Of a DNA stretch of 64,000 bases, positions 1 through 64,000 are shown in pieces (the first letter of the stretch is position 1; each line of letters begins with the position of its first letter). The stretch is taken from contig NZ_JBEPOC010000001.1 of assembly GCF_040546585.1 (NCBI RefSeq), positions 3,162,001 through 3,226,000 of the forward strand. The letters are read 5' to 3'. The position numbers were made by a program, and so were the translations under genes. The notes below the pieces were generated by a model, which was not told the DNA's origin, did no database searches, and saw only the letters and a program-made list of their open reading frames with translations. This stretch comes from Marmoricola sp. OAE513 (lineage in GTDB: Bacteria > Actinomycetota > Actinomycetes > Propionibacteriales > Nocardioidaceae).

Positions 1-1
1 C

Positions 2-904
2 GGTCTGGGCTGGGGCGCCTTCGTCGCCACCACGGCGGCGATCTTCCTGCAGGCCTTCGACGCCTTCGCCTTCGGCCCGTCCGAGGCGGTCGAGTCGGTC
101 CTGGTCGCCCCCGTCACCGAGGAGGCGGCCAAGGGCGCCTTCGTCCTCCTGCTGCTGCTCTACAAGCGCGCCGAGTTCGACGGGATCCTCGACGGCATCG
201 TGTACGCCGGCATGGTCGGCGTCGGATTCGCCTTCGTCGAGGACATCCTCTACCTGAGCCAGGCCTACATCGGCGAGGACGGTCGCACCGGTGGCATCGA
301 GGACGCGGTGGCGCTCTTCATCATCCGCGGCATCGCGAGCCCGTTCGCGCACCCCTTCTTCACGGCGTTCATCGGCATCGGTCTGGGCATCGCGGTCGGG
401 AGCCGCAGCGGCGCCGTCCGTCTTCTCGCGCCCGTGGTCGGCTACGCCTTCGCGGTCGGTGCGCACGCCGCCTGGAACGGGTCGCTGCTGATCAACGGCG
501 GCTCCGGCGTGCTCGCGGCGTACCTGGGCCTGATGGTCCCGGCCTTCCTCATCATGGTCGCGTTCGCGGTCTGGTCGCGCCGACGCGAGGGCGTGCTGCT
601 CGCGACGTCGCTGACCGACTGCGCGGCGCGCGGGTTCCTCGACGCCCGCGAGGTGCCGTGGCTGACCCGGATCCCGGCCCGCAAGGCGTGCCGCCGGTAC
701 GCCGACCAGGTCGGCGGCAGGCCCGCGCTGGAGGCGATGAAGGACTACCAGGGGGAGGCCATCGAGCTCGGCTTCCTGCACCACCGCTACCTGCGTGGCA
801 CCGCACCGGCTCGTTACGAGGAGATCGGTCAGGAGCACGTCGCCCGGATGCACGCACTGCGACCGGCCTTGCTCTGGCCCCAGACCGCGGAGGCGCTGCG
901 ATGA
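2..904 (+). CDS. PrsW-family intramembrane metalloprotease, 5' truncated by window edge
   Basis: The reading frame is open from position 2, so the start lies outside the window. A PrsW-type motif VAPVTEEAAKG (about positions 107-139) carries the conserved EE-x-x-K core. Hydrophobic segments follow, with histidines in SPFAHPFFTAFIG and GAHAAWNG that match the metal-binding positions known for the family. PrsW proteases cut membrane proteins such as anti-sigma factors; the substrate here is unknown. The last 80 residues are soluble and charged. The stop overlaps the next start as ATGA at 901-904, so the gene is probably co-transcribed with the GTPase pair that follows. Confidence 0.85.
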   Translation, partial: GLGWGAFVATTAAIFLQAFDAFAFGPSEAVESVLVAPVTEEAAKGAFVLLLLLYKRAEFDGILDGIVYAGMVGVGFAFVEDILYLSQAYIGEDGRTGGIEDAVALFIIRGIASPFAHPFFTAFIGIGLGIAVGSRSGAVRLLAPVVGYAFAVGAHAAWNGSLLINGGSGVLAAYLGLMVPAFLIMVAFAVWSRRREGVLLATSLTDCAARGFLDAREVPWLTRIPARKACRRYADQVGGRPALEAMKDYQGEAIELGFLHHRYLRGTAPARYEEIGQEHVARMHALRPALLWPQTAEALR

Positions 905-2580
905 CGTCCCTTCCCCTGCCCGGCCCGGCCACGGCCCAGCTGGTCACCACGCTGGTGCGTCTCCGCGAGGCCCTCGAGGGTGCCCGGCTGCCGCTGGCGA
1001 TCCCTGACTCCGAGCCCGCGCGGAAGGCCCGCGCGGAGATGCTCGACCAGCTCGAGGACTACATCCTGCCGCGGCTGATCCAGATCGACGCCCCGCTGCT
1101 GACCGTGGTCGGAGGTTCGACGGGTGCCGGCAAGTCGACGCTGGTGAACTCGCTGATCGGTCAGCGCGTCACCGAGCCCGGCGTCCTGCGCCCGACCACC
1201 CGTGCGGCGGTCCTGGTCTACAACCCGGCCGATGCCGAGTGGTTCAGCAACCCGCGGATCCTGCCGGACCTGCGTCGTACAGCAGACGCCTCGATCGACC
1301 CGGGCGCTCTCCAGCTCGTCGCCTCGACCGCGATCCCGCCCGGCCTTGCCGTGCTGGACGCGCCCGACATCGACTCGGTCGAGGAGCAGAACCGGACCCT
1401 GGCCACCCAGCTCCTCGGTGCCGCCGACCTCTGGCTGTTCGTCACCTCCGCCGCCCGGTACGCCGACCAGATCCCGTGGGAGTACCTGCGGCAGGCGGCC
1501 GAGCGCAGTGCCGCGGTCGCGATCGTCCTGGACCGGACGCCTCCCGACGCGGTGGACGAGGTCAGCACCCACCTGGCCCGGATGCTCAGCGCGCGCGGCC
1601 TGCGGGACTCGCCCCTGTTCATCGTGCCCGAGGGTGACGTCGACGCGGCCGGCCTGCTGCCGTCGAGCACCGTGCGGGAGATCCGAGCCTGGCTGAGCTC
1701 GCTCGCCGCCGACACCAGTGCCCGCCAGGGAGTCATCCGGCAGACGCTCGAGGGGGCGATCCGCACGCTGCCGACGCGCAGCTTCACCGTCGCCGACGCC
1801 TCCCACGACCAGGTCGAGACCCAGGCGCGGCTGCGGCGGGAGGCCGAGATCGCGTACGAGGCCGCCCTGAACGAGATCGACCACGCCTCGGCGGACGGCT
1901 CCCTGCTGCGCGGCGAGGTCCTCACGCACTGGCAGGAGTTCGTCGGGAGCGGGGAGATCCTCAACGGCCTGGAGTCGCGCGCCAGCAGGCTCCGCGACCG
2001 GGTCAGCAACGCGGTCAAGGGCGCGCCGCAGCAGGCGAGCCTGCTCATCGACGCCGTCGAGTCCGGTCTTCAGGCCCTGATCGTCGAGCACGCCGAGACG
2101 GCAGCCGCGCGGACCGATGCCGCGTGGCGTTCCCTGGACGCCGGCGCAGCCCTGCTCGACTCGATCCCCGAGGACCTCTCCCGGGCCTCCCGCGACCTGC
2201 GGCTGCGCGCCGAGCAGACGGTGCGGGAGTGGCAGCAGCGGGTCACCGAGCTGATCGGCGCGGAGGGCGGGCACCAGCGCGAGGGTCTCTCGGTCGCCAT
2301 GATGGTGGTGGTGCTCGGTCATGCGGGCAGCACGACGGACGGAGTCGCGGCGCTCGGTGCGAAGATCCTGGAGGCCGCGTTCGGCGAGACCGCCACCCGC
2401 CGGCTCGCCGCGGAGATCCGCGGGGACCTGAACCAGCGGATGCTGCTGCTGGTCGACAGCGAGCAGCGCCGGTACGGCGACCGGCTCGACGCCTTGGGCG
2501 TCTCTGCCCACGTCGAGGAGGAGCTGCGCTCAGCGGCCCGCCAGATCGACGACATCCGGTTCGCCGTACAGCCCCGCTGA
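901..2580 (+). CDS. Dynamin-like GTPase, soluble partner
   Basis: The protein has 559 residues. The open frame extends upstream to 658, but ATG 901 is chosen because it forms an ATGA overlap with the upstream stop and gives the sequence MTSLPLPGP. A P-loop GGSTGAGKSTLVNSLIG sits near residues 66-82, followed by a switch-like PTTRAA and a DAPDIDSVEE G3-type segment (D-x-P-D where G3 normally has D-x-x-G). The C-terminal half is rich in Ala, Glu and Arg and probably helical, as in dynamin or IniA-like proteins. No convincing membrane segment is seen. It precedes a second GTPase with two transmembrane helices, so a two-protein membrane-remodelling or stress system is inferred. Streptomyces DynA/DynB is a possible analogue. 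Confidence 0.8.
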   Translation: MTSLPLPGPATAQLVTTLVRLREALEGARLPLAIPDSEPARKARAEMLDQLEDYILPRLIQIDAPLLTVVGGSTGAGKSTLVNSLIGQRVTEPGVLRPTTRAAVLVYNPADAEWFSNPRILPDLRRTADASIDPGALQLVASTAIPPGLAVLDAPDIDSVEEQNRTLATQLLGAADLWLFVTSAARYADQIPWEYLRQAAERSAAVAIVLDRTPPDAVDEVSTHLARMLSARGLRDSPLFIVPEGDVDAAGLLPSSTVREIRAWLSSLAADTSARQGVIRQTLEGAIRTLPTRSFTVADASHDQVETQARLRREAEIAYEAALNEIDHASADGSLLRGEVLTHWQEFVGSGEILNGLESRASRLRDRVSNAVKGAPQQASLLIDAVESGLQALIVEHAETAAARTDAAWRSLDAGAALLDSIPEDLSRASRDLRLRAEQTVREWQQRVTELIGAEGGHQREGLSVAMMVVVLGHAGSTTDGVAALGAKILEAAFGETATRRLAAEIRGDLNQRMLLLVDSEQRRYGDRLDALGVSAHVEEELRSAARQIDDIRFAVQPR

Positions 2581-2644
2581 GGCGTGAACAACGGGTGTCA
2601 CTCGGTAGGCTGAGGGCTCAACGCCAGCAGTCGTGAGGGAGCAG

Positions 2645-4276
2645 ATGACGTCCTTGCTCGAGGGGCCCAACAACCTGGGCGCCCGGGGTACCGAGATCGG
2701 GGTCCGTGTGAAGGGCCTCGATGCCGCCGTGGGCGCTGCCCGCGGCCGACTCGACGACGCCTTGCTCGCGCCCGCCACCGAGGTGGTCGGCAAGGCTGCG
2801 GAGAGGTTGCGCCTCTCGGCCGACCACACCGTCGTCGCGCTCGGCGGGGCGACCGGCTCGGGCAAGTCCTCGACGTTCAACGCGCTGGTCGGTCTCGAGC
2901 TGGCCTCGGTCGGCGTACGTCGCCCGACGACCTCGTGGGCCTCCGCGTGCACCTGGGGCACCAACGGCGCCAGCGAGCTGCTGCAGTGGCTGGGCATCCC
3001 GCCCCGGCACCAGGTGGTGCGCGACTCGATGCTCGACACCGGCCGCGAGCCCAAGGACATGGACGGGCTCGTCCTGCTGGACATGCCCGACCACGACTCG
3101 ACCGAGGTGGCGCACCACCTCGAGGTCGAGCGCCTGGTCCGGCTCGCCGACCTGCTGATCTGGGTCCTGGATCCCCAGAAGTACGCCGACGCGGCGATCC
3201 ACGACCGCTACCTGCGCCCGCTCGCCGCGCACACCGGCGTGATGATCATCGTGCTCAACCACATCGACGAGGTCGCCGAGGAGCGTCGCCCCGGCATGCT
3301 CGCCGACCTGCGCCGGCTGCTCGACGCCGACGGGCTGCACGGCATCTCGCTGATCCCGATCTCGGCGCGCGAGGGCATCGGCATCGAGGACCTCCGCAAG
3401 ACGCTGATCGCCAAGGTCGCCGACAAGGCGGCCACCAAGGCCCGTCTCGCCACCAACCTGACCGAGGTCGCCGGCGCGATCGCGAAGGTCAACGGTCAGG
3501 CCACCCCGCCCGTGATCGAGCAGAAGGACCGCGACGGTCTGCGGCAGGCGCTCGCGGAGGCGGCCGGCGTACCGGTCGTGGTCGACGCCGTCCGCAAGGC
3601 GAGCCTGGTCCGCGCGCAGCGTGCCACCGGGTGGCCGGCGGTCTCCTGGGTCGCGCGCCTGCGCCGTGACCCGATCAAGCACCTCCAGCTCGGGGCCAGC
3701 GACCGCGAGTTCATCGCGAGCGCGCGTTCCGCCGTACCGGACACCAACCAGGTCCAGATCCCGCGGGTCGACGGCGCCGTGCGCGACCTGGCGGACCGGC
3801 TGTCGGCGCCGCTGACGCGGCCGTGGCAGACGGCCGTCAGCCGTGCGGCCACCGCGCAGCTCCCCGAGATCTCAGCTCGGCTGGACCGGGCCGTGATGGC
3901 CACCGACCTCGAGGTCGGGCGGACGCCTGCGTGGACCCAGCTCGTGCGCGGGCTGCAGTGGGTGCTGCTGCTCGCTGCCGTGGCCGGTGGGGTCTGGTGG
4001 GCCGGTGTGTCGGCGGCCGACCTGCCCGACCCGGAGGTGGGCGGGGTGCTGGTGCCTGCCCTGCTGCTCGTCGGGGGGCTGCTCGGCGGGCTGCTGCTGG
4101 CGCTGGGCTGCCGGGCCGCGATCGGCAGCATCGCGAACGGGCGGGCCGAACGCGCCGAGTCCCGGCTGCGCGCTGCCGTGGAGCAGGTCGCGGACGAGCT
4201 GGTGATCGCGCCGCTGACCGTGGAGCTGGACGCGTACCGGGCGACCACGGAGAACCTGCGGATCGCGCTCGGCTGA
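2645..4276 (+). CDS. Dynamin-like GTPase with C-terminal transmembrane pair
   Basis: The protein has 543 residues. ATG 2645 is preferred over an in-frame GTG at 2633 because GAGGGAG lies just upstream of the ATG. The P-loop GGATGSGKSSTFNALVG lies near residue 66. LDMPDHDST follows as G3, and LNHIDE fits the NKxD-type specificity loop. Two hydrophobic helices near residues 435-500 (WVLLLAAVAGG and VPALLLVGGLLGG) should anchor it in the membrane, leaving the GTPase domain in the cytoplasm. A TAGGCT -10 element lies at 2607-2612. It probably works with the upstream soluble GTPase, 64 bp away. The exact function is unknown. Confidence 0.8.
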   Translation: MTSLLEGPNNLGARGTEIGVRVKGLDAAVGAARGRLDDALLAPATEVVGKAAERLRLSADHTVVALGGATGSGKSSTFNALVGLELASVGVRRPTTSWASACTWGTNGASELLQWLGIPPRHQVVRDSMLDTGREPKDMDGLVLLDMPDHDSTEVAHHLEVERLVRLADLLIWVLDPQKYADAAIHDRYLRPLAAHTGVMIIVLNHIDEVAEERRPGMLADLRRLLDADGLHGISLIPISAREGIGIEDLRKTLIAKVADKAATKARLATNLTEVAGAIAKVNGQATPPVIEQKDRDGLRQALAEAAGVPVVVDAVRKASLVRAQRATGWPAVSWVARLRRDPIKHLQLGASDREFIASARSAVPDTNQVQIPRVDGAVRDLADRLSAPLTRPWQTAVSRAATAQLPEISARLDRAVMATDLEVGRTPAWTQLVRGLQWVLLLAAVAGGVWWAGVSAADLPDPEVGGVLVPALLLVGGLLGGLLLALGCRAAIGSIANGRAERAESRLRAAVEQVADELVIAPLTVELDAYRATTENLRIALG

Positions 4277-4389
4277 GTTCTCCCCAACCCGGTCTGTCCC
4301 CAGGTGGCGCACAGGCGGGCCTCGCACCCGGTTGCGGCCGACCGCCTCTGACGCATCGTGCTCCTTCCACTACTGCGAGGGAGATGCTG

Positions 4390-4878
4390 ATGAACGAGAC
4401 GATGGTGACGCTGCAGGGCTGGGTCGGCAACGACGTCGAGGTGCGCGAGGTGGGGGAGACCCGGGTGGCCACCTTCCGCGTGGGGAGCACGCCGCGGTTC
4501 AACCGGGCCGGCACGTGGGTCGACGGCACCACGTCGTGGTTCACGGTGAACTGCTGGCGCGGGTTGGGGCGCAACGTGGCCGAGTCGATCCGCAAGGGCG
4601 ACGCGGTGGTCGTCCACGGGCGGGTCAAGGTGGACGTCTGGGAACGCGAGGACCAGCCGGCCTCGGTGTCCTGGATCGTGGAGGCGACCTACGTCGGGCA
4701 CGACCTCAACAAGGGCACGACGCTGTTCGCCAAGTCGCCGCGGACCACCACCGTCGACACGGTCCCGGACGCCGCCCTTCGCGAGCAGCTGCACAGCTTC
4801 TCCGCGGACGGCCCGCAGCTGAACTCCGACGGTGACGAGGTCGCACCCGCTTCGCCCGAGGTGCCCGCGCCCGCGTAG
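4390..4878 (+). CDS. ssb: Single-stranded DNA-binding protein, short-tail type
   Basis: The protein has 162 residues: an OB fold (GWVGNDVEVREVGETRVATF, then WFTVNCWRGLGRNV and GDAVVVHGRVKVDVWE) and a disordered C-terminus. ATG 4390 is chosen over ATG 4384 because GAGGGAG gives sensible spacing to 4390 and is fused to 4384. The tail ends in PEVPAPA and lacks the acidic DDDxPF tip through which canonical SSB recruits repair and replication partners. It therefore resembles the second, accessory SSB of actinobacteria (Rv2478c in M. tuberculosis) rather than the replication SSB. That gene also lies next to ettA. Confidence 0.9.
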   Translation: MNETMVTLQGWVGNDVEVREVGETRVATFRVGSTPRFNRAGTWVDGTTSWFTVNCWRGLGRNVAESIRKGDAVVVHGRVKVDVWEREDQPASVSWIVEATYVGHDLNKGTTLFAKSPRTTTVDTVPDAALREQLHSFSADGPQLNSDGDEVAPASPEVPAPA

Positions 4879-4881
4879 GCT
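4876..4881 (+). promoter_or_regulatory. -10 element of leaderless ettA
   Basis: TAGGCT starts on the stop codon TAG of ssb and ends 8 nt before the ettA ATG. Transcription would begin at or next to the start codon, and no Shine-Dalgarno sequence is present between the two genes. Confidence 0.5.
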
Positions 4882-4889
4882 CTGCGCCT

Positions 4890-6572
<1,683 letters not shown>

Positions 6573-6585
6573 GGCGAGAGCCGTC

Positions 6586-6712
6586 GAGCTTGCTCGTACG
6601 GCCGAGCCGATTGAGTGTGTTGAGCGCGAAGCGCGATCACACGCGACTAGGGTCCGAGCGCAGCGAGGAGGTTGAGGTGCCGGCGCGCTGGCGCTGGCCT
6701 CGAAACCCTAGT
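6586..6712. repeat. Intergenic repeat and hairpin block after ettA
   Basis: Holds one copy of a dispersed two-part element: GAGCTTGCTCG at 6586-6596 and GAGCGCAGCGAGGA at 6656-6669. Between the parts is a hairpin at 6615-6642 (GTGTG/CACAC outer, GCGC/GCGC inner stem). ACTAGGGT at 6646-6653 is the exact inverse of ACCCTAGT at 6705-6712, which contains the stop of the MarR gene. It sits between convergent ettA and marR and could terminate both. Confidence 0.55.
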
Positions 6713-7202
6713 GCTCCCGGATGTCGTCGAACTCCGGGTTCTCGGCCAGCAGCTGGTCCGAGACGGCGTTCATGACGCGTCCCATCGCGGCGTAGTCCGC
6801 CGCGTCGGCGACGTCGACGAAGTGCGCCCGGACGCCGGTGACGTGCGTGTGCGCGGCCTGCTGGAGGAGCTCCCAGCCCTCGGCGGTCATCACGGCGTCG
6901 ACCCCGCGCTTGTCGTCCTCGGCTGCCTCGCGCCGGATCAGGCCGGCCTTCTCCATGCGGCTCACGGTGTGGGTGACCCGGCTGCGCGAGTGCTGCATCG
7001 ACTCGGCGATCTGCGCCATCCGCAACGTGCGGTCAGGGGACTCCGAGAGCCTGACCAGGATCTCGTACTCGGCCATCGAGACACCGTGCGCCTGACGCAG
7101 CTCGCGGTCGAGGGTGTCCATCAGCAGGGTGCTGCCGACGATGAAGGCGCGCCAGTTGAGCTGCTGGTCGGCGTCGAGCCAGCGCGTATCGGATCCGGTC
7201 AT
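6708..7202 (-). CDS. MarR-family transcriptional regulator
   Basis: The protein has 164 residues with a winged helix in the middle: MAEYEILVRLSESPDRTLRM, then IAESMQHSRSRVTHTVSRM as recognition helix, and the wing GLIRREAAEDDKRG. The DDKRG turn is characteristic of MarR. Hydrophobic flanking helices would form the dimer. It is divergent from the YceI gene, with a GTTGAA inverted repeat between them, which suggests it controls that gene and perhaps itself. The ligand is not evident. The start lies 7 nt after a TAGACT hexamer, so the mRNA may be leaderless. Confidence 0.9.
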   Translation of the reverse strand: MTGSDTRWLDADQQLNWRAFIVGSTLLMDTLDRELRQAHGVSMAEYEILVRLSESPDRTLRMAQIAESMQHSRSRVTHTVSRMEKAGLIRREAAEDDKRGVDAVMTAEGWELLQQAAHTHVTGVRAHFVDVADAADYAAMGRVMNAVSDQLLAENPEFDDIREH

Positions 7203-7209
7203 GGGCGCG

Positions 7210-7215
7210 AGTCTA
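7210..7215 (-). promoter_or_regulatory. -10 element of marR
   Basis: On the minus strand TAGACT lies 7 nt upstream of the marR ATG with no ribosome-binding site between, consistent with a leaderless transcript. Confidence 0.45.
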
Positions 7216-7247
7216 GGGGAGTCGGAATACCTTCGCGGCTGCGTTAG

Positions 7248-7299
7248 TTGAAACTTCTACGACCTGCTGTTAGGGTCGCCACAGAGTTGAACATTCAAC
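7248..7299 (+). promoter_or_regulatory. yceI promoter with overlapping inverted-repeat operator
   Basis: TTGAAA at 7248-7253 and TAGGGT at 7271-7276 are separated by exactly 17 nt, a near-consensus housekeeping promoter. Ten nt after the -10 lies GTTGAA-CA-TTCAAC (7286-7299), a perfect 6-bp inverted repeat. A second half-site TAGTTGAA (7245-7252) covers the -35. A MarR dimer on these sites would block initiation; the divergent MarR gene is the obvious candidate. Confidence 0.55.
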
Positions 7300-7328
7300 C
7301 AATCCGAGATTTGGGAAGAGGCACAGCA

Positions 7329-7868
7329 ATGACGAGCACCATCAGCACCGACGTGGTCGCAGGCACCTGGACGATCGACGCCAGTCACTCCGAGGTCGGC
7401 TTCACCGTCCGACACCTGATGTCGAAGGTCCGCGGCCAGTTCGAGAAGTTCGAGGGCAAGCTCACCACCGGCACCGCGCTGTCGGAGACCAAGGCCGAGG
7501 CCACCATCGACCTGAACTCGATCAACACCCGCGACGAGCAGCGCGACGGCCACCTGCGCTCCGCCGACTTCTTCGACGTCGAGAACTCCGGCCCGATGAC
7601 CTTCTCCTCGCTGTCCTTCGACGGCGCCACCGCCAAGGGCACGCTGACCATCAAGGGCGTCGCCCGCGAGGTCGAGCTGGACGTCGAGTTCCTGGGCATC
7701 GAGAACGACCCGTGGGGCAACCAGCGGATCGGCTTCGAGGCCAACACCGAGATCAACCGCAAGGACTTCGGCATCGACTTCAACATCCCGCTCGACGGCG
7801 GCAAGCTGCTCGTCGGCGACGCGGTCAAGATCCACCTCGCCGTGGAGGCTGTGCTCGACCAGGCCTGA
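7329..7868 (+). CDS. YceI-family lipid-binding protein
   Basis: The protein has 179 residues. ATG 7329 is chosen because GGGAAGAGG precedes it; the longer open frame crosses the operator. The family pattern is clear: GTWTIDASHSEVGFTVRHLMSKVRG at the N-terminus (residues about 12-36), DLNSINTRDEQRDGHLRSADFFD in the middle, and GFEANTEINRKDFG near the end. YceI proteins form a lipocalin-like barrel that binds isoprenoid or other amphipathic lipids. No signal peptide is visible, so it should be cytoplasmic. It ends just before a long hairpin shared with the convergent thiolase. Confidence 0.9.
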   Translation: MTSTISTDVVAGTWTIDASHSEVGFTVRHLMSKVRGQFEKFEGKLTTGTALSETKAEATIDLNSINTRDEQRDGHLRSADFFDVENSGPMTFSSLSFDGATAKGTLTIKGVAREVELDVEFLGIENDPWGNQRIGFEANTEINRKDFGIDFNIPLDGGKLLVGDAVKIHLAVEAVLDQA

Positions 7869-7873
7869 AAATC

Positions 7874-7950
7874 ACGCCGACCCGGCACTGATGTGCAGAA
7901 GACCCCGTGCGACGCACGGGGTCTTCTGCACATCAGTGCCGGGTCGGCGT
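7874..7950. terminator. Perfect 37-bp hairpin, bidirectional terminator
   Basis: The left arm 7874-7910 is the exact reverse complement of 7914-7950, with a 3-nt loop GAC. The arms begin ACGCCGACCCGG and end CCCCGTGC. It lies between the stops of convergent yceI and the thiolase gene. No T-tract follows on either strand. The stem is far longer than usual terminators. Confidence 0.7.
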
Positions 7951-7953
7951 AGC

Positions 7954-9165
7954 TCAGACGCGCTCGAGGATCATCGCCATGCCCTGGCCGCCGCCCACGC
8001 ACATGGTGATCAGGCCGGTGGACTTGTCGTGCCAGTCCAGGCTGTTGATCAGCGTGTTCTGCAGGCGGGCGCCGGTCATGCCGAAGGGGTGACCGACGGC
8101 GATCGCGCCGCCGTTGACGTTGACCTTGTCCAGCGGCAGGCCGAGCTCCTGGTACGACGGCACGACCTGGGCCGCGAACGCCTCGTTGATCTCGGCGAGG
8201 TCGATGTCGTCGATGGTCATGCCGGCGTGCTTGAGCGCCTGCCGGGTCGCCTCGACCGGGCCGAGGCCCATGATCTCCGGCGACAGGCCGGAGACGCCGG
8301 TGGAGACGATCCGGGCGAGCGGCTTGATGCCGAGCTCCTTCGCGCGGGTGTCGGACATGATCACGACGGCGGCGGCGCCGTCGTTCAGCGGGCAGCAGTT
8401 GCCGGCGGTGACGACGCCGTCGGGGCGGAAGACCGGCTGCAGCTGGGAGATCGCCTCGTAGGTGACGCCGGCGCGCGGGCCGTCGTCGGCGGAGACGACG
8501 GTGCCGTCGGCCAGGGTCACCGGGGTGATCTCGCGGGCCCAGAAGCCGGACGCGATCTGCTGCTCGGCCAGGTTCTGGGAGCGGACGCCGAACTCGTCGA
8601 GCTCCTTGCGGTCCAGACCCTTGAGCCGGGCCACGTTCTCGGCGGTCTGGCCCATGGCGATGTACACGTCGGGGAGCAGGCCGTCCTCGCGCGGGTCGTG
8701 CCAGTCCTGGCCGCCCTCGGCGTACTTGGTCGTGCGGGCCTGGGCGTCCTCGAACTTCGGGTTCTTGGTGTTCGGGATGTGGTCGGAGGTGCCGAACTGG
8801 TAGCGGGAGACCATCTCGACGCCGGCCGAGATGTAGACGTCGCCCTCGCCGGCCTTGATCGCGTGGAACGCGGTGCGGCTGGACTGCACCGAGGAGGCGC
8901 AGTAGCGGGTGAGCGTCGTACCGGGGATCTCGTAGCCCATGAGCGTGGTGACGATGCGGGCCATGTTGTTGCCCGCCTCGCCGCCCGGGAGGCCGCAGCC
9001 GAGGATCAGGTCGCCGACCTCGTTCGGGTCGAGCTCCGGGATCTTGTCCAGTGCGGCCTGCGTGATGAAGGCGGTGAGGTCGTCGGCGCGGAAGTCCTTG
9101 AGGGATCCCTTGTTCGCGCGGCCGATGGGGGTGCGGGTCGCGGAAACGATCACTGCCTCGGGCAT
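7954..9165 (-). CDS. Acetyl-CoA C-acyltransferase (thiolase, FadA3-like)
   Basis: The protein has 403 residues. The start is set at MPEAVIVSATRTPIG, which is the conserved thiolase beginning, with GGAG upstream; 12 residues of longer frame are ignored. The acyl-accepting Cys is in TRYCASSVQSS. The C-terminal motifs GHPFGMTGAR and CVGGGQGMAM supply the catalytic His and second Cys. It catalyses the last step of beta-oxidation. From memory the sequence is closest to M. tuberculosis FadA3 (Rv1074c) rather than the steroid thiolases FadA5 or FadA6. It is divergent from a thioesterase with an AACnnGTT palindrome between them. Confidence 0.92.
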   Translation of the reverse strand: MPEAVIVSATRTPIGRANKGSLKDFRADDLTAFITQAALDKIPELDPNEVGDLILGCGLPGGEAGNNMARIVTTLMGYEIPGTTLTRYCASSVQSSRTAFHAIKAGEGDVYISAGVEMVSRYQFGTSDHIPNTKNPKFEDAQARTTKYAEGGQDWHDPREDGLLPDVYIAMGQTAENVARLKGLDRKELDEFGVRSQNLAEQQIASGFWAREITPVTLADGTVVSADDGPRAGVTYEAISQLQPVFRPDGVVTAGNCCPLNDGAAAVVIMSDTRAKELGIKPLARIVSTGVSGLSPEIMGLGPVEATRQALKHAGMTIDDIDLAEINEAFAAQVVPSYQELGLPLDKVNVNGGAIAVGHPFGMTGARLQNTLINSLDWHDKSTGLITMCVGGGQGMAMILERV

Positions 9166-9223
9166 GGGTGGTACTCCGATCCTGGTCTGTGAGATGGGCA
9201 ACTCCGGTTGCCATCGGTCAGTC

Positions 9224-9237
9224 TAGAACGTGTTCTG
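9224..9237. promoter_or_regulatory. TetR-type operator, KstR-like AACnnGTT palindrome
   Basis: TAGAACGTGTTCTG between the divergent thiolase and thioesterase genes. It matches 7 of the 8 defined positions of the published KstR consensus TnnAACnnGTTnnA; only the last base differs. Confidence 0.5.
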
Positions 9238-9254
9238 GTGAAAGGATCTGGGTC

Positions 9255-10109
9255 GTGCGTCACACCTACGAGTGCCCGATCCGCTGGGCTGACATGGACC
9301 TGCTCGGGCACATCAACAACGTCGCCTACCTGGACTACCTCCAGGAGGCTCGGATCGCGACGCTCAGCGCCCCGGCCGACGGGTTCCGACGTTCGGGCCC
9401 GGACGGTGTCGTGGTGGTCCGGCACGAGATGGACTTCCTCGCGCCCCTGAAGTTCCGCAAGCGTCCGGTGCTGATCGACTCCTGGATCACCGAGATCAAG
9501 GCCGGGTCGTTCGTGATGGCCTCGGAGATCTACGACGAGGGTCCCGAGGGTCGGGTCGTGTACCTGCGATCCTCGAGCCGGCAGGCGCCGATCGTGCTGG
9601 AGACGGAGGCGCCCCGGCGGATCAGTCCCGAGGAGCGGGCAGCGCTGGAGCGGTACCTGGAGCCGGCAGAGAGCCGCAAGCCGCTTTCTTCGGCCGGTAC
9701 GTCGCAGCACGTGTACCCGCTGCAGGTGCGCTGGTCGGACCTCGACCCGTACCACCACGTCAACAACGTGAAGTACGTCGAGTACTTCCAGGAGGCGCGG
9801 ATCCAGTACTCGATGGCGATGCACCAAGCCGGCGACGTCTTCGGTGACTTCGTGGTCGCCCGCATCGACGTGGAGTACCTGCGTCCGACGCCGTACCGCG
9901 ACGAACCCTACGAGCTGCACAGCTGGATCAGCCACGTCGGGCGCACCTCGGCGGTCTTCGCCGGCGAGGTCCGCGACGGGGACACCGTGCACGCGCGCAC
10001 CCAGGTCGTCACCGTGGGCTTCGACAAGGAGACCCAGCGGGCAGCGGCGCTCCCGGCCGACCACCACCTCCGCCTCACCGAGCAGCTGGCGGCCTCGGGT
10101 CTCGCCTGA
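9255..10109 (+). CDS. Tandem hot-dog acyl-CoA thioesterase
   Basis: The protein has 284 residues. GTG 9255 is chosen because AAAGGA precedes it and translation from there begins MRHTYECPIRW; longer frames run through the operator. Two 4HBT domains are seen, each with the catalytic Asp motif: DMDLLGHINNVAYLDYLQEA near residue 13 and DLDPYHHVNNVKYVEYFQEA near residue 164. The duplication makes a pseudo-dimer. The M. tuberculosis counterpart is Rv2475c, which sits in the same gene neighbourhood. It should hydrolyse acyl-CoA in the cytoplasm. The shared operator with the thiolase suggests co-regulation in lipid catabolism. Confidence 0.88.
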   Translation: MRHTYECPIRWADMDLLGHINNVAYLDYLQEARIATLSAPADGFRRSGPDGVVVVRHEMDFLAPLKFRKRPVLIDSWITEIKAGSFVMASEIYDEGPEGRVVYLRSSSRQAPIVLETEAPRRISPEERAALERYLEPAESRKPLSSAGTSQHVYPLQVRWSDLDPYHHVNNVKYVEYFQEARIQYSMAMHQAGDVFGDFVVARIDVEYLRPTPYRDEPYELHSWISHVGRTSAVFAGEVRDGDTVHARTQVVTVGFDKETQRAAALPADHHLRLTEQLAASGLA

Positions 10110-10123
10110 GAGGTCGGCTGCGG

Positions 10124-10501
10124 TCAGCTCTCGGGCGTGTTCACCATGAACTGCGCTGCGTGGGTCACGTAGTCCCAGAACTGCGCATCCTGCTCGGGCG
10201 TCAGGTCGACGCTGTCGAGACCGTCGCGGAAGTGCTTGAGCCAGTGCACGGCGGCGTTCGGGTCGACCGGGAACGGCGCGTGCCGCATCCGCAGCCGCGG
10301 GTGCCCCCGCGTCTCGGAGTAGGTGCCCGGACCACCCCAGTACTGCGCCAGGAACAGCGTGAACCGCTCGGCGGCGGGGCCGAGGTCCTCCTCGGGGTAC
10401 ATCGGCCGGAGCACCTCGTCGTCGGCCACGCCGGCGTAGAAGCGGTCGACGATCGCAGCGATCGTCTCCATGCCGCCGATCTCGTCGTAGAAGGTGCTCA
10501 C
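10124..10501 (-). CDS. glbO: Group II truncated haemoglobin
   Basis: The protein has 125 residues (GTG at 10501; a second GTG at 10504 is equally possible). TFYDEIGGMETIAAIVDRFY is the truncated-globin start; the proximal His region GHPRLRMRHAPF and the Trp in VHWLKHFRDGLD are typical of group II. The product should bind O2 or NO through haem. It overlaps the stop of the upstream membrane-protein gene by GTGA, so the two are translationally coupled. M. tuberculosis glbO (Rv2470) lies in the same neighbourhood. Confidence 0.92.
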   Translation of the reverse strand: MSTFYDEIGGMETIAAIVDRFYAGVADDEVLRPMYPEEDLGPAAERFTLFLAQYWGGPGTYSETRGHPRLRMRHAPFPVDPNAAVHWLKHFRDGLDSVDLTPEQDAQFWDYVTHAAQFMVNTPES

Positions 10502-13500
10502 CACCCCATTGTGCCGACCCGGGCGCAACGCAGCGCGGCCAGGTACCTCTCGGCGTCCGCCGCGTTGCGCCGACGCGCCTCCCAGGTGATGCCGACGAGC
10601 AGCAGGACCAGACCGACCGTGCCCAGCGTGATCCAGCGGGGGAGCGCGGCAGCGATGGGGGTCACGTGCCGCACGGCGAGGATCGCGACCACCCCGGCGC
10701 CGGTCAGGAACGGCGCGCTCCAGCGGCGCTGAGCCCCCACGGCGAGCACGGCCAGCCCGGCCGCGGCGATCAGGGCACCGCGCAGCGAGACCGGCTCGTC
10801 CAGGGTGAGCAGGAGGCTCGGGAGCACCCCCAGGCTCAGGCCGCTGCCGAGCGCGCGCCAGCTGGAGACCTGGTCGTCGCGCAGCAGCCGCAGGTAGCCG
10901 GCGGCGAGGAGGACCAGCGCGACCGGGACCGCGTACGCCTCCGGGGTGCTCACGCCGTCGTCGATCCGCATCACGGTGGCGACGCCGAGCAGGCCGGTGG
11001 CGAGCCACGAGGCGAGCTCGCGGTCGCGGTTCGTGATGGCGACCAGGGCGGCTGCGGCACCGGCGAGCGTGACGACCAGGGTGACGACGTCCCTGTCCGC
11101 CGGCAGGCCCGCGGCGACCGCGGAGCCCAGCACGGCCGAGCACTCCAGGGCGATCCGGGTCGGCTCCGTCCTCCGGATCCGGGACGCCCCGGTGCCGACG
11201 ACCGCGGCGACGCCGATCAGGGCGAGGCCCGCCGTGTTGGCCCCGGCGCCGGCGACGTAGGGCCACTGGGTGGCGGCCACGCACGCCGCGCCGGCTGCGG
11301 CGAAGGCGAGGAGCGGGACCAGTGCGCCCTCGAGGCGGGCGGTGTCGGCGCGCGCGGCGAGCACGGTGAGGCCGGCGCAGAGCAGCGTCGCCACGGTTGC
11401 GGTCAGCGCGTGGGACGGCGCGACGGCCGCCAGGGCGATCGCGACCGGGACCGCGAAGGCGGCGGAGAGCTCCAGGGCGGTCCTCGTTGCATCCGTGCGT
11501 CCGATGAACTCTGCGGCCAGGGCGACGGCGATCGCGGTGAGGAGCAGGGTCACCGCTGCCTCGCTGCTGCTTCCGCCTGCGACGTAGGGCCACTGGGTGG
11601 CGGCGACGTACGCTGCGCCGGCGGCAGCGAACGCGAGCAGGGGGACGCGCGCCCCCTCGGGGCGCTGGGTGTCGTGCCGGGCGGCGAGCACGGTGAGGCC
11701 GGCGCAGAGCAGGGTTGCCAAGGTCGCGGTCAGCTCGTGGGACGGTGCGTCGGAGGCCAGCGCGATCGCGACCAGCACGGCCGGTACGGCGGAGAGCTCC
11801 AGGGCGGTCCTGGTTGCATCCGTGCGTCCGAGGCGTTCTGCGGCCAGGGCGATCGCGATCGCGGTGAGGACCAGGGTGACTGACGCTTCGCGCGCGTCTC
11901 CGCCCGCGACGTAGGACCACTGGGTGACGGCGACGTACGCCGACGCGGCTGCTGCGAAGGCGAGCAGGGGGACCAGTGAGCCGTCGAGGCGGTCGTCGTT
12001 GCGGGTGGCCAGCGCGGTCAGGCCCGCGCAGAGCAGCGTTGCCAGGGTCGCGGTCAGCTCGTACGACGGTGCGACGGAGGCCAGCGCGATCGCGACCAGC
12101 ACGGCCGGTGCTGCGGAGAGCTCGAGGGCGGTCCGGGTCGCCTCGGTCCGTCCGAGGCGTTCTGCGGCCAGGGCGATGGCGATCGCGGTGAGGACCAGGG
12201 TGACCGACGCTTCGCTGGTGCTTCCGCCCGCGACGTCGGGCCACTGGGTGGCGGCGACGTACGCCGACGCGGCTGCGGCGAAGGCGAGGAGCGGGACCAG
12301 TGCGCCGTCGAGGCGGGCGGTGTCGGCGCGCGTGGCGAGCACTGTCAGGCCGATGCAGAGCAGCGTCGTCAGACCGGCGGTCAGGCCGTGGGACGGGGAG
12401 GCCAGCGCGAGTCCGATCGCGACGACGTAGGCGCCGGCGACCAGGCCGGCGAGGTCGGAACCGGGCCGGGTGCGCAGCGCGACGGTGATCGCGGTGACCA
12501 GCACCAGCAGCGAGTTCCAGGCCACCACGGCCGACAACCGGGCGGGTCCGCTCTCCAAGTGGACGGTGGCACCGCCGATGGCGACCAGCACCGGGGCGCC
12601 GGCGTACAGGGCCCCGCGCACCCGGGCGCGGGTGTCCTCGGGGACGTGGCGGAGCAGCCCGAGCGCGGTCAGCACGGCGGTCGCGGCGAGGACCGGCGCG
12701 GTCCAGGCCGCCAGCGTCCACGACGAGCCCGAAGCGGGGTTCGGCAGGTTCTCCAGGACGGCGACCGGGCGGACGATCACGGTCCCGGCGGCGAGCGTCG
12801 TCCCGGTCGCTGCGAAGAGCGCGGCCGGGGCGCTCCAGACCCGCGATCCGTACGCCGACACGGCGGCGAGGCCGAGCACCACCGCGCAGCCGATCAGCAG
12901 GTGCACCTCGTCGGAGGCGGTGGTGGTCCCGCCGAAGGCCAGCACTCCGCCGCAGGTCAGCGCCGTGCCGGCGGTGACGAGGCGCAGTGCTTCGGGAAAG
13001 CGGCTCACGGATGCGACGACGGCGGCGTACAGGCCGGCGACGACCAGGGGCCAGCAGCGGGCGTCCTGCCACCACTGGGCCGTGGTGACGACCGAAGCCC
13101 GGTTGATGCCCTCGGTGAGGACGACGAACCAGCTGACCGTGCCGAGTCCGACGGCCACCCACCCGAGGAGGGTCAGGCGCCCGGCGCTCGGACGGAGGAA
13201 CGGGACCGAGAACGCCCCGAGCAGCGCGGCCGAGACAGCGCAGGCGACGGTGCTGGGCGAGCGGGTCCAGGCCTCGCTCGCCGTCAGCGTCAGGAGCCCG
13301 ACCGAGGCGATCCCGATCATGCCGCCCAAGGTGCGCGTCGGTGTGGTGGCGGCCCAGGACGCGACCCCGGTGCCGAGGCCGAGCAGGACCAGGCCGATCA
13401 GCCCGCCGAGGTGGTGGGCGTCCAGAGTGTCCAGTCCGAGCAGCCCAGCGTCGTAGGCGGCGAGCATGTCGATCGTCACCAGGGCGGAGGTCAGCATCCA

Positions 13501-14043
13501 GACGGTCTCGGCGCCGCCGCGCAGGCCGCGGCGGGTCAGGGCGCCGGCGCCGGCCGCGAACAGCCCGGTCACGACGATGAGGACCGTCGTCCTGCCCAGC
13601 AGGCCGAGCGAGCCCCAACGGACCGCGATGAACACGATGGCGGCGACCAGCAGGCACAGACCGCCGAGGCTGAGCAGGACCGCCGGCGCGTTCACCCGTG
13701 GGCGAGGCGCGCGGGCCGGACGAGCAGCCTGCGGCGGACGCGGTGTCCGCGGTGCGAAGGTCGGGTAGGCCGGGTACGGCGCCGGCGTAGCTGTCGGAGC
13801 GGCGGCTGCCGGTGTAAGTACCGGCGTGGGTGCCGGTGTGGGTGCCGGGGCGGGTGCGGGGACCAGTGCCGGGACCGGTGCGTCGCGCAGGGTCTCGACG
13901 ACGCGGTCGGCGCGGCGTAGCAGACCCCAGAGAACGGCGGCGTCGGTCCCGTTCAGGGCCAGACCGCACCCGGTGCAGGTGACGTCGGGGTCCAGGGGCG
14001 CGCGGCAGTCGGGGCAGACGGTGCGGTCAGCGAGCTTGCTCAT
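10498..14043 (-). CDS. SCO7613-type giant polytopic membrane protein with internal tandem repeats
   Basis: The protein has 1181 residues. The N-terminus has a zinc ribbon CPDCRAPLDPDVTCTGCG (residues 9-26), followed by a Pro/Ala/Thr-rich stretch to about residue 110. The rest is almost entirely hydrophobic helices. Residues about 565-930 consist of three full and one partial copies of a 108-109-residue unit centred on the motif VAATQWPYVAGG (near residues 601, 709, 818 and 927). The family is annotated only as SCO7613 C-terminal domain-containing membrane protein; the function is unknown. ATG 14043 follows GGAGGC. It overlaps glbO by 4 bp. Confidence 0.8.
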   Translation of the reverse strand: MSKLADRTVCPDCRAPLDPDVTCTGCGLALNGTDAAVLWGLLRRADRVVETLRDAPVPALVPAPAPAPTPAPTPVLTPAAAAPTATPAPYPAYPTFAPRTPRPPQAARPARAPRPRVNAPAVLLSLGGLCLLVAAIVFIAVRWGSLGLLGRTTVLIVVTGLFAAGAGALTRRGLRGGAETVWMLTSALVTIDMLAAYDAGLLGLDTLDAHHLGGLIGLVLLGLGTGVASWAATTPTRTLGGMIGIASVGLLTLTASEAWTRSPSTVACAVSAALLGAFSVPFLRPSAGRLTLLGWVAVGLGTVSWFVVLTEGINRASVVTTAQWWQDARCWPLVVAGLYAAVVASVSRFPEALRLVTAGTALTCGGVLAFGGTTTASDEVHLLIGCAVVLGLAAVSAYGSRVWSAPAALFAATGTTLAAGTVIVRPVAVLENLPNPASGSSWTLAAWTAPVLAATAVLTALGLLRHVPEDTRARVRGALYAGAPVLVAIGGATVHLESGPARLSAVVAWNSLLVLVTAITVALRTRPGSDLAGLVAGAYVVAIGLALASPSHGLTAGLTTLLCIGLTVLATRADTARLDGALVPLLAFAAAASAYVAATQWPDVAGGSTSEASVTLVLTAIAIALAAERLGRTEATRTALELSAAPAVLVAIALASVAPSYELTATLATLLCAGLTALATRNDDRLDGSLVPLLAFAAAASAYVAVTQWSYVAGGDAREASVTLVLTAIAIALAAERLGRTDATRTALELSAVPAVLVAIALASDAPSHELTATLATLLCAGLTVLAARHDTQRPEGARVPLLAFAAAGAAYVAATQWPYVAGGSSSEAAVTLLLTAIAVALAAEFIGRTDATRTALELSAAFAVPVAIALAAVAPSHALTATVATLLCAGLTVLAARADTARLEGALVPLLAFAAAGAACVAATQWPYVAGAGANTAGLALIGVAAVVGTGASRIRRTEPTRIALECSAVLGSAVAAGLPADRDVVTLVVTLAGAAAALVAITNRDRELASWLATGLLGVATVMRIDDGVSTPEAYAVPVALVLLAAGYLRLLRDDQVSSWRALGSGLSLGVLPSLLLTLDEPVSLRGALIAAAGLAVLAVGAQRRWSAPFLTGAGVVAILAVRHVTPIAAALPRWITLGTVGLVLLLVGITWEARRRNAADAERYLAALRCARVGTMGW
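11230..12360 (-). repeat. Intragenic tandem repeat, 327/327/324-bp period
   Basis: The marker CCACTGGGTG recurs at 11263, 11590, 11917 and 12241, so the spacing is 327, 327 and 324 bp. Long stretches between the markers are nearly identical at DNA level. The period is a multiple of three and keeps the reading frame. It encodes the repeated membrane segment of the SCO7613-type protein. Confidence 0.85.
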
Positions 14044-14100
14044 GCCTCCAGCGTGATGGGGCGCGGAGGCCTGCGCCTGAGTACGGCTACTCGGATCGGG

Positions 14101-15099
14101 CTACTTCGTCCCGGGGGAGTTCTGGTCGTTCCAGACGACCCGGCCCGGGCTGGGCATCACGATGCCCTCCTCGTCGAACCGGGCCTTGATCCGCTCGCGC
14201 ATCTCGCGCGCCACCACCCACTGCTGCTGCGGCATGGTCTTGAGGGTGACCCGCACGACCACCGAGTCGGGGCTCAGCGACTGGACGCCCCAGACCTCGG
14301 GCTCCTCGATGATCCGGTCCCGGTAGCCCTTGTCCTCCCACAGGTCGTGGGCGACCTCCTTGAGCAGCCGGCGGACCTTGGCGATGTCCTCCTTGTAGGA
14401 GACCGCGATGTCGAGCACCGAGCGCGACCAGTTCTGGCTCTGGTTGCCGACGCGCAGGATCTCGCCGTTGCGGACGTACCAGACCGTGCCGTCGACGTCG
14501 CGCAGCCGGGTCACGCGCAGGCTGACCGCCTCGACGGTGCCGCTGGCCTCGCCGAGGTTCACGGTGTCACCGACGCCGACCTGGTCCTCGAAGATCATGA
14601 AGATGCCGGAGAGGAAGTCTTTGACCAGGCTCTGGGCGCCGAAGCCGAGCGCGACGCCGACGATGCCGGCGCTGGCGATCAACGGGGCGATGTCGTAGCC
14701 GAGCTCGGAGATCGCCATCATCAGGACGACCACGAAGATCACGCCGGTGACGATGCTCTTGAGCAGGCTGCCCATGGTCTGGGCGCGCTGGACGCGGCGG
14801 TGGGTGCCGACCTCGGCGTCCGGCTCGGCGAACGGGCCCCTCATCAGCTTGGTCGGAACCACCCCGGCGCTGGCCCGGGCGACGAGCCGGTCGATCACCT
14901 TGTGCAGGATCCAGCGGGCCACCAGGCCCAGGATCACCAGCCAGAGGATCGCGAACGGCTTGCCGATCACCCAGGCAGCCGCGTGTGCCAGGTCCGCGTT
15001 GTCGGTCCAGTGGAACACCGCAGCACAGGTCCAGCTGTCGGAGTCCTTGCAGGTCTCGGGCATGGAGAAGATCGCTTGCACAGTCGTCGCGGCGGGCAT
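14101..15099 (-). CDS. Small-conductance mechanosensitive channel (MscS family)
   Basis: The protein has 332 residues. ATG 15099 is chosen because a TAGCCT hexamer lies 7 nt upstream; longer frames overlap the divergent gene. The pore helix and beta domain are clear: PLIASAGIVGVALGFGAQSL, then FLSGIFMIFEDQVGVGDTV, GTVEAVSLRVTRLRDVDGTV and IPNG-like VRNGEI. About three membrane helices precede the pore helix. The channel gates in response to membrane tension and releases solutes on osmotic downshock. It is divergent from a small membrane protein gene. Confidence 0.93.
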   Translation of the reverse strand: MPAATTVQAIFSMPETCKDSDSWTCAAVFHWTDNADLAHAAAWVIGKPFAILWLVILGLVARWILHKVIDRLVARASAGVVPTKLMRGPFAEPDAEVGTHRRVQRAQTMGSLLKSIVTGVIFVVVLMMAISELGYDIAPLIASAGIVGVALGFGAQSLVKDFLSGIFMIFEDQVGVGDTVNLGEASGTVEAVSLRVTRLRDVDGTVWYVRNGEILRVGNQSQNWSRSVLDIAVSYKEDIAKVRRLLKEVAHDLWEDKGYRDRIIEEPEVWGVQSLSPDSVVVRVTLKTMPQQQWVVAREMRERIKARFDEEGIVMPSPGRVVWNDQNSPGTK

Positions 15100-15106
15100 G
15101 GAACGG

Positions 15107-15112
15107 AGGCTA
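15107..15112 (-). promoter_or_regulatory. -10 element of mscS-type gene
   Basis: TAGCCT on the minus strand ends 7 nt before the ATG at 15099; no ribosome-binding site intervenes. A leaderless transcript is likely. Confidence 0.45.
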
Positions 15113-15183
15113 CGCGAACGGGCGTAGTGAGGATCACGCGACCAGGACCAGTGCGCTGGTGCTCGACCGAGTCCGCGACTGAG

Positions 15184-15189
15184 TATCCT
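15184..15189 (+). promoter_or_regulatory. -10 element of the gene at 15196
   Basis: TATCCT ends 6 nt before the ATG at 15196, consistent with leaderless transcription. Confidence 0.45.
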
Positions 15190-15195
15190 TGGCCC

Positions 15196-15582
15196 ATGAG
15201 TGATCTCCAGGCCCGGAAGTCCCGTACCCGTCTTCGTCGTGCGCTGCTGGCGCTCTCGGTGGGGATCCTCGGCTCCGTGCTGGTCCCGGCGACCGCGTTC
15301 GCCGACACCCCGGTCACCCAGCCGGACGCCCCGCACGTCTCGGGCCTGCACTACCTGCTGATCCTGGTGCTGATCCCCGCCGGTCTGTTCGCCGTGATCA
15401 CGCTGCTGGCGGCGCTGCCGTCGATGATCAGCGACAAGGGCTACGAGCCGGGCCAGTCCTGGCGCTCCGACCCCGAGTGGTTCGGCGGCCCGCGCAAGGG
15501 CGTCGAGGCAGCGGACGACCTGTCGGCCCAGCAGATCGAGGCCGCGGAGTCCGAACGGGGTGGCACCAGTGGCCAGTGGTGA
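15196..15582 (+). CDS. Small membrane protein of unknown function
   Basis: The protein has 128 residues. The N-terminus looks like a signal peptide (SRTRLRRALLALSVGILGSV, with a possible cut after FA in TAFADT). One further transmembrane helix follows (YLLILVLIPAGLFAVITLL, about residues 55-75), then a charged tail ending GTSGQW. No family is recognised. It overlaps the downstream DUF5130 gene by 23 nt in another frame, so the two are probably translationally coupled. Confidence 0.7.
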   Translation: MSDLQARKSRTRLRRALLALSVGILGSVLVPATAFADTPVTQPDAPHVSGLHYLLILVLIPAGLFAVITLLAALPSMISDKGYEPGQSWRSDPEWFGGPRKGVEAADDLSAQQIEAAESERGGTSGQW

Positions 15583-15979
15583 CGGGTTCTCGGCCGACCA
15601 GCGGTACGACATCGACCGAGCCATCCGGGCGGCCGAGACGGCCTGCCGCTACGAGTTCTCGCTCTACGTCGGTCCTGCCGAAGGCGCTTCGGCCGAGTTC
15701 GCCCAGCGGCTGCACGCGTCGCTGATCGCGCCGGGACGCAGCGTCCTGATCATGATCGACCCGGCCGCCCGGGTGCTCGAGATCGTCACCGGCTCCGTCG
15801 TGCGCCGGGTCCTGAACGACGACGCAGTCCGGCTCGCTGCTGCGGCGATGGAGTCGGCGTTCAGCCAGGGCGACCTCGTCGGTGGCATCAAGCGGGGGGT
15901 CAGCCAGCTGGCGGACGCTGCCCGCCAGCCGGCCACCCTGCACGCCTCTGGGCACGCCTCTGGACACGCCTCTAGCTAG
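15560..15979 (+). CDS. DUF5130 (TPM-like) protein
   Basis: The protein has 139 residues from GTG 15560; GTG 15569 is an alternative. The FSADQRYDIDRAIRAAETAC opening and the alpha/beta layout resemble TPM phosphatase-like domains. The counterpart of M. tuberculosis Rv2468c sits next to pepN there too. It has no signal peptide. The C-terminus is a short repeat HASGHASGHAS encoded by direct 12-bp repeats. The 3' end overlaps the convergent pepN stop by 8 bp. The biochemical role is unknown. Confidence 0.75.
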   Translation: MAPVASGDGFSADQRYDIDRAIRAAETACRYEFSLYVGPAEGASAEFAQRLHASLIAPGRSVLIMIDPAARVLEIVTGSVVRRVLNDDAVRLAAAAMESAFSQGDLVGGIKRGVSQLADAARQPATLHASGHASGHASS

Positions 15980-18521
15980 TCGCGGCGGCGTCCCTGGCCT
16001 GGCCGGCCAGGTAGCGGGCGACGTCCGCGCGTCCCTCGGCCACGTAGCGCTTCGCGCCCGGGTTCGCGCTGGTGCTCTCCAGCCACGCGTCGACCTCGTC
16101 CAGCAGCGCCTGCGACGCGGCCGGACGCGGGAACAGCGCCGCCAGCGCGGTGGACGCCTTGTGCGTACCGAGGTGCTCCCACATCGTCTCGACGGCCTCG
16201 AGGTACTTGGCCGTGTACGGCGCCAGCACCTCCTCCTGGCCGCTCGCCTGGAACGCGCCGACGATCGAGCGGTGCGTCTCGTTGGGGGTGTCGGCGTCGA
16301 GCACCGAGGCCTGCCACGCCTCCGCCTTCGCCTCCGCGGTCGGCTGGGCGGCCCGGGCCGCAGCGGCGTGCTCCTTGCCCGAGATCGTGTTGTCGGCCGC
16401 GAGCTCGGTCTCGATCCGGTCGCCGGCACGCCCGCGACGGGCCAGCGCGCTGATCAGCACCCAGCGCAGGTCCTGGTCGACGGCGAGGCCCTCGAAGGAG
16501 AGCTTCCCGTCGAGGATCTCCTCGAGGTCGGTCAGGGCCGCCTCGCTGCGCGCCGCGCCGGCGTACGAGCGGGCGAAGGTGAGCTGCTGGTCGCTCTCGG
16601 CGGCAGCCTCCTCCAGGAGGGCGCGAAGCCCACGCTCCCAGCGCTCCTGCAGCGCGGGCCGGTTCGCAGGCGCGGAGAAGGAGTTCGTCGCCTGGGCCGC
16701 GTAGTCCGGGATCCGGCTGATGCCCCAGGCGTCGGTCTCCGAGCCGATGTTGGCCAGGACCAGGTGCACGAAGTCGGTCGCGGTCATCTCGGCGTCCCGG
16801 GTCATGTCCCAGGCGGCTCCCCAGCACAGCGCGCGGGCGAGCGAGTCGTCGAGCTTGTCGAGACCCTCGACCACGGTCGCCAGCGAGCGCTCGTCGAGAC
16901 GGATCTTGGCGTACGCCAGGTCGGCGTCGTTGAGCAGCAGCAGGTCCGGCTGCTTCTTCCCGACCAGCTCGCTGATCGGCGTGGCGGGGCCCTCGACGTC
17001 GACCTCGAGGTACTCGCGGCGGACCAGGCGGCCGTCCTCGGTCAGGTCGTAGAGGCCGATGCCCAGGCGGTGGCGGCGCAGTGTCGGCCAGTCCGGGTCG
17101 GCGGTCTGCAGCACCGAGAAGGAGGAGTACGCGTCACCGTCGAGCTCGAAGGACGGGGTCAACGTGTTCACGCCGGCGGTCTGCAGCCACTCCGCGGCCC
17201 AACCCTGGAGCTCGCGGCCCGAGGACTTCTCGAGCGCGGCCAGCAGGTCGGCGAACTCGGGGTTCCCGTAGGCGAAGTCCTTGAAGTACTGGCGCAGTCC
17301 GGCCAGGAACGGCTCGAGCCCGACCCAGGCGACCAGCTGCTTGAGCACCGAGGCGCCCTTGGCGTAGGTGATCATGTCGAAGTTGACCTCGACGGCGTGC
17401 AGGTCGTAGTTGTCGGCTGCGATCGGGTGCGTGCTCGGCATCTGGTCCTGGCGGTACCCGGTCTGCTTGCGCGCGTTGGTGAAGCCGGTCCAGGCGTCGG
17501 TGAAGTCGGTGGCCTCCGCCTCGCACCAGTAGCAGGCCCACTCGGCGAAGGACTCGTTGAGCCAGAGGTCGTCCCACCACTTCATCGTGACCAGGTTGCC
17601 GAACCACATGTGCGCCATCTCGTGGGTGATCACCGAGGCGCGGAACTCGTAGAACGAGCGGGGCTGCCGGGAGCGGGGGAGGTACTCGTCGCGCAGCGTC
17701 ACGCAGCCGGCGTTCTCCATCGCGCCCATGTTGTACTCCGGCACGTAGAGCTGGTCGTACTTCTCGAACGGGTACGGGTAGTCGAACTGCTCCTCGAAGA
17801 ACGCGAAGCTCTGCTTGGTGATCTTGACCAGCTCGTCGCGGTCGAGGAACTCCACGAGCGACTGCCGGCAGTAGTGCCCGAGCGGGATCGTGCCGAACTT
17901 GCCCTCGTAGACGTCCTGCACCTCGTGGTACTCACCGGCCACCAGGGCGGTGATGTACGTCGACATCTTCTTCGTGGTCGGGAAGCGCCACACGGCCTTG
18001 CCGTCGGCGAGGGGCTCGGGCTCGGGGGTGACCTGGTTGGACACGACCGTCCAGTGCGCCGGAGCGGTGACGTGGAAGGTGAACACGCTCTTGAGGTCGG
18101 GCTGCTCGAAGGTGGTGTACACCCGACGCGCATCGGGGACCTCGAACTGGCTGTAGAGGTAGACGCGGTCGTCGACCGGGTCGACGAAGCGGTGCAGGCC
18201 CTCGCCGCTGTGGCTGTAGGTGCAGTCGGCGCGGACCACCAGCACGTTCTCGACGTGCAGGTTGTCCAGCTGGATCCGGCTGTCGGCGTACACCGCGGCG
18301 GGGTCGAGGGACTCTCCGTTGAGCGTGATCTCGTGGATCGTCGCGCCCACGAGGTCGGCGAAGGTGCTGCCGCCGGGGAGCGTGGAGGAGAAGGCGATGG
18401 TCGTGGTCGAGGCGAAGGTCTTCTCGCCGGTCGTCAGGTCGAGCTCGATGGTGTACGAGTCGACGTCGATGATCGTGGCGCGGGTCTGCGCCTCTTCGCG
18501 AGTCAGGTTTGTTCCAGGCAT
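15972..18521 (-). CDS. pepN: Aminopeptidase N, M1 family
   Basis: The protein has 849 residues, normal for actinobacterial PepN. The substrate-binding exopeptidase motif is NMGAMENAG. The zinc site is H300-E301-x-x-H304 in HEMAHMWFGN, with the third ligand Glu323 in WLNESFAEW. The enzyme removes N-terminal residues from peptides in the cytoplasm, completing the work of Clp proteases encoded further on. The start MPGTNLTREEAQTRA is at ATG 18521. It corresponds to Rv2467. It is divergent from the CHAP protein gene. Confidence 0.95.
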   Translation of the reverse strand: MPGTNLTREEAQTRATIIDVDSYTIELDLTTGEKTFASTTTIAFSSTLPGGSTFADLVGATIHEITLNGESLDPAAVYADSRIQLDNLHVENVLVVRADCTYSHSGEGLHRFVDPVDDRVYLYSQFEVPDARRVYTTFEQPDLKSVFTFHVTAPAHWTVVSNQVTPEPEPLADGKAVWRFPTTKKMSTYITALVAGEYHEVQDVYEGKFGTIPLGHYCRQSLVEFLDRDELVKITKQSFAFFEEQFDYPYPFEKYDQLYVPEYNMGAMENAGCVTLRDEYLPRSRQPRSFYEFRASVITHEMAHMWFGNLVTMKWWDDLWLNESFAEWACYWCEAEATDFTDAWTGFTNARKQTGYRQDQMPSTHPIAADNYDLHAVEVNFDMITYAKGASVLKQLVAWVGLEPFLAGLRQYFKDFAYGNPEFADLLAALEKSSGRELQGWAAEWLQTAGVNTLTPSFELDGDAYSSFSVLQTADPDWPTLRRHRLGIGLYDLTEDGRLVRREYLEVDVEGPATPISELVGKKQPDLLLLNDADLAYAKIRLDERSLATVVEGLDKLDDSLARALCWGAAWDMTRDAEMTATDFVHLVLANIGSETDAWGISRIPDYAAQATNSFSAPANRPALQERWERGLRALLEEAAAESDQQLTFARSYAGAARSEAALTDLEEILDGKLSFEGLAVDQDLRWVLISALARRGRAGDRIETELAADNTISGKEHAAAARAAQPTAEAKAEAWQASVLDADTPNETHRSIVGAFQASGQEEVLAPYTAKYLEAVETMWEHLGTHKASTALAALFPRPAASQALLDEVDAWLESTSANPGAKRYVAEGRADVARYLAGQARDAAATS

Positions 18522-18570
18522 GTCGGCATCATGCCACCGGGGCAGAAGGCCCTGAAAACAGGCATGAAAC

Positions 18571-18582
18571 TACAACGTTGTA
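18571..18582. promoter_or_regulatory. Perfect 12-bp palindrome in the pepN/CHAP divergent region
   Basis: TACAACGTTGTA reads the same on both strands. The central AACGTT is typical of LacI-family operators. It lies 50 bp from the pepN start and 71 bp from the CHAP gene start, so it could act on either. No candidate regulator gene is adjacent. A second small inverted repeat AGTCA-GAG-TGACT lies at about 18619-18631. Confidence 0.3.
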
Positions 18583-18641
18583 ACGGCGTGTCGTGTTGAT
18601 TTTTCTGGGACGAGTGGTAGTCAGAGTGACTCATGTTGCTC

Positions 18642-18647
18642 TAGCGT
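18642..18647 (+). promoter_or_regulatory. -10 element of the CHAP gene
   Basis: TAGCGT ends 6 nt before GTG 18654, with no ribosome-binding site; leaderless start inferred. Confidence 0.45.
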
Positions 18648-18653
18648 TCGGGT

Positions 18654-20231
18654 GTGCAGACCCGTCGTTGGACCCGTCCTGGGCTCGTGATCGCCCTTCT
18701 CGGGCTGGTCGCGGGGCTCCTCCTGTCGCCCCCGCAGGCGCAGGCATCCTCGACGATCCTGTGCAAGGGCTTCACCGCGTGCGAGAAGGCCGGGTACAGC
18801 AGCTTCGGCTACGGGCCGAGCAACTACAAGAAGATGTGGTGGCGGATGTACTCCGGCCACAACTGCACCAACTACATGGCCTACCGGATGATCAAGGCCG
18901 GCATGCCGGTCGACCGTCCGTGGAAGGGCAGCGGCGACGCGCGCAACTGGGGCGTCGTCTTCAAGTCCAAGGTGAACCAGACGCCGATGATCGGCTCGGT
19001 CGCCTGGTGGAGCAGCAACCACGTCGCCTACGTGCAGCAGATCGTCGACGCGAACACGATCATCATCTCCGAGGACCACTACCGCGGAGACTTCGACTGG
19101 CGGAAGATCACCCGCGCCGGCGGTGGCTGGCCGACCGGGTTCATCCACCTCGTCGACGAGGCCGTCACCTCGACCGCGCCACCGACCATCACGGGGACGC
19201 CGAAGGTCGACCAGACCTTGACGGCGAAGCCCGGCACGTGGAACCGGGCGGGCGCGACGTACAAGTACCAGTGGCTGGCAGCGGGCAAGGCGATCGCCGG
19301 TGCGACCACGGCGACCTACCGGCCGACCGCCGCCCAGGTCGGCCAGACCTTCAGCGTCAAGGTCACCGCGTCCAAGGCCGGGTACAAGACCGGCACCCGT
19401 AACACCGCGGTGAGCAAGGCCACCGTCCCCGGGACGATGGCGGTCGACGGCGAGCCGGTGATCTCGGGGATCCCGAAGGTGGGCGCCACCCTGACCGCGT
19501 CGGTGCCGACGTTCGCGCCGGCCGCCGAGGGGATCCGCTACGGCTGGTTCGCCGACGGCCGGTTCATCCCGGGCGGCAGCGGGACCAGCATCACGCTGAA
19601 GCCGGAGCAGCTCGGCAAGGCGGTCCGCTTCGTCGCGACCGCGAACCGCACCGGGTACGACGCCGCCCCGGCAGCGAGCGCTCCCACCGTCGCAGTGCTC
19701 CCGGAGAAGCTCGCGGTCACCGCCGAGCCGCGGCTGGTCGGCAACGCGTACGTCGGGCGGGCCCTGACGGTCACGCCGGGAGCCGTCGCACCGAAGGCCG
19801 CCGAGACCTACCAGTGGCTGCGCGACGGCAAGCCGATCGCCGGCGCCACGAACGCGCGGTACGTCCCGAGCGCGCTGGACCCCGGCACGAGGCTCAGCGT
19901 CCGGGTGTCCTTCGCCCGCCCCGGCTACACCACGGTCGTCCGCGATCTCAAGATCAAGCGGGAGGTGCACGCGTTCGCCAAGATCGCCGTCGCCTCGCGC
20001 GCGCACCGCCAGGTGACGGTCGCGATCTACGCCACGGGTGTCACCGGCCCGCGCGGCACGGTCACCCTGCTCACCCGGAGCGGGAAGAAGATGACCCTGA
20101 CGCTGAAGAACGGCAAGGCGACGTTCGCGCCGTCCTGGCTGCACCAGGGTGAGCGCACCTTGACCGTCGTCTACTCGGGCTCCTCCAAGGTCCACGAGAA
20201 GACGACCACGCGGACCGTCGCGGTCAAGTGA
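18654..20231 (+). CDS. Secreted CHAP-domain cell-wall hydrolase with Ig-like repeats
   Basis: The protein has 525 residues. The signal peptide is GLVIALLGLVAGLLLS with a likely cut after QAQA (near residue 32). The CHAP domain spans about residues 35-165: catalytic Cys in GHNCTNYMAY and His in SSNHVAYV. Two repeats of the type TITGTPKVDQTLTAKPGTW ... YQWLAAGKAIAGAT (about residues 175-260 and 360-430) and a divergent one between them are surface Ig-like modules. A final beta domain (TVTLLTRSGKKMTLTL) ends the protein. CHAP amidases cut peptidoglycan peptides. It ends in an 8-bp convergent overlap with the exporter gene. Confidence 0.85.
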   Translation: MQTRRWTRPGLVIALLGLVAGLLLSPPQAQASSTILCKGFTACEKAGYSSFGYGPSNYKKMWWRMYSGHNCTNYMAYRMIKAGMPVDRPWKGSGDARNWGVVFKSKVNQTPMIGSVAWWSSNHVAYVQQIVDANTIIISEDHYRGDFDWRKITRAGGGWPTGFIHLVDEAVTSTAPPTITGTPKVDQTLTAKPGTWNRAGATYKYQWLAAGKAIAGATTATYRPTAAQVGQTFSVKVTASKAGYKTGTRNTAVSKATVPGTMAVDGEPVISGIPKVGATLTASVPTFAPAAEGIRYGWFADGRFIPGGSGTSITLKPEQLGKAVRFVATANRTGYDAAPAASAPTVAVLPEKLAVTAEPRLVGNAYVGRALTVTPGAVAPKAAETYQWLRDGKPIAGATNARYVPSALDPGTRLSVRVSFARPGYTTVVRDLKIKREVHAFAKIAVASRAHRQVTVAIYATGVTGPRGTVTLLTRSGKKMTLTLKNGKATFAPSWLHQGERTLTVVYSGSSKVHEKTTTRTVAVK

Positions 20232-22911
20232 TCTGGTTGCCCGCGAGCTCGAAGTAGAGACCGCGGCGCTCGAGCAGGTCGGCGTGCCGCCCGCGCTCGA
20301 CGATCCGACCGCCGTCGAGGACCAGGATCTGGTCGGCGTCGCGCACGGTGGACAGCCGGTGAGCGACCACGAACACCGTGCGGTCGACGAAGGCGGCCCG
20401 CAGGCTCGCCTGCAGCTGCGTCTCGGACTCCGCGTCCAGCGCGCTGGTCGCCTCGTCGAGCAGCAGCACCTGAGGGTCGCGGTACAGCGCACGGGCGATG
20501 CAGATCCGCTGGCGTTCACCGCCCGAGAGCCGGGTGCCGCGCTCGCCGACCCGGGTCTCGTAGCCCAGGGGCATCCGGCGTACGAAGTCGTCGGCGGTGG
20601 CCGTGCGCGCTGCCCGGACGACACGGTCCAGGTCGATCTCGTCCTCGCCGAACGCGATGTTCTCCGCGACGGTGCCGTCGAAGAGGTGGCTGTCCTGCAG
20701 CACCACCCCGAGCCGGCGGCGGTAGGCCCGCAGGTCGACCTCGGCCAGGTCGACGCCGTCGGAGGTGATCCTGCCCGTGACCGGACGCAGCAGGGCGGCG
20801 ATGAGGAGCAGCAGGGTCGACTTGCCGGCGCCGGAGCGTCCGACGATCGCGACCGTCTCGCCGGGTTCGGCCTGGATCGAGATGTCGTCGAGGACCAGCC
20901 GGTCGACCGCACCGGGGTGCCGGAACCCGACGCGGTCGAGCCGCACCCGCCCCTGCGGTTCCGGTGGGGTGGTGCCGGTGCCCTCGACCTGCTCCGGCTC
21001 GTGGTCGACGAACTCGCCGAGCCGGTCGAGCAGGACGCGGCCCTGCTGCCACACGTCCCAGGTGCCCAGCAGCAGGGTGAGGGGTGCGCTGGTCACCATG
21101 ACCAGGGAGAGGAACGGCACGAACTCGCTGATCGGGATGTTGCCCTCGACGACCTGGTAGGACCCGAAGCTGATCGCCAGCGACAGCGGGATCAGACCGA
21201 CGACGGCCAGCGCGCCCTCGTAGAGCATGATCGTGAGATCCGCGCTGAACAGCCGGCCGGAGAGGTCGTCGAACTGGGCGGCGAGCCGGCGCTGCAGCTG
21301 CTTCTCCGAACCGGCCGCCTTGACGGTGTCGATCCCGCGGATGGCATCGATCTGCCGCGACTTGTAGCGGCCCCAGGACTCCTCGAGGCTCTGGAACGCC
21401 GGTCGCAGCTTCCGGCGCGAGACGTACATCAGCACGAGGTAGAGCGGGACCACCGCCAGGTACACCGCAGGCAGGCGCACGTCCCAGGTCGCCATGATCA
21501 CCCAGGCGCCGATCACCTGGAACAGGGCGACGAACGCGCCGACGCCCCGGACCAGGAAGAAGCTGCGGACCTCGCGCAACCCGTTGAGCCGGCGCTCGAC
21601 GTCCCCGGTGCGTCGGTTGGCGAAGAACCCGATCGGGAGGGCGAGGAGGGTCTCGGCGACCTTGTCGAGACTGGCCCGGTCGATCCGCAGTGCTGCCCGG
21701 GTGACCGTGTAGCGCTGCAGCACCGTGAGGGCGGCGGACAGGCCGAGCACCCCGAGGACGATCGCCATCACCGGGAGCAGCGACCCGGTGTCCTGCCCCT
21801 GGATGACGTTCTCGATCACCCACTTGCTCGACAGCGGGATGGCCAGGCTCGTCGCGGCGATCCCGATGCCGGACAGCGTGGCGACGACGATCGCCGGCCA
21901 CTCGGCGCGCAGGAACGGACGGAAGAAGGGGCCACCGGAGGACGCGACCGGGGTGTCCGCCAGCGCCTCGGTGGGAGCGACCAGCAGGGCGTAGCCGGTG
22001 AAGCGCTCCTCGAACTCCGTGCGGGTCAGGAACCCCGAGACCCCGACCGGGTCCATCACGCGGACCTCGCGGGCGCCGACCTTGTCGAGCACGACCCAGT
22101 GGTTGCCGTCGACGTGGCACAGGGCGGGGAGTGGCAGCTCGTCGAGCCGGGACGTCGAGACCGTGGTCATCGCGGAGGTCAGCCCCAGGTGCTGGGCCCC
22201 GCGGTGCAGACCGAGCAGGCTGGTGCCGTCGGAGGCGGTCGAGACCGCCTCCCGGACGGCGACCATGCTGACCGGGTGGCCGAAGCTGCGGCAGATCGCG
22301 GTCAGGGCGGCGGCTCCGCAGTCCATCTCGTCGAGCCCGAAGACCTGGGGGACCTTGGCGGTCCGGCCGCGGCTGCGGAAGGCGGACCAGTCCGCGGCCG
22401 GGAGCTCGACCGGTACGGCGTCGCGGGGCACCGGGGCAGGGGCTGGGGGGAGCGGCGGCGCGGGGGAGCGTCGCTTCGCGCGCGGCGTGGGGCGTGCGAG
22501 CGTCGAGGAGCGGAACAGCGTGGCGGTCGGCTCCCAGAGGTCGATCAGACCCCGCGCCACCGAGCCGTGCAGCGTCAGGGTCTGCAACGGTCCCGTGGCC
22601 CGCACGCTGACCGCGGCGCGGTCCTCGGCCGCTGCCTCCGGCCCGATCAGGTCGCCGGGCCCCAGGGTCCGGACCTGCACCTCGGACCCGTCGTGGCCGC
22701 GCGCCGTCGCGCGGGCGGTGCCGCGGACCACCACGTGCACGACGTCGGGCACCTCGCCCTCGGTGACCAGCTCGTCACCGAGGACGTGCTCGGCCGCGTC
22801 GAGCGAGCCCGCCACCAGGCGGCGTACCTCGAACGGGGCGTCGTCGAGGGCGAGCAGGCCGACGGGGAGTCGGTCGGCCCGCGCGGTCCTCGTGCTCTGT
22901 GATGGCTCCAT
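20224..22911 (-). CDS. C39-peptidase ABC exporter with N-terminal cyclic-nucleotide-binding-like domain
   Basis: The protein has 895 residues. Residues about 25-125 resemble a cNMP-binding domain (VVHVVVRGTARA, then LGPGDLIGPEA). A Pro-rich linker follows. The C39 peptidase spans about 185-310, with Cys198 in LDEMDCGAAALTA, His in GNHWVVLD and Asp in VMDPVG. The usual oxyanion-hole Gln six residues before the Cys is Gly here. Next come about six membrane helices and an ATPase with GRSGAGKST, LSGGERQRICIA and VLLLDEATSALD. Such exporters cleave double-glycine leaders and secrete the peptide. The domain order is known from HetC-type transporters. Seven bp separate it from the maturation gene. 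Confidence 0.9.
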   Translation of the reverse strand: MEPSQSTRTARADRLPVGLLALDDAPFEVRRLVAGSLDAAEHVLGDELVTEGEVPDVVHVVVRGTARATARGHDGSEVQVRTLGPGDLIGPEAAAEDRAAVSVRATGPLQTLTLHGSVARGLIDLWEPTATLFRSSTLARPTPRAKRRSPAPPLPPAPAPVPRDAVPVELPAADWSAFRSRGRTAKVPQVFGLDEMDCGAAALTAICRSFGHPVSMVAVREAVSTASDGTSLLGLHRGAQHLGLTSAMTTVSTSRLDELPLPALCHVDGNHWVVLDKVGAREVRVMDPVGVSGFLTRTEFEERFTGYALLVAPTEALADTPVASSGGPFFRPFLRAEWPAIVVATLSGIGIAATSLAIPLSSKWVIENVIQGQDTGSLLPVMAIVLGVLGLSAALTVLQRYTVTRAALRIDRASLDKVAETLLALPIGFFANRRTGDVERRLNGLREVRSFFLVRGVGAFVALFQVIGAWVIMATWDVRLPAVYLAVVPLYLVLMYVSRRKLRPAFQSLEESWGRYKSRQIDAIRGIDTVKAAGSEKQLQRRLAAQFDDLSGRLFSADLTIMLYEGALAVVGLIPLSLAISFGSYQVVEGNIPISEFVPFLSLVMVTSAPLTLLLGTWDVWQQGRVLLDRLGEFVDHEPEQVEGTGTTPPEPQGRVRLDRVGFRHPGAVDRLVLDDISIQAEPGETVAIVGRSGAGKSTLLLLIAALLRPVTGRITSDGVDLAEVDLRAYRRRLGVVLQDSHLFDGTVAENIAFGEDEIDLDRVVRAARTATADDFVRRMPLGYETRVGERGTRLSGGERQRICIARALYRDPQVLLLDEATSALDAESETQLQASLRAAFVDRTVFVVAHRLSTVRDADQILVLDGGRIVERGRHADLLERRGLYFELAGNQIT

Positions 22912-22918
22912 CGCGCGC

Positions 22919-23767
22919 TCAGGCTACGACGTGACGCGCGACTGCGCCGGAGATCACCTCGGCGCGGACGACCGCCTCGGCACGTGCCCGGCTGCCGGGT
23001 TCCTCGGGGCTCGGGTCGGTGCGGGACACGACGTGCAGCAGGCACCACCCGTCGCCGGCGGGCACGGGGCCGAGGAGCTCCCCGGGCAGGGCCCCGGCCA
23101 GCGCGGCCCGTACGGCGGGTGCGCCGATCCGGCTGAGCACGTCGTCGACCTGGCGCACCGGGAGCGCGGCTGCTGCTGCAGCGTCGGCGAGCGGGAGGCC
23201 GTCGTGCAGCACCTGGTGCCGCAGCTCCTCGGCGACCGCGCGGGAGGTGGTCTCCACGACGTGCGCGACCAGGCGGGTCCAGTCGAGGCGGTGCGCCGCG
23301 ACGACGGCCCCCACCGCGGCGTCGGTGGTGCGGGTGGTCGCCAGGCGCTCGACCCACCCGTCCGGCTCGAAGGTGGCGGCGTCGACCGGCCCGGCGCCCA
23401 GGGCGCACGCCGCGGCCGCCGCGCTGAGCAGCTCGGCGCTGGTGGCCTCGAGGTCGCCGGAGCACACGAAGGCGCACCACGGGCTCGCGGTCGTCGTACC
23501 GGCGCAGGCATCGGCGCACCACCGGCGGAAGTCGTCGGGGTCGATCTCCCACGTGGCCAGCCAGGCGTCGAGCCGGTCCGCCGTGAGCAGGCCGCGGCTG
23601 CGGCGGAAGCCCTCCTCGGCCTCGACCGGGGAGCCGAAAAGCGCTTCACGGCCCCCGGGCCTCGCACGTCGTGCGAGGTCGGAGACCGTGAAGACGACGC
23701 CGTCCGCCGCGAAGACGCGGCGTGCGGCGAGAGATGCAGGAGCGTCAGGGAGGGAGACGCCCGTCAT
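22919..23767 (-). CDS. Putative peptide-maturation (parvulin/SurA-like) protein
   Basis: The protein has 282 residues and no signal peptide. The N-terminal segment GFRRSRGLLTADRLDAWLAT resembles the helical segment of SurA/parvulin-like proteins that accompany C39 exporters. The middle is helical and Ala-rich. The end, GWCLLHVVSRTDPSPEEPGS then RARAEAVVRAEV, looks like a decayed parvulin domain. This family assignment is by pattern memory only. It lies between the precursor gene (22 bp upstream) and the exporter gene (7 bp downstream), so a role in holding or folding the precursor is inferred. Confidence 0.55.
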   Translation of the reverse strand: MTGVSLPDAPASLAARRVFAADGVVFTVSDLARRARPGGREALFGSPVEAEEGFRRSRGLLTADRLDAWLATWEIDPDDFRRWCADACAGTTTASPWCAFVCSGDLEATSAELLSAAAAACALGAGPVDAATFEPDGWVERLATTRTTDAAVGAVVAAHRLDWTRLVAHVVETTSRAVAEELRHQVLHDGLPLADAAAAAALPVRQVDDVLSRIGAPAVRAALAGALPGELLGPVPAGDGWCLLHVVSRTDPSPEEPGSRARAEAVVRAEVISGAVARHVVA

Positions 23768-23789
23768 CGTGGTGGGTCTGCTCGGGCAA

Positions 23790-23933
23790 TCAGTCGATGT
23801 GCAGGCCGAGAACGGCCGTGATGCCGCCGACGAGCGCGATGACCGCGGGGCCGAGGTCGAGGAAAGCTGCTCCGCCGACGACGCCGGCAGCGTCGGTCTC
23901 GGTGGGGGCCAGGTCAGTGAAGGTGCTGTTCAT
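23790..23933 (-). CDS. Candidate double-glycine precursor peptide
   Basis: The peptide has 47 residues. ATG 23933 is preceded by GGGA 7 nt upstream; a longer in-frame extension to 24014 has no such signal. The N-terminal part, MNSTFTDLAPTETDAAGVVGG, is polar and acidic and ends in GG at residues 20-21. The C-terminal part AAFLDLGPAVIALVGG then ITAVLGLHID is hydrophobic and Gly-containing. This is the layout of peptides cleaved by C39 exporters. It has no Cys and a single Ser, so lanthionine or disulfide chemistry is excluded. A second GG at residues 36-37 is an alternative cut. Confidence 0.65.
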   Translation of the reverse strand: MNSTFTDLAPTETDAAGVVGGAAFLDLGPAVIALVGGITAVLGLHID

Positions 23934-24180
23934 GTCGTGTCCCGATCTGTTGCGCCCCGGTGGGAAGCCCGAGGCTGGTGGTTTATTTGTAGGCCCGTCC
24001 GGGGCGTATTTCAACGCATCCGGGGTGTGGCTGGGTTACGACTTTGTTGCCGCGGAGCGAACTGTTCGGCTTGTCCTGGTTTGGGCGGCGTCGCGTGCGT
24101 CACACCCGCGCCGGTCGGCGAGGTAGTGCCCGGGGAATGCCCGGGGGGAATAGAGCCCGGCCGGGAGAGGTTCGCCCGAC
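23934..24180. other. Promoter-bearing gap between the peptide cassette and the DsbA gene
   Basis: 247 bp between divergent genes. It is locally AT-richer than its surroundings (GGTTTATTTGTAGG near 23980 and TATTTCAACGCATC near 24008), as expected for promoters. I see no clear operator or hairpin. It must contain the cassette promoter. Confidence 0.4.
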
Positions 24181-24795
24181 ATGACGACTCCTGCCGCAGG
24201 CACCGCTGACTTCTGGTTCGACCCGCTCTGCCCGTTCGCGTGGATCACCTCGCGGTGGATCCTCGAGGTCGAGCAGGTCCGCGACATCGAGGTCAAGTGG
24301 CACGTGATGAGCCTGGCCTACCTGAACAAGGACAAGGACATCCCGGCCGAGTACCGCGAGCTGCTCGCGCCGGCGTGGGGACCCGTCCGGGTGCTGATCG
24401 CGGCGTCGGCCAAGCACGGCGACGAGGTGCTCTTCCCGCTGTACAACGCGTTCGGCACCCGCATCCACCACGGCAAGCAGCCGATCGACCGGAAGCTGGT
24501 CACCGAGGTGCTCGCCGAGGTCGGTCTGGAGCCCGAGCTGGCGGACGCGATGGACGACTCCTCCCTCGACGAGGCGGTCGCGAAGTCGCACCACGAGGGG
24601 ATGGACCAGGTCGGTGACGACGTCGGTACTCCGACGATCGCGATCAACGGCGTCGCGTTCTTCGGGCCGGTGCTGTCCTCGATCCCGCGGGGCGAGGAAG
24701 CCGGCAAGCTCTGGGACGGGGCGGTCGCGCTGGCGTCGTACCCCGACTTCTACGAGCTGAAGCGGACGCGGACGGGGAGCCTGGACTTCAGCTGA
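24181..24795 (+). CDS. DsbA-family thioredoxin-fold protein, Rv2466c type, single-cysteine active site
   Basis: The protein has 204 residues and no signal peptide. The sequence follows the mycothiol-dependent nitroreductase Rv2466c closely ([51 protein letters not shown]). The active site is CPFA instead of CPWC, so the resolving Cys is missing and only Cys19 remains. The family reduces via mycothiol and one catalytic Cys can suffice for that. The cis-Pro GTPT is present. GGGAGAGG lies upstream of ATG 24181. It is divergent from the peptide cassette and convergent with the CotH gene. Confidence 0.85.
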
Positions 24796-24810
24796 GGTCC
24801 TGCTGGGCAG

Positions 24811-26616
24811 TCAGCCGAGCTGGGACTCCATCCAGGCGCGACGCGCGGTCAGCCAGCTGATCAGGTAGTCGGTCTCGCCCGGCTGGTCCGGTGCGTGCAC
24901 CGTGCCGGGCAGGCTCTGCCCGTCGGCGTGCCAGGTTGCCCGGTCACCGGCCGCGGACGTGGCGATCAGCGCCTGCTGCGCGGCGAGTCCGTCGATCGCC
25001 TCGCCGGTGGCGGGACCGACCACGTCCCGCCAGCGCTGCTCGACCCGCGCGAGGAACGCCGGGTCGGTGATCATCCGGGTCAACCAGTGGGTGTTGTGGG
25101 TCGCCTGGCGCTTGGCACCCTCGTCGAAGCGCAGCCACCAGCCCTGCGTGGACGCGCAGCAGGTCGACGTGCTCGTCCGGGCGTACCCGCTGGAGAAGTC
25201 GAAGTCCCAGACCGGGCCCATGGTGAACGTGCCGGCCGGGTCCCAGGAGACGAAGACGCTGGACCAGAAGTCGGAGTCGAGGTTCTTCATGAGCTCGTTG
25301 ACCAGGTACCAGTCCGCGAACGAGTCGAGGTCGACGTACTTCGCGTAGCCGGTCACCGGGTCGAGGTAGTCCGGCCCGTAGAGCGCGGTCTCGAACGCGC
25401 TGACACTCGCCCCGACGTCGGACTTCTGGCTCTCGGTCGGCTCGCCGGGATCCTTGAACGCCAGGGGCATGCCGTGCGGTGAGGTGAAGCCCGGCTCCTC
25501 GTTCTCGACGTACCGGCTGTCGACCTCGAGCAGCAGGCCGCCGGCCTTCAGCGCCACCTTGTCCTTGTTCGCCTCGATCTGCTCGGTCAGCTGGTAGAGC
25601 CCGATGTCGATGCCGTTGAGCGTGACGTCGACGAACCGCGAGTCCGGCGTCCATCCGAGCGACGTCTTCGCCGCGATCCCGAAGGCGGTCCAGGTGCGCA
25701 GCGCGGAACGGTCCGCGAAGTTCGCGAGCAGGACCCAGTCCTTCTCCTCGGGCATGCCGAGCAGGCCCGCCTTGGTGGCAAGCTTGATGCGGTACGGCTT
25801 CTTCGGCATGGCCCAGGTGCTGTTGCCGCGCCCCTTGATCTGCATCGGCTGGGCTGCGCCGTCATCGACCTGCAAGGTGCCGCTCACGTACTCCTCCCGG
25901 CTCGCGACGGGCTTCGCGCCCTCGGTGCTCAGGGTGATCCGGGGCAGCGTGCCGGGAGCCGGGTACGGCGTCAGTGCGATCGCGGTGCCGACGTACGGCG
26001 CGGAGCCGTCGAAACCGAGCGCCACCAGGCGGTACTGCTGCGGCCGTCCGCCCGGGTCGGCGAGCGGCCAACCTTGGGTGGGCGAGCTCGTCTGGGTCTT
26101 TTCCGCCAGCGTCCTCCAGCTGCCGCCCCGGAGGACCTGCAGCCGGAGGACCCGGCCCGTCCGCGCCGGCGACAGGGTGGAGACCACGGTGAGGGTCGGA
26201 CGGTTGCCGGTCAGCGAGAGGGAGCTGGTCTCGGCGGTGGTGGTGACGGTGACCGCGCCTGTCCGTCGCTTGGCCTTCTCGGAGGTCGCCGGAGCGAGGA
26301 CGCGCAGCACGACCGTGGTGGACCTGGCGCGCGTGACGAAGGCGTAGCGACCGGTCCGGGTGGTCGTCCCGCTCGCGACGGTCGTCCAGCTGCCGTCGGA
26401 GGAGCGTCGCTGCAGCTTGACCGCACGCGTGCTGCTGCCGATCTTCCCGGTGACGTCGAACCGTTCACCGAGCAGCGGTGCCGCCGGCGTGGCGCGTGGA
26501 GCAGCGGCCGGAGCGGGCTCGGGCCTGGCGGCCTCGGCGGGGGAGAACCCGAGTGCGACCGGCGTCAGGAGAGCCACGGCGCACAGGACGGCGAGGGCGC
26601 GCCGACGAAGATGCAT
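24811..26616 (-). CDS. Secreted CotH-kinase-like protein
   Basis: The protein has 601 residues. The start [17 protein letters not shown] at ATG 26616 gives a clear signal peptide ending near AEAA; longer frames run into metG regulatory DNA. The N-terminal 240 residues form beta-rich repeats ([34 protein letters not shown]). The CotH domain starts at about residue 275 ([19 protein letters not shown], then [18 protein letters not shown]) and has the metal motif WDFDFS. CotH domains are atypical protein kinases. The substrate outside the cell is unknown. It is divergent from metG by 79 bp. Confidence 0.85.
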
Positions 26617-26682
26617 TCGGCCATTGTTCTGCGCGCGCGTCCACCGCATTCCGGCAACGCAGAGTTCCGGATCTCGCCGCAC

Positions 26683-26688
26683 TAGGAT
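26683..26688 (+). promoter_or_regulatory. -10 element of metG
   Basis: TAGGAT ends 7 nt before ATG 26696, with no ribosome-binding site; leaderless start inferred. Confidence 0.45.
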
Positions 26689-26695
26689 CGTGCCC

Positions 26696-28498
26696 ATGAC
26701 CCGCGTTCTCTCTGCAGTCGCCTGGCCGTACGCCAACGGCCCGCGACACATCGGCCACGTCGCCGGTTTCGGCGTGCCCTCCGACGTCTTCAGCCGGTAC
26801 ATGCGGATGGCGGGTCACGACGTGCTGATGGTCTCGGGCACCGACGAGCACGGCACACCGATCCTCATCGCCGCGGACGAGGCCGGCCTCACCCCGCAGG
26901 AGCTCGCGGACCAGAACCACCGGGTGATCGCGACCGACCTGCGCGACCTCGGCATCTCCTACGACCTCTACACCCGGACCACGACGCGCAACCACACCGC
27001 CGTCGTCCAGGAGCTGTTCAAGGGTGTCTTCGACAACGGCTACTTCCTCGAGCAGACGACCAAGGGGGCGATCTCGCCGTCCACCGGCCGCACGCTGCCT
27101 GACCGGTACATCGAGGGCACCTGCCCCATCTGCGGGTACGACGCCGCGCGCGGCGACCAGTGCGACAACTGCGGCAACCAGCTCGACCCGGCCGACCTGA
27201 AGAACCCGCGCTCCAAGATCAACGGCGAGACCCCGGAGTTCATCGAGACCCAGCACTTCTTCCTCGACCTGCCCGCGCTGGCGGGTGCGCTCAAGGTCTG
27301 GTTGGACGAACGGGAGGCCAGCGGTACCTGGCGGCCGAACGTGATCAAGTTCAGCCAGAACATCCTCGAGGACATCCGGCCGCGCGCGATGTCCCGCGAC
27401 ATCGACTGGGGCATCCCGATCCCCTTGGACGGCTGGCGGGACAACCCGACCAAGCGGCTCTACGTCTGGTTCGACGCGGTGATCGGCTACCTGTCGGCCT
27501 CGATCGAGTGGGCGCGGCGTACGGGCCTCGAGGGCGGGGACCCCGAGGCCTGGCGGCAGTGGTGGAACGACCCCGCCGCGCTGTCCTACTACTTCATGGG
27601 CAAGGACAACATCACCTTCCACAGCCAGATCTGGCCCGCCGAGCTGCTGGCGTACGCCGGCAAGGGCGACAAGGGTGGGTCGCTGCACGCGTACGGCGAG
27701 CTGAACCTGCCGACCGAGGTCGTCTCGAGCGAGTTCCTGACGATGGAGGGCAAGAAGTTCTCCTCCTCCCAGCGCGTCGTGATCTACGTCCGCGACCTGC
27801 TCTCGCGCTACCAGCCCGACGCGTTCCGCTACTTCGTGGCGGCGGCCGGCCCGGAGAACCAGGACTCCGACTTCACCTGGGCCGAGTTCGTGCGCCGCAC
27901 CAACGACGAGCTCGTCGCCGGGTGGGGAAACCTGGTCAACCGGACGGCCACGCTGATCAACAAGAACTTCGGGGAGATCCCGCCGGTCGGTGAGCTGACC
28001 GCTGCCGACCAGGCGCTGCTCGACTCCGTCGCCGGCGCGTTCGACACCGTCGGCGACCTGATCGGCAGGCACCGCCAGAAGGCCGCGATCGGCGAGGCGA
28101 TGAAGGCCGTCGGTGAGGTCAACAAGTACCTGGCCGACCACGAGCCCTGGAAGCTCAAGGGGGAGGACGAGCGCGAGCGGCTCGGCACGATCCTGCACGT
28201 CACCGCCCAGTGCGTGGTCGACCTCAACCTGGTGCTCTCGCCGTTCCTGCCGTTCTCCGCGAACGCGATCGACGCGGCGTACGGCGGTGCGGGCGACGTC
28301 GCCCCGATGCCGGAGCTGCGCGAGGCCGAGGACCTGGACGGCGGTCCGGGCTACCCGATCCTCACCGGCGACTACACCGGTGCGCCCGCGTGGGCACGTC
28401 GTCCGGTCGTCGTCGGGACGCCGATCGAGAAGCCGACGCCGGTCTTCACCAAGCTCGACGTCGGGGTCGTCGAGGAGGAGCTCGCCCGGCTGGCCTAG
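26696..28498 (+). CDS. metG: Methionyl-tRNA synthetase
   Basis: The protein has 600 residues. [21 protein letters not shown] contains the HIGH signature near residue 18 in the class I fold. A zinc knuckle follows ([17 protein letters not shown]). The KMSKS loop is EGKKFSSSQ, a known variant. The anticodon-binding helical domain starts near residue 400. The C-terminal tRNA-binding extension of E. coli MetG is absent. ATG 26696 is set by the -10 hexamer 7 nt upstream. The stop shares CTAG with the convergent DUF2568 gene. Confidence 0.95.
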
Positions 28499-28833
28499 TC
28501 GGTCACCAGCACCTTGATCGAGGGCAGCTCGGCGACCGCGTTGACGACCACCGAGAACGCGAGGAACGCGATCGCCAGCGTGTGGTGCTCGGAGGCCCAG
28601 AGGCCGGCCGTGGCGAGCGAGAGCACCAGCACCTTCACCGCGGGGCGGACGCCGCGTCCGCCGTACCGGGCCTTGGGCGAGGCGAACAGGAACCACACGG
28701 CAACGGTCACCAGCGCTGCGGCGACGGCGAGCGGGACGCCCTGCTGGTACTCGCCCCAGGTGGCCGCCGCGGAGATCGCGAGCAGCTCGTCGACGAAGAC
28801 GAGGAACAGGACCGCCCAGCCGAAGATCGCCAT
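28495..28833 (-). CDS. YrdB/DUF2568 small membrane protein
   Basis: The protein has 112 residues with about four hydrophobic helices: [54 protein letters not shown] and [16 protein letters not shown]. The layout matches the YrdB (DUF2568) family, whose role is unknown. The stop codon overlaps the metG stop (CTAG, 28495-28498). A TAACCT hexamer 6 nt upstream of the ATG suggests a leaderless transcript. Confidence 0.75.
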
Positions 28834-28839
28834 GAGCCG

Positions 28840-28845
28840 AGGTTA
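28840..28845 (-). promoter_or_regulatory. -10 element of the DUF2568 gene
   Basis: TAACCT on the minus strand, 6 nt before the ATG at 28833. Confidence 0.4.
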
Positions 28846-28855
28846 GCGAGTGCCC

Positions 28856-28879
28856 GGGCTTGCTCGAGCGCAGCGAGGA
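28856..28879 (+). repeat. Dispersed intergenic repeat, compact copy
   Basis: GGGCTTGCTCG (28856-28866) is fused directly to GAGCGCAGCGAGGA (28866-28879). The same two parts occur at 6586-6669, at 31357-31408 (inverted) and, second part only, at 62255. Confidence 0.6.
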
Positions 28880-28907
28880 CCGTGAGTTGAGGACCAGGCC
28901 CACCCCC

Positions 28908-28913
28908 TAGGCT
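28908..28913 (+). promoter_or_regulatory. -10 element of the LURP-one-like gene
   Basis: TAGGCT ends 6 nt before ATG 28920. Confidence 0.45.
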
Positions 28914-28919
28914 CTGCGC

Positions 28920-29483
28920 ATGAGCACTCCCAGTCACGTCCCCGGTTTCTTCATGACCCAGAAGCTCACGCTGATGGTCAACCGCTACGAGATCCGGGCG
29001 ATCGGCGCCGACGGACAACCGGGGGACCTGCTCGCATTCGCCGAGCAGAAGCGGATGACGTTCAAGGAGCAGGTCACCTTCTACGCGGACCTGGCCAAGA
29101 CCCAGCCGGTGTTCTCCTTCAAGGCCCGCCAGAAGCTCGACCTCGGCGCCGAGTACGACGTCTTCGACGAGCGCGGCGAGGCGATCGGCTACTTCCGGAA
29201 GGACTTCAAGGCGAGCCTGCTGCGCTCGACGTTCCACCTCAACGGGCCGTACGTGAACGCGGTCGGCCAGGAGCGCAGCAAGGCGATCGCGATCATCCGG
29301 CGGTTCGTCGACTTCCCGTTCACGTTCCACTTCGACTTCCTCGACGGCGAGAACCTGGTGATGAGCGTCGACCGGCAGTTCTCGTTGCGCGACCGCTACA
29401 CGGTGCACGTGCCGTACCAGGGCCTGGACTTCCGGCTCGCGGCCGCGATGGCGGTGGGGCTGGACGCCCTGATGGGCCGCTAG
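28920..29483 (+). CDS. LURP-one-related / scramblase-like protein
   Basis: The protein has 187 residues. The beta-rich pattern resembles the tubby-like LURP-one fold: MTQKLTLMVNRYEIRAIGAD, FKARQKLDLGAEYDVFDERG, AIGYFRKDFKASLLRSTF. No signal peptide is seen. The family (YxjI, LOR) is linked to lipid or membrane binding, but no reaction is established. Only 2 bp separate it from the downstream esterase gene, so the two form an operon. Confidence 0.7.
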   Translation: MSTPSHVPGFFMTQKLTLMVNRYEIRAIGADGQPGDLLAFAEQKRMTFKEQVTFYADLAKTQPVFSFKARQKLDLGAEYDVFDERGEAIGYFRKDFKASLLRSTFHLNGPYVNAVGQERSKAIAIIRRFVDFPFTFHFDFLDGENLVMSVDRQFSLRDRYTVHVPYQGLDFRLAAAMAVGLDALMGR

Positions 29484-29485
29484 CC

Positions 29486-30370
29486 GTGGCGTTGTACCCG
29501 CAGTCGCGTGCAGCGGTCGAAGCCGGCCTGTCCGAGGTCCCGGTCTTCGACCCGTCCTTCGACATCGCAGCCTCCCGTGCCGCGGCCGTGAGCGCCGCCG
29601 CGGCCGACGAGCGCGAGGACGTCGACCAGGTCACCGACGTCGACGCCGACGGGGTCCGGTGCCGGCTGTACCGGCCAGTCAATTCGCACGGCGTGATCGT
29701 GCACCTGCACGGCGGCGGGTTCGTGTTCCACGACATCGACGTGCACGACGCGGCCGCTCGACGGCTCGCGAACCGGTCCGGCCGCGCCGTGCTCAGCGTC
29801 GACTACCGGCGGCCTCCCGAGCACCGGTTCCCGGCAGCCCCGGACGACGCCGACACGGCCGTGCGCTGGCTCTCCCGATCACGAGCAGAGCTCGGGATCG
29901 ACGGTCCGACGTACGTGCACGGGGACAGCGCAGGGGGGAACCTCGCACTGGTCGCGGCGCTGCGCAACCCCGGCGTCTTCCGGGCGGTGGCGCTGACCTA
30001 CCCGTTCCTGGATCCGCAGGCCGGTTTCGAGTCCTATCGGACCGCGACCGACGGTTTCGACCCCGCCGAGGCGGCCTGGTACTGGGAGAAGTACGCCGCG
30101 ACGCCGGCGGACCTGGTGAACCCGGACCTCGCGCCGCTGCTCAGCGACCGGCTCGGCTCGCTGCCGCCGACGCTGGTGGTCACCTCCGAGCACGACCCGC
30201 TGCGCGACGAGGGCGAGGAGCTCGCCCGGCTGCTCGCCGAGGCGGGGGTCGAGGTGGTCGGCACCCGCTACCTGGGACAGCTGCACGGGTTCTGGCGTCA
30301 CGTCGACGTCTTCGACGCGGCCGACCCGCTGACCCGTCAGATAGCGGGATTCTTCGCTCAGCACGCCTAG
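29486..30370 (+). CDS. Alpha/beta hydrolase, hormone-sensitive-lipase type
   Basis: The protein has 294 residues from GTG 29486. HLHGGGFVFHD supplies the HGGG oxyanion hole. The nucleophile is Ser in GDSAGGNLAL. The acid is Asp in SEHDPLRDEGEEL and the base is His in GQLHGFWRH. This is the classical HSL-family carboxylesterase arrangement. It is probably cytoplasmic because no signal peptide is present. It follows the LURP-one-like gene after 2 bp. Confidence 0.9.
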   Translation: MALYPQSRAAVEAGLSEVPVFDPSFDIAASRAAAVSAAAADEREDVDQVTDVDADGVRCRLYRPVNSHGVIVHLHGGGFVFHDIDVHDAAARRLANRSGRAVLSVDYRRPPEHRFPAAPDDADTAVRWLSRSRAELGIDGPTYVHGDSAGGNLALVAALRNPGVFRAVALTYPFLDPQAGFESYRTATDGFDPAEAAWYWEKYAATPADLVNPDLAPLLSDRLGSLPPTLVVTSEHDPLRDEGEELARLLAEAGVEVVGTRYLGQLHGFWRHVDVFDAADPLTRQIAGFFAQHA

Positions 30371-30389
30371 CGCCCCAGGTTCTTCGGGC

Positions 30390-31343
30390 ATGATCGAGGG
30401 CATGCAGCAGCAGAGCCTGGCCGCCAGGATCGCGATCGGCGTCGCTGCGGTCGCCCTGCCGCTGGGGATGGTTGCGGCCTGGATCGACGGGTACGTCGCC
30501 GACACGGACCGGTACGTCGACGCGGTCGCCCCGCTGGCCGATGACCCCGAGGTGCAGAACGCTGTGGCTGATGCACTCGCCGGTGCCACGATCGCGGTGT
30601 TCAGCGAGCAGGCGCGGGAGACCGTCTGCGGGGAGAGCGCCCAGGCGTCCGGCAACCCTCTCGACGGCCTGGGCGGTCTCGGAGGTCTCGCCTCAGCGCT
30701 GGTCCCTCTCGCCGAGGGCCCGATCCGCGCCGGTCTGGGCGAGATCGTGAGGACCCCGACCTTCGCAAAAGCCTGGGGCAGTGCCAACCGCAGCGGCCAC
30801 GAGCAGCTGCTCGGAGTGCTGGACGGCGATGACTCCCGGGTCGACGAGAACGGGTGCGTCTCGCTCGACCTGAGCACGGTGCTCCAAGAGGTCACCGACT
30901 CGATGACCGGGGGCGCGCTGCCGATCGAGATGCCCGACGTCGACGTCCCGGTGGCCATGGTCGACGTCGGCGACCTCAGCGCTGCTCGCACCGGTTACTC
31001 GGTGCTGAAGCCGCTCGGCGTGGTGCTGCCGCTGGTCTGGGTGGTCGCGGTCGCCGTGGCCCTGGTCACGAGCCGACGTCGCGGGTGGACGCTGGTCGCG
31101 CTCGGTGCCGCGTCTGCGGCCGGGATGCTCGGGGTCCTGGGTCTTGCCGGCTGGGTGCGCTCGGACCTGATCGGGGCCTCCGCGGACGCCTACGTCACCG
31201 GCGCCATCTGGGACGCGGTGTCCTCGCCGCTGCGGACCGGCGCCGTCGTCGGCCTGGTGATCAGTCTCGTGGCCGCAGTTGCCGGCGGCTGGCTGGTCTG
31301 GCGGTCCGCAGCCGCTGAGGGAGAGACCGCCGCCGCCCGATAA
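30390..31343 (+). CDS. Actinobacterial integral membrane protein of unknown function
   Basis: The protein has 317 residues, or 313 if ATG 30402, which has GAGGGC just upstream, is used. One N-terminal helix (RIAIGVAAVALPLGMVAAW) is followed by a large extracytoplasmic region. That region starts with the conserved YVADTDRYVDAVAPLADDP and has two Cys. Three C-terminal helices follow (near residues 210-310). Similar proteins of unknown role are common in actinobacteria. It precedes rpiB but an inverted repeat element lies between. Confidence 0.65.
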   Translation: MIEGMQQQSLAARIAIGVAAVALPLGMVAAWIDGYVADTDRYVDAVAPLADDPEVQNAVADALAGATIAVFSEQARETVCGESAQASGNPLDGLGGLGGLASALVPLAEGPIRAGLGEIVRTPTFAKAWGSANRSGHEQLLGVLDGDDSRVDENGCVSLDLSTVLQEVTDSMTGGALPIEMPDVDVPVAMVDVGDLSAARTGYSVLKPLGVVLPLVWVVAVAVALVTSRRRGWTLVALGAASAAGMLGVLGLAGWVRSDLIGASADAYVTGAIWDAVSSPLRTGAVVGLVISLVAAVAGGWLVWRSAAAEGETAAAR

Positions 31344-31356
31344 CCCTCACCCGTAC

Positions 31357-31408
31357 TCCTCGCTGCGCTCGTCAACGGGTTATCGGCCACTCGGTCACGA
31401 GCAAGCTC
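31357..31408 (-). repeat. Dispersed intergenic repeat, inverted copy
   Basis: TCCTCGCTGCGCTC (31357-31370) and CGAGCAAGCTC (31398-31408) are the exact reverse complements of the two parts found at 6586-6669. The copy lies between the membrane protein gene and rpiB. Confidence 0.6.
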
Positions 31409-31418
31409 GGACGCTCGG

Positions 31419-31424
31419 TAGCCT
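31419..31424 (+). promoter_or_regulatory. -10 element of rpiB
   Basis: TAGCCT ends 6 nt before ATG 31431; leaderless start inferred. Confidence 0.45.
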
Positions 31425-31430
31425 CTACCC

Positions 31431-31928
31431 ATGCGCGTGCACCTGGGATCTGATCACGCCGGCCTCGAGCTCAAGGAACACCTGCTCGGCTGGCTTCGCG
31501 ACAACGGCTACGAGCCGGTCGACCACGGCCCGTTCGTCTACGACGCGCTCGACGACTACCCGGTCTTCTGCATCCGCGCAGCGGCCGGCGTGGTGGCCGA
31601 CCCGGGCAGCCTCGGGGTGGTGATCGGTGGTTCCGGCAACGGCGAGCAGATCGCGGCCAACAAGGTCGCCGGGGTCCGCTCGGCGCTGGTCTGGAGCGAG
31701 GAGACGGCCGTCCTCGCCCGCGAGCACAACAACGCGAACGTGGTCTCGGTCGGCGGGCGGATGCACTCGCTGGAGGACATGACCCGCTTCGTGGAGGTCT
31801 TCCTGACCACCCCGTTCACCGACGAGGAGCGGCACGTGCGCCGGATCGCGATGATGGCGGCGTACGAGACGACCGGTGAGCTCCCCGCCCTGCCGGAGTC
31901 CGCACAGGGTCTCGGACCCGATGCCTGA
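31431..31928 (+). CDS. rpiB: Ribose-5-phosphate isomerase B
   Basis: The protein has 165 residues. LGSDHAGLELKEHL is the RpiB signature, with Asp8 and His9 in the phosphosugar site. The anion-hole loop is GGSGNGEQIAANKV. The actinobacterial enzyme has Ser or Glu as base instead of the Cys of E. coli; SGNGE fits that type. The enzyme interconverts ribose 5-phosphate and ribulose 5-phosphate in the pentose phosphate pathway. The order rpiB-nei matches Rv2465c-Rv2464c. Confidence 0.95.
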   Translation: MRVHLGSDHAGLELKEHLLGWLRDNGYEPVDHGPFVYDALDDYPVFCIRAAAGVVADPGSLGVVIGGSGNGEQIAANKVAGVRSALVWSEETAVLAREHNNANVVSVGGRMHSLEDMTRFVEVFLTTPFTDEERHVRRIAMMAAYETTGELPALPESAQGLGPDA

Positions 31929-31936
31929 AGGCAGCC

Positions 31937-32770
31937 GTGCCTGAGGGGCACACCCTTCTCAAGCTGGCCCAGGACCTCGACGCGGCCTTCGCAGGCGGAC
32001 CTGTGCGGGTCAGCAGCCCGCAGGGGCGCTTCGCCGCGGACGCCGCGCTGCTCGACGGCACCGAGCTCGTCGCGGCCTCCTCGGCCGGCAAGCACCTGTT
32101 CGTCGAGTTCACGGGCGAGCGGTACGTGCACGTCCACCTCGGTCTGATCGGCAAGTTCGACCTGTACGACGGCGTCCCCCCGGAGGTGACCACCGGCCAG
32201 GTCCGGTTGCGCCTGCAGAACGACGCCGGGTACGCCGACCTCCGCGGGGCGACCCAGTGCGACCTCGTCGGCCCGGAGAAACGTGCTGCCGTGCTCGCCG
32301 GCCTCGGGCCGGACCCGTTGAAACCCGACGCCGACCCCGAGCGCGCCTGGGCGAGGATCTCGCGCAGCCACCGCCCGATCGGCGACCTGCTCATGGACCA
32401 GGCGGTGCTCGCCGGAGTCGGCAACGTCTACCGGGCCGAGGTGCTGTTCCGGCACAAGGTGCACCCGCTGCGTCCGGGCAAGACGCTGCGACGCGCCCAG
32501 TTCACCGCGATGTGGGACGACCTGGTCGAGCTGATGGCCGAGGGGGTGCGGACCGGACGGATCGACACGGTGCGTCCCGAGCACACCCCGGAGGCGATGG
32601 GGCGGGCGCCGCGCCAGGACGACCACGGCGGCGAGGTGTACGTGTACCGACGTACGGGGCAGGAGTGCCTGGTCTGCGGAGCGAAGGTCCGGACCGACGT
32701 CCTGGTCGGCCGCAACTCGTTCTGGTGCCCCCGTTGTCAGCCCACGTTCCGGTCGAGGGCCGTAGGCTGA
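31937..32770 (+). CDS. nei: Fpg/Nei-family DNA glycosylase (endonuclease VIII type)
   Basis: The protein has 277 residues from GTG 31937. After Met removal the N-terminal Pro of PEGHTLLKLA is the Schiff-base nucleophile and the following Glu is catalytic. The helix-two-turn-helix motif is DQAVLAGVGNVYRAE. The C-terminal zinc finger is C-x2-C-x16-C-x2-C (CLVCG ... WCPRC). The enzyme excises oxidised pyrimidines. It starts 8 bp after rpiB stops, so the two are probably one transcript. Confidence 0.93.
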   Translation: MPEGHTLLKLAQDLDAAFAGGPVRVSSPQGRFAADAALLDGTELVAASSAGKHLFVEFTGERYVHVHLGLIGKFDLYDGVPPEVTTGQVRLRLQNDAGYADLRGATQCDLVGPEKRAAVLAGLGPDPLKPDADPERAWARISRSHRPIGDLLMDQAVLAGVGNVYRAEVLFRHKVHPLRPGKTLRRAQFTAMWDDLVELMAEGVRTGRIDTVRPEHTPEAMGRAPRQDDHGGEVYVYRRTGQECLVCGAKVRTDVLVGRNSFWCPRCQPTFRSRAVG

Positions 32771-32809
32771 GCAGCACACCGTGCGAGGGGTCAGGGGGAG
32801 CGAGGCGAC

Positions 32810-33913
32810 GTGAGCGAGCTGCGTGACCTGCTGCGCATGCGCTGGGCGCGTCTCCAGCGGCAGATCAGCTACTCCGACGGCCCGGCGCTGACGTTCCTGG
32901 TGGCCCTCGCGCTCGCCCTGATCATCGCGGGGCGGCTCGCGGAGGACGTGGTGCCGCAGACCTCGGTGGTGTTCGCGATGGTGCTGGCCAGTCTGTGGCT
33001 CGGCCCGCGCACCCTGCCCTGGTTCGTCATCTTCTGCCTGGTGGGGGTGGTCTACCTCGCGGCCTACACGCCGGACATCAGCACGGTCACCGTCGTCCGC
33101 GTCCTGATCACCTTCGCCATCGGGCTGCTCATCATCGTCACGTCGTTCCGACGGATGCGCCTGGGTGTCGCGGGTCCTCGGGGAGAATCGATGTTCGTCG
33201 ACCTGCGCGACCGGATCGCCCGCCAGGGCGCCATCCCGACCCTGCCGGCGGAGTGGCACGTCGAGTCGGCGTCGCGCGCCGCCGGCGGTACGTCGTTCGG
33301 TGGGGACTTCATCGTGGCCAGCCGCTCCACCGACGGCTCGACCCTCGAGCTGATCGTGGTCGACGTCTCCGGCAAGGGCATCGAGGCCGGTACCCGGTCG
33401 CTGCTGCTCTCCGGCGCGTTCGGCGGCCTGGCCTCCGCCGTCGCCGCCGACTCGTTCCTCGGCGACGCGAACACCTACCTGCTGCGCCAGGAGTGGACCG
33501 AGGGCTTCGCCACCGCGATCCACCTGCACCTCTCGCTGGCCACCGGTGACTTCGAGCTCCGGAAGGCGGGCCACCCGCCGGCCGTCTGGCTGCACGCCGG
33601 ATCCGGTCGCTGGTCGGTGCTCGACTCCGACGGCCCCGTCCTCGGTCTGATCCCGGGGGCCACCTTCGAGACGGTCCGCGGCACGCTGATGCCCGACGAC
33701 GCGCTGGTGATGTTCACCGACGGTCTGGTGGAGACCGTGGACCGCGACATCGCCAGCGGCATCGACAAGCTCGCCGGTCGGGCGCAGATGCTGCTCCCGA
33801 GCGGGTACGAGCGCGGAGCGCGACGGCTGATCGACGACCTGTCCAGCAGCAACGACGACGGGGCCCTGGTGCTGGTGCACCGCCGGCCGCCGTACGCCGC
33901 GGCCCGCCGCTGA
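32810..33913 (+). CDS. Membrane-bound SpoIIE/PP2C-type serine phosphatase
   Basis: The protein has 367 residues from GTG 32810 with AGGCGA upstream. About four membrane helices fill residues 25-120. The PP2C-like SpoIIE domain starts near residue 145: metal-binding GGDFIVA, VVDVSGKGIEAG, FTDGLVETVD and the final DDGALVLV. Such phosphatases dephosphorylate anti-anti-sigma factors of the RsbV/SpoIIAA type. No partner kinase or antagonist gene is adjacent, so the target is unknown. Confidence 0.88.
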   Translation: MSELRDLLRMRWARLQRQISYSDGPALTFLVALALALIIAGRLAEDVVPQTSVVFAMVLASLWLGPRTLPWFVIFCLVGVVYLAAYTPDISTVTVVRVLITFAIGLLIIVTSFRRMRLGVAGPRGESMFVDLRDRIARQGAIPTLPAEWHVESASRAAGGTSFGGDFIVASRSTDGSTLELIVVDVSGKGIEAGTRSLLLSGAFGGLASAVAADSFLGDANTYLLRQEWTEGFATAIHLHLSLATGDFELRKAGHPPAVWLHAGSGRWSVLDSDGPVLGLIPGATFETVRGTLMPDDALVMFTDGLVETVDRDIASGIDKLAGRAQMLLPSGYERGARRLIDDLSSSNDDGALVLVHRRPPYAAARR

Positions 33914-33950
33914 AGCGGTACTGGACCCGCCGGGCCGCTTCCGCCAAGAT

Positions 33951-33964
33951 GAGAACACGTTCTC
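33951..33964. promoter_or_regulatory. TetR-type operator, AACnnGTT palindrome
   Basis: GAGAAC-AC-GTTCTC is a perfect 6-bp inverted repeat. The core AGAACACGTTCT matches the inner part of KstR-type sites, but the outer T and A are G and C. It lies 54 bp before the gene at 34018. A perfect 12-bp direct repeat TTTCGCGTGCAG occupies 33967-33990 just downstream. Confidence 0.45.
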
Positions 33965-34017
33965 GTTTTCGCGTGCAGTTTCGCGTGCAGTGCCGCAGTC
34001 GTCCTGAGGGGTAGCCG

Positions 34018-35163
34018 GTGTCCGACCTGTGTACGCCCACGTTCCTCGGGCTGGCGGACCGGCTCGGCGGCGTCCCGTGCGAGGACGCGCACCGGGTCGC
34101 CTACGTGAACAACCCGTTCGACCTCGCGGACGCGACGATGCCGTTCGTCGAGCTGCTGATGGTCGGGGGCGCGGTGCTCGCGCTGGTGCACGCAGTCCGC
34201 ACGCTGCGGCGTACCGGCAGCGCGGTCAACCTGGGGGTCTGGATCGCCGCCGTCGTCTACGTCGCGGTGCTCGAGCCGCCGCTCTACTTCCCGGCGGCGT
34301 TCGGGATCGACGACTACGTGTCCGCGGTGTTCGTGCACAACGAGTTCACGGTCGGGTTCGTCTACGAACGGATGCCGCTGTACATCCTCTGCCTCTACCC
34401 GGCGCTGGTGTACCTGGCCTGGGTGCTCGTCGAGCGGCTCGGGATCCGCGCGCGGCATCCCGGCTGGCGCGGCGCACTGCTGACGGCGGTGTGCCTGGGC
34501 TTCACCCACCAGGCCTTCTACGAGATCTTCGACCACCTCGGACCGCAGCGGTTGTGGTGGGCCTGGGACTACAGCGCCTCGATGAACCAGGACCTGCTCG
34601 GCTCGGTGCCGATGTCGAGCGTGGTCAACTTCGCCCTGGTGATGCCGACCGCGTTCGCGTTCCTCTGCCTGATGGTCCTGACCCGGAAGGAGCGTCCGTC
34701 GGTGCGCTCGGTGCTGCCGGGTGCGGTCGCGGTCGGCGTGCTGACGCCGCTGGTCTCGATGCCCGGCCAGCTGCCCGTGACCTACCTCGACCTGGTCGAC
34801 GACCCGAACACCGACGCGGTGCACGCGGTGCTGATCGCCATGCTCGTCGGCGCCGGCGTGCTCACCCTGCGCGAGGTGCTCGCTCGCTGGCGCGCGCCTG
34901 AACCGCAGGAGCCCGGCTTCCTCGGCTGGTACCCGGTGGTCCATCTCGGCGCCTACCTGGGGACCTTCGCGGTGCTCTGGGCCTGGGCGCTGCCGCAGAC
35001 CCTCGGTGCGACGGACGGCGTCACCGACGACGGTCGGTTCGTGGGGTCGCTCCCGTACGTCGTCCTCTGCTTCGTGCTGACGGCGGTCATCGCGGCGCCG
35101 CTCGTGCGCGACGCCCGCCGGCGTACCCCTGTTCCCGATCCTGTTCTCGAGAGGCAACCATGA
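34018..35163 (+). CDS. Polytopic membrane protein of unknown function
   Basis: The protein has 381 residues from GTG 34018. About nine hydrophobic segments are seen, including ELLMVGGAVLALVHAV, LGVWIAAVVYVAVLEPPLYF and YLGTFAVLWAWALP. His and Glu occur in membrane-adjacent loops (VFVHNEFTVGF, GFTHQAFYEIFDHLG), which could bind metal or cofactor; that is speculation. The stop overlaps the next start as ATGA, so it is co-expressed with a flavin-dependent oxidoreductase. It lies behind the AACnnGTT palindrome. Confidence 0.65.
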   Translation: MSDLCTPTFLGLADRLGGVPCEDAHRVAYVNNPFDLADATMPFVELLMVGGAVLALVHAVRTLRRTGSAVNLGVWIAAVVYVAVLEPPLYFPAAFGIDDYVSAVFVHNEFTVGFVYERMPLYILCLYPALVYLAWVLVERLGIRARHPGWRGALLTAVCLGFTHQAFYEIFDHLGPQRLWWAWDYSASMNQDLLGSVPMSSVVNFALVMPTAFAFLCLMVLTRKERPSVRSVLPGAVAVGVLTPLVSMPGQLPVTYLDLVDDPNTDAVHAVLIAMLVGAGVLTLREVLARWRAPEPQEPGFLGWYPVVHLGAYLGTFAVLWAWALPQTLGATDGVTDDGRFVGSLPYVVLCFVLTAVIAAPLVRDARRRTPVPDPVLERQP

Positions 35164-36179
35164 GCGCGTTCGTCACCCGCTACGACTTCCGGGCCCCGGG
35201 GGAGGCACTGGGGCGTCAGCACGAGATGTTCGCGCGCTGCCTGGACCAGGTCGGCTACCTCGAGGAGCACGGGCAGGACGCGATCGTGCTGTCGGAGCAC
35301 CACGCCTCCGACGACGGCTACCTGCCGAGCCCGCTGATCGCCGCCGCGGCGGTGGCGGCTCGGACATCGACGATCTCGATCTCGGTGGCCGCGCTGCTGG
35401 CCAACCTCAGCGACCCGCTGCGGATCGCCGAGGACATCGCCGTGCTGGACCACCTCTCCGGCAGTCGGGTCACCTACACGATCGGGCTGGGGTACCGGCG
35501 CGAGGAGTACGCGATGTTCGGTCGCGCCTGGGAGACCCGCGGCGCCGACATCGAGAAGGCGATCGCGGTGCTGCAGCAGGCGTGGACCGGCGAGGAGTTC
35601 GAGCACGAGGGTCGCACCGTCCGGGTGCTGCCGACGCCGAACCAGCCGCCGGTGCTGTTCTACGGAGGCGGCTCGAAGGCCGCGGCGCGGCGAGCCGCCC
35701 GGCTCGGGCTGCACTTCCAGCCGCAGGTGGCCGACCCCGCGCTCAAGGACCTGTACGACGCCGAGTGCCGCGCGGCGGGCCGCGAGCCCGGCTTCGTGCT
35801 GCTGCCGCCCGGGGGACCGGCGACGGTCTTCTGCTCCGAGGACCCGGATCGCTTCTGGGCCGAGAACGGGCAGTACCTGCTCGCCGAGGCGCGCGGCTAC
35901 AACGCCTGGCACAACGACTTCACCTCGCTGGTGCGCGACTCCTCGGACTCGGTCGCCGAGATGCGCGCGGCCGGTGTGTACGTCGTCGAGACGCCCGAGG
36001 ACCTGGTCGCCAAGTGCCTGGCCCGGGAGATCCGGGTCGTCAGCAGCCACCCGTTGTGCGGCGGCCTTCCTGAGGAGCCGTCGTGGGAGAGTCTGCGACT
36101 CGTCTGCGAGACCGTGCTGCCGGCGGTGAAGGAGGGCATCGCGGCGGCGCGGGCCGCGAAGGCTGCTGCCGCGCCGTAG
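35160..36179 (+). CDS. LLM-class flavin-dependent oxidoreductase
   Basis: The protein has 339 residues with the luciferase-like TIM-barrel pattern: VLSEHHASDDGYLPSPL near residue 45, TSTISISVAALLANLSDPLR, EDIAVLDHLSGSRVTYTIGL and PVLFYGGGSKAAARRAARLG. Members use FMN or F420. The partner reductase is not adjacent. It is translationally coupled to the upstream membrane protein. Its TAG stop at 36177-36179 directly touches the 3' CCA of the opposite-strand tRNA-Gly. Confidence 0.88.
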   Translation: MSAFVTRYDFRAPGEALGRQHEMFARCLDQVGYLEEHGQDAIVLSEHHASDDGYLPSPLIAAAAVAARTSTISISVAALLANLSDPLRIAEDIAVLDHLSGSRVTYTIGLGYRREEYAMFGRAWETRGADIEKAIAVLQQAWTGEEFEHEGRTVRVLPTPNQPPVLFYGGGSKAAARRAARLGLHFQPQVADPALKDLYDAECRAAGREPGFVLLPPGGPATVFCSEDPDRFWAENGQYLLAEARGYNAWHNDFTSLVRDSSDSVAEMRAAGVYVVETPEDLVAKCLAREIRVVSSHPLCGGLPEEPSWESLRLVCETVLPAVKEGIAAARAAKAAAAP

Positions 36180-36253
36180 TGGAGGGGATGACGGGAATCG
36201 AACCCGCGTAATCAGTTTGGAAGACTGGGGCTCTACCATTGAGCTACATCCCC
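36180..36253 (-). tRNA. tRNA-Gly (anticodon TCC)
   Basis: On the minus strand the acceptor GGGGATG pairs with CATCCCC. D-arm TAGCTCAATGGTAGAGC, anticodon loop CTTCCAA (TCC) and T-arm GGTTCGATTCC are all present. The discriminator is T and the 3' CCA (36182-36180) is encoded. The body without CCA is 36183-36253. Confidence 0.95.
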
Positions 36254-36364
36254 GCGGCCCCGGGATCTTCTCCGGAGCGCTCGCCTATGTTGCCACAGCA
36301 GCACCGACACACGCATGTCGGGCGTCCTCTACACTCGTGCAGCGGCCCGGAACACGGGCCGAAA

Positions 36365-36440
36365 CGGGGCGTAGCGTAGTGGCTAGCGCGCCTGCTTTGG
36401 GAGCAGGAGACCGCAGGTTCGAGTCCTGTCGCCCCGACCA
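36365..36440 (+). tRNA. tRNA-Pro (anticodon TGG)
   Basis: The acceptor CGGGGCG pairs with CGCCCCG, discriminator A, and CCA is encoded at 36438-36440. The D-arm is TAGCGTAGTGGCTAGCGC, the anticodon stem-loop CCTGC-TTTGGGA-GCAGG, and the T-arm contains GGTTCGAGTCC. It is divergent from tRNA-Gly with 111 bp between. Confidence 0.95.
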
Positions 36441-36447
36441 GGCCCGA

Positions 36448-37407
36448 CTAGTGGCAGCCCGGGTTGACGCTCGACCCGATGCGGCTGAGCGCGGGCGCGG
36501 TCCGGAGCTGCTTGACCAGCTTCTTGTTCTTGGTCGTGCGCTTCAGCGAGAACCAGCGACCCCAGTCGAGCTGGCTCTTGGCCGACGCCGTGGGCCTGCC
36601 GGTCTCGGAGATCAGCGAGAGCCGCATGCTCAGCCACTCGTCGAACTGGGCGGCCTTGCGGGACTCGCGACGGATGATCCTGCCGTCGAGGAACCAGGAG
36701 ATGTGGGTCGGCTTCACCTGGACGGCCCAGACGTGCCAGCCCGAGGTGGTCGGGCTGCTGCCGTTGGTCCAGCCGGCCTGCGATGCGTTGAGCGGGGGAG
36801 TCTTCACGGTCACGTTCGAGCCGAGCGCGATGCCCGGTCGGGTGATGCCGACCTTGGCGGTGGTCGGCTGGTCGGGGTCCCAGCTGGCGACGGTGATGCT
36901 GCGCGCCTCGCACGCCTCGATCGGGCCGGAGGGGACCAGCTCGACCTGCACCCGGTAGTGCTGACCCGCGCTGCCGGTGCTGCGGGTGCGGAAGCGGATC
37001 TCCCAGCGACCGGTCTTGCGGCCGGTGGCCCAGGTGGTGCTGGACTGGAACGGCGTCCGGGCGCCCGGGACGTCCGGGGCGATGGCCTGCAGGGTGCCGT
37101 GGCCGGCCTTGCCGACGACCCACTGGTTCCAGGACCCGCCCCGGCTCCACCGGGCCGGGGCCTTGTTCCCGTCCTGGGTGCGGAACTCGTACCGGGCGAT
37201 GTTGCTCTTCGGGTCCTTGCCCCACGGCCACCAGTCGTACGTCGAGGCGTTGCTGAGCAGCTCGAACTTGGTGCACCCGGTGGGCCGGCCGCACGGAGCG
37301 GCGTCGGCACGGTCGCTGCTCAGGGGCGCGAGCGCGACCAGACCGAGTGCGAGGGAGGCCCCGACGAGGAACGCGGGCCAGCGGCGAAGAACGGACATAT
37401 CGGTCAT
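36448..37407 (-). CDS. Secreted GH16-like concanavalin-fold protein, probably non-catalytic
   Basis: The protein has 319 residues (ATG 37407; ATG 37398 possible). The signal peptide is FLVGASLALGLVALAPLS with a likely cut after RADA. The beta-sandwich pattern follows GH16 or polysaccharide lyase families: TGRKTGRWEIRFRTRSTGS, HVWAVQVKPTHISWFLDGR and WLSMRLSLISETG. The GH16 catalytic motif ExDxxE is not found in the expected strand, where ITVASWDPDQ stands instead. A glycan-binding role or a distant family is possible. The stop lies 7 bp after tRNA-Pro. Confidence 0.6.
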   Translation of the reverse strand: MTDMSVLRRWPAFLVGASLALGLVALAPLSSDRADAAPCGRPTGCTKFELLSNASTYDWWPWGKDPKSNIARYEFRTQDGNKAPARWSRGGSWNQWVVGKAGHGTLQAIAPDVPGARTPFQSSTTWATGRKTGRWEIRFRTRSTGSAGQHYRVQVELVPSGPIEACEARSITVASWDPDQPTTAKVGITRPGIALGSNVTVKTPPLNASQAGWTNGSSPTTSGWHVWAVQVKPTHISWFLDGRIIRRESRKAAQFDEWLSMRLSLISETGRPTASAKSQLDWGRWFSLKRTTKNKKLVKQLRTAPALSRIGSSVNPGCH

Positions 37408-37533
37408 AACGAGTAGTACACCATTTCCGTGGCTCGAGGTCAGCACGTTCACGTTTTCGGACATCCAACTCGCGGTCCCGTACCCGGGTGCTCGGAACGG
37501 ACACATCGATTTCTGAGCGCTTCGCCGCTGAAG

Positions 37534-37586
37534 TAGGCTGACCTGTCGGTCGCCCTCCGTGCGCCGGTCCCAGTCGTTACAAGGAG
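37534..37586 (+). promoter_or_regulatory. tig promoter -10 and ribosome-binding site
   Basis: TAGGCT at 37534-37539 is a -10 hexamer. AAGGAG at 37581-37586 is a strong Shine-Dalgarno sequence 7 nt before GTG 37594. The leader would be about 45-50 nt, unlike the leaderless neighbours. Confidence 0.5.
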
Positions 37587-37593
37587 AACACCT

Positions 37594-38991
37594 GTGAAGA
37601 GCGCCGTCGAGACGCTGAACCCCACCCGGGCCAAGCTCACCATCGAGGTCCCGTTCGAAGAGCTCAAGCCGAGCCTCGACGCGGCCTACCAGCGGATCGC
37701 GAAGCAGGTGAACATCCCCGGCTTCCGCAAGGGCAAGGTCCCGCCGGCCGTCATCGACCGTCAGGTCGGTCGGGGTGCCGTTCTCGACGAGGCGATCAAC
37801 GACGCGCTGCCGAAGCTGTACGTGCAGGCTCTCCAGGAGAACGACCTGCAGCCGCTGGCGCAGCCGGAGATCGACATCACCAAGTTCGAGGACAACGAGG
37901 CGCTGGAGTTCACCGCCGAGGTCGACGTCCGCCCGAGCATCGACGTCCCGAAGTACGACGACCTCGCCGTCGAGGTCCCGGCCGTCGAGGTCACCGACGA
38001 GAACATCGACGAGCAGGTCGAGCACCTCCGCGAGCGGTTCGCCACCCTGAACGACGTCGAGCGGCCCGCCGCCGACGGCGACATCGTCTCCATCGACCTG
38101 GTCGCCTCGAAGGACGGCGAGACCGTCGAGGGCGGCGAGGTCACCGGTTACTCCTACAAGGTCGGTGCCGGCGACATGCTCGACGGCGTCGACGACGCGC
38201 TGCGTGGCCTTTCCGCCGGCGAGGAGAAGACCTTCGTCAGCCAGCTCCTCGGCGGCGACCTGGCCGGCGAGGACGTCGACGTCACCGTGAAGGTCAACTC
38301 CGTCAAGGAGCAGGAGCTGCCCGCGTTCGACGACGAGTTCGCCCAGACCGCCTCGGAGTTCGACACCGCCGAGGAGCTGCGCGAGGACGTCAAGACCCGC
38401 CTGACCCGCGGCAAGCGGCTCGAGCAGGCGGCCGCCGCGCGCGACGCCGTCCTGGAGAAGCTGCTCGACAGCGCCGAGATCCCGCTGCCCGAGGCGGCCC
38501 TGTCGGCCGAGCTCGCCGAGCGCAAGGGTGAGATCGAGCAGCAGCTCCTCTACTCCGGCATGACCATGGAGAGCTACCTCGACGACCAGAAGCAGACGGT
38601 CGACGAGTTCGAGGCCGAGCTCGAGAAGCGGGTCAGCGACGCGATGGCGGCGCAGTTCCTGCTCGACGAGGTCGCCAAGGCCGAGGAGATCGGCGTCGAG
38701 CAGGCCGAGCTCTCCGAGCACCTGTTCCGCCGCGCGCAGCAGTCCGGCCAGAACCCGGACGAGTTCGTCAAGCACATGGTCGAGCACAACCACATCCCCG
38801 AGATGGTGGCCGAGGTCGTCCGCGGCAAGGCGCTCGCGCTCATCGTCGAGGGTGCCAAGGTCACCGACTCGAACGGTGCGCACGTCGAGCTGAAGCTGCT
38901 CCGCCCCGACGGCACCATCGGTGAGCCCGAGGCCGAGACCGCCGAGGCTCCTGCCGCGGACGCCGCCGCTGAGGAGCCCGCCGAGGCCTGA
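37594..38991 (+). CDS. tig: Trigger factor
   Basis: The protein has 465 residues from GTG 37594. The N-terminal ribosome-binding domain contains the signature NIPGFRKGKVPPAVIDRQVG (residues about 42-61), where GFRKGK docks on ribosomal protein L23. The FKBP-type prolyl isomerase domain follows (about residues 155-245), then the helical C-terminal chaperone arms and a disordered Glu/Ala-rich tail. It folds nascent chains. It precedes the clpP-clpX block as in many bacteria, though two unrelated genes intervene here. A strong hairpin follows the stop. Confidence 0.96.
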   Translation: MKSAVETLNPTRAKLTIEVPFEELKPSLDAAYQRIAKQVNIPGFRKGKVPPAVIDRQVGRGAVLDEAINDALPKLYVQALQENDLQPLAQPEIDITKFEDNEALEFTAEVDVRPSIDVPKYDDLAVEVPAVEVTDENIDEQVEHLRERFATLNDVERPAADGDIVSIDLVASKDGETVEGGEVTGYSYKVGAGDMLDGVDDALRGLSAGEEKTFVSQLLGGDLAGEDVDVTVKVNSVKEQELPAFDDEFAQTASEFDTAEELREDVKTRLTRGKRLEQAAAARDAVLEKLLDSAEIPLPEAALSAELAERKGEIEQQLLYSGMTMESYLDDQKQTVDEFEAELEKRVSDAMAAQFLLDEVAKAEEIGVEQAELSEHLFRRAQQSGQNPDEFVKHMVEHNHIPEMVAEVVRGKALALIVEGAKVTDSNGAHVELKLLRPDGTIGEPEAETAEAPAADAAAEEPAEA

Positions 38992-39010
38992 GCGGCCCCG
39001 CCTGCGACAC

Positions 39011-39050
39011 GAGACACAGTCAGTGCACACATGTGCACTGGCTGTGTTTC
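39011..39050 (+). terminator. Hairpin terminator after tig
   Basis: GAGACACAGTCAGTGCACA (39011-39029) pairs with TGTGCACTGGCTGTGTTTC (39032-39050) with two G-T wobbles and a 2-nt loop. T-rich bases (GTGTTTCAATTC) follow the stem, fitting an intrinsic terminator. Confidence 0.7.
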
Positions 39051-39059
39051 AATTCAGGC

Positions 39060-40286
39060 ATGACTGATCGCACGTCCTCCGACGCCGGTGTTCTCGAAGC
39101 CGCGGCGCTGGCCGCCGAGCACCTCGACCTGCTCGTCCTCGGTGCCGCTCGCGACATCCACGGGTCGGTCTCGGACCGGGTCGGCTTCGTGTTCGAGAAG
39201 GTCGCGGGCAACCGGAGCCTCGGGCACCGGGTCCACGACGGCATCGCCACCGGCGTGTACGCCGGACTCGGCGCCGGTCTGCGCGCGTCGGCCAAGGCGC
39301 TGCGCGCTGCGGACCGCCTCGGCGTCGGCCCGGCTATCGAGGACTCCCCGAAGGGCCGATTCGTCGTCTCGGCGGTGAACGGCCTGATCGGCGACAAGCT
39401 GGTGGCCGACGGTTCGCCGCTGGCGATCGAGATCGGCGTACGGCGCGACGGGCGGGACGTGCCGCTGACGCCCGAGGGTCTCGCCGCGGCGTACCCGGAG
39501 GCGAGCGACGCGATCGTGGTCTTCCTGCACGGTCTCTGCGAGACCGAGGACTACTGGGTCCGCAAGAGCCGTCCCCGCCCCGCGGACGGCAGCACCACGG
39601 CGTCGTACGGCGCCCGGCTGGAGGCCGACGAGGGCTGGAGCCCGGTGTTCATCCGCAACAACACCGGCAAGACCCTGGCCGAGGCCGGCGTCGACCTCAG
39701 CTCGGTGCTCACCCGGCTGGTCGAGGCATGGCCCACTGACGTACGGCGGATCGCGCTGGTCGGGCACTCGATGGGCGGACTGATTGCCCGGGCCGCGTGC
39801 GCGGTGTCCCTCGACGTCGAGGAGCCCTGGACCGATCTGGTCACCGACATCGTCACCCTCGGCGCCCCGCACACGGGCTCCCCGGTGGAGCGGTCGATCG
39901 CGCGGGGGATCCGGGTGGCCGCCCGGGCGCCCGAGCTGGTGCCGCTCGCCCGGATCTTCGAGCAGCGCTCGGTCGGTGTCCTCGACCTGCACGACGGGAT
40001 GCCCGAGGACACGGCGGCGGTGCCGAACGCGCGGTACCACCTGGTCGCGGCGACGCTGAGCAGGTCGGCCCGGCACCCGGTCGCGGCCACGGTCGGCGAC
40101 TACCTGGTCCAGTACCGTTCGGCTGTCGGGCTGCTTCCCGGCGGCGTCGAGATGTTTCCCGGTGCCGACGTGCTGCACGTGCCCGGCGCAGACCACTTCG
40201 ACCTGCTCAACCACGACGACGTCTACGCCGCCCTGCGCGGCTGGCTCGCGCGAACGCCCCAGAAACCGAACCCGAAACCGACCTAG
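39060..40286 (+). CDS. Alpha/beta hydrolase, PGAP1/lipase-like
   Basis: The protein has 408 residues. ATG 39060 is chosen because upstream frame lies inside the terminator. The hydrolase core begins near residue 150 ([16 protein letters not shown]). The nucleophile is Ser in [23 protein letters not shown] is the GAPxxGS motif of PGAP1 and DUF676 lipases. His near the end in [11 protein letters not shown] completes the triad. The N-terminal 100 residues are helical and of unknown role. It is followed after 8 bp by an SRPBCC gene. Confidence 0.8.
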
Positions 40287-40294
40287 GAGTCTTG

Positions 40295-40744
40295 ATGACC
40301 GCACCTCTGCCCGTGGCCGCCGCCATCGAGATCGACGCCGCGCCGGAGCAGGTGTGGGCAGCGGTCTCCGACCTCGGCCGGATGCCGGAGTTCAGCCCCG
40401 AGCTGCGCAAGGCGTACGTCTTCGGCGGTCCGGGACTGGGAGCCACCATCCTCGGCATCAACCGACGCAAGGCGGTCGCGTGGCCGACCACCTCGAAGGT
40501 GGTCCGCTGGGAGCCGAACCGGGCGGTCGCCTGGAAGACGCGCGAGAGCGGCGCGACCTGGGTCTACGAGCTCGAGCCGACCGCGACCGGGACGACCTTG
40601 ACCGGTCGCCGGGTGCTGCCGGCGTACACGATCGGGAGCCGGCTGATTGGCCCGTTCATCGGGGGCGCAGCAGGCCACGACGGCGAGCTCGCGGCGGGCA
40701 TCGAGGCGACGCTGGTGAAGATCAAGGCCGCTGTCGAGCGCTGA
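40295..40744 (+). CDS. SRPBCC-family protein
   Basis: The protein has 149 residues. ATG 40295 follows TAGGAG. The opening [20 protein letters not shown] is the typical helix-grip START-like entry, and the C-terminal helix is [15 protein letters not shown]. Members bind hydrophobic ligands or act as cyclases; no specific ligand is suggested. It is probably co-transcribed with the hydrolase 8 bp upstream. Confidence 0.8.
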
Positions 40745-40783
40745 GGCGTGCCCTGCCCCTGAATCTGCCCGTAAATCTGCTCT

Positions 40784-40835
40784 GGGCGAACAACGGCTGT
40801 TTGCCCGTGGTTTTGGCGACGGGCCCGTCTAGTGT
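40784..40835 (+). promoter_or_regulatory. clpP1 promoter region with inverted repeat
   Basis: TAGTGT at 40830-40835 ends 7 nt before GTG 40843. Upstream, GGGCGAACA (40784-40792), 5 nt, then TGTTTGCCC (40798-40806) form an inverted repeat with one mismatch, ending 23 nt before the -10, a suitable place for an activator. It does not match the ClgR motif I recall, so the regulator is open. Confidence 0.45.
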
Positions 40836-40842
40836 CATCGAC

Positions 40843-41475
40843 GTGAACCTGAACTCTGAACCCCAGATGAACGGCGGCGCCGCATCGTACGGGCTTGACG
40901 ACCACATCTACCAGCGACTGCTCCGCGAGCGGATCGTGTTCCTCGGTTCCGAGGTCCGCGACCAGAACGCGAACGCGCTCTGCGCGCAGCTGCTCCTGCT
41001 CTCGGCGGAGGACCCCGAGGCGGACATCTTCATGCACATCAACTCCCCGGGTGGCTCGGTGGACGCGGGCATGGCGATCTACGACACCATGAACTACATC
41101 CCGAACGACGTCGCGACCGTGGGCATGGGCCTGGCCGCGTCGATGGGTCAGTTCCTCCTGTGCGCCGGCGCGAAGGGCAAGCGGTACGCCCTCCCGCACG
41201 CGCGCATCATGATGCACCAGCCCTCCGGCGGCATGGGCGGCTCGGCCTCGGACATCAAGATCCAGGCGCAGCAGTCCCTGCACATCAAGAAGGTGCTGCT
41301 CGACCTGATCGCCGAGCACACCGGCCAGCCGGTCGAGCAGATCGAGACCGACGCCGACCGTGACCGCTGGTTCACCGCCGCCCAGGCCAAGGAGTACGGC
41401 TTCATCGACCACGTCATCACGAGTGCTCGCGAAGCCGCCGACGAGGGCCGTCCGGCCCGCAAGAGTGAGAAGTGA
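40843..41475 (+). CDS. clpP: ATP-dependent Clp protease proteolytic subunit ClpP1
   Basis: The protein has 210 residues from GTG 40843; ATG 40867 is the alternative. The -10 hexamer 7 nt before the GTG favours the GTG and a leaderless mRNA. The Ser nucleophile is in [11 protein letters not shown] and the His in [11 protein letters not shown]. The processing or axial region [14 protein letters not shown] precedes the core. In actinobacteria ClpP1 and ClpP2 form mixed rings. It is 7 bp from clpP2. It degrades unfolded and tagged proteins with ClpX. Confidence 0.95.
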
Positions 41476-41482
41476 TCGAGCG

Positions 41483-42088
41483 ATGAACTACTACATCCCG
41501 CAGTGGGAAGAGCGCACCTCCTACGGCTTCCGGCGGATCGACCCGTACGGCAAGCTCTTCGAGGACCGGATCATCTTCCTCGGCACCCCGATCAGCGACG
41601 ACATCGCCAACGCCGTGATGGCCCAGCTGCTCTGCCTGGAGTCGATGGACCCGACCCGCGACATCCAGATCTACATCAACTCGCCCGGTGGCTCGTTCAC
41701 CGCGATGACGGCGATCTACGACACGATGAAGTTCATCCAGCCGGACGTCCAGACCGTCTGCCTGGGCCAGGCCGCCTCGGCCGCCGCGATCCTGCTCGCC
41801 GCCGGCACGCCGGGCAAGCGGCTCGCGCTTCCGAACAGCCGGATCCTCATCCACCAGCCGTACACCGAGGGCACCTACGGGCAGTCCTCGGACATCGAGA
41901 TCCAGGCGAACGAGATCCTGCGCATGCGCGAGCTGCTCGAGGAGCTCATCGCCGAGCACACCGGCAAGGACAAGGACGAGGTCAGCCGCGACATCGAGCG
42001 CGACAAGATCCTCACCGCCGCCGGTGCGATGGAGTACGGACTGATCGACTCGATCCTGGAGTCCCGTAAGGCGGCTGCGCTCGTCTGA
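41483..42088 (+). CDS. clpP: ATP-dependent Clp protease proteolytic subunit ClpP2
   Basis: The protein has 201 residues. ATG 41483 follows the clpP1 stop by 7 bp. The Ser nucleophile lies in [15 protein letters not shown], and the His in [13 protein letters not shown]. The N-terminus [20 protein letters not shown] is the typical ClpP2 axial loop. It partners ClpP1 in a heteromeric tetradecamer. A hairpin in the 161-bp gap precedes clpX. Confidence 0.95.
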
Positions 42089-42116
42089 GCACACCGTCCC
42101 GGTGGTTTTGTGTCGT

Positions 42117-42156
42117 GTCCGACCGTATTCGTCCAGCTGACGGAGTACGGTCGGAC
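42117..42156 (+). terminator. Stem-loop between clpP2 and clpX
   Basis: GTCCGACCGTA (42117-42127) and TACGGTCGGAC (42146-42156) are perfect 11-bp arms, with an inner CGTC/GACG stem. No T-tract follows. It could attenuate read-through, protect a processed 3' end, or be an operator. Confidence 0.45.
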
Positions 42157-42249
42157 TACGCACAGAGCCGCTGCAGCACCAGAAAATGATCAAGGCACTG
42201 TGAACGGCGCCGGTCCTCGGACCGGCACGAACGAGGGGAGTGGCCGCCC

Positions 42250-43530
<1,281 letters not shown>

Positions 43531-43534
43531 TCCG

Positions 43535-43840
43535 GTGAGTGAGGTCTCGGTGGGGCGTCGCTCGTTCTGGCGCACGATGGGGGACTGGCACCGCTATGAC
43601 CTGCGTGTCCTGACCGGTCGGCAGGAACCCGTGAGGTTCGCCGACCTGCCGAGCGACATGCGGTGGTTCCGGGTGTCCCTGTTCGTGTTCCTCGCCATCT
43701 CGGTGGTCAGCTGGTTGGTCGACGGCACCTGGATTGACGGCATCCACTACGTGTCGTTCGCCGTTGTGGTGGTGCTGTACATCCGCTCGCTCCGCATCAG
43801 CCAGCGCTGGTCCACTCGTGTGCCCCAGGACGCGCTCTAG
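43535..43840 (+). CDS. Small two-helix membrane protein of unknown function
   Basis: The protein has 101 residues from GTG 43535, 4 bp after clpX, so probably its operon partner. The N-terminus is charged ([20 protein letters not shown]). Two hydrophobic segments follow ([16 protein letters not shown] and [14 protein letters not shown]). No family is recognised. The stop codon lies in the loop of a hairpin shared with convergent valS. Confidence 0.6.
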
Positions 43841-43847
43841 CGCGTCC
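43828..43847. terminator. Bidirectional hairpin between the clpX-operon gene and valS
   Basis: GGACGCGC-TCTA-GCGCGTCC is a perfect 8-bp GC-rich stem with a 4-nt loop. It overlaps the stop codon at 43838-43840 and lies 13 bp from the valS stop. No T-tract is present. Confidence 0.5.
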
Positions 43848-43860
43848 AGAAGCACACGAC

Positions 43861-46476
43861 CTACTGCGGCTGCGGGGCAAGCTCGGCCTCGACCGTGAGC
43901 TCGTTCGCGTCGGTCGCGGCGAACTCCAGCGTGCCGGTGATCTTGCCGACGTTGCGCAGGTCCTCGGTCGCGGCAGCCGCCGCGTCGACCAGGGCGGCCG
44001 GGCCGGAGATGACCGCACGGGTGATCTCGGTCTTCATCGAGACCTTCGCCTGCGACTTGGCTCCGCGGATGCCACCGAGCGCGCTGGCCACGGCGGACAG
44101 CATGCTGGCGTCACCCTCGCTGACGCCGGCGAGCTCGGCCGTGGTCGGCCAGGCGGCGTGGTGGATGGACTCCTCGTGCGACCAGGACCAGACCTCCTCG
44201 GTGACGTAGGGGAGGAAGGGCGCGAGCAGGCGAAGCTGGATGTTGAGCGCGGTGACCAGGGCAGCCCGGGCCGAGGCGGTGCCGGCGCCGCCGTCCTCGT
44301 CGTACGCGCGCTCCTTGACCAGCTCGAGGTAGTCGTCGCAGAACTCCCAGAAGAACTTCTCGATGGCCTCGAGGGCGGTCGTGTAGTCGTAGGCCTCGAA
44401 CGCGTCGGTGGCGCGGGTGATCTCACCCGAGAGACGGGCCAGGAGGGCGCGGTCGATCGCCTCGGTGATGATCGCGGGGTCGGTGTCCGTGGCGCCGAAG
44501 CCGCCGAGCACGAACTTGGACGCGTTCAGGACCTTCATCGCCAGGCGGCGGCCGACCTTCATCTGGGCCTCGTCGAACGGCGAGTCGAGACCGGGCCGGG
44601 CCATCGCTGCACGCCAGCGGACCGCGTCGGCGCCGAACTTCTCGAGGATCTCGGTCGGGACGACGACGTTGCCCTTGGACTTCGACATCTTCTTGCGGTC
44701 GGGGTCCATGACGAAGCCGGACATCATCGCGTGCGACCACGGAAGCACGTGGTTCTCGTGGTGCGCGCGGACGACGCGGGAGAACAGCCAGGTCCGGATG
44801 ATGTCGTGGGCCTGGGTGCACAGGTCCATCGGGAAGGTGCGCTCGAACAGGTCCGGGTCGGACTCCCAGCCGCAGGCCAGCTGCGGGGTGAGCGAGGAGG
44901 TCGCCCAGGTGTCCATGACGTCCGGGTCGCCGATGAAGCCGTTCGCCTGGCCGCGCTGGTCGGGGGTGTAGCCCTCGGGCGCGTCCGTCGACGGGTCGAC
45001 CGGCAGGGCGGCCTCGGTCGGCAGCAACGGGTGGTCGTAGTCGGGCTCGCCGTCGGCGTCGAGCGGGTACCAGACCGGGAACGGGATGCCGAAGAACCGC
45101 TGCCGCGAGATCAGCCAGTCGCCGTTGAGGCCGCCGACCCAGTTGTCGTAGCGGTGCTTCATGTGCGGCGGGACCCAGGTGATCTGGTTGGCGTCCTCGA
45201 CGAGCTCGTCGCGCAGGTCCTCGTCACGACCACCGTTGCGGATGTACCACTGGCGGGTCGCGACGATCTCGAGCGGCTTGTCGCCCTTCTCGTAGAAGTT
45301 CGCCATCCGCTGGGTCGGCTTGGGCTCGCCGTCCAGGTCGCCAGTCTCGCGGAGCTTCGCGACCATCGCCTCGCGGGCGCTGAACGTGGTCTTGCCCGCC
45401 AGCTCCTCGTACGCCGCCGCGGCAGCGGGTGCCGCCAGCCACTCCGGGGTCTCGCGCAGCAGCCGGCCGTCGCGGCCGATCACCGTGCGAACCGGGAGCT
45501 GGAGCTCGCGCCACCACTGCACGTCGGTGAGGTCACCGAAGGTGCAGCACATCGCGATGCCTGCGCCCTTGTCGGGCTCGGCAGCCTCGTGCGCGACGAC
45601 CGGGATCTCGACGCCGAAGACCGGCGAGGTGACGGTGGTGCCGAACAGCGGCTGGTAGCGCTCGTCGTCCGGGTGCGCGATGAGCGCGACCACGGCGGGG
45701 ATCAGCTCGGGGCGGGTGGTCTCGATGTGGACCGGCTCGCCGCCGTCGGGACGGTGGAACGCGACGCGGTGGTACGCGCCGGCGTACTCGCGGGCCTCGA
45801 GCTCGGCCTGGGCCACGGCAGTCTGGAACGTGACGTCCCACAGGGTCGGCGCGTCCTGCAGGTACGCCTCGCCGCGGGCGAAGTTGCGCAGGAACGCGCG
45901 CTGGCTGACGACCTGGGCGTCCTTGCCGATCGTCGTGTACGTCGTCGACCAGTCCACCGAGAGGCCGAGGGTGCGCCACAGCGACTCGAAGACCTTCTCG
46001 TCCTCCTCGACCAGCTGCTCGCACAGGGCGATGAAGTTCGGGCGGGAGATGGGGATCTGCTTCTTCGGGTCCGGCTTGTCCGGCGGGGTGAAGTCCGCGT
46101 CGTACGGCAGCGAGGGGTCGCAGCGGACGCCGAAGTAGTTCTGCACCCGGCGCTCGGTGGGCAGGCCGTTGTCGTCCCAGCCCATCGGGTAGAACACCGA
46201 CTTGCCCTGCATCCGCTGGTAGCGGGCGATCAGGTCGGTGTGGGTGTAGGAGAACACGTGACCGACGTGCAGGCTGCCGGACACGGTCGGCGGGGGTGTG
46301 TCGATCGAGTACACGTTCGAGCGCGGCTGGGTGCGGTCGAACGCGTAGGTGTCGGCTGCCTTCCAGCGCTCCGACCAGGTCGCCTCCAGGCCCTCCAGAG
46401 CGGGCTTGTCCGGTACTACGACGACGCCGGGCGCGGCGATCGTCGTGGTCTCGGGCGTGCTCTGGGTATCAGTCAT
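43861..46476 (-). CDS. valS: Valyl-tRNA synthetase
   Basis: The protein has 871 residues. The HIGH motif is [17 protein letters not shown] and the KMSKS loop [11 protein letters not shown]. The editing domain contains [20 protein letters not shown]. An anticodon-binding domain and a short coiled C-terminus (AELAPQPQ) finish the protein. ATG 46476 lies 7 nt after TAGCAT, indicating a leaderless mRNA, so no T-box is possible here. It corresponds to Rv2448c next to folC, but an acetyltransferase and a catabolic operon are inserted between them. Confidence 0.96.
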
Positions 46477-46483
46477 GGCGGCA

Positions 46484-46489
46484 ATGCTA
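46484..46489 (-). promoter_or_regulatory. -10 element of valS
   Basis: TAGCAT on the minus strand, 7 nt before the valS ATG. Confidence 0.45.
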
Positions 46490-46541
46490 CGGGCGCGCGC
46501 GGAGCGGCCGAAAATGGGTTCAGGGCGGTGGAACCCGCCGC

Positions 46542-46547
46542 TAGCCT
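46542..46547 (+). promoter_or_regulatory. -10 element of the acetyltransferase gene
   Basis: TAGCCT ends 6 nt before GTG 46554. Confidence 0.45.
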
Positions 46548-46553
46548 CGACGG

Positions 46554-47456
46554 GTGTACACGCTGGAGTTCCTCGACGACCCGCACGTCTTCCTCGCTGC
46601 GGCCGAGCCGCTGCTGAGTGCCGAGCCGGTCCGGTGCACGGTGATCGCCTCGGTCACGGCTCGCCACCTGCGTGGGGGAGCCAGCCGCCCGGCGGGGGCG
46701 CCGGAGCCGTGGTGGCTGGTGGTCCGGGATGCCGGCGGCACCGTGGTCGGGGCCGGGATGCGTACGGCGCCGCTGCCGCCGTACCCGCCGTACTTCGTCG
46801 CGATGCCTGATGATGCCGCCCGCCTGGTCGCCCGAACCCTGCACGAACGCGGTGAGGCGGTCGAGATCGTCAACGGGTTCGTGCCCACCATCGACGTGCT
46901 CGTCGCCGAGACGCTCGTTCTGGCCGGGGGCACCGCGACCGAGACCGAGCGCACCTCGCTCTACGAGCTCACCGATCTCGTCGAGCCGACGGGCGTGCCG
47001 GGGCACCTCCGGGTCGCGCGCGACGACGAGGTCGACCTGGTCCAGGGCTGGTTCGACGCGTTCGGACCGGACGCCTCCGAGCAGGCGGGTCGGGTCGACC
47101 CGCACCCTGCGATCGAGACCCGGGAGAGCACGGCGGCGCGGATCGCCGCCGGTGACGTCTGGCTCTGGGAGACGCCCGACGGCGTTCCGGCCGGGGTGAC
47201 CGCGTTCAACCCGGCCAGCTTCGGCGTCGCCCGGGTCGGGCCGGTGTTCACGCCGAAGGAGCACCGGGGCCACGGGTACGCCGCCGCCGGCGTCGCCGCG
47301 ATCTCGCGACGTCTGCTGGACGAGGGCGCGCGCGTGTGCCTGTTCGCCGACGCGCAGAACACGACCTCGACGGGGGTCTACGTGCGGTTGGGGTTCCGGC
47401 CGATCGCGGAGACCGGCGGCTTGCGTCTCGACAGGCTCGACAACCGAGGCCGCTAG
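46554..47456 (+). CDS. GNAT-family N-acetyltransferase
   Basis: The protein has 300 residues from GTG 46554. The C-terminal GNAT domain has the acetyl-CoA loop [19 protein letters not shown] (Q/RxxGxG/A type) near residue 225, followed by [20 protein letters not shown] with the conserved N and Y. The N-terminal half looks like a degenerate first GNAT domain. The substrate is unknown. The stop shares CTAG with the convergent acyl-CoA dehydrogenase gene. Confidence 0.85.
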
Positions 47457-48505
47457 GCGTCGAGCGGGTCGATGACGCCGTACGACGCCAGGCCGCTGGA
47501 CAGCACCCCGACCTGCTCCCGGGCGTCGCCGAGCCAGTGGCTCAACGCGGTCAGCCGCGAGGTGAAGTGACCGATGGAGAACTCGTCGGTCACGCCGATG
47601 CCGCCGTGCAGCTGGATCGCCTCCTGGCCGATGCGTCGCGCCGCTCGTACGGTCTGCAGCTTGGCGCGCGCCGAGGCGTCCACGACCGCATCCGGCTCGC
47701 CGTCCGCGGCGACCATGGTCGCCCAGGTGACGATGCTGCGGGTCAGCTCGAGGTCGGTGTACATGTCGGCCGCTCGGAACGTGAGCGCCTGGAAGCGGTT
47801 GAGGGTGACCCCGAACTGCTGACGCGTCGTCAGGTACGACGTGGTCAGCCGCAGCGCGGTGTCCATCGCGCCGAGGGCTTCGTGGCACGCAGCGATCCGG
47901 GCGCGGGCGAAGACCTGCGTGAGCGCGTCGGTCGCGTCCCCGCCGGCGCCGAGCGGCGTCGCCGCGGCCCGGTCGAAGACCAGCCTTGCGGCCCGACCGC
48001 CGTCGTGGGTCCGGTACGCCGTCGCGTCGGTCGGCCGGTCGACCAGGAAGACCTCGCCGCCCACCTCCCACACGATCGTCTCGGCGCGGGCGCCCTGGAT
48101 CACCGGCTCGGCGGTCTCGCCGGAGGCGAAGGTGATCAGCCGCTCGCCGGACGCGAGTCCACCGAGCACCTCGGCCCGCTGCTCGTCGCTGCCCAGCGCG
48201 GCCACCACGCCACCGGCGAGGGCGACCGCAGCGACGTACGGCTCAGGAGCCAGCACGCGGCCGATCTCCTCGGCGACCACGGCTACCTCGATCGGACCTG
48301 CTCCCATGCCGCCGTCGTCCTCGGAGAACGGCAGGCCGAGCAGACCCATCTCGGCCAGACGGCCCCAGAGCGCCTCGTCGTACCCGGGGTCGGTCGCGGT
48401 GACCTCCCGACGGTGCTCGAAGTTGGTCGCGGGGTCGTAGCCCTTCAGCAGGCCGCGGACGGTGTCGCGCAGGGCGGTCTGCTCTTCGTCGAGCTCGAAG
48501 TCCAT
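47453..48505 (-). CDS. Acyl-CoA dehydrogenase, second subunit of a pair
   Basis: The protein has 350 residues. The N-terminal helical domain starts MDFELDEEQTALRDTVRGLL. The C-terminal helix has TTSYLTTRQQFGVTLNRFQA and AIQLHGGIGVTDEFSIGHF. The usual FAD-binding CxTEPxAGSD segment is degraded (ERLITFASGETAEPVI). This is typical of the weaker-binding half of heterotetrameric FadE pairs in actinobacterial steroid or fatty-acid pathways. It is 21 bp downstream of the other subunit gene and last in the operon. Confidence 0.9.
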   Translation of the reverse strand: MDFELDEEQTALRDTVRGLLKGYDPATNFEHRREVTATDPGYDEALWGRLAEMGLLGLPFSEDDGGMGAGPIEVAVVAEEIGRVLAPEPYVAAVALAGGVVAALGSDEQRAEVLGGLASGERLITFASGETAEPVIQGARAETIVWEVGGEVFLVDRPTDATAYRTHDGGRAARLVFDRAAATPLGAGGDATDALTQVFARARIAACHEALGAMDTALRLTTSYLTTRQQFGVTLNRFQALTFRAADMYTDLELTRSIVTWATMVAADGEPDAVVDASARAKLQTVRAARRIGQEAIQLHGGIGVTDEFSIGHFTSRLTALSHWLGDAREQVGVLSSGLASYGVIDPLDA

Positions 48506-48526
48506 GTCAGTCCCTCTCTCGGCCCG

Positions 48527-49675
<1,149 letters not shown>

Positions 49676-49691
49676 GGCTCGACCCTACTGA

Positions 49692-50789
49692 TCACTCCCA
49701 GACGAGAACAGGCTTGACGACCTTCCCGGCGAGAACGTCCGCGACCGCGGTGTTGATCTCGCTGAACGGGTAGGTCGTGATCAGGTCGTCGACGTCGAAC
49801 TCGCCGGCCGCGTTCAGGGCGATCAGCCGCGGGACCATCTCCTGGGGGTCGGAGTCGCCCTCGATCGAGGAGCGGATGATTTTGCCGGTCTGCAGCAGGT
49901 CGATCGCGTCGATCGCGTACTCCTCCGGGCCCAGGCCGAGCGCGACCAGGGTGCCGCGCGGCTTGAGCGCCTGCTGGGCCTGCTTCACGACGGCGGAGAT
50001 CGCGGTGGTGTCGATGCTGTACGACGCCCCGGCACCCCCGGAGAGCTCCTTGACCTTCGCGACGACATCCTCTTCGACCGTCGGGTCGACGCCGACCGCG
50101 CCGTACTTGCCGGCTGCCTCGCGCCGGGACTCCAGCGGGTCGACGGCGATGATCGTGCCGACGCCGGCGTGCTTGGCAGCCGCGATCGCCGCGATGCCGA
50201 CGGCGCCGCAGCCGAAGACGACCAGGCTGTCGGTCGGCTCGGGCTTGATGACGTTGAGCACCGTGCCGGCTCCGGTCTGGAAGCCGCACCCGTACGGCGC
50301 CACCTTGGTCAGGTCGACGGACTTGTCGACGACGACGCAGTTGTCGGCGTACGCGATCGCGTGCTGCGACAGGCTGGACTGGCCGAAGAAGTTGCCGAAG
50401 ACCCCGGCGCCGTCCTTGGAGTACGGCTGCGAGCCGTCCATCCGCATGCCCATGTAGTTGAGCAGCAGGCTGGAGTCGCAGTAGCCGACGGCGCCCTCGG
50501 TGCACGGACCGCAGGCCCGGCAGGAGCGGAAGCTCAGCACGACGTGGTCGCCGACCTCGATGCCCGTCACGTCCTCGCCGATCGCCTCGACGATGCCGGA
50601 GCCCTCGTGCCCGAAGACGTTGGGGAACATCTCCTCGGGCAGGAAGCCCTTGAGGTGGATGTCGGTGTGGCACAGGCCGGTGGCGACGATCTTGACCAGC
50701 ACCTCGTCGGCGCGCGGGCCGTCGAGGTCGACCTCCTCCAGCGTGAAGTCGGCGCCTTGAGAGTTCACCACAGCGACAGTGGTCTTCAT
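49692..50789 (-). CDS. Zinc-dependent alcohol dehydrogenase (AdhD/aryl-alcohol type)
   Basis: The protein has 365 residues. The catalytic zinc ligands are Cys in GLCHTDIHLKG and His in FGHEGSG. The structural zinc site is CRACGPCTEGAVGYC. The NAD-binding GxGxxG stretch is VFGCGAVGIAAI. The opening MKTTVAVVNSQG is typical of the long actinobacterial type including Rv3086. It oxidises an alcohol, probably a side-chain or terpenoid alcohol given the neighbours. The start overlaps the DUF4334 stop as ATGA. Confidence 0.92.
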   Translation of the reverse strand: MKTTVAVVNSQGADFTLEEVDLDGPRADEVLVKIVATGLCHTDIHLKGFLPEEMFPNVFGHEGSGIVEAIGEDVTGIEVGDHVVLSFRSCRACGPCTEGAVGYCDSSLLLNYMGMRMDGSQPYSKDGAGVFGNFFGQSSLSQHAIAYADNCVVVDKSVDLTKVAPYGCGFQTGAGTVLNVIKPEPTDSLVVFGCGAVGIAAIAAAKHAGVGTIIAVDPLESRREAAGKYGAVGVDPTVEEDVVAKVKELSGGAGASYSIDTTAISAVVKQAQQALKPRGTLVALGLGPEEYAIDAIDLLQTGKIIRSSIEGDSDPQEMVPRLIALNAAGEFDVDDLITTYPFSEINTAVADVLAGKVVKPVLVWE

Positions 50790-51256
50790 CGATCGTCACG
50801 CTCCAGCCAGAAGTAGTAGTTGTCAGGCGTCCCGAAGGCCGCTTCGAGCTTGCCGTTCATGATCCCCATGACGCTGGTGTCGTCGACCCGCTTGAAGTGG
50901 TCGAAGACCGGCATCGCGTCGTACACCATCGTTGCCGTGGTCTCGCCGCGGAAGCCGACCTCCCACAACGAGGAGTAGCCGCCGCCGGCGAACTTGGTGT
51001 TCGAGTACAGCTCCCCGTCCTCGCCCCGGCAGATCAGCGGGTGACCGTCGAGGAGCGAGTCGAACCGCTTCCCGTGCCAGCCGATCTTGGTGAGCAGACC
51101 TCCGGCCGGGTGCCCCGTGGCGAAGTCGCCCCCGCGCCAGGCGCCGAGCATCTCCTCGGGGGTGAGGACGGCCAGGTCTGCCCAGAGGGCGTCGAGGTCG
51201 TTGGTGTCGGCCGAGGCTGCGGCAGCCAGGACGTCGAAGCGTTCGCGGAGGCTCAC
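50786..51256 (-). CDS. DUF4334/GXWXG-domain protein
   Basis: The protein has 156 residues from GTG 51256; the much longer open frame upstream runs through repeat DNA and is rejected. The GXWXG domain is GLLTKIGWHGKRFDSLLDG. The DUF4334 part ends with DDTSVMGIMNGK and DNYYFWLERDDR. The function is unproven; the family often accompanies lipid or steroid catabolic genes. It is first in a four-gene operon. A TATCGT -10 lies 7 nt upstream and a KstR-consensus operator directly behind it. Confidence 0.82.
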   Translation of the reverse strand: MSLRERFDVLAAAASADTNDLDALWADLAVLTPEEMLGAWRGGDFATGHPAGGLLTKIGWHGKRFDSLLDGHPLICRGEDGELYSNTKFAGGGYSSLWEVGFRGETTATMVYDAMPVFDHFKRVDDTSVMGIMNGKLEAAFGTPDNYYFWLERDDR

Positions 51257-51263
51257 GCCCGCC

Positions 51264-51284
51264 ACGATAGTGGAACAGGTTCTA
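51264..51284 (-). promoter_or_regulatory. Promoter and KstR-consensus operator of the catabolic operon
   Basis: On the minus strand TATCGT (51269-51264) is a -10 element 7 nt before GTG 51256. On the plus strand TGGAACAGGTTCTA (51271-51284) matches TnnAACnnGTTnnA at every defined position. The operator sits just upstream of the -10, so binding would block RNA polymerase. Confidence 0.6.
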
Positions 51285-51300
51285 GTCGGCGAGAGGTCAC

Positions 51301-51528
51301 AGATGTCCCGTTCCGCGACGCCCACCGGGCTCACATGTCCCACCAGGTGACGCCGAGCGGTCCCAGATGTCCCACCAGGTGACGTCGAGCGGTCTCGAAT
51401 GTCCCGCCGGGTGTTCCGGTCGCGCGACATCCGAGCCCCCTCGGCGCCCCGGGGCGAGACATCTGTGCCCTGTCGGCGGAACCCCGTGGGACATCTGCGC
51501 CCTCTCGGCGGAACCCCGTGGGACATCT
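51301..51528. repeat. Eight-unit 32-bp periodic array with central inversion
   Basis: Seeds of the form AGATGTCCC start at 51301, 51333, 51365 and 51397. Their reverse complement GGGACATCT, with small changes, starts at 51424, 51456, 51488 and 51520. Every interval inside each half is exactly 32 bp and the whole is symmetric about 51414.5. The 23 bp between seeds are partly conserved within a half. The gap 51257-51560 holds nothing else except the operator and the folC start region. Confidence 0.8.
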
Positions 51529-51560
51529 GGGCCCGCTCGCGGAACTACGATGGGCGGGCG

Positions 51561-52958
51561 ATGAGTACCCCCGATGACTTCACCCCCGCAGAAGCCCGCC
51601 CGGCCGAGACCTACGCCGAGGTCGAGGACGCGCTGCTCTCGCGCTGGCCCGAGTCGCGGCTCGAGCCGTCGCTCGACCGGATCCAGGCGTTCACCGAGCT
51701 CCTCGGCGAGCCGCAGGCGGCGTACCCGGTGGTGCACCTGACCGGGACCAACGGCAAGACCTCCACGGCCCGCATGATCGAGACGCTCATCCGCGGCCTC
51801 GGTCTGCGCACCGGGCGGTTCACGAGCCCGCACCTCGAGGTGATGAACGAGCGGATCGTCATCGACGGGGAGCCGCTGTCCGACGAGGCCTTCATCCGCA
51901 CCTTCAACGAGGTCGCGCCGTACACGCACCTGGTCGACGCCGAGTCCGACCACCCGCTGTCGTTCTTCGAGACCGTCGTCGGGATGGCGTTCGCCGCCTT
52001 CGCCGACGCCCCGGTCGACGCCGCGGTCATCGAGGTCGGCATGGGCGGCTCGTGGGACGCGACCAACGTCGCCGACGGACAGGTCGCCGTGCTCACGCCG
52101 ATCTCCGTCGACCACGCGCAGTACCTCGGGGCCACGGTCGCCGAGATCGCGCGGGAGAAGGTCGGCATCATCAAGCCGGGTGCGACCGTGATCACCGCCA
52201 TCCAGGAGCCTGACGTGGCGGCGCAGATCGTGCAGCAGGCCTCCGAGGTCGGCGCGATCGTCGCGCGCGAGGGCCTCGAGTTCGGTGTCCGCACCAGGGT
52301 CCCCGCCGTCGGCGGCCAGATGCTGTCGCTGCAGGGCCTGCGCGGTTCGTACGACGAGGTGTTCCTGCCCCTGTACGGCGCCCACCAGGCCCAGAACGCC
52401 GCGATCGCCCTCGCGGCCGTCGAGGCGTTCGTCGGCGGTGACGCTCCGCTGAGCGAGGACGTCCTCAAGGAGGCCTTCGCCGAGGTGACCTCGCCGGGAC
52501 GCCTGGAGATCGTGCGCCGCTCGCCGACGATCGTGCTCGACGCGGCGCACAACCCGCACGGCGCGACCGCGCTGGTCGAGGCGCTCTACGACTCGTTCAC
52601 CTTCGACCCGCTGGTCGGTGTCGTCGGGGTGATGGCGGACAAGGACTACGAGGGGCTGCTCGCGACGCTCGAGCCGGTGCTCGCGCACATCGTCTGCACT
52701 CAGAACTCGACCGCGCGCTCGATGTCGGCCAGCCAGCTCGCCGAGGTGGCGCGCGGGATCTTCGGCCAGGACCGGGTCAGCGTGCAGCCGTCACTGTCCT
52801 CCGCGATCGACGAGGCAGCCACGCTCGCCGAGGTCGGGGGCGTGTTCGGCGAGGCGATCGGCTCGGGCGGCGTGCTGGTCACCGGTTCGGTGATCACCGT
52901 CGGCGAGGCGCGCTCGCTGCTGACCCAGGGACGCGCCCAGGGGAGTGCAGGCTCCTGA
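51561..52958 (+). CDS. folC: Bifunctional folylpolyglutamate synthase / dihydrofolate synthase
   Basis: The protein has 465 residues. ATG 51561 follows GGGCGGGCG; TACGAT 9 nt upstream is a possible -10. The Mur-ligase P-loop is HLTGTNGKTSTARMIE near residue 64. Also seen are RTGRFTSPHLEVMNERI, AVIEVGMGGSWDATN and IVLDAAHNPHGATAL. The enzyme adds glutamate to dihydropteroate and folates. The order folC-DUF4233-ndk equals Rv2447c-Rv2446c-Rv2445c. The stop overlaps the next start by one base. Confidence 0.95.
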   Translation: MSTPDDFTPAEARPAETYAEVEDALLSRWPESRLEPSLDRIQAFTELLGEPQAAYPVVHLTGTNGKTSTARMIETLIRGLGLRTGRFTSPHLEVMNERIVIDGEPLSDEAFIRTFNEVAPYTHLVDAESDHPLSFFETVVGMAFAAFADAPVDAAVIEVGMGGSWDATNVADGQVAVLTPISVDHAQYLGATVAEIAREKVGIIKPGATVITAIQEPDVAAQIVQQASEVGAIVAREGLEFGVRTRVPAVGGQMLSLQGLRGSYDEVFLPLYGAHQAQNAAIALAAVEAFVGGDAPLSEDVLKEAFAEVTSPGRLEIVRRSPTIVLDAAHNPHGATALVEALYDSFTFDPLVGVVGVMADKDYEGLLATLEPVLAHIVCTQNSTARSMSASQLAEVARGIFGQDRVSVQPSLSSAIDEAATLAEVGGVFGEAIGSGGVLVTGSVITVGEARSLLTQGRAQGSAGS

Positions 52959-53305
52959 TGCAGCGGCGACTCTGCTCGGCGATCCTCTTCCTCCAGGCGG
53001 TGGTGCTCGGTCTGACCACCCCGGTGCTGGTGCACGCCGACGACCTGAGCACGACCCAGGGTCTGGTGATCGGGCTCGGCCTGTGCGTCGCCTGCCTGCT
53101 GGTCGCGGGGATGCTCCGCGCGCGCTGGGCCTACGTGCTCGGCTGGCTGATCCAGGCCGGCGCCCTCGCGCTGGGGGCGTTCACCCCGGTGATGATCGTG
53201 CTCGGGGTGATCTTCGCGGCGCTGTGGTTCGCGGCGTACCGGCTCGGGGCGACCATCGACCGGGACAAGGCCGCCGCTGTGCCCGCGGACGGCGCCTCCG
53301 ACTAG
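52958..53305 (+). CDS. DUF4233 membrane protein
   Basis: The protein has 115 residues with four hydrophobic helices: LCSAILFLQAVVLGLTTPVL, GLVIGLGLCVACLLVAGML, AYVLGWLIQAGALALGAF and VMIVLGVIFAALWFAAY. It matches the DUF4233 family (Rv2446c), always found between folC and ndk in actinobacteria. The role is unknown. The start shares TGATG with the folC stop, indicating translational coupling. Confidence 0.88.
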   Translation: MQRRLCSAILFLQAVVLGLTTPVLVHADDLSTTQGLVIGLGLCVACLLVAGMLRARWAYVLGWLIQAGALALGAFTPVMIVLGVIFAALWFAAYRLGATIDRDKAAAVPADGASD

Positions 53306-53308
53306 GCT
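53303..53308 (+). promoter_or_regulatory. -10 element of ndk
   Basis: TAGGCT begins on the DUF4233 stop codon and ends 7 nt before the ndk ATG. ndk could therefore be transcribed independently as a leaderless mRNA. Confidence 0.5.
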
Positions 53309-53315
53309 TCGCCGC

Positions 53316-53723
53316 ATGACTCAGCGAACCCTGGTCCTGCTCAAGCCCGACACCGTACGTCGGGGCCTCGTCGGCGAGGTCCTCTCGCGTTTCGAGGCCA
53401 AGGGACTGACGATCGTGGCGCTGCAGCACCGGCAGATCGACGCCGCGATCGCTGACCAGCACTACGCCGAGCACGTCGAACGGGACTTCTACCCGCCGCT
53501 GCGCGACTTCGTGACCAGCGGTCCGCTCGTCGCCCTGGTGCTCGAGGGCGACGAGGCGATCGAGGTCGTGCGTGGCCTCAACGGCGCCACCGACGGCCGC
53601 AAGGCCGCTCCCGGAACCATCCGCGGTGACCTGTCGCTGTCGAACCGCGAGAACCTGGTGCACGGCTCGGACTCCGAGGAGTCCGCCGCCCGCGAGATCG
53701 GCATCTGGTTCCCCGAGCTCTGA
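53316..53723 (+). CDS. ndk: Nucleoside diphosphate kinase
   Basis: The protein has 135 residues, normal length. TLVLLKPDTVRRG is the Ndk opening; the phospho-accepting His is in ENLVHGSDSEESA. RGLNGATDGRKAAPGTIRGD is the nucleotide-binding Kpn-loop region. It equilibrates nucleoside triphosphates. It begins 10 bp after the DUF4233 stop, and the lipoprotein gene begins 2 bp after its stop. Confidence 0.96.
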   Translation: MTQRTLVLLKPDTVRRGLVGEVLSRFEAKGLTIVALQHRQIDAAIADQHYAEHVERDFYPPLRDFVTSGPLVALVLEGDEAIEVVRGLNGATDGRKAAPGTIRGDLSLSNRENLVHGSDSEESAAREIGIWFPEL

Positions 53724-53725
53724 GG

Positions 53726-54790
53726 ATGCGGCTCCGTCTCGGCCTCGCCCTGGTCGCACTGCTCGCCGGGCTCCTCGTGGGCTGCGGCGGCGAGCCGTCG
53801 CGCAACGCTGTGCCGGCGCCCTCGACGAACGCCGGGCCGGGTGAGCCGGCGCCGACGCCCACCCAGAGATCGACGCAGGCACCGACCGGCCAGTCCGACC
53901 CGGACCCTGCGCCCACACGCCGCTGCGGCGGCGTCTCGTACGGCGACGTGCTCGGTCCCAAACCGAAGCTGGGCCACGCGAAGCTGCGCAAGACCCGCGT
54001 GATGCCCGCGGTGTGCGCGGCGTACTGGGCCCCGCACCTCGACGACTACTTCACCCCGCAGGCCCTCGAGATCCAGGGCGACCTGGCCTACGTCGGGGGT
54101 TACAAGTGGAACCGCAGCGTCAGCCGTCGCCCCTGCCAGATCGCGGTCATCGACACCCGGACCGGGCGCACGCTCGCGTTCGTGAAGAAGTTCCAGGCTC
54201 CCGTCTACGGGCCGACGCCGACGTACTGCCGGCACGGCGGCGGGATGGACATGGACTCCCACGGCCTCTGGGTCGCCGAGCTCGAGCGGCTCTGGCTGCT
54301 CGACCCCGCCAAGCTCGGCAAGGGCGACCCGGTCCTCCGGGTCTGGCGGCTCGACAAGCGGGTCCGCGGGGCGACCGTGCTGATCGACGGCAACCGGATC
54401 GGGTTCGGCAGCTACCGGCCGGCCTCGACCGGCAAGCTGCGCTGGTTCTCCGTCGCCGACGTGCTGCGCCCCGGGCGCACCCTGATCTCCGGGCCCGCCT
54501 CGGTCGAGCGGGTCCCGGTGCGGCTCCAGGGCATCTCCAGCACCGACAAAGGCCTGTGGTTCAGCTCCTCGGACGCCCACTGCGCCTCGTTGAAGGCGCC
54601 GGGTCACAAGCCGGTGACGTTCGTGCACGGTGCCGAGGACGTCGAGATCCGCGGGCCGGACCTGTGGACCGTCAGCGAGGCCGGCGTGAAGGCCTACCTG
54701 CACGGCCGTGACCCGATCGTGCCGTCGCTGCTGCGGCTGGACAAGCGCGCGGTGCTCGCGGGCGGGGCACCGACCTGCCGCTGGTTGTAG
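53726..54790 (+). CDS. Secreted lipoprotein with beta-propeller-like C-domain
   Basis: The protein has 354 residues. The lipobox is LLVGC with Cys20 as lipidation site. A Pro/Thr-rich spacer runs to about residue 65. The rest has repeated short beta motifs (IQGDLAYVGGYKW, MDSHGLWVAELERLWLLDP, GISSTDKGLWFSSSDAHC), suggesting a propeller of WD or NHL type. No catalytic motif is seen. It begins 2 bp after the ndk stop. Function unknown. Confidence 0.7.
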   Translation: MRLRLGLALVALLAGLLVGCGGEPSRNAVPAPSTNAGPGEPAPTPTQRSTQAPTGQSDPDPAPTRRCGGVSYGDVLGPKPKLGHAKLRKTRVMPAVCAAYWAPHLDDYFTPQALEIQGDLAYVGGYKWNRSVSRRPCQIAVIDTRTGRTLAFVKKFQAPVYGPTPTYCRHGGGMDMDSHGLWVAELERLWLLDPAKLGKGDPVLRVWRLDKRVRGATVLIDGNRIGFGSYRPASTGKLRWFSVADVLRPGRTLISGPASVERVPVRLQGISSTDKGLWFSSSDAHCASLKAPGHKPVTFVHGAEDVEIRGPDLWTVSEAGVKAYLHGRDPIVPSLLRLDKRAVLAGGAPTCRWL

Positions 54791-54793
54791 CCC

Positions 54794-54828
54794 TTTCCAC
54801 AGACGCGATCGGGCAGGCGTTATCCACA
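54794..54828. promoter_or_regulatory. DnaA-box-like pair after the lipoprotein gene
   Basis: TTATCCACA (54820-54828) is the classical DnaA box. TTTCCACA (54794-54801) is a near match 26 bp upstream in the same orientation. The remainder of 54829-54904 shows no clear element. Confidence 0.3.
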
Positions 54829-54928
54829 GGTCAGTCGTGCGCTCCTTCGCGGCTCGTCGAACGTGCCTAGCGTTCGAGGTCCACGGGAAGGGCTGACCTT
54901 GAAAATGAAACGCACATTCTAACGCTGG

Positions 54929-55561
54929 TTGATATCGATAGGACTCACGTCTGTTGCGTGCATTCCACTGATGCTGACTGCGCCACCTGCTTCGGCTTTC
55001 GACATGTTGACGCCCACGGGAAATCAGATCGCCTGCATAGACAGCCCTGAGTCCAGTCCGACGGCGGATCCAGGCAACTGCCGTACAGAGAACACAACTT
55101 GGACCTGGTACATGGACAGCAGTGGAGAGTTCGAGTTGGAGGCGGAGGATCGAACAGCCGCTTCAGCAGGAATTAAGGCCTGGAGTTCCAGCACGGTCAT
55201 CAACGATTCCTATGACTCAACGCCAACATTCTCTGGAGCAGCTGAGACCGACGTGGTCTTTCAAGAGGGATACACCACCGGCTTTCCTTGTTGCGACGGC
55301 GTGACGTGGTGTGTCGACATCATCGACGGGACTTCGTGGGAGTGCGATTCCTTCTACGTCCGCATCCGCGGCGCAGGGGTCCACAACAAGTGGCTTGTCG
55401 CTCACGAGTCTGGTCACACGCTCGGCCTCACGCACGGTCGAAACGCGAAGCCTGTCAAGGCTGAGAGCGACACGTTGGTCGGAATCATGGGCGACCGCGA
55501 TCCGCTCCCGACAGCGCTCGGTTCCGAGCCCAAGGCTCAAGTCGACAACTTCTACGGATGA
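54929..55561 (+). CDS. Matrixin-like zinc metalloprotease with a nonsense codon in its signal peptide
   Basis: The protein has 210 residues from TTG 54929. The zinc motif HESGHTLGLTH (HExxHxxGxxH) and a Met-turn GIMGD mark a metzincin. In the same frame ATG 54905 would give MKRTF, a TAA stop at 54920-54922, then RWLISIGLTSVACIPLMLTA, which together form a perfect signal peptide. Either TTG is used, giving a signal without basic residues, or the gene is broken. Six Cys suggest a secreted disulfide-bonded protein. Codon use is clearly less GC-biased than the neighbours, indicating transfer. Confidence 0.65.
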   Translation: MISIGLTSVACIPLMLTAPPASAFDMLTPTGNQIACIDSPESSPTADPGNCRTENTTWTWYMDSSGEFELEAEDRTAASAGIKAWSSSTVINDSYDSTPTFSGAAETDVVFQEGYTTGFPCCDGVTWCVDIIDGTSWECDSFYVRIRGAGVHNKWLVAHESGHTLGLTHGRNAKPVKAESDTLVGIMGDRDPLPTALGSEPKAQVDNFYG

Positions 55562-55569
55562 GGATCGCA

Positions 55570-56295
55570 ATGAAGAAGATCTTGGGAATCGTCGTCATCA
55601 CAGTTGTAGTGACGGCTGCGGTATTTGGGATCCTTCGGTCGGACAAACAGGGCGTGCCGAAGCATGACGCTGCGTCGATAGTCGAGGGAGACCCCGTCTA
55701 TGTGACGTCTGGGCATGAGATGTTCTCAAGCGAGACACCAGCCGATTGGGCCGGAAACGCTGACTACATCCTCGACTTGTCCATGACGAGCGAAAAGGTC
55801 AGCGAGGGAGACGAATTCTTTGTCGACCGGCTGGCCGACTTCGTAGTCCATGAGGTCCTTTATGAACGTGCGGGTGCGCCGACTCTTCCGGATGCGCTGT
55901 CTATGCGCGTCGCTGGCTGGATGAAAGGCCGCGGGGCGACCCTGCGCCCCATCGTCACCAAGCACGGATCGTCCCGAATGATCCCCGGGCATCGGTACGT
56001 GGTGGCCATTCGCTACCTCGAGCCGCGATGCAACCCGGACGACGATGTAGAGGCGGGTGGATGGCAGGCGATCGGGAGTTGGGGTGTTGTCCCGTACGAC
56101 GGCAAAAAGGTCGGCGAGGGCGAGATCGATGCGAGGGGTGGTCAGAAACTACGCGACGTCACCACGCTCGCTGATTCCTCGGTTGCAGGTCGAGTCGTGG
56201 CTGACAAGAGTGCGATTGGTGACTTGATTCGCATGGTGCAGCGTGCGGATGCCAAGGAACGAGATCCGCAACGCGGCGCCCGGGTGGGCTGCTAG
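55570..56295 (+). CDS. Unknown single-pass membrane or secreted protein of the low-GC insert
   Basis: The protein has 241 residues. ATG 55570 follows GAGGATCGC; ATG 55558, overlapping the upstream stop as ATGA, is the alternative. One N-terminal hydrophobic helix (ILGIVVITVVVTAAVFGIL) anchors or exports it. The rest is a mixed domain with RPIVTKHGSSRMIPGHRYVV and a lone Cys in LEPRCNPDDD. I recognise no family. Base composition matches the preceding metalloprotease gene and not the flanking operons. The two probably arrived together. Confidence 0.6.
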   Translation: MKKILGIVVITVVVTAAVFGILRSDKQGVPKHDAASIVEGDPVYVTSGHEMFSSETPADWAGNADYILDLSMTSEKVSEGDEFFVDRLADFVVHEVLYERAGAPTLPDALSMRVAGWMKGRGATLRPIVTKHGSSRMIPGHRYVVAIRYLEPRCNPDDDVEAGGWQAIGSWGVVPYDGKKVGEGEIDARGGQKLRDVTTLADSSVAGRVVADKSAIGDLIRMVQRADAKERDPQRGARVGC

Positions 56296-56299
56296 CAGT

Positions 56300-56344
56300 G
56301 GACCTGCCCTGACGGCGCCAGTTGTGCGCCGTCAGGGCAGGTCC
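56300..56344. terminator. Perfect 19-bp hairpin terminator at the end of the low-GC insert
   Basis: GGACCTGCCCTGACGGCGC (56300-56318) pairs with 56326-56344 across a 7-nt loop CAGTTGT. It starts 5 bp after the stop of the unknown gene and separates it from mreB. Confidence 0.75.
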
Positions 56345-56470
56345 GCGTGTCGCCCCCAGGATCGGGGCCGTACCGACCGTAGGCTCGTGACTGGTGTTAC
56401 GCGTGGTTCCTGTGTTGCTCAGGGGACGACGCGCGATGCCTACTTCCCCACGATGTACCTGCGAGGAAAG

Positions 56471-57505
56471 ATGGCGAACAACCTGATCGGCCGTGACCTG
56501 GCAGTCGACCTCGGCACTGCCAACACGCTGGTCTACGTGCGCGGCAAGGGCGTGCTCCTCGACGAGCCGTCCGTGGTCGCGATGAACAGCCAGACCCGCG
56601 AGGTCCTGGCCGTCGGCACGGAGGCCAAGCGCATGGTCGGCCGTACGCCGGACGCCATCACCACGGTGCGCCCGCTGCGCGACGGCGTGATTGCCGACTT
56701 CGACGCCACCGAGCAGATGCTGCGCACGTTCATCGCCCAGGTGCACCGCCGCCGCTACTTCGCCAAGCCCCGGATGGTCATCTGCGTACCGAGCGGCGTG
56801 ACCCCGGTCGAGCAGCGCGCGGTCAAGGAGGCCGGCTACCAGGCCGGCGCCCGCAAGGTCTTCATCATCGAGGAGCCGATGGCCGCCGCGATCGGCGCCG
56901 GGCTCCCGGTCCACGAGGCGACCGGCAACATGGTCGTCGACATCGGCGGCGGCACCACCGAGGTCGCGGTGATCTCGCTCGGCGGTCTGGTCACCACGCT
57001 GTCGGTGCGCACCGCGGGCGACGAGATCGACCAGTCGATCATCGCCTACCTCAAGAAGGAGCACTCCCTGATGCTGGGGGAGCGCACGGCCGAGGAGATC
57101 AAGATGACCCTCGGGTCGGCGTACCCGATGGTCAGCGAGCTGACCGGGGAGATCCGCGGCCGAGACATGATCTCCGGACTTCCGCGCTCGGTCCGGCTGA
57201 GCAGCGTCGAGGTCCGGCACGCGATCGAGGAGCAGCTGCACTCCATCGTGGACGCCGTGCGCACCACGCTGGACCAGACTCCCCCCGAGCTGGCCGGGGA
57301 CATCATGGACCGCGGCATCGTGCTCACCGGCGGGGGCGCGCTGCTCCGCGGGCTGGACGAGCGCATCCGCAACGAGACCGGGATGCCGGTGCACGTGGCT
57401 GCCGATCCGCTCAGCTCGGTCGTGCTCGGTTCGGGCAAGTGCGTCGAGGAGTTCGAGGCGCTGCAGCAGGTCCTGGTCGCCGAGAACGGCCGGGGTGCCG
57501 CCTGA
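56471..57505 (+). CDS. mreB: Rod-shape-determining actin MreB
   Basis: The protein has 344 residues. ATG 56471 gives MANNLIGRDLAVDLGTANTL with GAGGA 3 nt upstream; ATG 56453 (MYLRGK) is the alternative. Phosphate loops DLGTANTLVYVRG and DIGGGTTEVAVISLGG and the adenosine site TGGGALLRGLDE are intact. MreB filaments guide lateral wall synthesis. It heads a five-gene operon in which every junction overlaps. Confidence 0.94.
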   Translation: MANNLIGRDLAVDLGTANTLVYVRGKGVLLDEPSVVAMNSQTREVLAVGTEAKRMVGRTPDAITTVRPLRDGVIADFDATEQMLRTFIAQVHRRRYFAKPRMVICVPSGVTPVEQRAVKEAGYQAGARKVFIIEEPMAAAIGAGLPVHEATGNMVVDIGGGTTEVAVISLGGLVTTLSVRTAGDEIDQSIIAYLKKEHSLMLGERTAEEIKMTLGSAYPMVSELTGEIRGRDMISGLPRSVRLSSVEVRHAIEEQLHSIVDAVRTTLDQTPPELAGDIMDRGIVLTGGGALLRGLDERIRNETGMPVHVAADPLSSVVLGSGKCVEEFEALQQVLVAENGRGAA

Positions 57506-58407
57506 TGGCTCGCCGCAACCTCGGGCAGGGGCCCACCTCGGACGGCTCGCGACGCGTGCTCGGCCTGCTGGTGCTGGCTGCCCTGACCGTGATCACGCTG
57601 GACGCGCGGACCGGCGACGACTCCCCGCTGAACCCGGTGCGCTCGGCCGTCGGCTCCGTGGTCGGGCCGGTCGAGAACGCGACCGCCACCGTGACCCGGC
57701 CGATCTCCGACCTGGCTGACTACTTCACGACCAACAAGTCGCTGCGTGACGACGTCGCGACCCTGTCGGCGGACAACGCGCGGCTGCGCAACGAGGTGTC
57801 CACCGAGCCGCTGGACCGCAAGCGGCTCGCCGAGCTCGACAGCCTGACCCGGACCGCGAGCGAGACCGGCTACTCGTTGGTCGCGGCCCGCGTGATCGCG
57901 CTCGGACCGGTGCAGTCGTTCTCCCGGACGGTCACCATCGACGCCGGTACGTCGGCCGGCCTGACCAAGAACATGACCGTCCTCAACAACGACGGGCTCG
58001 TCGGCCGGGTCGTGCAGGTCACCCGCTCGACCGCCACCGTGCTGCTCATCGTCGACACCGAGTCGGTCGTCGGCGGTCGGCTCGGCACCAACAGCGAGAT
58101 CGGCTTCCTGCGCGGTCGCGGCACCATCGGCGGCGCCGGACGTCTCGACCTCGAGCTCGTCGACAACGCCGTCGCCCCCTCGCGCGACGACGTCGTGGTC
58201 ACCTGGGGCTCCGACAACGGCGTCCCGTACGTCGCCGGGATCCCGATCGGCAAGGTCGAGTCGGTCGTCTCCTCGCCGCGGCAGAGCTCGCGGGTCGCCG
58301 TGATCGCCCCGTTCGTCGACTTCACCGCGCTCGACGTGGTCGGGGTCGTCGTCCCGAAGGGCACCCAGGGCGACCGCACCGTGATCACCCAGGGAGGTTC
58401 CCGATGA
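57505..58407 (+). CDS. mreC: Rod-shape-determining protein MreC
   Basis: The protein has 300 residues. ATG 57505 shares TGATG with the mreB stop. One N-terminal helix (VLGLLVLAALTVITL) precedes a coiled coil (DYFTTNKSLRDDVATLSADN). The two beta-barrel halves follow (ARVIALGPVQSFSRTVTIDA, NDGLVGRVVQVTRSTATVLL). MreC connects MreB to the periplasmic-side wall synthases. It overlaps mreD by ATGA. Confidence 0.93.
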   Translation: MARRNLGQGPTSDGSRRVLGLLVLAALTVITLDARTGDDSPLNPVRSAVGSVVGPVENATATVTRPISDLADYFTTNKSLRDDVATLSADNARLRNEVSTEPLDRKRLAELDSLTRTASETGYSLVAARVIALGPVQSFSRTVTIDAGTSAGLTKNMTVLNNDGLVGRVVQVTRSTATVLLIVDTESVVGGRLGTNSEIGFLRGRGTIGGAGRLDLELVDNAVAPSRDDVVVTWGSDNGVPYVAGIPIGKVESVVSSPRQSSRVAVIAPFVDFTALDVVGVVVPKGTQGDRTVITQGGSR

Positions 58408-58946
58408 CCGCGTTCCGCGATGCCGCGCTCGTGCTGGTCGTCGGTCTGGCGGTCGTCGCCCAGTCGGTGATCTTCCGCTTCGTCGCCGTCGACGGCGTGG
58501 TCCCCAACCTCGCGCTCATCGTGGTCGTCGCTGCGGCGATCTCGCGCGGGTCGCAGTTCGCCGCGGTCCTCGGATTCGCGACCGGACTGCTCCTCGATCT
58601 CGCGCCGCCGGCCGACCACGTCGCCGGTCGGTGGGCGCTCGCCCTGGTCGTCGTCGGCTACCTCGCCGGCCGGGTCCGCCAGGACGCGCGCACCTCCCCG
58701 GTGATGGCCGTCGGGCTGGTCGCCGCGATGTCCTTCGTCGGTACCTCGGTCTTCGCGCTCACCGGTGTCGTGCTCGACGACGGCGTCCTGCCGGTCGACC
58801 TGACCATCAAGGTGCTCCTGATCAGCGTCCTGTGGGACGTCGCGCTGGCGCCGTTCCTGGTCCCCGGTCTCGTCTGGCTGGTCGACCGCCTCGGTTCCTA
58901 CGGCCGCACGACCGGTTCCCTGGCCAGCACCTACCGGATGCCGTGA
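58404..58946 (+). CDS. mreD: Rod-shape-determining protein MreD
   Basis: The protein has 180 residues with about five hydrophobic helices (ALVLVVGLAVVAQSVIF, VPNLALIVVVAAAI, GFATGLLLDLAPPADHVAGR). The GLLLDL signature after the third helix is typical of MreD. It works in the elongasome membrane complex. It overlaps mreC by ATGA and mrdA by TGATG. Confidence 0.9.
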   Translation: MTAFRDAALVLVVGLAVVAQSVIFRFVAVDGVVPNLALIVVVAAAISRGSQFAAVLGFATGLLLDLAPPADHVAGRWALALVVVGYLAGRVRQDARTSPVMAVGLVAAMSFVGTSVFALTGVVLDDGVLPVDLTIKVLLISVLWDVALAPFLVPGLVWLVDRLGSYGRTTGSLASTYRMP

Positions 58947-61078
58947 TGGCAGCAGTCCTGATCAGGCCGAACCCGACGAAGAGCCGCCTGCGGCTGTTCG
59001 TCATGCAGGTCCTGATGCTGTCCCTGTTCCTCACGCTGTTCGCCCGACTCTGGTACCTGCAGGTGCTCACGGGGGAGGAGTACCAGGCCAAGGCCGCCGA
59101 GCAGTCGGTCCGCGACGTCGTCGTGCAGCCGGCCCGCGGCCTGATCGTCGACGCGCAGGGGCGCTCGCTGGTGGCCAACCGCACGAGCTGGGTCGTCAGC
59201 GTGGACCGCACGGTCCTGGCGAAGATGGCCGATGACGACCGGGAGACCCTGCTTCGGAAGGTCGCCAAGGCTGTCGACGCGCCGTACGACGACGTGGTCG
59301 CCCGGACGGTGCTCTGCGGCACCGACGGCGCGGTCAAGGGCACCTGCTGGAACGGGTCGCCGTTCCAGCCGATCCCGGTCGCCCAGGACGTCCCGCAGCA
59401 GGTCGCGGTGAAGATCTCCGAGCAGGGCGAGGACTACCCGGGCGTGCTGGCGCAGGCGGAGAGCGTGCGGGCCTACCCCTCGCCGTTCGGCATCAACGCG
59501 GCCGGCGTCCTCGGCTACCTCAGCCCGATCACCGGTGACGAGCTCGAGGAGGCCGAGAAGTCCGACGACACCAGCGTCAACGGGGCGTCGGTCGTCGGCC
59601 GGGCCGGCCTGGAGAAGACCTACGACCAGTACCTGCGCGGCACGCCGGGGACGACCAAGGTCGGTGTGGACTCCGACGGACACGTCCTCGGGAACACGGG
59701 CACGATCGCCGCCGAACCGGGGGACACGCTGGTCACCTCGATCGACGCCAAGGTGCAGAGCCTGGCGGAGAAGGAGCTGCACGAGGCGATCACGACCGCC
59801 CGGAAGACCTACGACCCCGTCACGCACAAGAACTACGTCGCCGATTCCGGGGCCGTGGTCGTGATGGACGCGAAGACCGGCAACGTGGTCGCGATGGCCA
59901 GCCAGCCGACGTACGACCCGGGCGCGTGGGTCGGAGGCATCTCGGCCAAGCAGCTCAAGAAGCTGTACTCGAAGAAGGCCGGTGAGCCGCTGTTGTCGCG
60001 GGCCACCCAGGGGCAGTTCGCGCCGGGCTCGACCTGGAAGCCGCTCATGACGGTCGGTGCCCTGAACAACGGGTACGGCGAGGACACCCGGCTGAACTGC
60101 TCGAGCGGTCTCCAGGTCGGCAACCGCTGGTTCAAGAACTACGAGTCCGCGTCGTACGGGTCGATCGACTTCGCCCGAGCGCTGCAGATCTCCTGCGACA
60201 CCTTCTTCTACCGGGTCGGGCTCGGCTACTGGAACAAGTACGGGTCGGACGCCAGCAACGTCAAGGCCAAGGACCCGCTCGTCTCGATCGCGAAGTCGTT
60301 CGGCTTCGGCACCAAGACCGGCCTCGACATCCCGGGCGAGGCCAGCGGGCGGATCGCGGACCGGAAGTGGAAGCTGGAGTACTGGAACGCGATGAAGGGC
60401 TACTACTGCAAGATCGACAAGCGGAACAAGACCGGGAAGCGCGACTTCCTGCACGTCTTCGCCCACGAGTTCTGCGTCGAGGGCAACAAGTACCGCGCGA
60501 CCGACTCGGTGAACTACGCGATCGGGCAGGGCGACACGATCGTCACCCCGATCCAGCTCGCCCGCGCGTACGCCGCGCTCTCCAACGGTGGCACGCTCTA
60601 CGCCCCGCGGATCGCCAAGGCCGTGGTCAGCGCCGACGGCAAGCTGGTCAAGCGGATCGCCCCGGTGGTCCAGGGCCACGTGAAGTCCAAGAAGTCCGCG
60701 CTCAAGTACGTCGACGAGGCGCTCAAGGGCACCCCGAAGGTCGGCACCCTGGCGTGGAAGTTCGTCGGGTTCCCGCTCGACAAGGTCCAGGTGCGCGGCA
60801 AGACCGGGTCGGCCGAGGTCTACGGCAAGCAGAGCACCTCCTGGGTCGCGACCTACACCAAGGACTACGTCGTGGTGATGATGGTGACCCAGGCCGGTAC
60901 CGGTTCGGGCACCTCGGGTCCGGCAGTCCGCAAGATCTGGGAGGGCTTGTACGGCATCGACGGTGAGGACGTCCGTCCGAGCCGTGCTGCGGTCCCGGGC
61001 ACCACCTCGCCCAAGAAGCTGCCGGTCTTCGGCGCTGACGGCTCGATCATGCCGCCCGCCCGAGGGGGCAGGAAGTGA
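58946..61078 (+). CDS. mrdA: Class B penicillin-binding protein 2 (elongation transpeptidase)
   Basis: The protein has 710 residues. ATG 58946 overlaps the mreD stop; longer frames are antisense artefacts. After a membrane helix (VLMLSLFLTLFARLWYLQV) comes the dimerisation domain (RGLIVDAQGRSLVANR). The transpeptidase has Ser362 in GSTWKPL (SxxK), SCDTFFYRVG and KTGSAEV. The enzyme cross-links peptidoglycan during elongation with RodA. The insertion YYCKIDKRNKTGKR inside the catalytic domain is lineage-specific. It overlaps rodA by GTGA. Confidence 0.95.
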   Translation: MAAVLIRPNPTKSRLRLFVMQVLMLSLFLTLFARLWYLQVLTGEEYQAKAAEQSVRDVVVQPARGLIVDAQGRSLVANRTSWVVSVDRTVLAKMADDDRETLLRKVAKAVDAPYDDVVARTVLCGTDGAVKGTCWNGSPFQPIPVAQDVPQQVAVKISEQGEDYPGVLAQAESVRAYPSPFGINAAGVLGYLSPITGDELEEAEKSDDTSVNGASVVGRAGLEKTYDQYLRGTPGTTKVGVDSDGHVLGNTGTIAAEPGDTLVTSIDAKVQSLAEKELHEAITTARKTYDPVTHKNYVADSGAVVVMDAKTGNVVAMASQPTYDPGAWVGGISAKQLKKLYSKKAGEPLLSRATQGQFAPGSTWKPLMTVGALNNGYGEDTRLNCSSGLQVGNRWFKNYESASYGSIDFARALQISCDTFFYRVGLGYWNKYGSDASNVKAKDPLVSIAKSFGFGTKTGLDIPGEASGRIADRKWKLEYWNAMKGYYCKIDKRNKTGKRDFLHVFAHEFCVEGNKYRATDSVNYAIGQGDTIVTPIQLARAYAALSNGGTLYAPRIAKAVVSADGKLVKRIAPVVQGHVKSKKSALKYVDEALKGTPKVGTLAWKFVGFPLDKVQVRGKTGSAEVYGKQSTSWVATYTKDYVVVMMVTQAGTGSGTSGPAVRKIWEGLYGIDGEDVRPSRAAVPGTTSPKKLPVFGADGSIMPPARGGRK

Positions 61079-62244
61079 CGATCCTCGCGCACCCGAGCCC
61101 GGCGAGGGCTCGGACCTCAGCCCGACCGGCCGCCAAGGTCGACCGGATCCTCGTCGGCGCCGCAGCCGCCGTCCTGGTCACCGGCACGCTGCTCGTGTGG
61201 TCGGCGACCTCGACCAACGACGCGCTGACCGGCGGCGACCCGACGGCGTACCTGCGCAAGCAGGTGGTCAACGTGGTGATCGGTCTCGCGCTGGCTGCAG
61301 CGGTCGTCTTCACCGACCGCCGGTGGGTCCGCATCCTTGCTCCGCTGGTGTACGCCGGCTCCGTGGTCGGTCTGCTGCTCGTCCTCGTGATGGGATCGAC
61401 GATCAACGGTTCGCGTTCCTGGCTGCTGCTCGGGGGCTTGTCGATCCAGCCCGCCGAGTTCGCGAAGCTCGCGGTGGTCGTCGGGATGGCACTGCTGGTC
61501 GCCGAGCGCACCGAGTCCTCCCGCAAGCGCAAGGTCGGCGCGCTGGAGGTGCTCGGCATGCTTGTGGTCGCCGGACTCCCGGCTGCTCTCATCCTGCTGC
61601 AGCCCGACCTCGGCACGATGCTGGTGCTCTCGGCCACCGTCTTCGGGGTGCTCGCTGCGGCGGGAACGCCGCCGCGCTGGTTGGTCGGTCTGGGCCTGGC
61701 GGGTGGCGCGGGTGCGGTGTTCGTCATCTCGGCCGGGGTGCTCAAGGAGTACCAGGTGCACCGGTTCCTGGCCTTCACGGACCCGGGCCTGGATCCGCGC
61801 GGAGCCGGCTACAACGTCAACCAGGCCCGGATCGCGATCGGCAACGGGGGCCTGTTCGGCCAGGGACTCTTCGACGGCTCGCAGACGCGCTCCGGGTTCG
61901 TGCCCGAGCAGCACACCGACTTCGTCTTCACCGTGGCCGGTGAGGAGCTCGGCCTGGTCGGTGCCGGCCTGCTGATCGCGCTCATCGCGGTGCTGCTCTG
62001 GCGCGCGCTGCTGATCGCCAAGCGCGCCGAGGACCTGTTCGGTCGCGTGGCTGCTGCAGGCATCGCCTGCTGGTTCGGGTTCCAGGCGTTCCAGAACATC
62101 GGCATGTGCCTCGGCATCATGCCGGTGACCGGGGTCCCGCTGCCGCTGGTCTCCTACGGGGGATCCTCCATGTTCGCCTCGATGATGGCGATCGGGCTGC
62201 TGCTCAACATCGAGCGAAGCTCGATGAAGCCGGCTCGTTGGTGA
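61075..62244 (+). CDS. rodA: Peptidoglycan polymerase RodA (SEDS family)
   Basis: The protein has 389 residues from GTG 61075, which overlaps the mrdA stop. About ten membrane helices are seen. SEDS landmarks are INGSRSWLLLGGLSIQPAEF, LLQPDLGTMLV, GYNVNQARIAIGNGGLFGQG and PVTGVPLPLVSYGGSSMFA. RodA polymerises lipid II and pairs with the adjacent class B PBP. It is the last gene of the operon. Confidence 0.95.
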   Translation: MTILAHPSPARARTSARPAAKVDRILVGAAAAVLVTGTLLVWSATSTNDALTGGDPTAYLRKQVVNVVIGLALAAAVVFTDRRWVRILAPLVYAGSVVGLLLVLVMGSTINGSRSWLLLGGLSIQPAEFAKLAVVVGMALLVAERTESSRKRKVGALEVLGMLVVAGLPAALILLQPDLGTMLVLSATVFGVLAAAGTPPRWLVGLGLAGGAGAVFVISAGVLKEYQVHRFLAFTDPGLDPRGAGYNVNQARIAIGNGGLFGQGLFDGSQTRSGFVPEQHTDFVFTVAGEELGLVGAGLLIALIAVLLWRALLIAKRAEDLFGRVAAAGIACWFGFQAFQNIGMCLGIMPVTGVPLPLVSYGGSSMFASMMAIGLLLNIERSSMKPARW

Positions 62245-62351
62245 CCCACCCCAGGAGCGCAGCGAGGCAGGGCGGCTAACGACGGGCCGGAGGTCTGGAC
62301 ACCCTGGGGGCAGGGTTTGGACCGGTGCCCCGGCTCGGGTGAGGATGCCGT
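62245..62351. other. Gap after rodA with one half of the dispersed repeat
   Basis: GAGCGCAGCGAGG at 62255-62267 is the second part of the dispersed intergenic element. CCCTG-GGGG-CAGGG near 62300-62313 is a weak terminator-like hairpin. Confidence 0.4.
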
Positions 62352-64000
62352 GTGCCCTCCCAGCCACGGCGGAGTGCTCGAGGTCCGGTCGCGGTCCTCG
62401 GGTCGCTCGCGATCGCCACGACGATGCTGGGTCCCGTCGTGCCCGGGGCACAGGCCGAAGCGGCCGCTCCGGTCGCTCCCGCACCGGTGGTCGACCCCGC
62501 CGCTGGCGCTGATCTGCCGGTGCCGGCCAGGATCGTCGTCCGGTGGAAGGACTCGGCCTCGACCGCCGCGCGCGAGCGTGCACGGGCCGCTACCCGCACC
62601 CGGGCCGGCGGCGCGCTGGGCGATGAGGAGTTCGAGCTCGTGCATCCCCGGTCGGGGCAGTCGGTCTCCGACGCCCTGCGCGCGCTCCGTGCCGACCCAC
62701 GGGTGGCCTCGGCCGACGCCGACCACTACCTCGCGACGTTCGGGACGCCCGACGACCCGGACCTCCCGCGGCAGTGGGCGCTCCAGCCCGACGGCGCCAC
62801 GACCAGCGCGGGGGGCAGCACGTCCGGTGGCGGGATCGACGTCGGCCCCGCTTGGGAGCGGGCCGTCGGGTCGCCGCAGACCGTCGTCGCGGTGATCGAC
62901 CAGGGGTACAACTTCGAGGCGCCCGACCTGGCGCCGGTCGCTTGGCAGAACGCCGACGAGGTCGCCGGCAACGGCGTCGACGACGACGGCAACGGGTTCG
63001 TCGACGACGTCCGCGGGTGGGACTTCGTCGGGTCCAACCTCGACCAGCCGACCGGCGACAACGACCCCACCGACGACGACCCGACGACCGGGGGCCACGG
63101 AGCCCACGTCGCGGGCATCCTCGGTGCACGCGGCAACGACGGCACGGGCATCACCGGGGTCGCGCAGAACGTGCGGATCATGCCGCTGCGCGCCTGCTCG
63201 CGGTCCGCGCTCGGCGGCACGAACCGGTGCCTGCTGTCGGCGATCGTGCAGGCGATCAACTACGCGGGCAAGAACGGCGCGCGGGTCGCCAACCTCTCCC
63301 TCGGCGGCTACCAGTACGACCAGGTGATGGCCGACGCGCTCGCCGCCAACCCGGCCACCCTGTACGTCGCCGCCGCCGGCAACGACGCACGCGACAACGA
63401 GCAGCGCGCGGTCTACCCGTGCAACTACGACCCGGTGGCGGACTCGACGGTGCCCGGCCGGGTCGACAACGTGGTGTGCGTCGCCGCGCTCGACCGGGCC
63501 GGCAAGCCCGCGAGCTTCAGCAACTGGGGTGCCCGGCACGTCGACCTGGCAGCGCCCGGAGTCGACATCTGGAGCATCTACCGACGCTACGAGGCCACGG
63601 TCGTGTGGAGCGACGACTTCGAGGACGGCGACCTGGATTCGTGGGTCAACGGCGACCCCGGCTTCGGCGTCGGCGCCGCCGGCGACGGCCCGCTGGTCAG
63701 CAAGGGCCTGACCGACTCCCCGGGCGCGGCCCCGGTGGCGGGCGCGCACGCGATCCGCACCCGGTCGTTCGCGGTGCCGCGGACCGCGGAGTACTGCGAG
63801 ATCGGCGGCGAGCGCTTCGCGAAGCTCACCGATGCCGAGGACTTCAGCTACTCCCTGTGGGTCGACGGCGCCGAGACCCCGGTCAGCCGGAGCCTCGCAG
63901 TGACCTGGACCAACCCGGTGCTCAAGTCGTTCAGCACCGGCGTCTTCGAGGCCACCGAGCTCGCCGGCAAGCAGGTCTCGCTGCACCTCGACTACACCGC
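62352..64000 (+). CDS. Secreted S8 (subtilisin-like) serine protease, 3' truncated by window end
   Basis: The frame is open from GTG 62352 to the window end (about 549 residues). A signal peptide (PVAVLGSLAIATTMLGPVVP) is followed by an I9-like propeptide (PARIVVRWKD ... VSDALRALRADPRVASADAD). The catalytic Asp is in VVAVIDQGYNF and the His in GGHGAHVAGILGA; the oxyanion Asn is in VAAAGNDARDN. After DLAAPGVDIWS the GTSMAxP Ser motif is expected, but a beta domain is inserted (VVWSDDFEDGDLDSW onward). The Ser must lie beyond position 64000 or be missing. The start is GTG 62352 or GTG 62350 in a different frame; only the first keeps the frame. Confidence 0.85.
   Translation, partial: MPSQPRRSARGPVAVLGSLAIATTMLGPVVPGAQAEAAAPVAPAPVVDPAAGADLPVPARIVVRWKDSASTAARERARAATRTRAGGALGDEEFELVHPRSGQSVSDALRALRADPRVASADADHYLATFGTPDDPDLPRQWALQPDGATTSAGGSTSGGGIDVGPAWERAVGSPQTVVAVIDQGYNFEAPDLAPVAWQNADEVAGNGVDDDGNGFVDDVRGWDFVGSNLDQPTGDNDPTDDDPTTGGHGAHVAGILGARGNDGTGITGVAQNVRIMPLRACSRSALGGTNRCLLSAIVQAINYAGKNGARVANLSLGGYQYDQVMADALAANPATLYVAAAGNDARDNEQRAVYPCNYDPVADSTVPGRVDNVVCVAALDRAGKPASFSNWGARHVDLAAPGVDIWSIYRRYEATVVWSDDFEDGDLDSWVNGDPGFGVGAAGDGPLVSKGLTDSPGAAPVAGAHAIRTRSFAVPRTAEYCEIGGERFAKLTDAEDFSYSLWVDGAETPVSRSLAVTWTNPVLKSFSTGVFEATELAGKQVSLHLDYT

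Follow-up and report, generated by a model that had tools for sequence, protein, structure and literature searches.

A probable secretion cassette for small double-glycine peptides in Marmoricola sp. OAE513, and its likeness to cyanobacterial bacteriocin clusters

Three genes are packed head to tail on the minus strand at positions 20224–23933 of the window (the whole 64,000-nt stretch of Marmoricola sp. OAE513 DNA analysed here), and the question they raise is whether so small a set makes up a working peptide-export unit and, if so, of which kind. Our analysis points to a cassette devoted to the secretion of small peptides of the double-glycine type, probably an actinobacterial, HlyD-less counterpart of the cyanobacterial group I bacteriocin clusters. 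Such a cassette would extend to actinobacteria a peptide-export architecture known from cyanobacteria, in the form of a tiny and testable gene set.

The cassette, its precursor peptide and its possible use

The trio encodes a precursor peptide, a SurA/parvulin-like protein and an exporter joining a cyclic-nucleotide-binding (CNB)-like domain to C39 peptidase and ABC transporter parts, with spacers of 22 and 7 bp; coordinates and gaps are exactly those given by an earlier, sequence-only reading of this DNA. The three-gene cassette is confirmed as real, and the locus comprises the following features:

15972–18521, minus strand: pepN, the left flank of the locus
18654–20231, plus strand: gene for a CHAP-domain protein, a neighbour outside the cassette
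20224–22911, minus strand: exporter, 895 aa; CNB-like domain at 45–117, C39 domain at about 186–315 (C198, H271, D287), then ABC membrane part and ATPase
22919–23767, minus strand: middle protein, 282 aa, SurA/PrsA-like; predicted parvulin fold at about 160–255; distant relative of TIGR04500/MirC
23790–23933, minus strand: 47-aa double-glycine precursor; leader 1–21, core 22–47, ending in HID
23954–23975, minus strand: stem-loop (7 bp) of the 5' leader that precedes the precursor gene
24181–24795, plus strand: DsbA-like gene (the Rv2466c homologue of the sequence-only reading), bordering the insertion on the right in the window genome

The precursor (MNSTFTDLAPTETDAAGVVGG as leader, AAFLDLGPAVIALVGGITAVLGLHID as core) is a real gene. 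It has the 47 residues and the GG at residues 20–21 that had been read from it, followed by a hydrophobic, acidic core of roughly 26 residues; its composition had been miscounted as one Ser and two Thr, all outside the core, when the peptide in fact has five Thr, T38 being the sole one in the core, and a single Ser, and lacks Cys. Nine copies of the precursor share the leader FxDLxPT..A..VGG (in full, FxDLxPTxxxAxxVxGG) and a final Asp, with F5, D7, L8, P10, T11, A15, V19, G20, G21, P29, G36 and that Asp invariant in all nine. Among the six first-position linked precursors, pN was below pS in 15/15 pairs (for the core only narrowly in some pairs; the pairs are not independent and the values carry no correction for saturation), and the precursor thus evolves under purifying selection. 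One copy stands apart: the second tandem precursor of genome G006 (L019:10217-10342, minus strand) has two core Cys (PCAWADFPLCVLGTTITAFLHID), in which the other eight differ, and a disulfide is possible there.

No Pfam or NCBIfam model matched the precursor, and the open-access literature searched held no description of the family, which is a small one: beyond the rosaritide paper no such peptide family in actinobacteria was found there, nor anything on Marmoricola double-glycine peptides, on actinobacterial C39 proteins with SurA, or on Nocardioidaceae RiPPs with a PCAT. The earlier suggestion of an undescribed secreted-peptide family therefore holds for the conserved peptides but not for the type of system, since (i) the same three components occur in cyanobacterial bacteriocin groups I and II (PMC3140520), and (ii) a relative of the middle protein, MirC, has been characterised in graspetide synthesis (PMC13097080). 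By Pfam, no known modifying enzyme is present among the cassette genes; a thioether RiPP was rejected on this ground, as it had been in the sequence-only reading, and the peptide would most likely leave the cell unmodified and linear.

As we envisage export, the leader would be recognised by the middle protein, which as a chaperone would keep the hydrophobic core soluble and pass it to the exporter. The C39 domain would then cut after the GG, and the ABC part would move the core of some 26 residues out of the cell, as the domains of the exporter suggest. The weakest step concerns what the peptide is for: peptide signalling or a surface-community behaviour is most likely, because the cassette has no room for an immunity gene. 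A variant of the same secretion-cassette explanation, rather than an alternative to it, would have the exported peptide act as a bacteriocin, and to this we give a substantial minority chance. A hydrophobic core behind a GG leader would suit such a product, as would a core more variable than the leader, and the cyanobacterial clusters were named as bacteriocin clusters (PMC3140520); however, exporter and precursor leave no space between them for an immunity gene in six genomes, the core is acidic, and the characterised cyanobacterial relatives act in biofilm formation (PMC4997328) or cell differentiation (PMC10986499).

The exporter and its cyanobacterial relatives

Pfam assigns to the exporter a C39 domain (E 5.2e-26), cNMP_binding at 45–117 (E 4.9e-9), ABC_membrane and ABC_tran, and finds the same four families in 6/6 orthologous exporters. 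Together with alignment of the catalytic triad, this bears out the earlier claim of an exporter that keeps Cys198, His and Asp of C39 and carries a CNB-like domain. The C39 part aligns with the C39 domains of PCAT1, ComA and LahT; Cys198 and His271 are present in all six exporters, and Asp287 in five, with Asn in one. Beside Cys, His and Asp, active C39 peptidases use a Gln as oxyanion residue. At that position all six cassette exporters have Gly or Ala, as against Gln in 9/9 actinobacterial graspetide PCATs (those picked up by a single pattern) and in three C39 exporters from cyanobacteria, so that cleavage, which we infer, could be weak.

This substitution, which sets the exporters apart from related ones, and the Asn replacing the catalytic Asp in one orthologue would also be expected of a degenerate docking domain, the peptide being exported uncut or cut by another protease. 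We consider this unlikely given that Cys and His are invariant in 6/6 exporters and GG in 9/9 precursors, and that an upstream Gln (Q189), present in 5/6 exporters, might substitute for the missing residue.

Ligands of cNMP domains are held by a Glu and an Arg of the phosphate-binding cassette. The CNB domain of the exporter aligns with PKA regulatory subunits (phmmer), but with neither of these residues in register, even though its Pfam cNMP_binding match exceeds the cut-off of that family. HetC of Nostoc PCC 7120 has the same CNB-C39-ABC architecture, and its CNB domain is protected by GDP, by GTP and most of all by ppGpp, but not by cAMP (PMC10986499). By analogy, the CNB-like domain of the cassette exporter might gate export on a ligand. 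The two systems differ in that HetC binds ppGpp in vitro and has a substrate not yet established (PMC10986499), whereas the precursor of the cassette is evident. Across the class, a CNB-C39 profile matched 61 of 383 sampled genomes (five candidates scored per genome); among the matches listed, all but that of the window genome start at model position 96 or later, and so cover essentially C39 only, and the window genome is the sole cassette carrier among the matches.

In the survey by Wang et al. 2011, a long-type CAP_ED-C39-ABC exporter together with SurA defines cyanobacterial groups I, II and VI, and HlyD occurs in every group (PMC3140520). The cassette is like group I (and II) in its GG precursor, its SurA-like, rotamase-related protein and its long-type CNB(CAP_ED)-C39-ABC exporter (PMC3140520); it is unlike the cyanobacterial groups in being without HlyD, in belonging to another phylum, and in the shorter N-terminal part and different oxyanion residue of its exporter. 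By Pfam, HlyD is absent from the four ORFs that occupy all of the DNA between pepN and the DsbA-like gene, and a host without an outer membrane would presumably not need it. The cassette would thus function as a group I cluster does, but for want of HlyD it is not a member in the strict sense.

The two long-type exporters examined from cyanobacteria, plasmid-encoded proteins of 1026 aa whose genes adjoin those for HlyD and a peptidylprolyl isomerase, show all four Pfam families, cNMP_binding included, in the order found here; cNMP_binding is missing from the single actinobacterial PCAT of graspetide type that was examined. Compared pairwise with one representative of each type, and aligning over the C39-ABC part only, the window exporter reached 377 bits with the long type of Tolypothrix and 293 with the graspetide PCAT. 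Its CNB part remained unaligned in the comparison with Tolypothrix, where the exporter has a longer N-terminal part (its C39 Cys is residue 324, versus 198 here), and this alignment thus gives no support to a common descent of the CNB fusion. Moreover, a plasmid search gave 367 bits for a short-type exporter of Leptolyngbya and 308–327 bits for the long type, with several proteobacterial exporters equal to or above the latter; since equal scores are reached by other types of exporter, the window protein cannot be assigned to the long type by its C39-ABC core alone. The exporter also misses the curated TIGR03796 cut-off.

The middle protein and graspetide-type partners

With 24.5 bits against Pfam Rotamase_2, the middle protein falls just under the gathering score of 27, and its predicted model matches parvulin, SurA and PrsA folds, in keeping with its earlier description as resembling parvulin-like helpers. 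Parvulin PPIase catalysis relies on conserved active-site His residues; where the cyanobacterial proteins have the His of their GxH strand, the middle protein has a Cys, at a position that is variable among orthologues. Against TIGR04500, the family of MirC, it scored 35.7 bits (31.6 and 27.4 for two orthologues), where the curated cut-off is 180. Profile comparison by hhalign gave 89% and E 2e-6 with the cyanobacterial cluster rotamases, and 97.9% and E 6e-13 with the TIGR04500 set over aligned positions 90–319 only, placing the protein nearer to the latter, whose profile is the deeper one. The best NCBIfam match of 4/4 cyanobacterial cluster rotamases is itself TIGR04500, below cut-off and without the first 100 or so positions, and the match of the middle protein is similarly without the N-terminal positions. 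As judged from these profiles, the middle protein is a distant relative both of MirC and of the cyanobacterial cluster rotamases. Matches to TIGR04500 under the cut-off also arose in Synechococcus elongatus, a control genome, and as TIGR04500 searches at E ≤ 1e-6 miss the window protein, further relatives as remote as this one may have gone unseen among the genomes sampled.

Rosaritide MirABCD likewise unites a precursor, a PpiC/SurA-related partner and a PCAT in an actinobacterium (PMC13097080; TIGR04187, TIGR04500, TIGR03796). Unlike MirABCD, the cassette is without an ATP-grasp synthetase and without the MirC N-domain (residues 1–90), and its exporter has a CNB-like domain. That N-domain is reported to be essential for cross-linking (PMC13097080), and the same paper sees no PPIase-like fold in MirC (PMC13097080), whereas the model of the middle protein is predicted to have one.

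With no ATP-grasp synthetase near and the MirC N-domain missing, a graspetide cluster was rejected as the identity of the cassette, and we kept it as a rival in another form, namely a reduced or split graspetide (RiPP) cluster whose MirC-type partner would act on a core cross-linked by a synthetase encoded elsewhere. The relatedness of the middle protein to TIGR04500/MirC would fit, as would the ATP-grasp gene that adjoins 19/21 examined actinobacterial TIGR04500 matches, the hydrophobic-x-[DE]-[LI] start plus GG often seen in precursors of TIGR04500 loci (features that the search pattern required), and the C-terminal Asp invariant in 9/9 cores. Yet 5/6 carriers lack a TIGR04187-like gene at E ≤ 1e-6, and the sole TIGR04187-like ATP-grasp match among carriers (G005:C2:1158750-1159478) lies ~385 kb from the cassette. 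The MirC N-domain has no counterpart in the middle protein, the donor Ser, Thr and Lys positions vary among the cores, and the cyanobacterial cluster rotamases, too, match TIGR04500 without the N-domain. We therefore regard a split graspetide cluster as improbable, and return to the secretion cassette as the preferred reading; its middle protein suggests that partners of the SurA/MirC type may take part in export where no graspetide synthetase is present, a point that matters for the role of such proteins.

Several other loci are of note. At L165, two tandem graspetide-type sets (ATP-grasp, TIGR04500 and precursor) lie beside one C39 exporter. At L169 and L170, short TIGR04500-like proteins adjoin pyruvate dehydrogenase-like genes; neither a nearby ATP-grasp match nor an exporter match was found there. 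Six actinobacterial loci that encode other C39 exporters (L196-L201) showed no SurA-like gene when the start of each predicted ORF was inspected by eye.

Distribution, locus history and unlinked precursors

The middle gene is present in 6/24 genomes of the genus, the five further orthologues having 54–59% identity. Its single-protein query found no relative in a first scan of genome contigs and, by tblastn, no match in plasmids. Among 341 genomes of the family it gave, beyond the carriers, eight weak matches (E 1.9e-4 to 9.6e-3) that we judged to be chance, and its profile matched 2/391 sampled genomes of the order, both in this genus; in these genome searches the best few candidates per genome were scored. 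In each of the five other carriers a precursor lies directly upstream of the middle gene (two in tandem in G006), and the precursor profile reached E < 1e-8 in the same six of the 341 family genomes only. The other 335 yielded no comparable match among the best few candidates scored per genome, the best being E 9.1e-4 within a 712-aa frame. A conserved small ORF beside homologous exporters, which the sequence-only reading had proposed looking for, is thus present in all six carriers of the middle gene, where all three genes co-occur, and the GG position is kept in 9/9 precursors. High-GC DNA such as this is rich in small ORFs, but a sequence and place kept in six carriers, with no comparable match elsewhere in the family and pN below pS in every pair, leave a chance ORF next to no probability. 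In G005 the stretch from the precursor stop to the conserved start region of the middle gene (L016:9607-10428) contains no ATG, GTG or TTG; a CTG start or coupled translation is perhaps used.

The locus was compared in 11 of the 24 genus genomes, i.e., the six carriers and five others. pepN adjoins the DsbA-like gene in G003 and G009; pepN, the CHAP gene and the DsbA-like gene, with no cassette, occur in G007, G011 and G018; the cassette lies between the CHAP and DsbA-like genes in the window genome, G005, G013, G017 and G020, and beyond the DsbA-like gene, on its other side, in G006. These variants show the cassette to be a presence/absence unit to which the CHAP gene does not belong, so that the earlier view of cassette and CHAP gene as inserted between pepN and the Rv2466c homologue stands for the former and not for the latter. 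The CHAP protein is ruled out as a cassette part, as its gene adjoins the DsbA-like gene in the three cassette-less genomes named above; other parts of the genus hold more distant CHAP-like matches. A tree built for the DsbA-like protein with sequences from 23 genomes unites the nine that have CHAP at the locus in one clade (support 100/99), within which carriers and non-carriers are not separated; the tree takes three changes, one also being compatible. A single gain followed by plain descent is unsupported by this tree, on which losses and repeated gains are indistinguishable.

Two precursors lie away from any cassette: one in the window genome (C1:3379405-3379515; L109:9406-9516, minus strand; MTNNFRDLQPTETDATGIVGG/SFLGFGPTVVPLPGGASITLFGNVD) and one in G020 (C4:399201-399308; L110:9202-9309, plus strand). 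Their contexts differ, and no exporter was seen among the ORFs around them. By eye, the first lies downstream of a molybdopterin oxidoreductase-like ORF, and the second is flanked by genes unrelated to the cassette. A leader-only profile recovered from the 24 genus genomes the same nine precursors and two weak matches (E 0.056). Given two genomes with an unlinked precursor, several peptides may depend on a single exporter acting in trans, which the unlinked precursors would use by virtue of the same leader. In Synechococcus elongatus, micropeptides are secreted via a C39 exporter and act in biofilms (PMC4997328), and EbfG1-4/PteB of that organism resemble the present case in pairing several GG micropeptides with one C39 exporter; unlike here, where one precursor is at an unlinked locus, the EbfG genes are clustered and have a biofilm role (PMC4997328). 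The cassette thereby adds a family of hydrophobic peptides, some of them orphan precursors that would escape mining by gene cluster.

A stem of 6–7 bp lies 16–52 nt upstream of the start in 8/8 lead or stand-alone precursors, and in the G006 tandem the second precursor is preceded by no stem longer than 5 bp. As controls, stems of at least 6 bp were found in 20/132 upstream regions of other predicted genes (from eight of the sequences) and at 1037/5000 random window positions; because the precursor sequences are related, the eight stems represent conservation and not eight independent events. A MAFFT alignment of the 5' leaders misplaced two of the stems. As a tentative extension, which we hold to be possible but doubtful, one Marmoricola-like clade might possess nucleotide-gated peptide signalling, in which one CNB-C39 exporter and a parvulin-fold pseudo-isomerase would serve dispersed precursors, in the cassette and at unlinked loci, bearing a common leader, a C-terminal Asp and a co-regulating 5' stem-loop.

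Further upstream of the linked precursors (about 23986–24050 in the window), conservation extends to a motif resembling AACGTAAC, which reads GTCGTAAC in the window, and to a stretch resembling CCTACAAA, possibly a promoter or operator.
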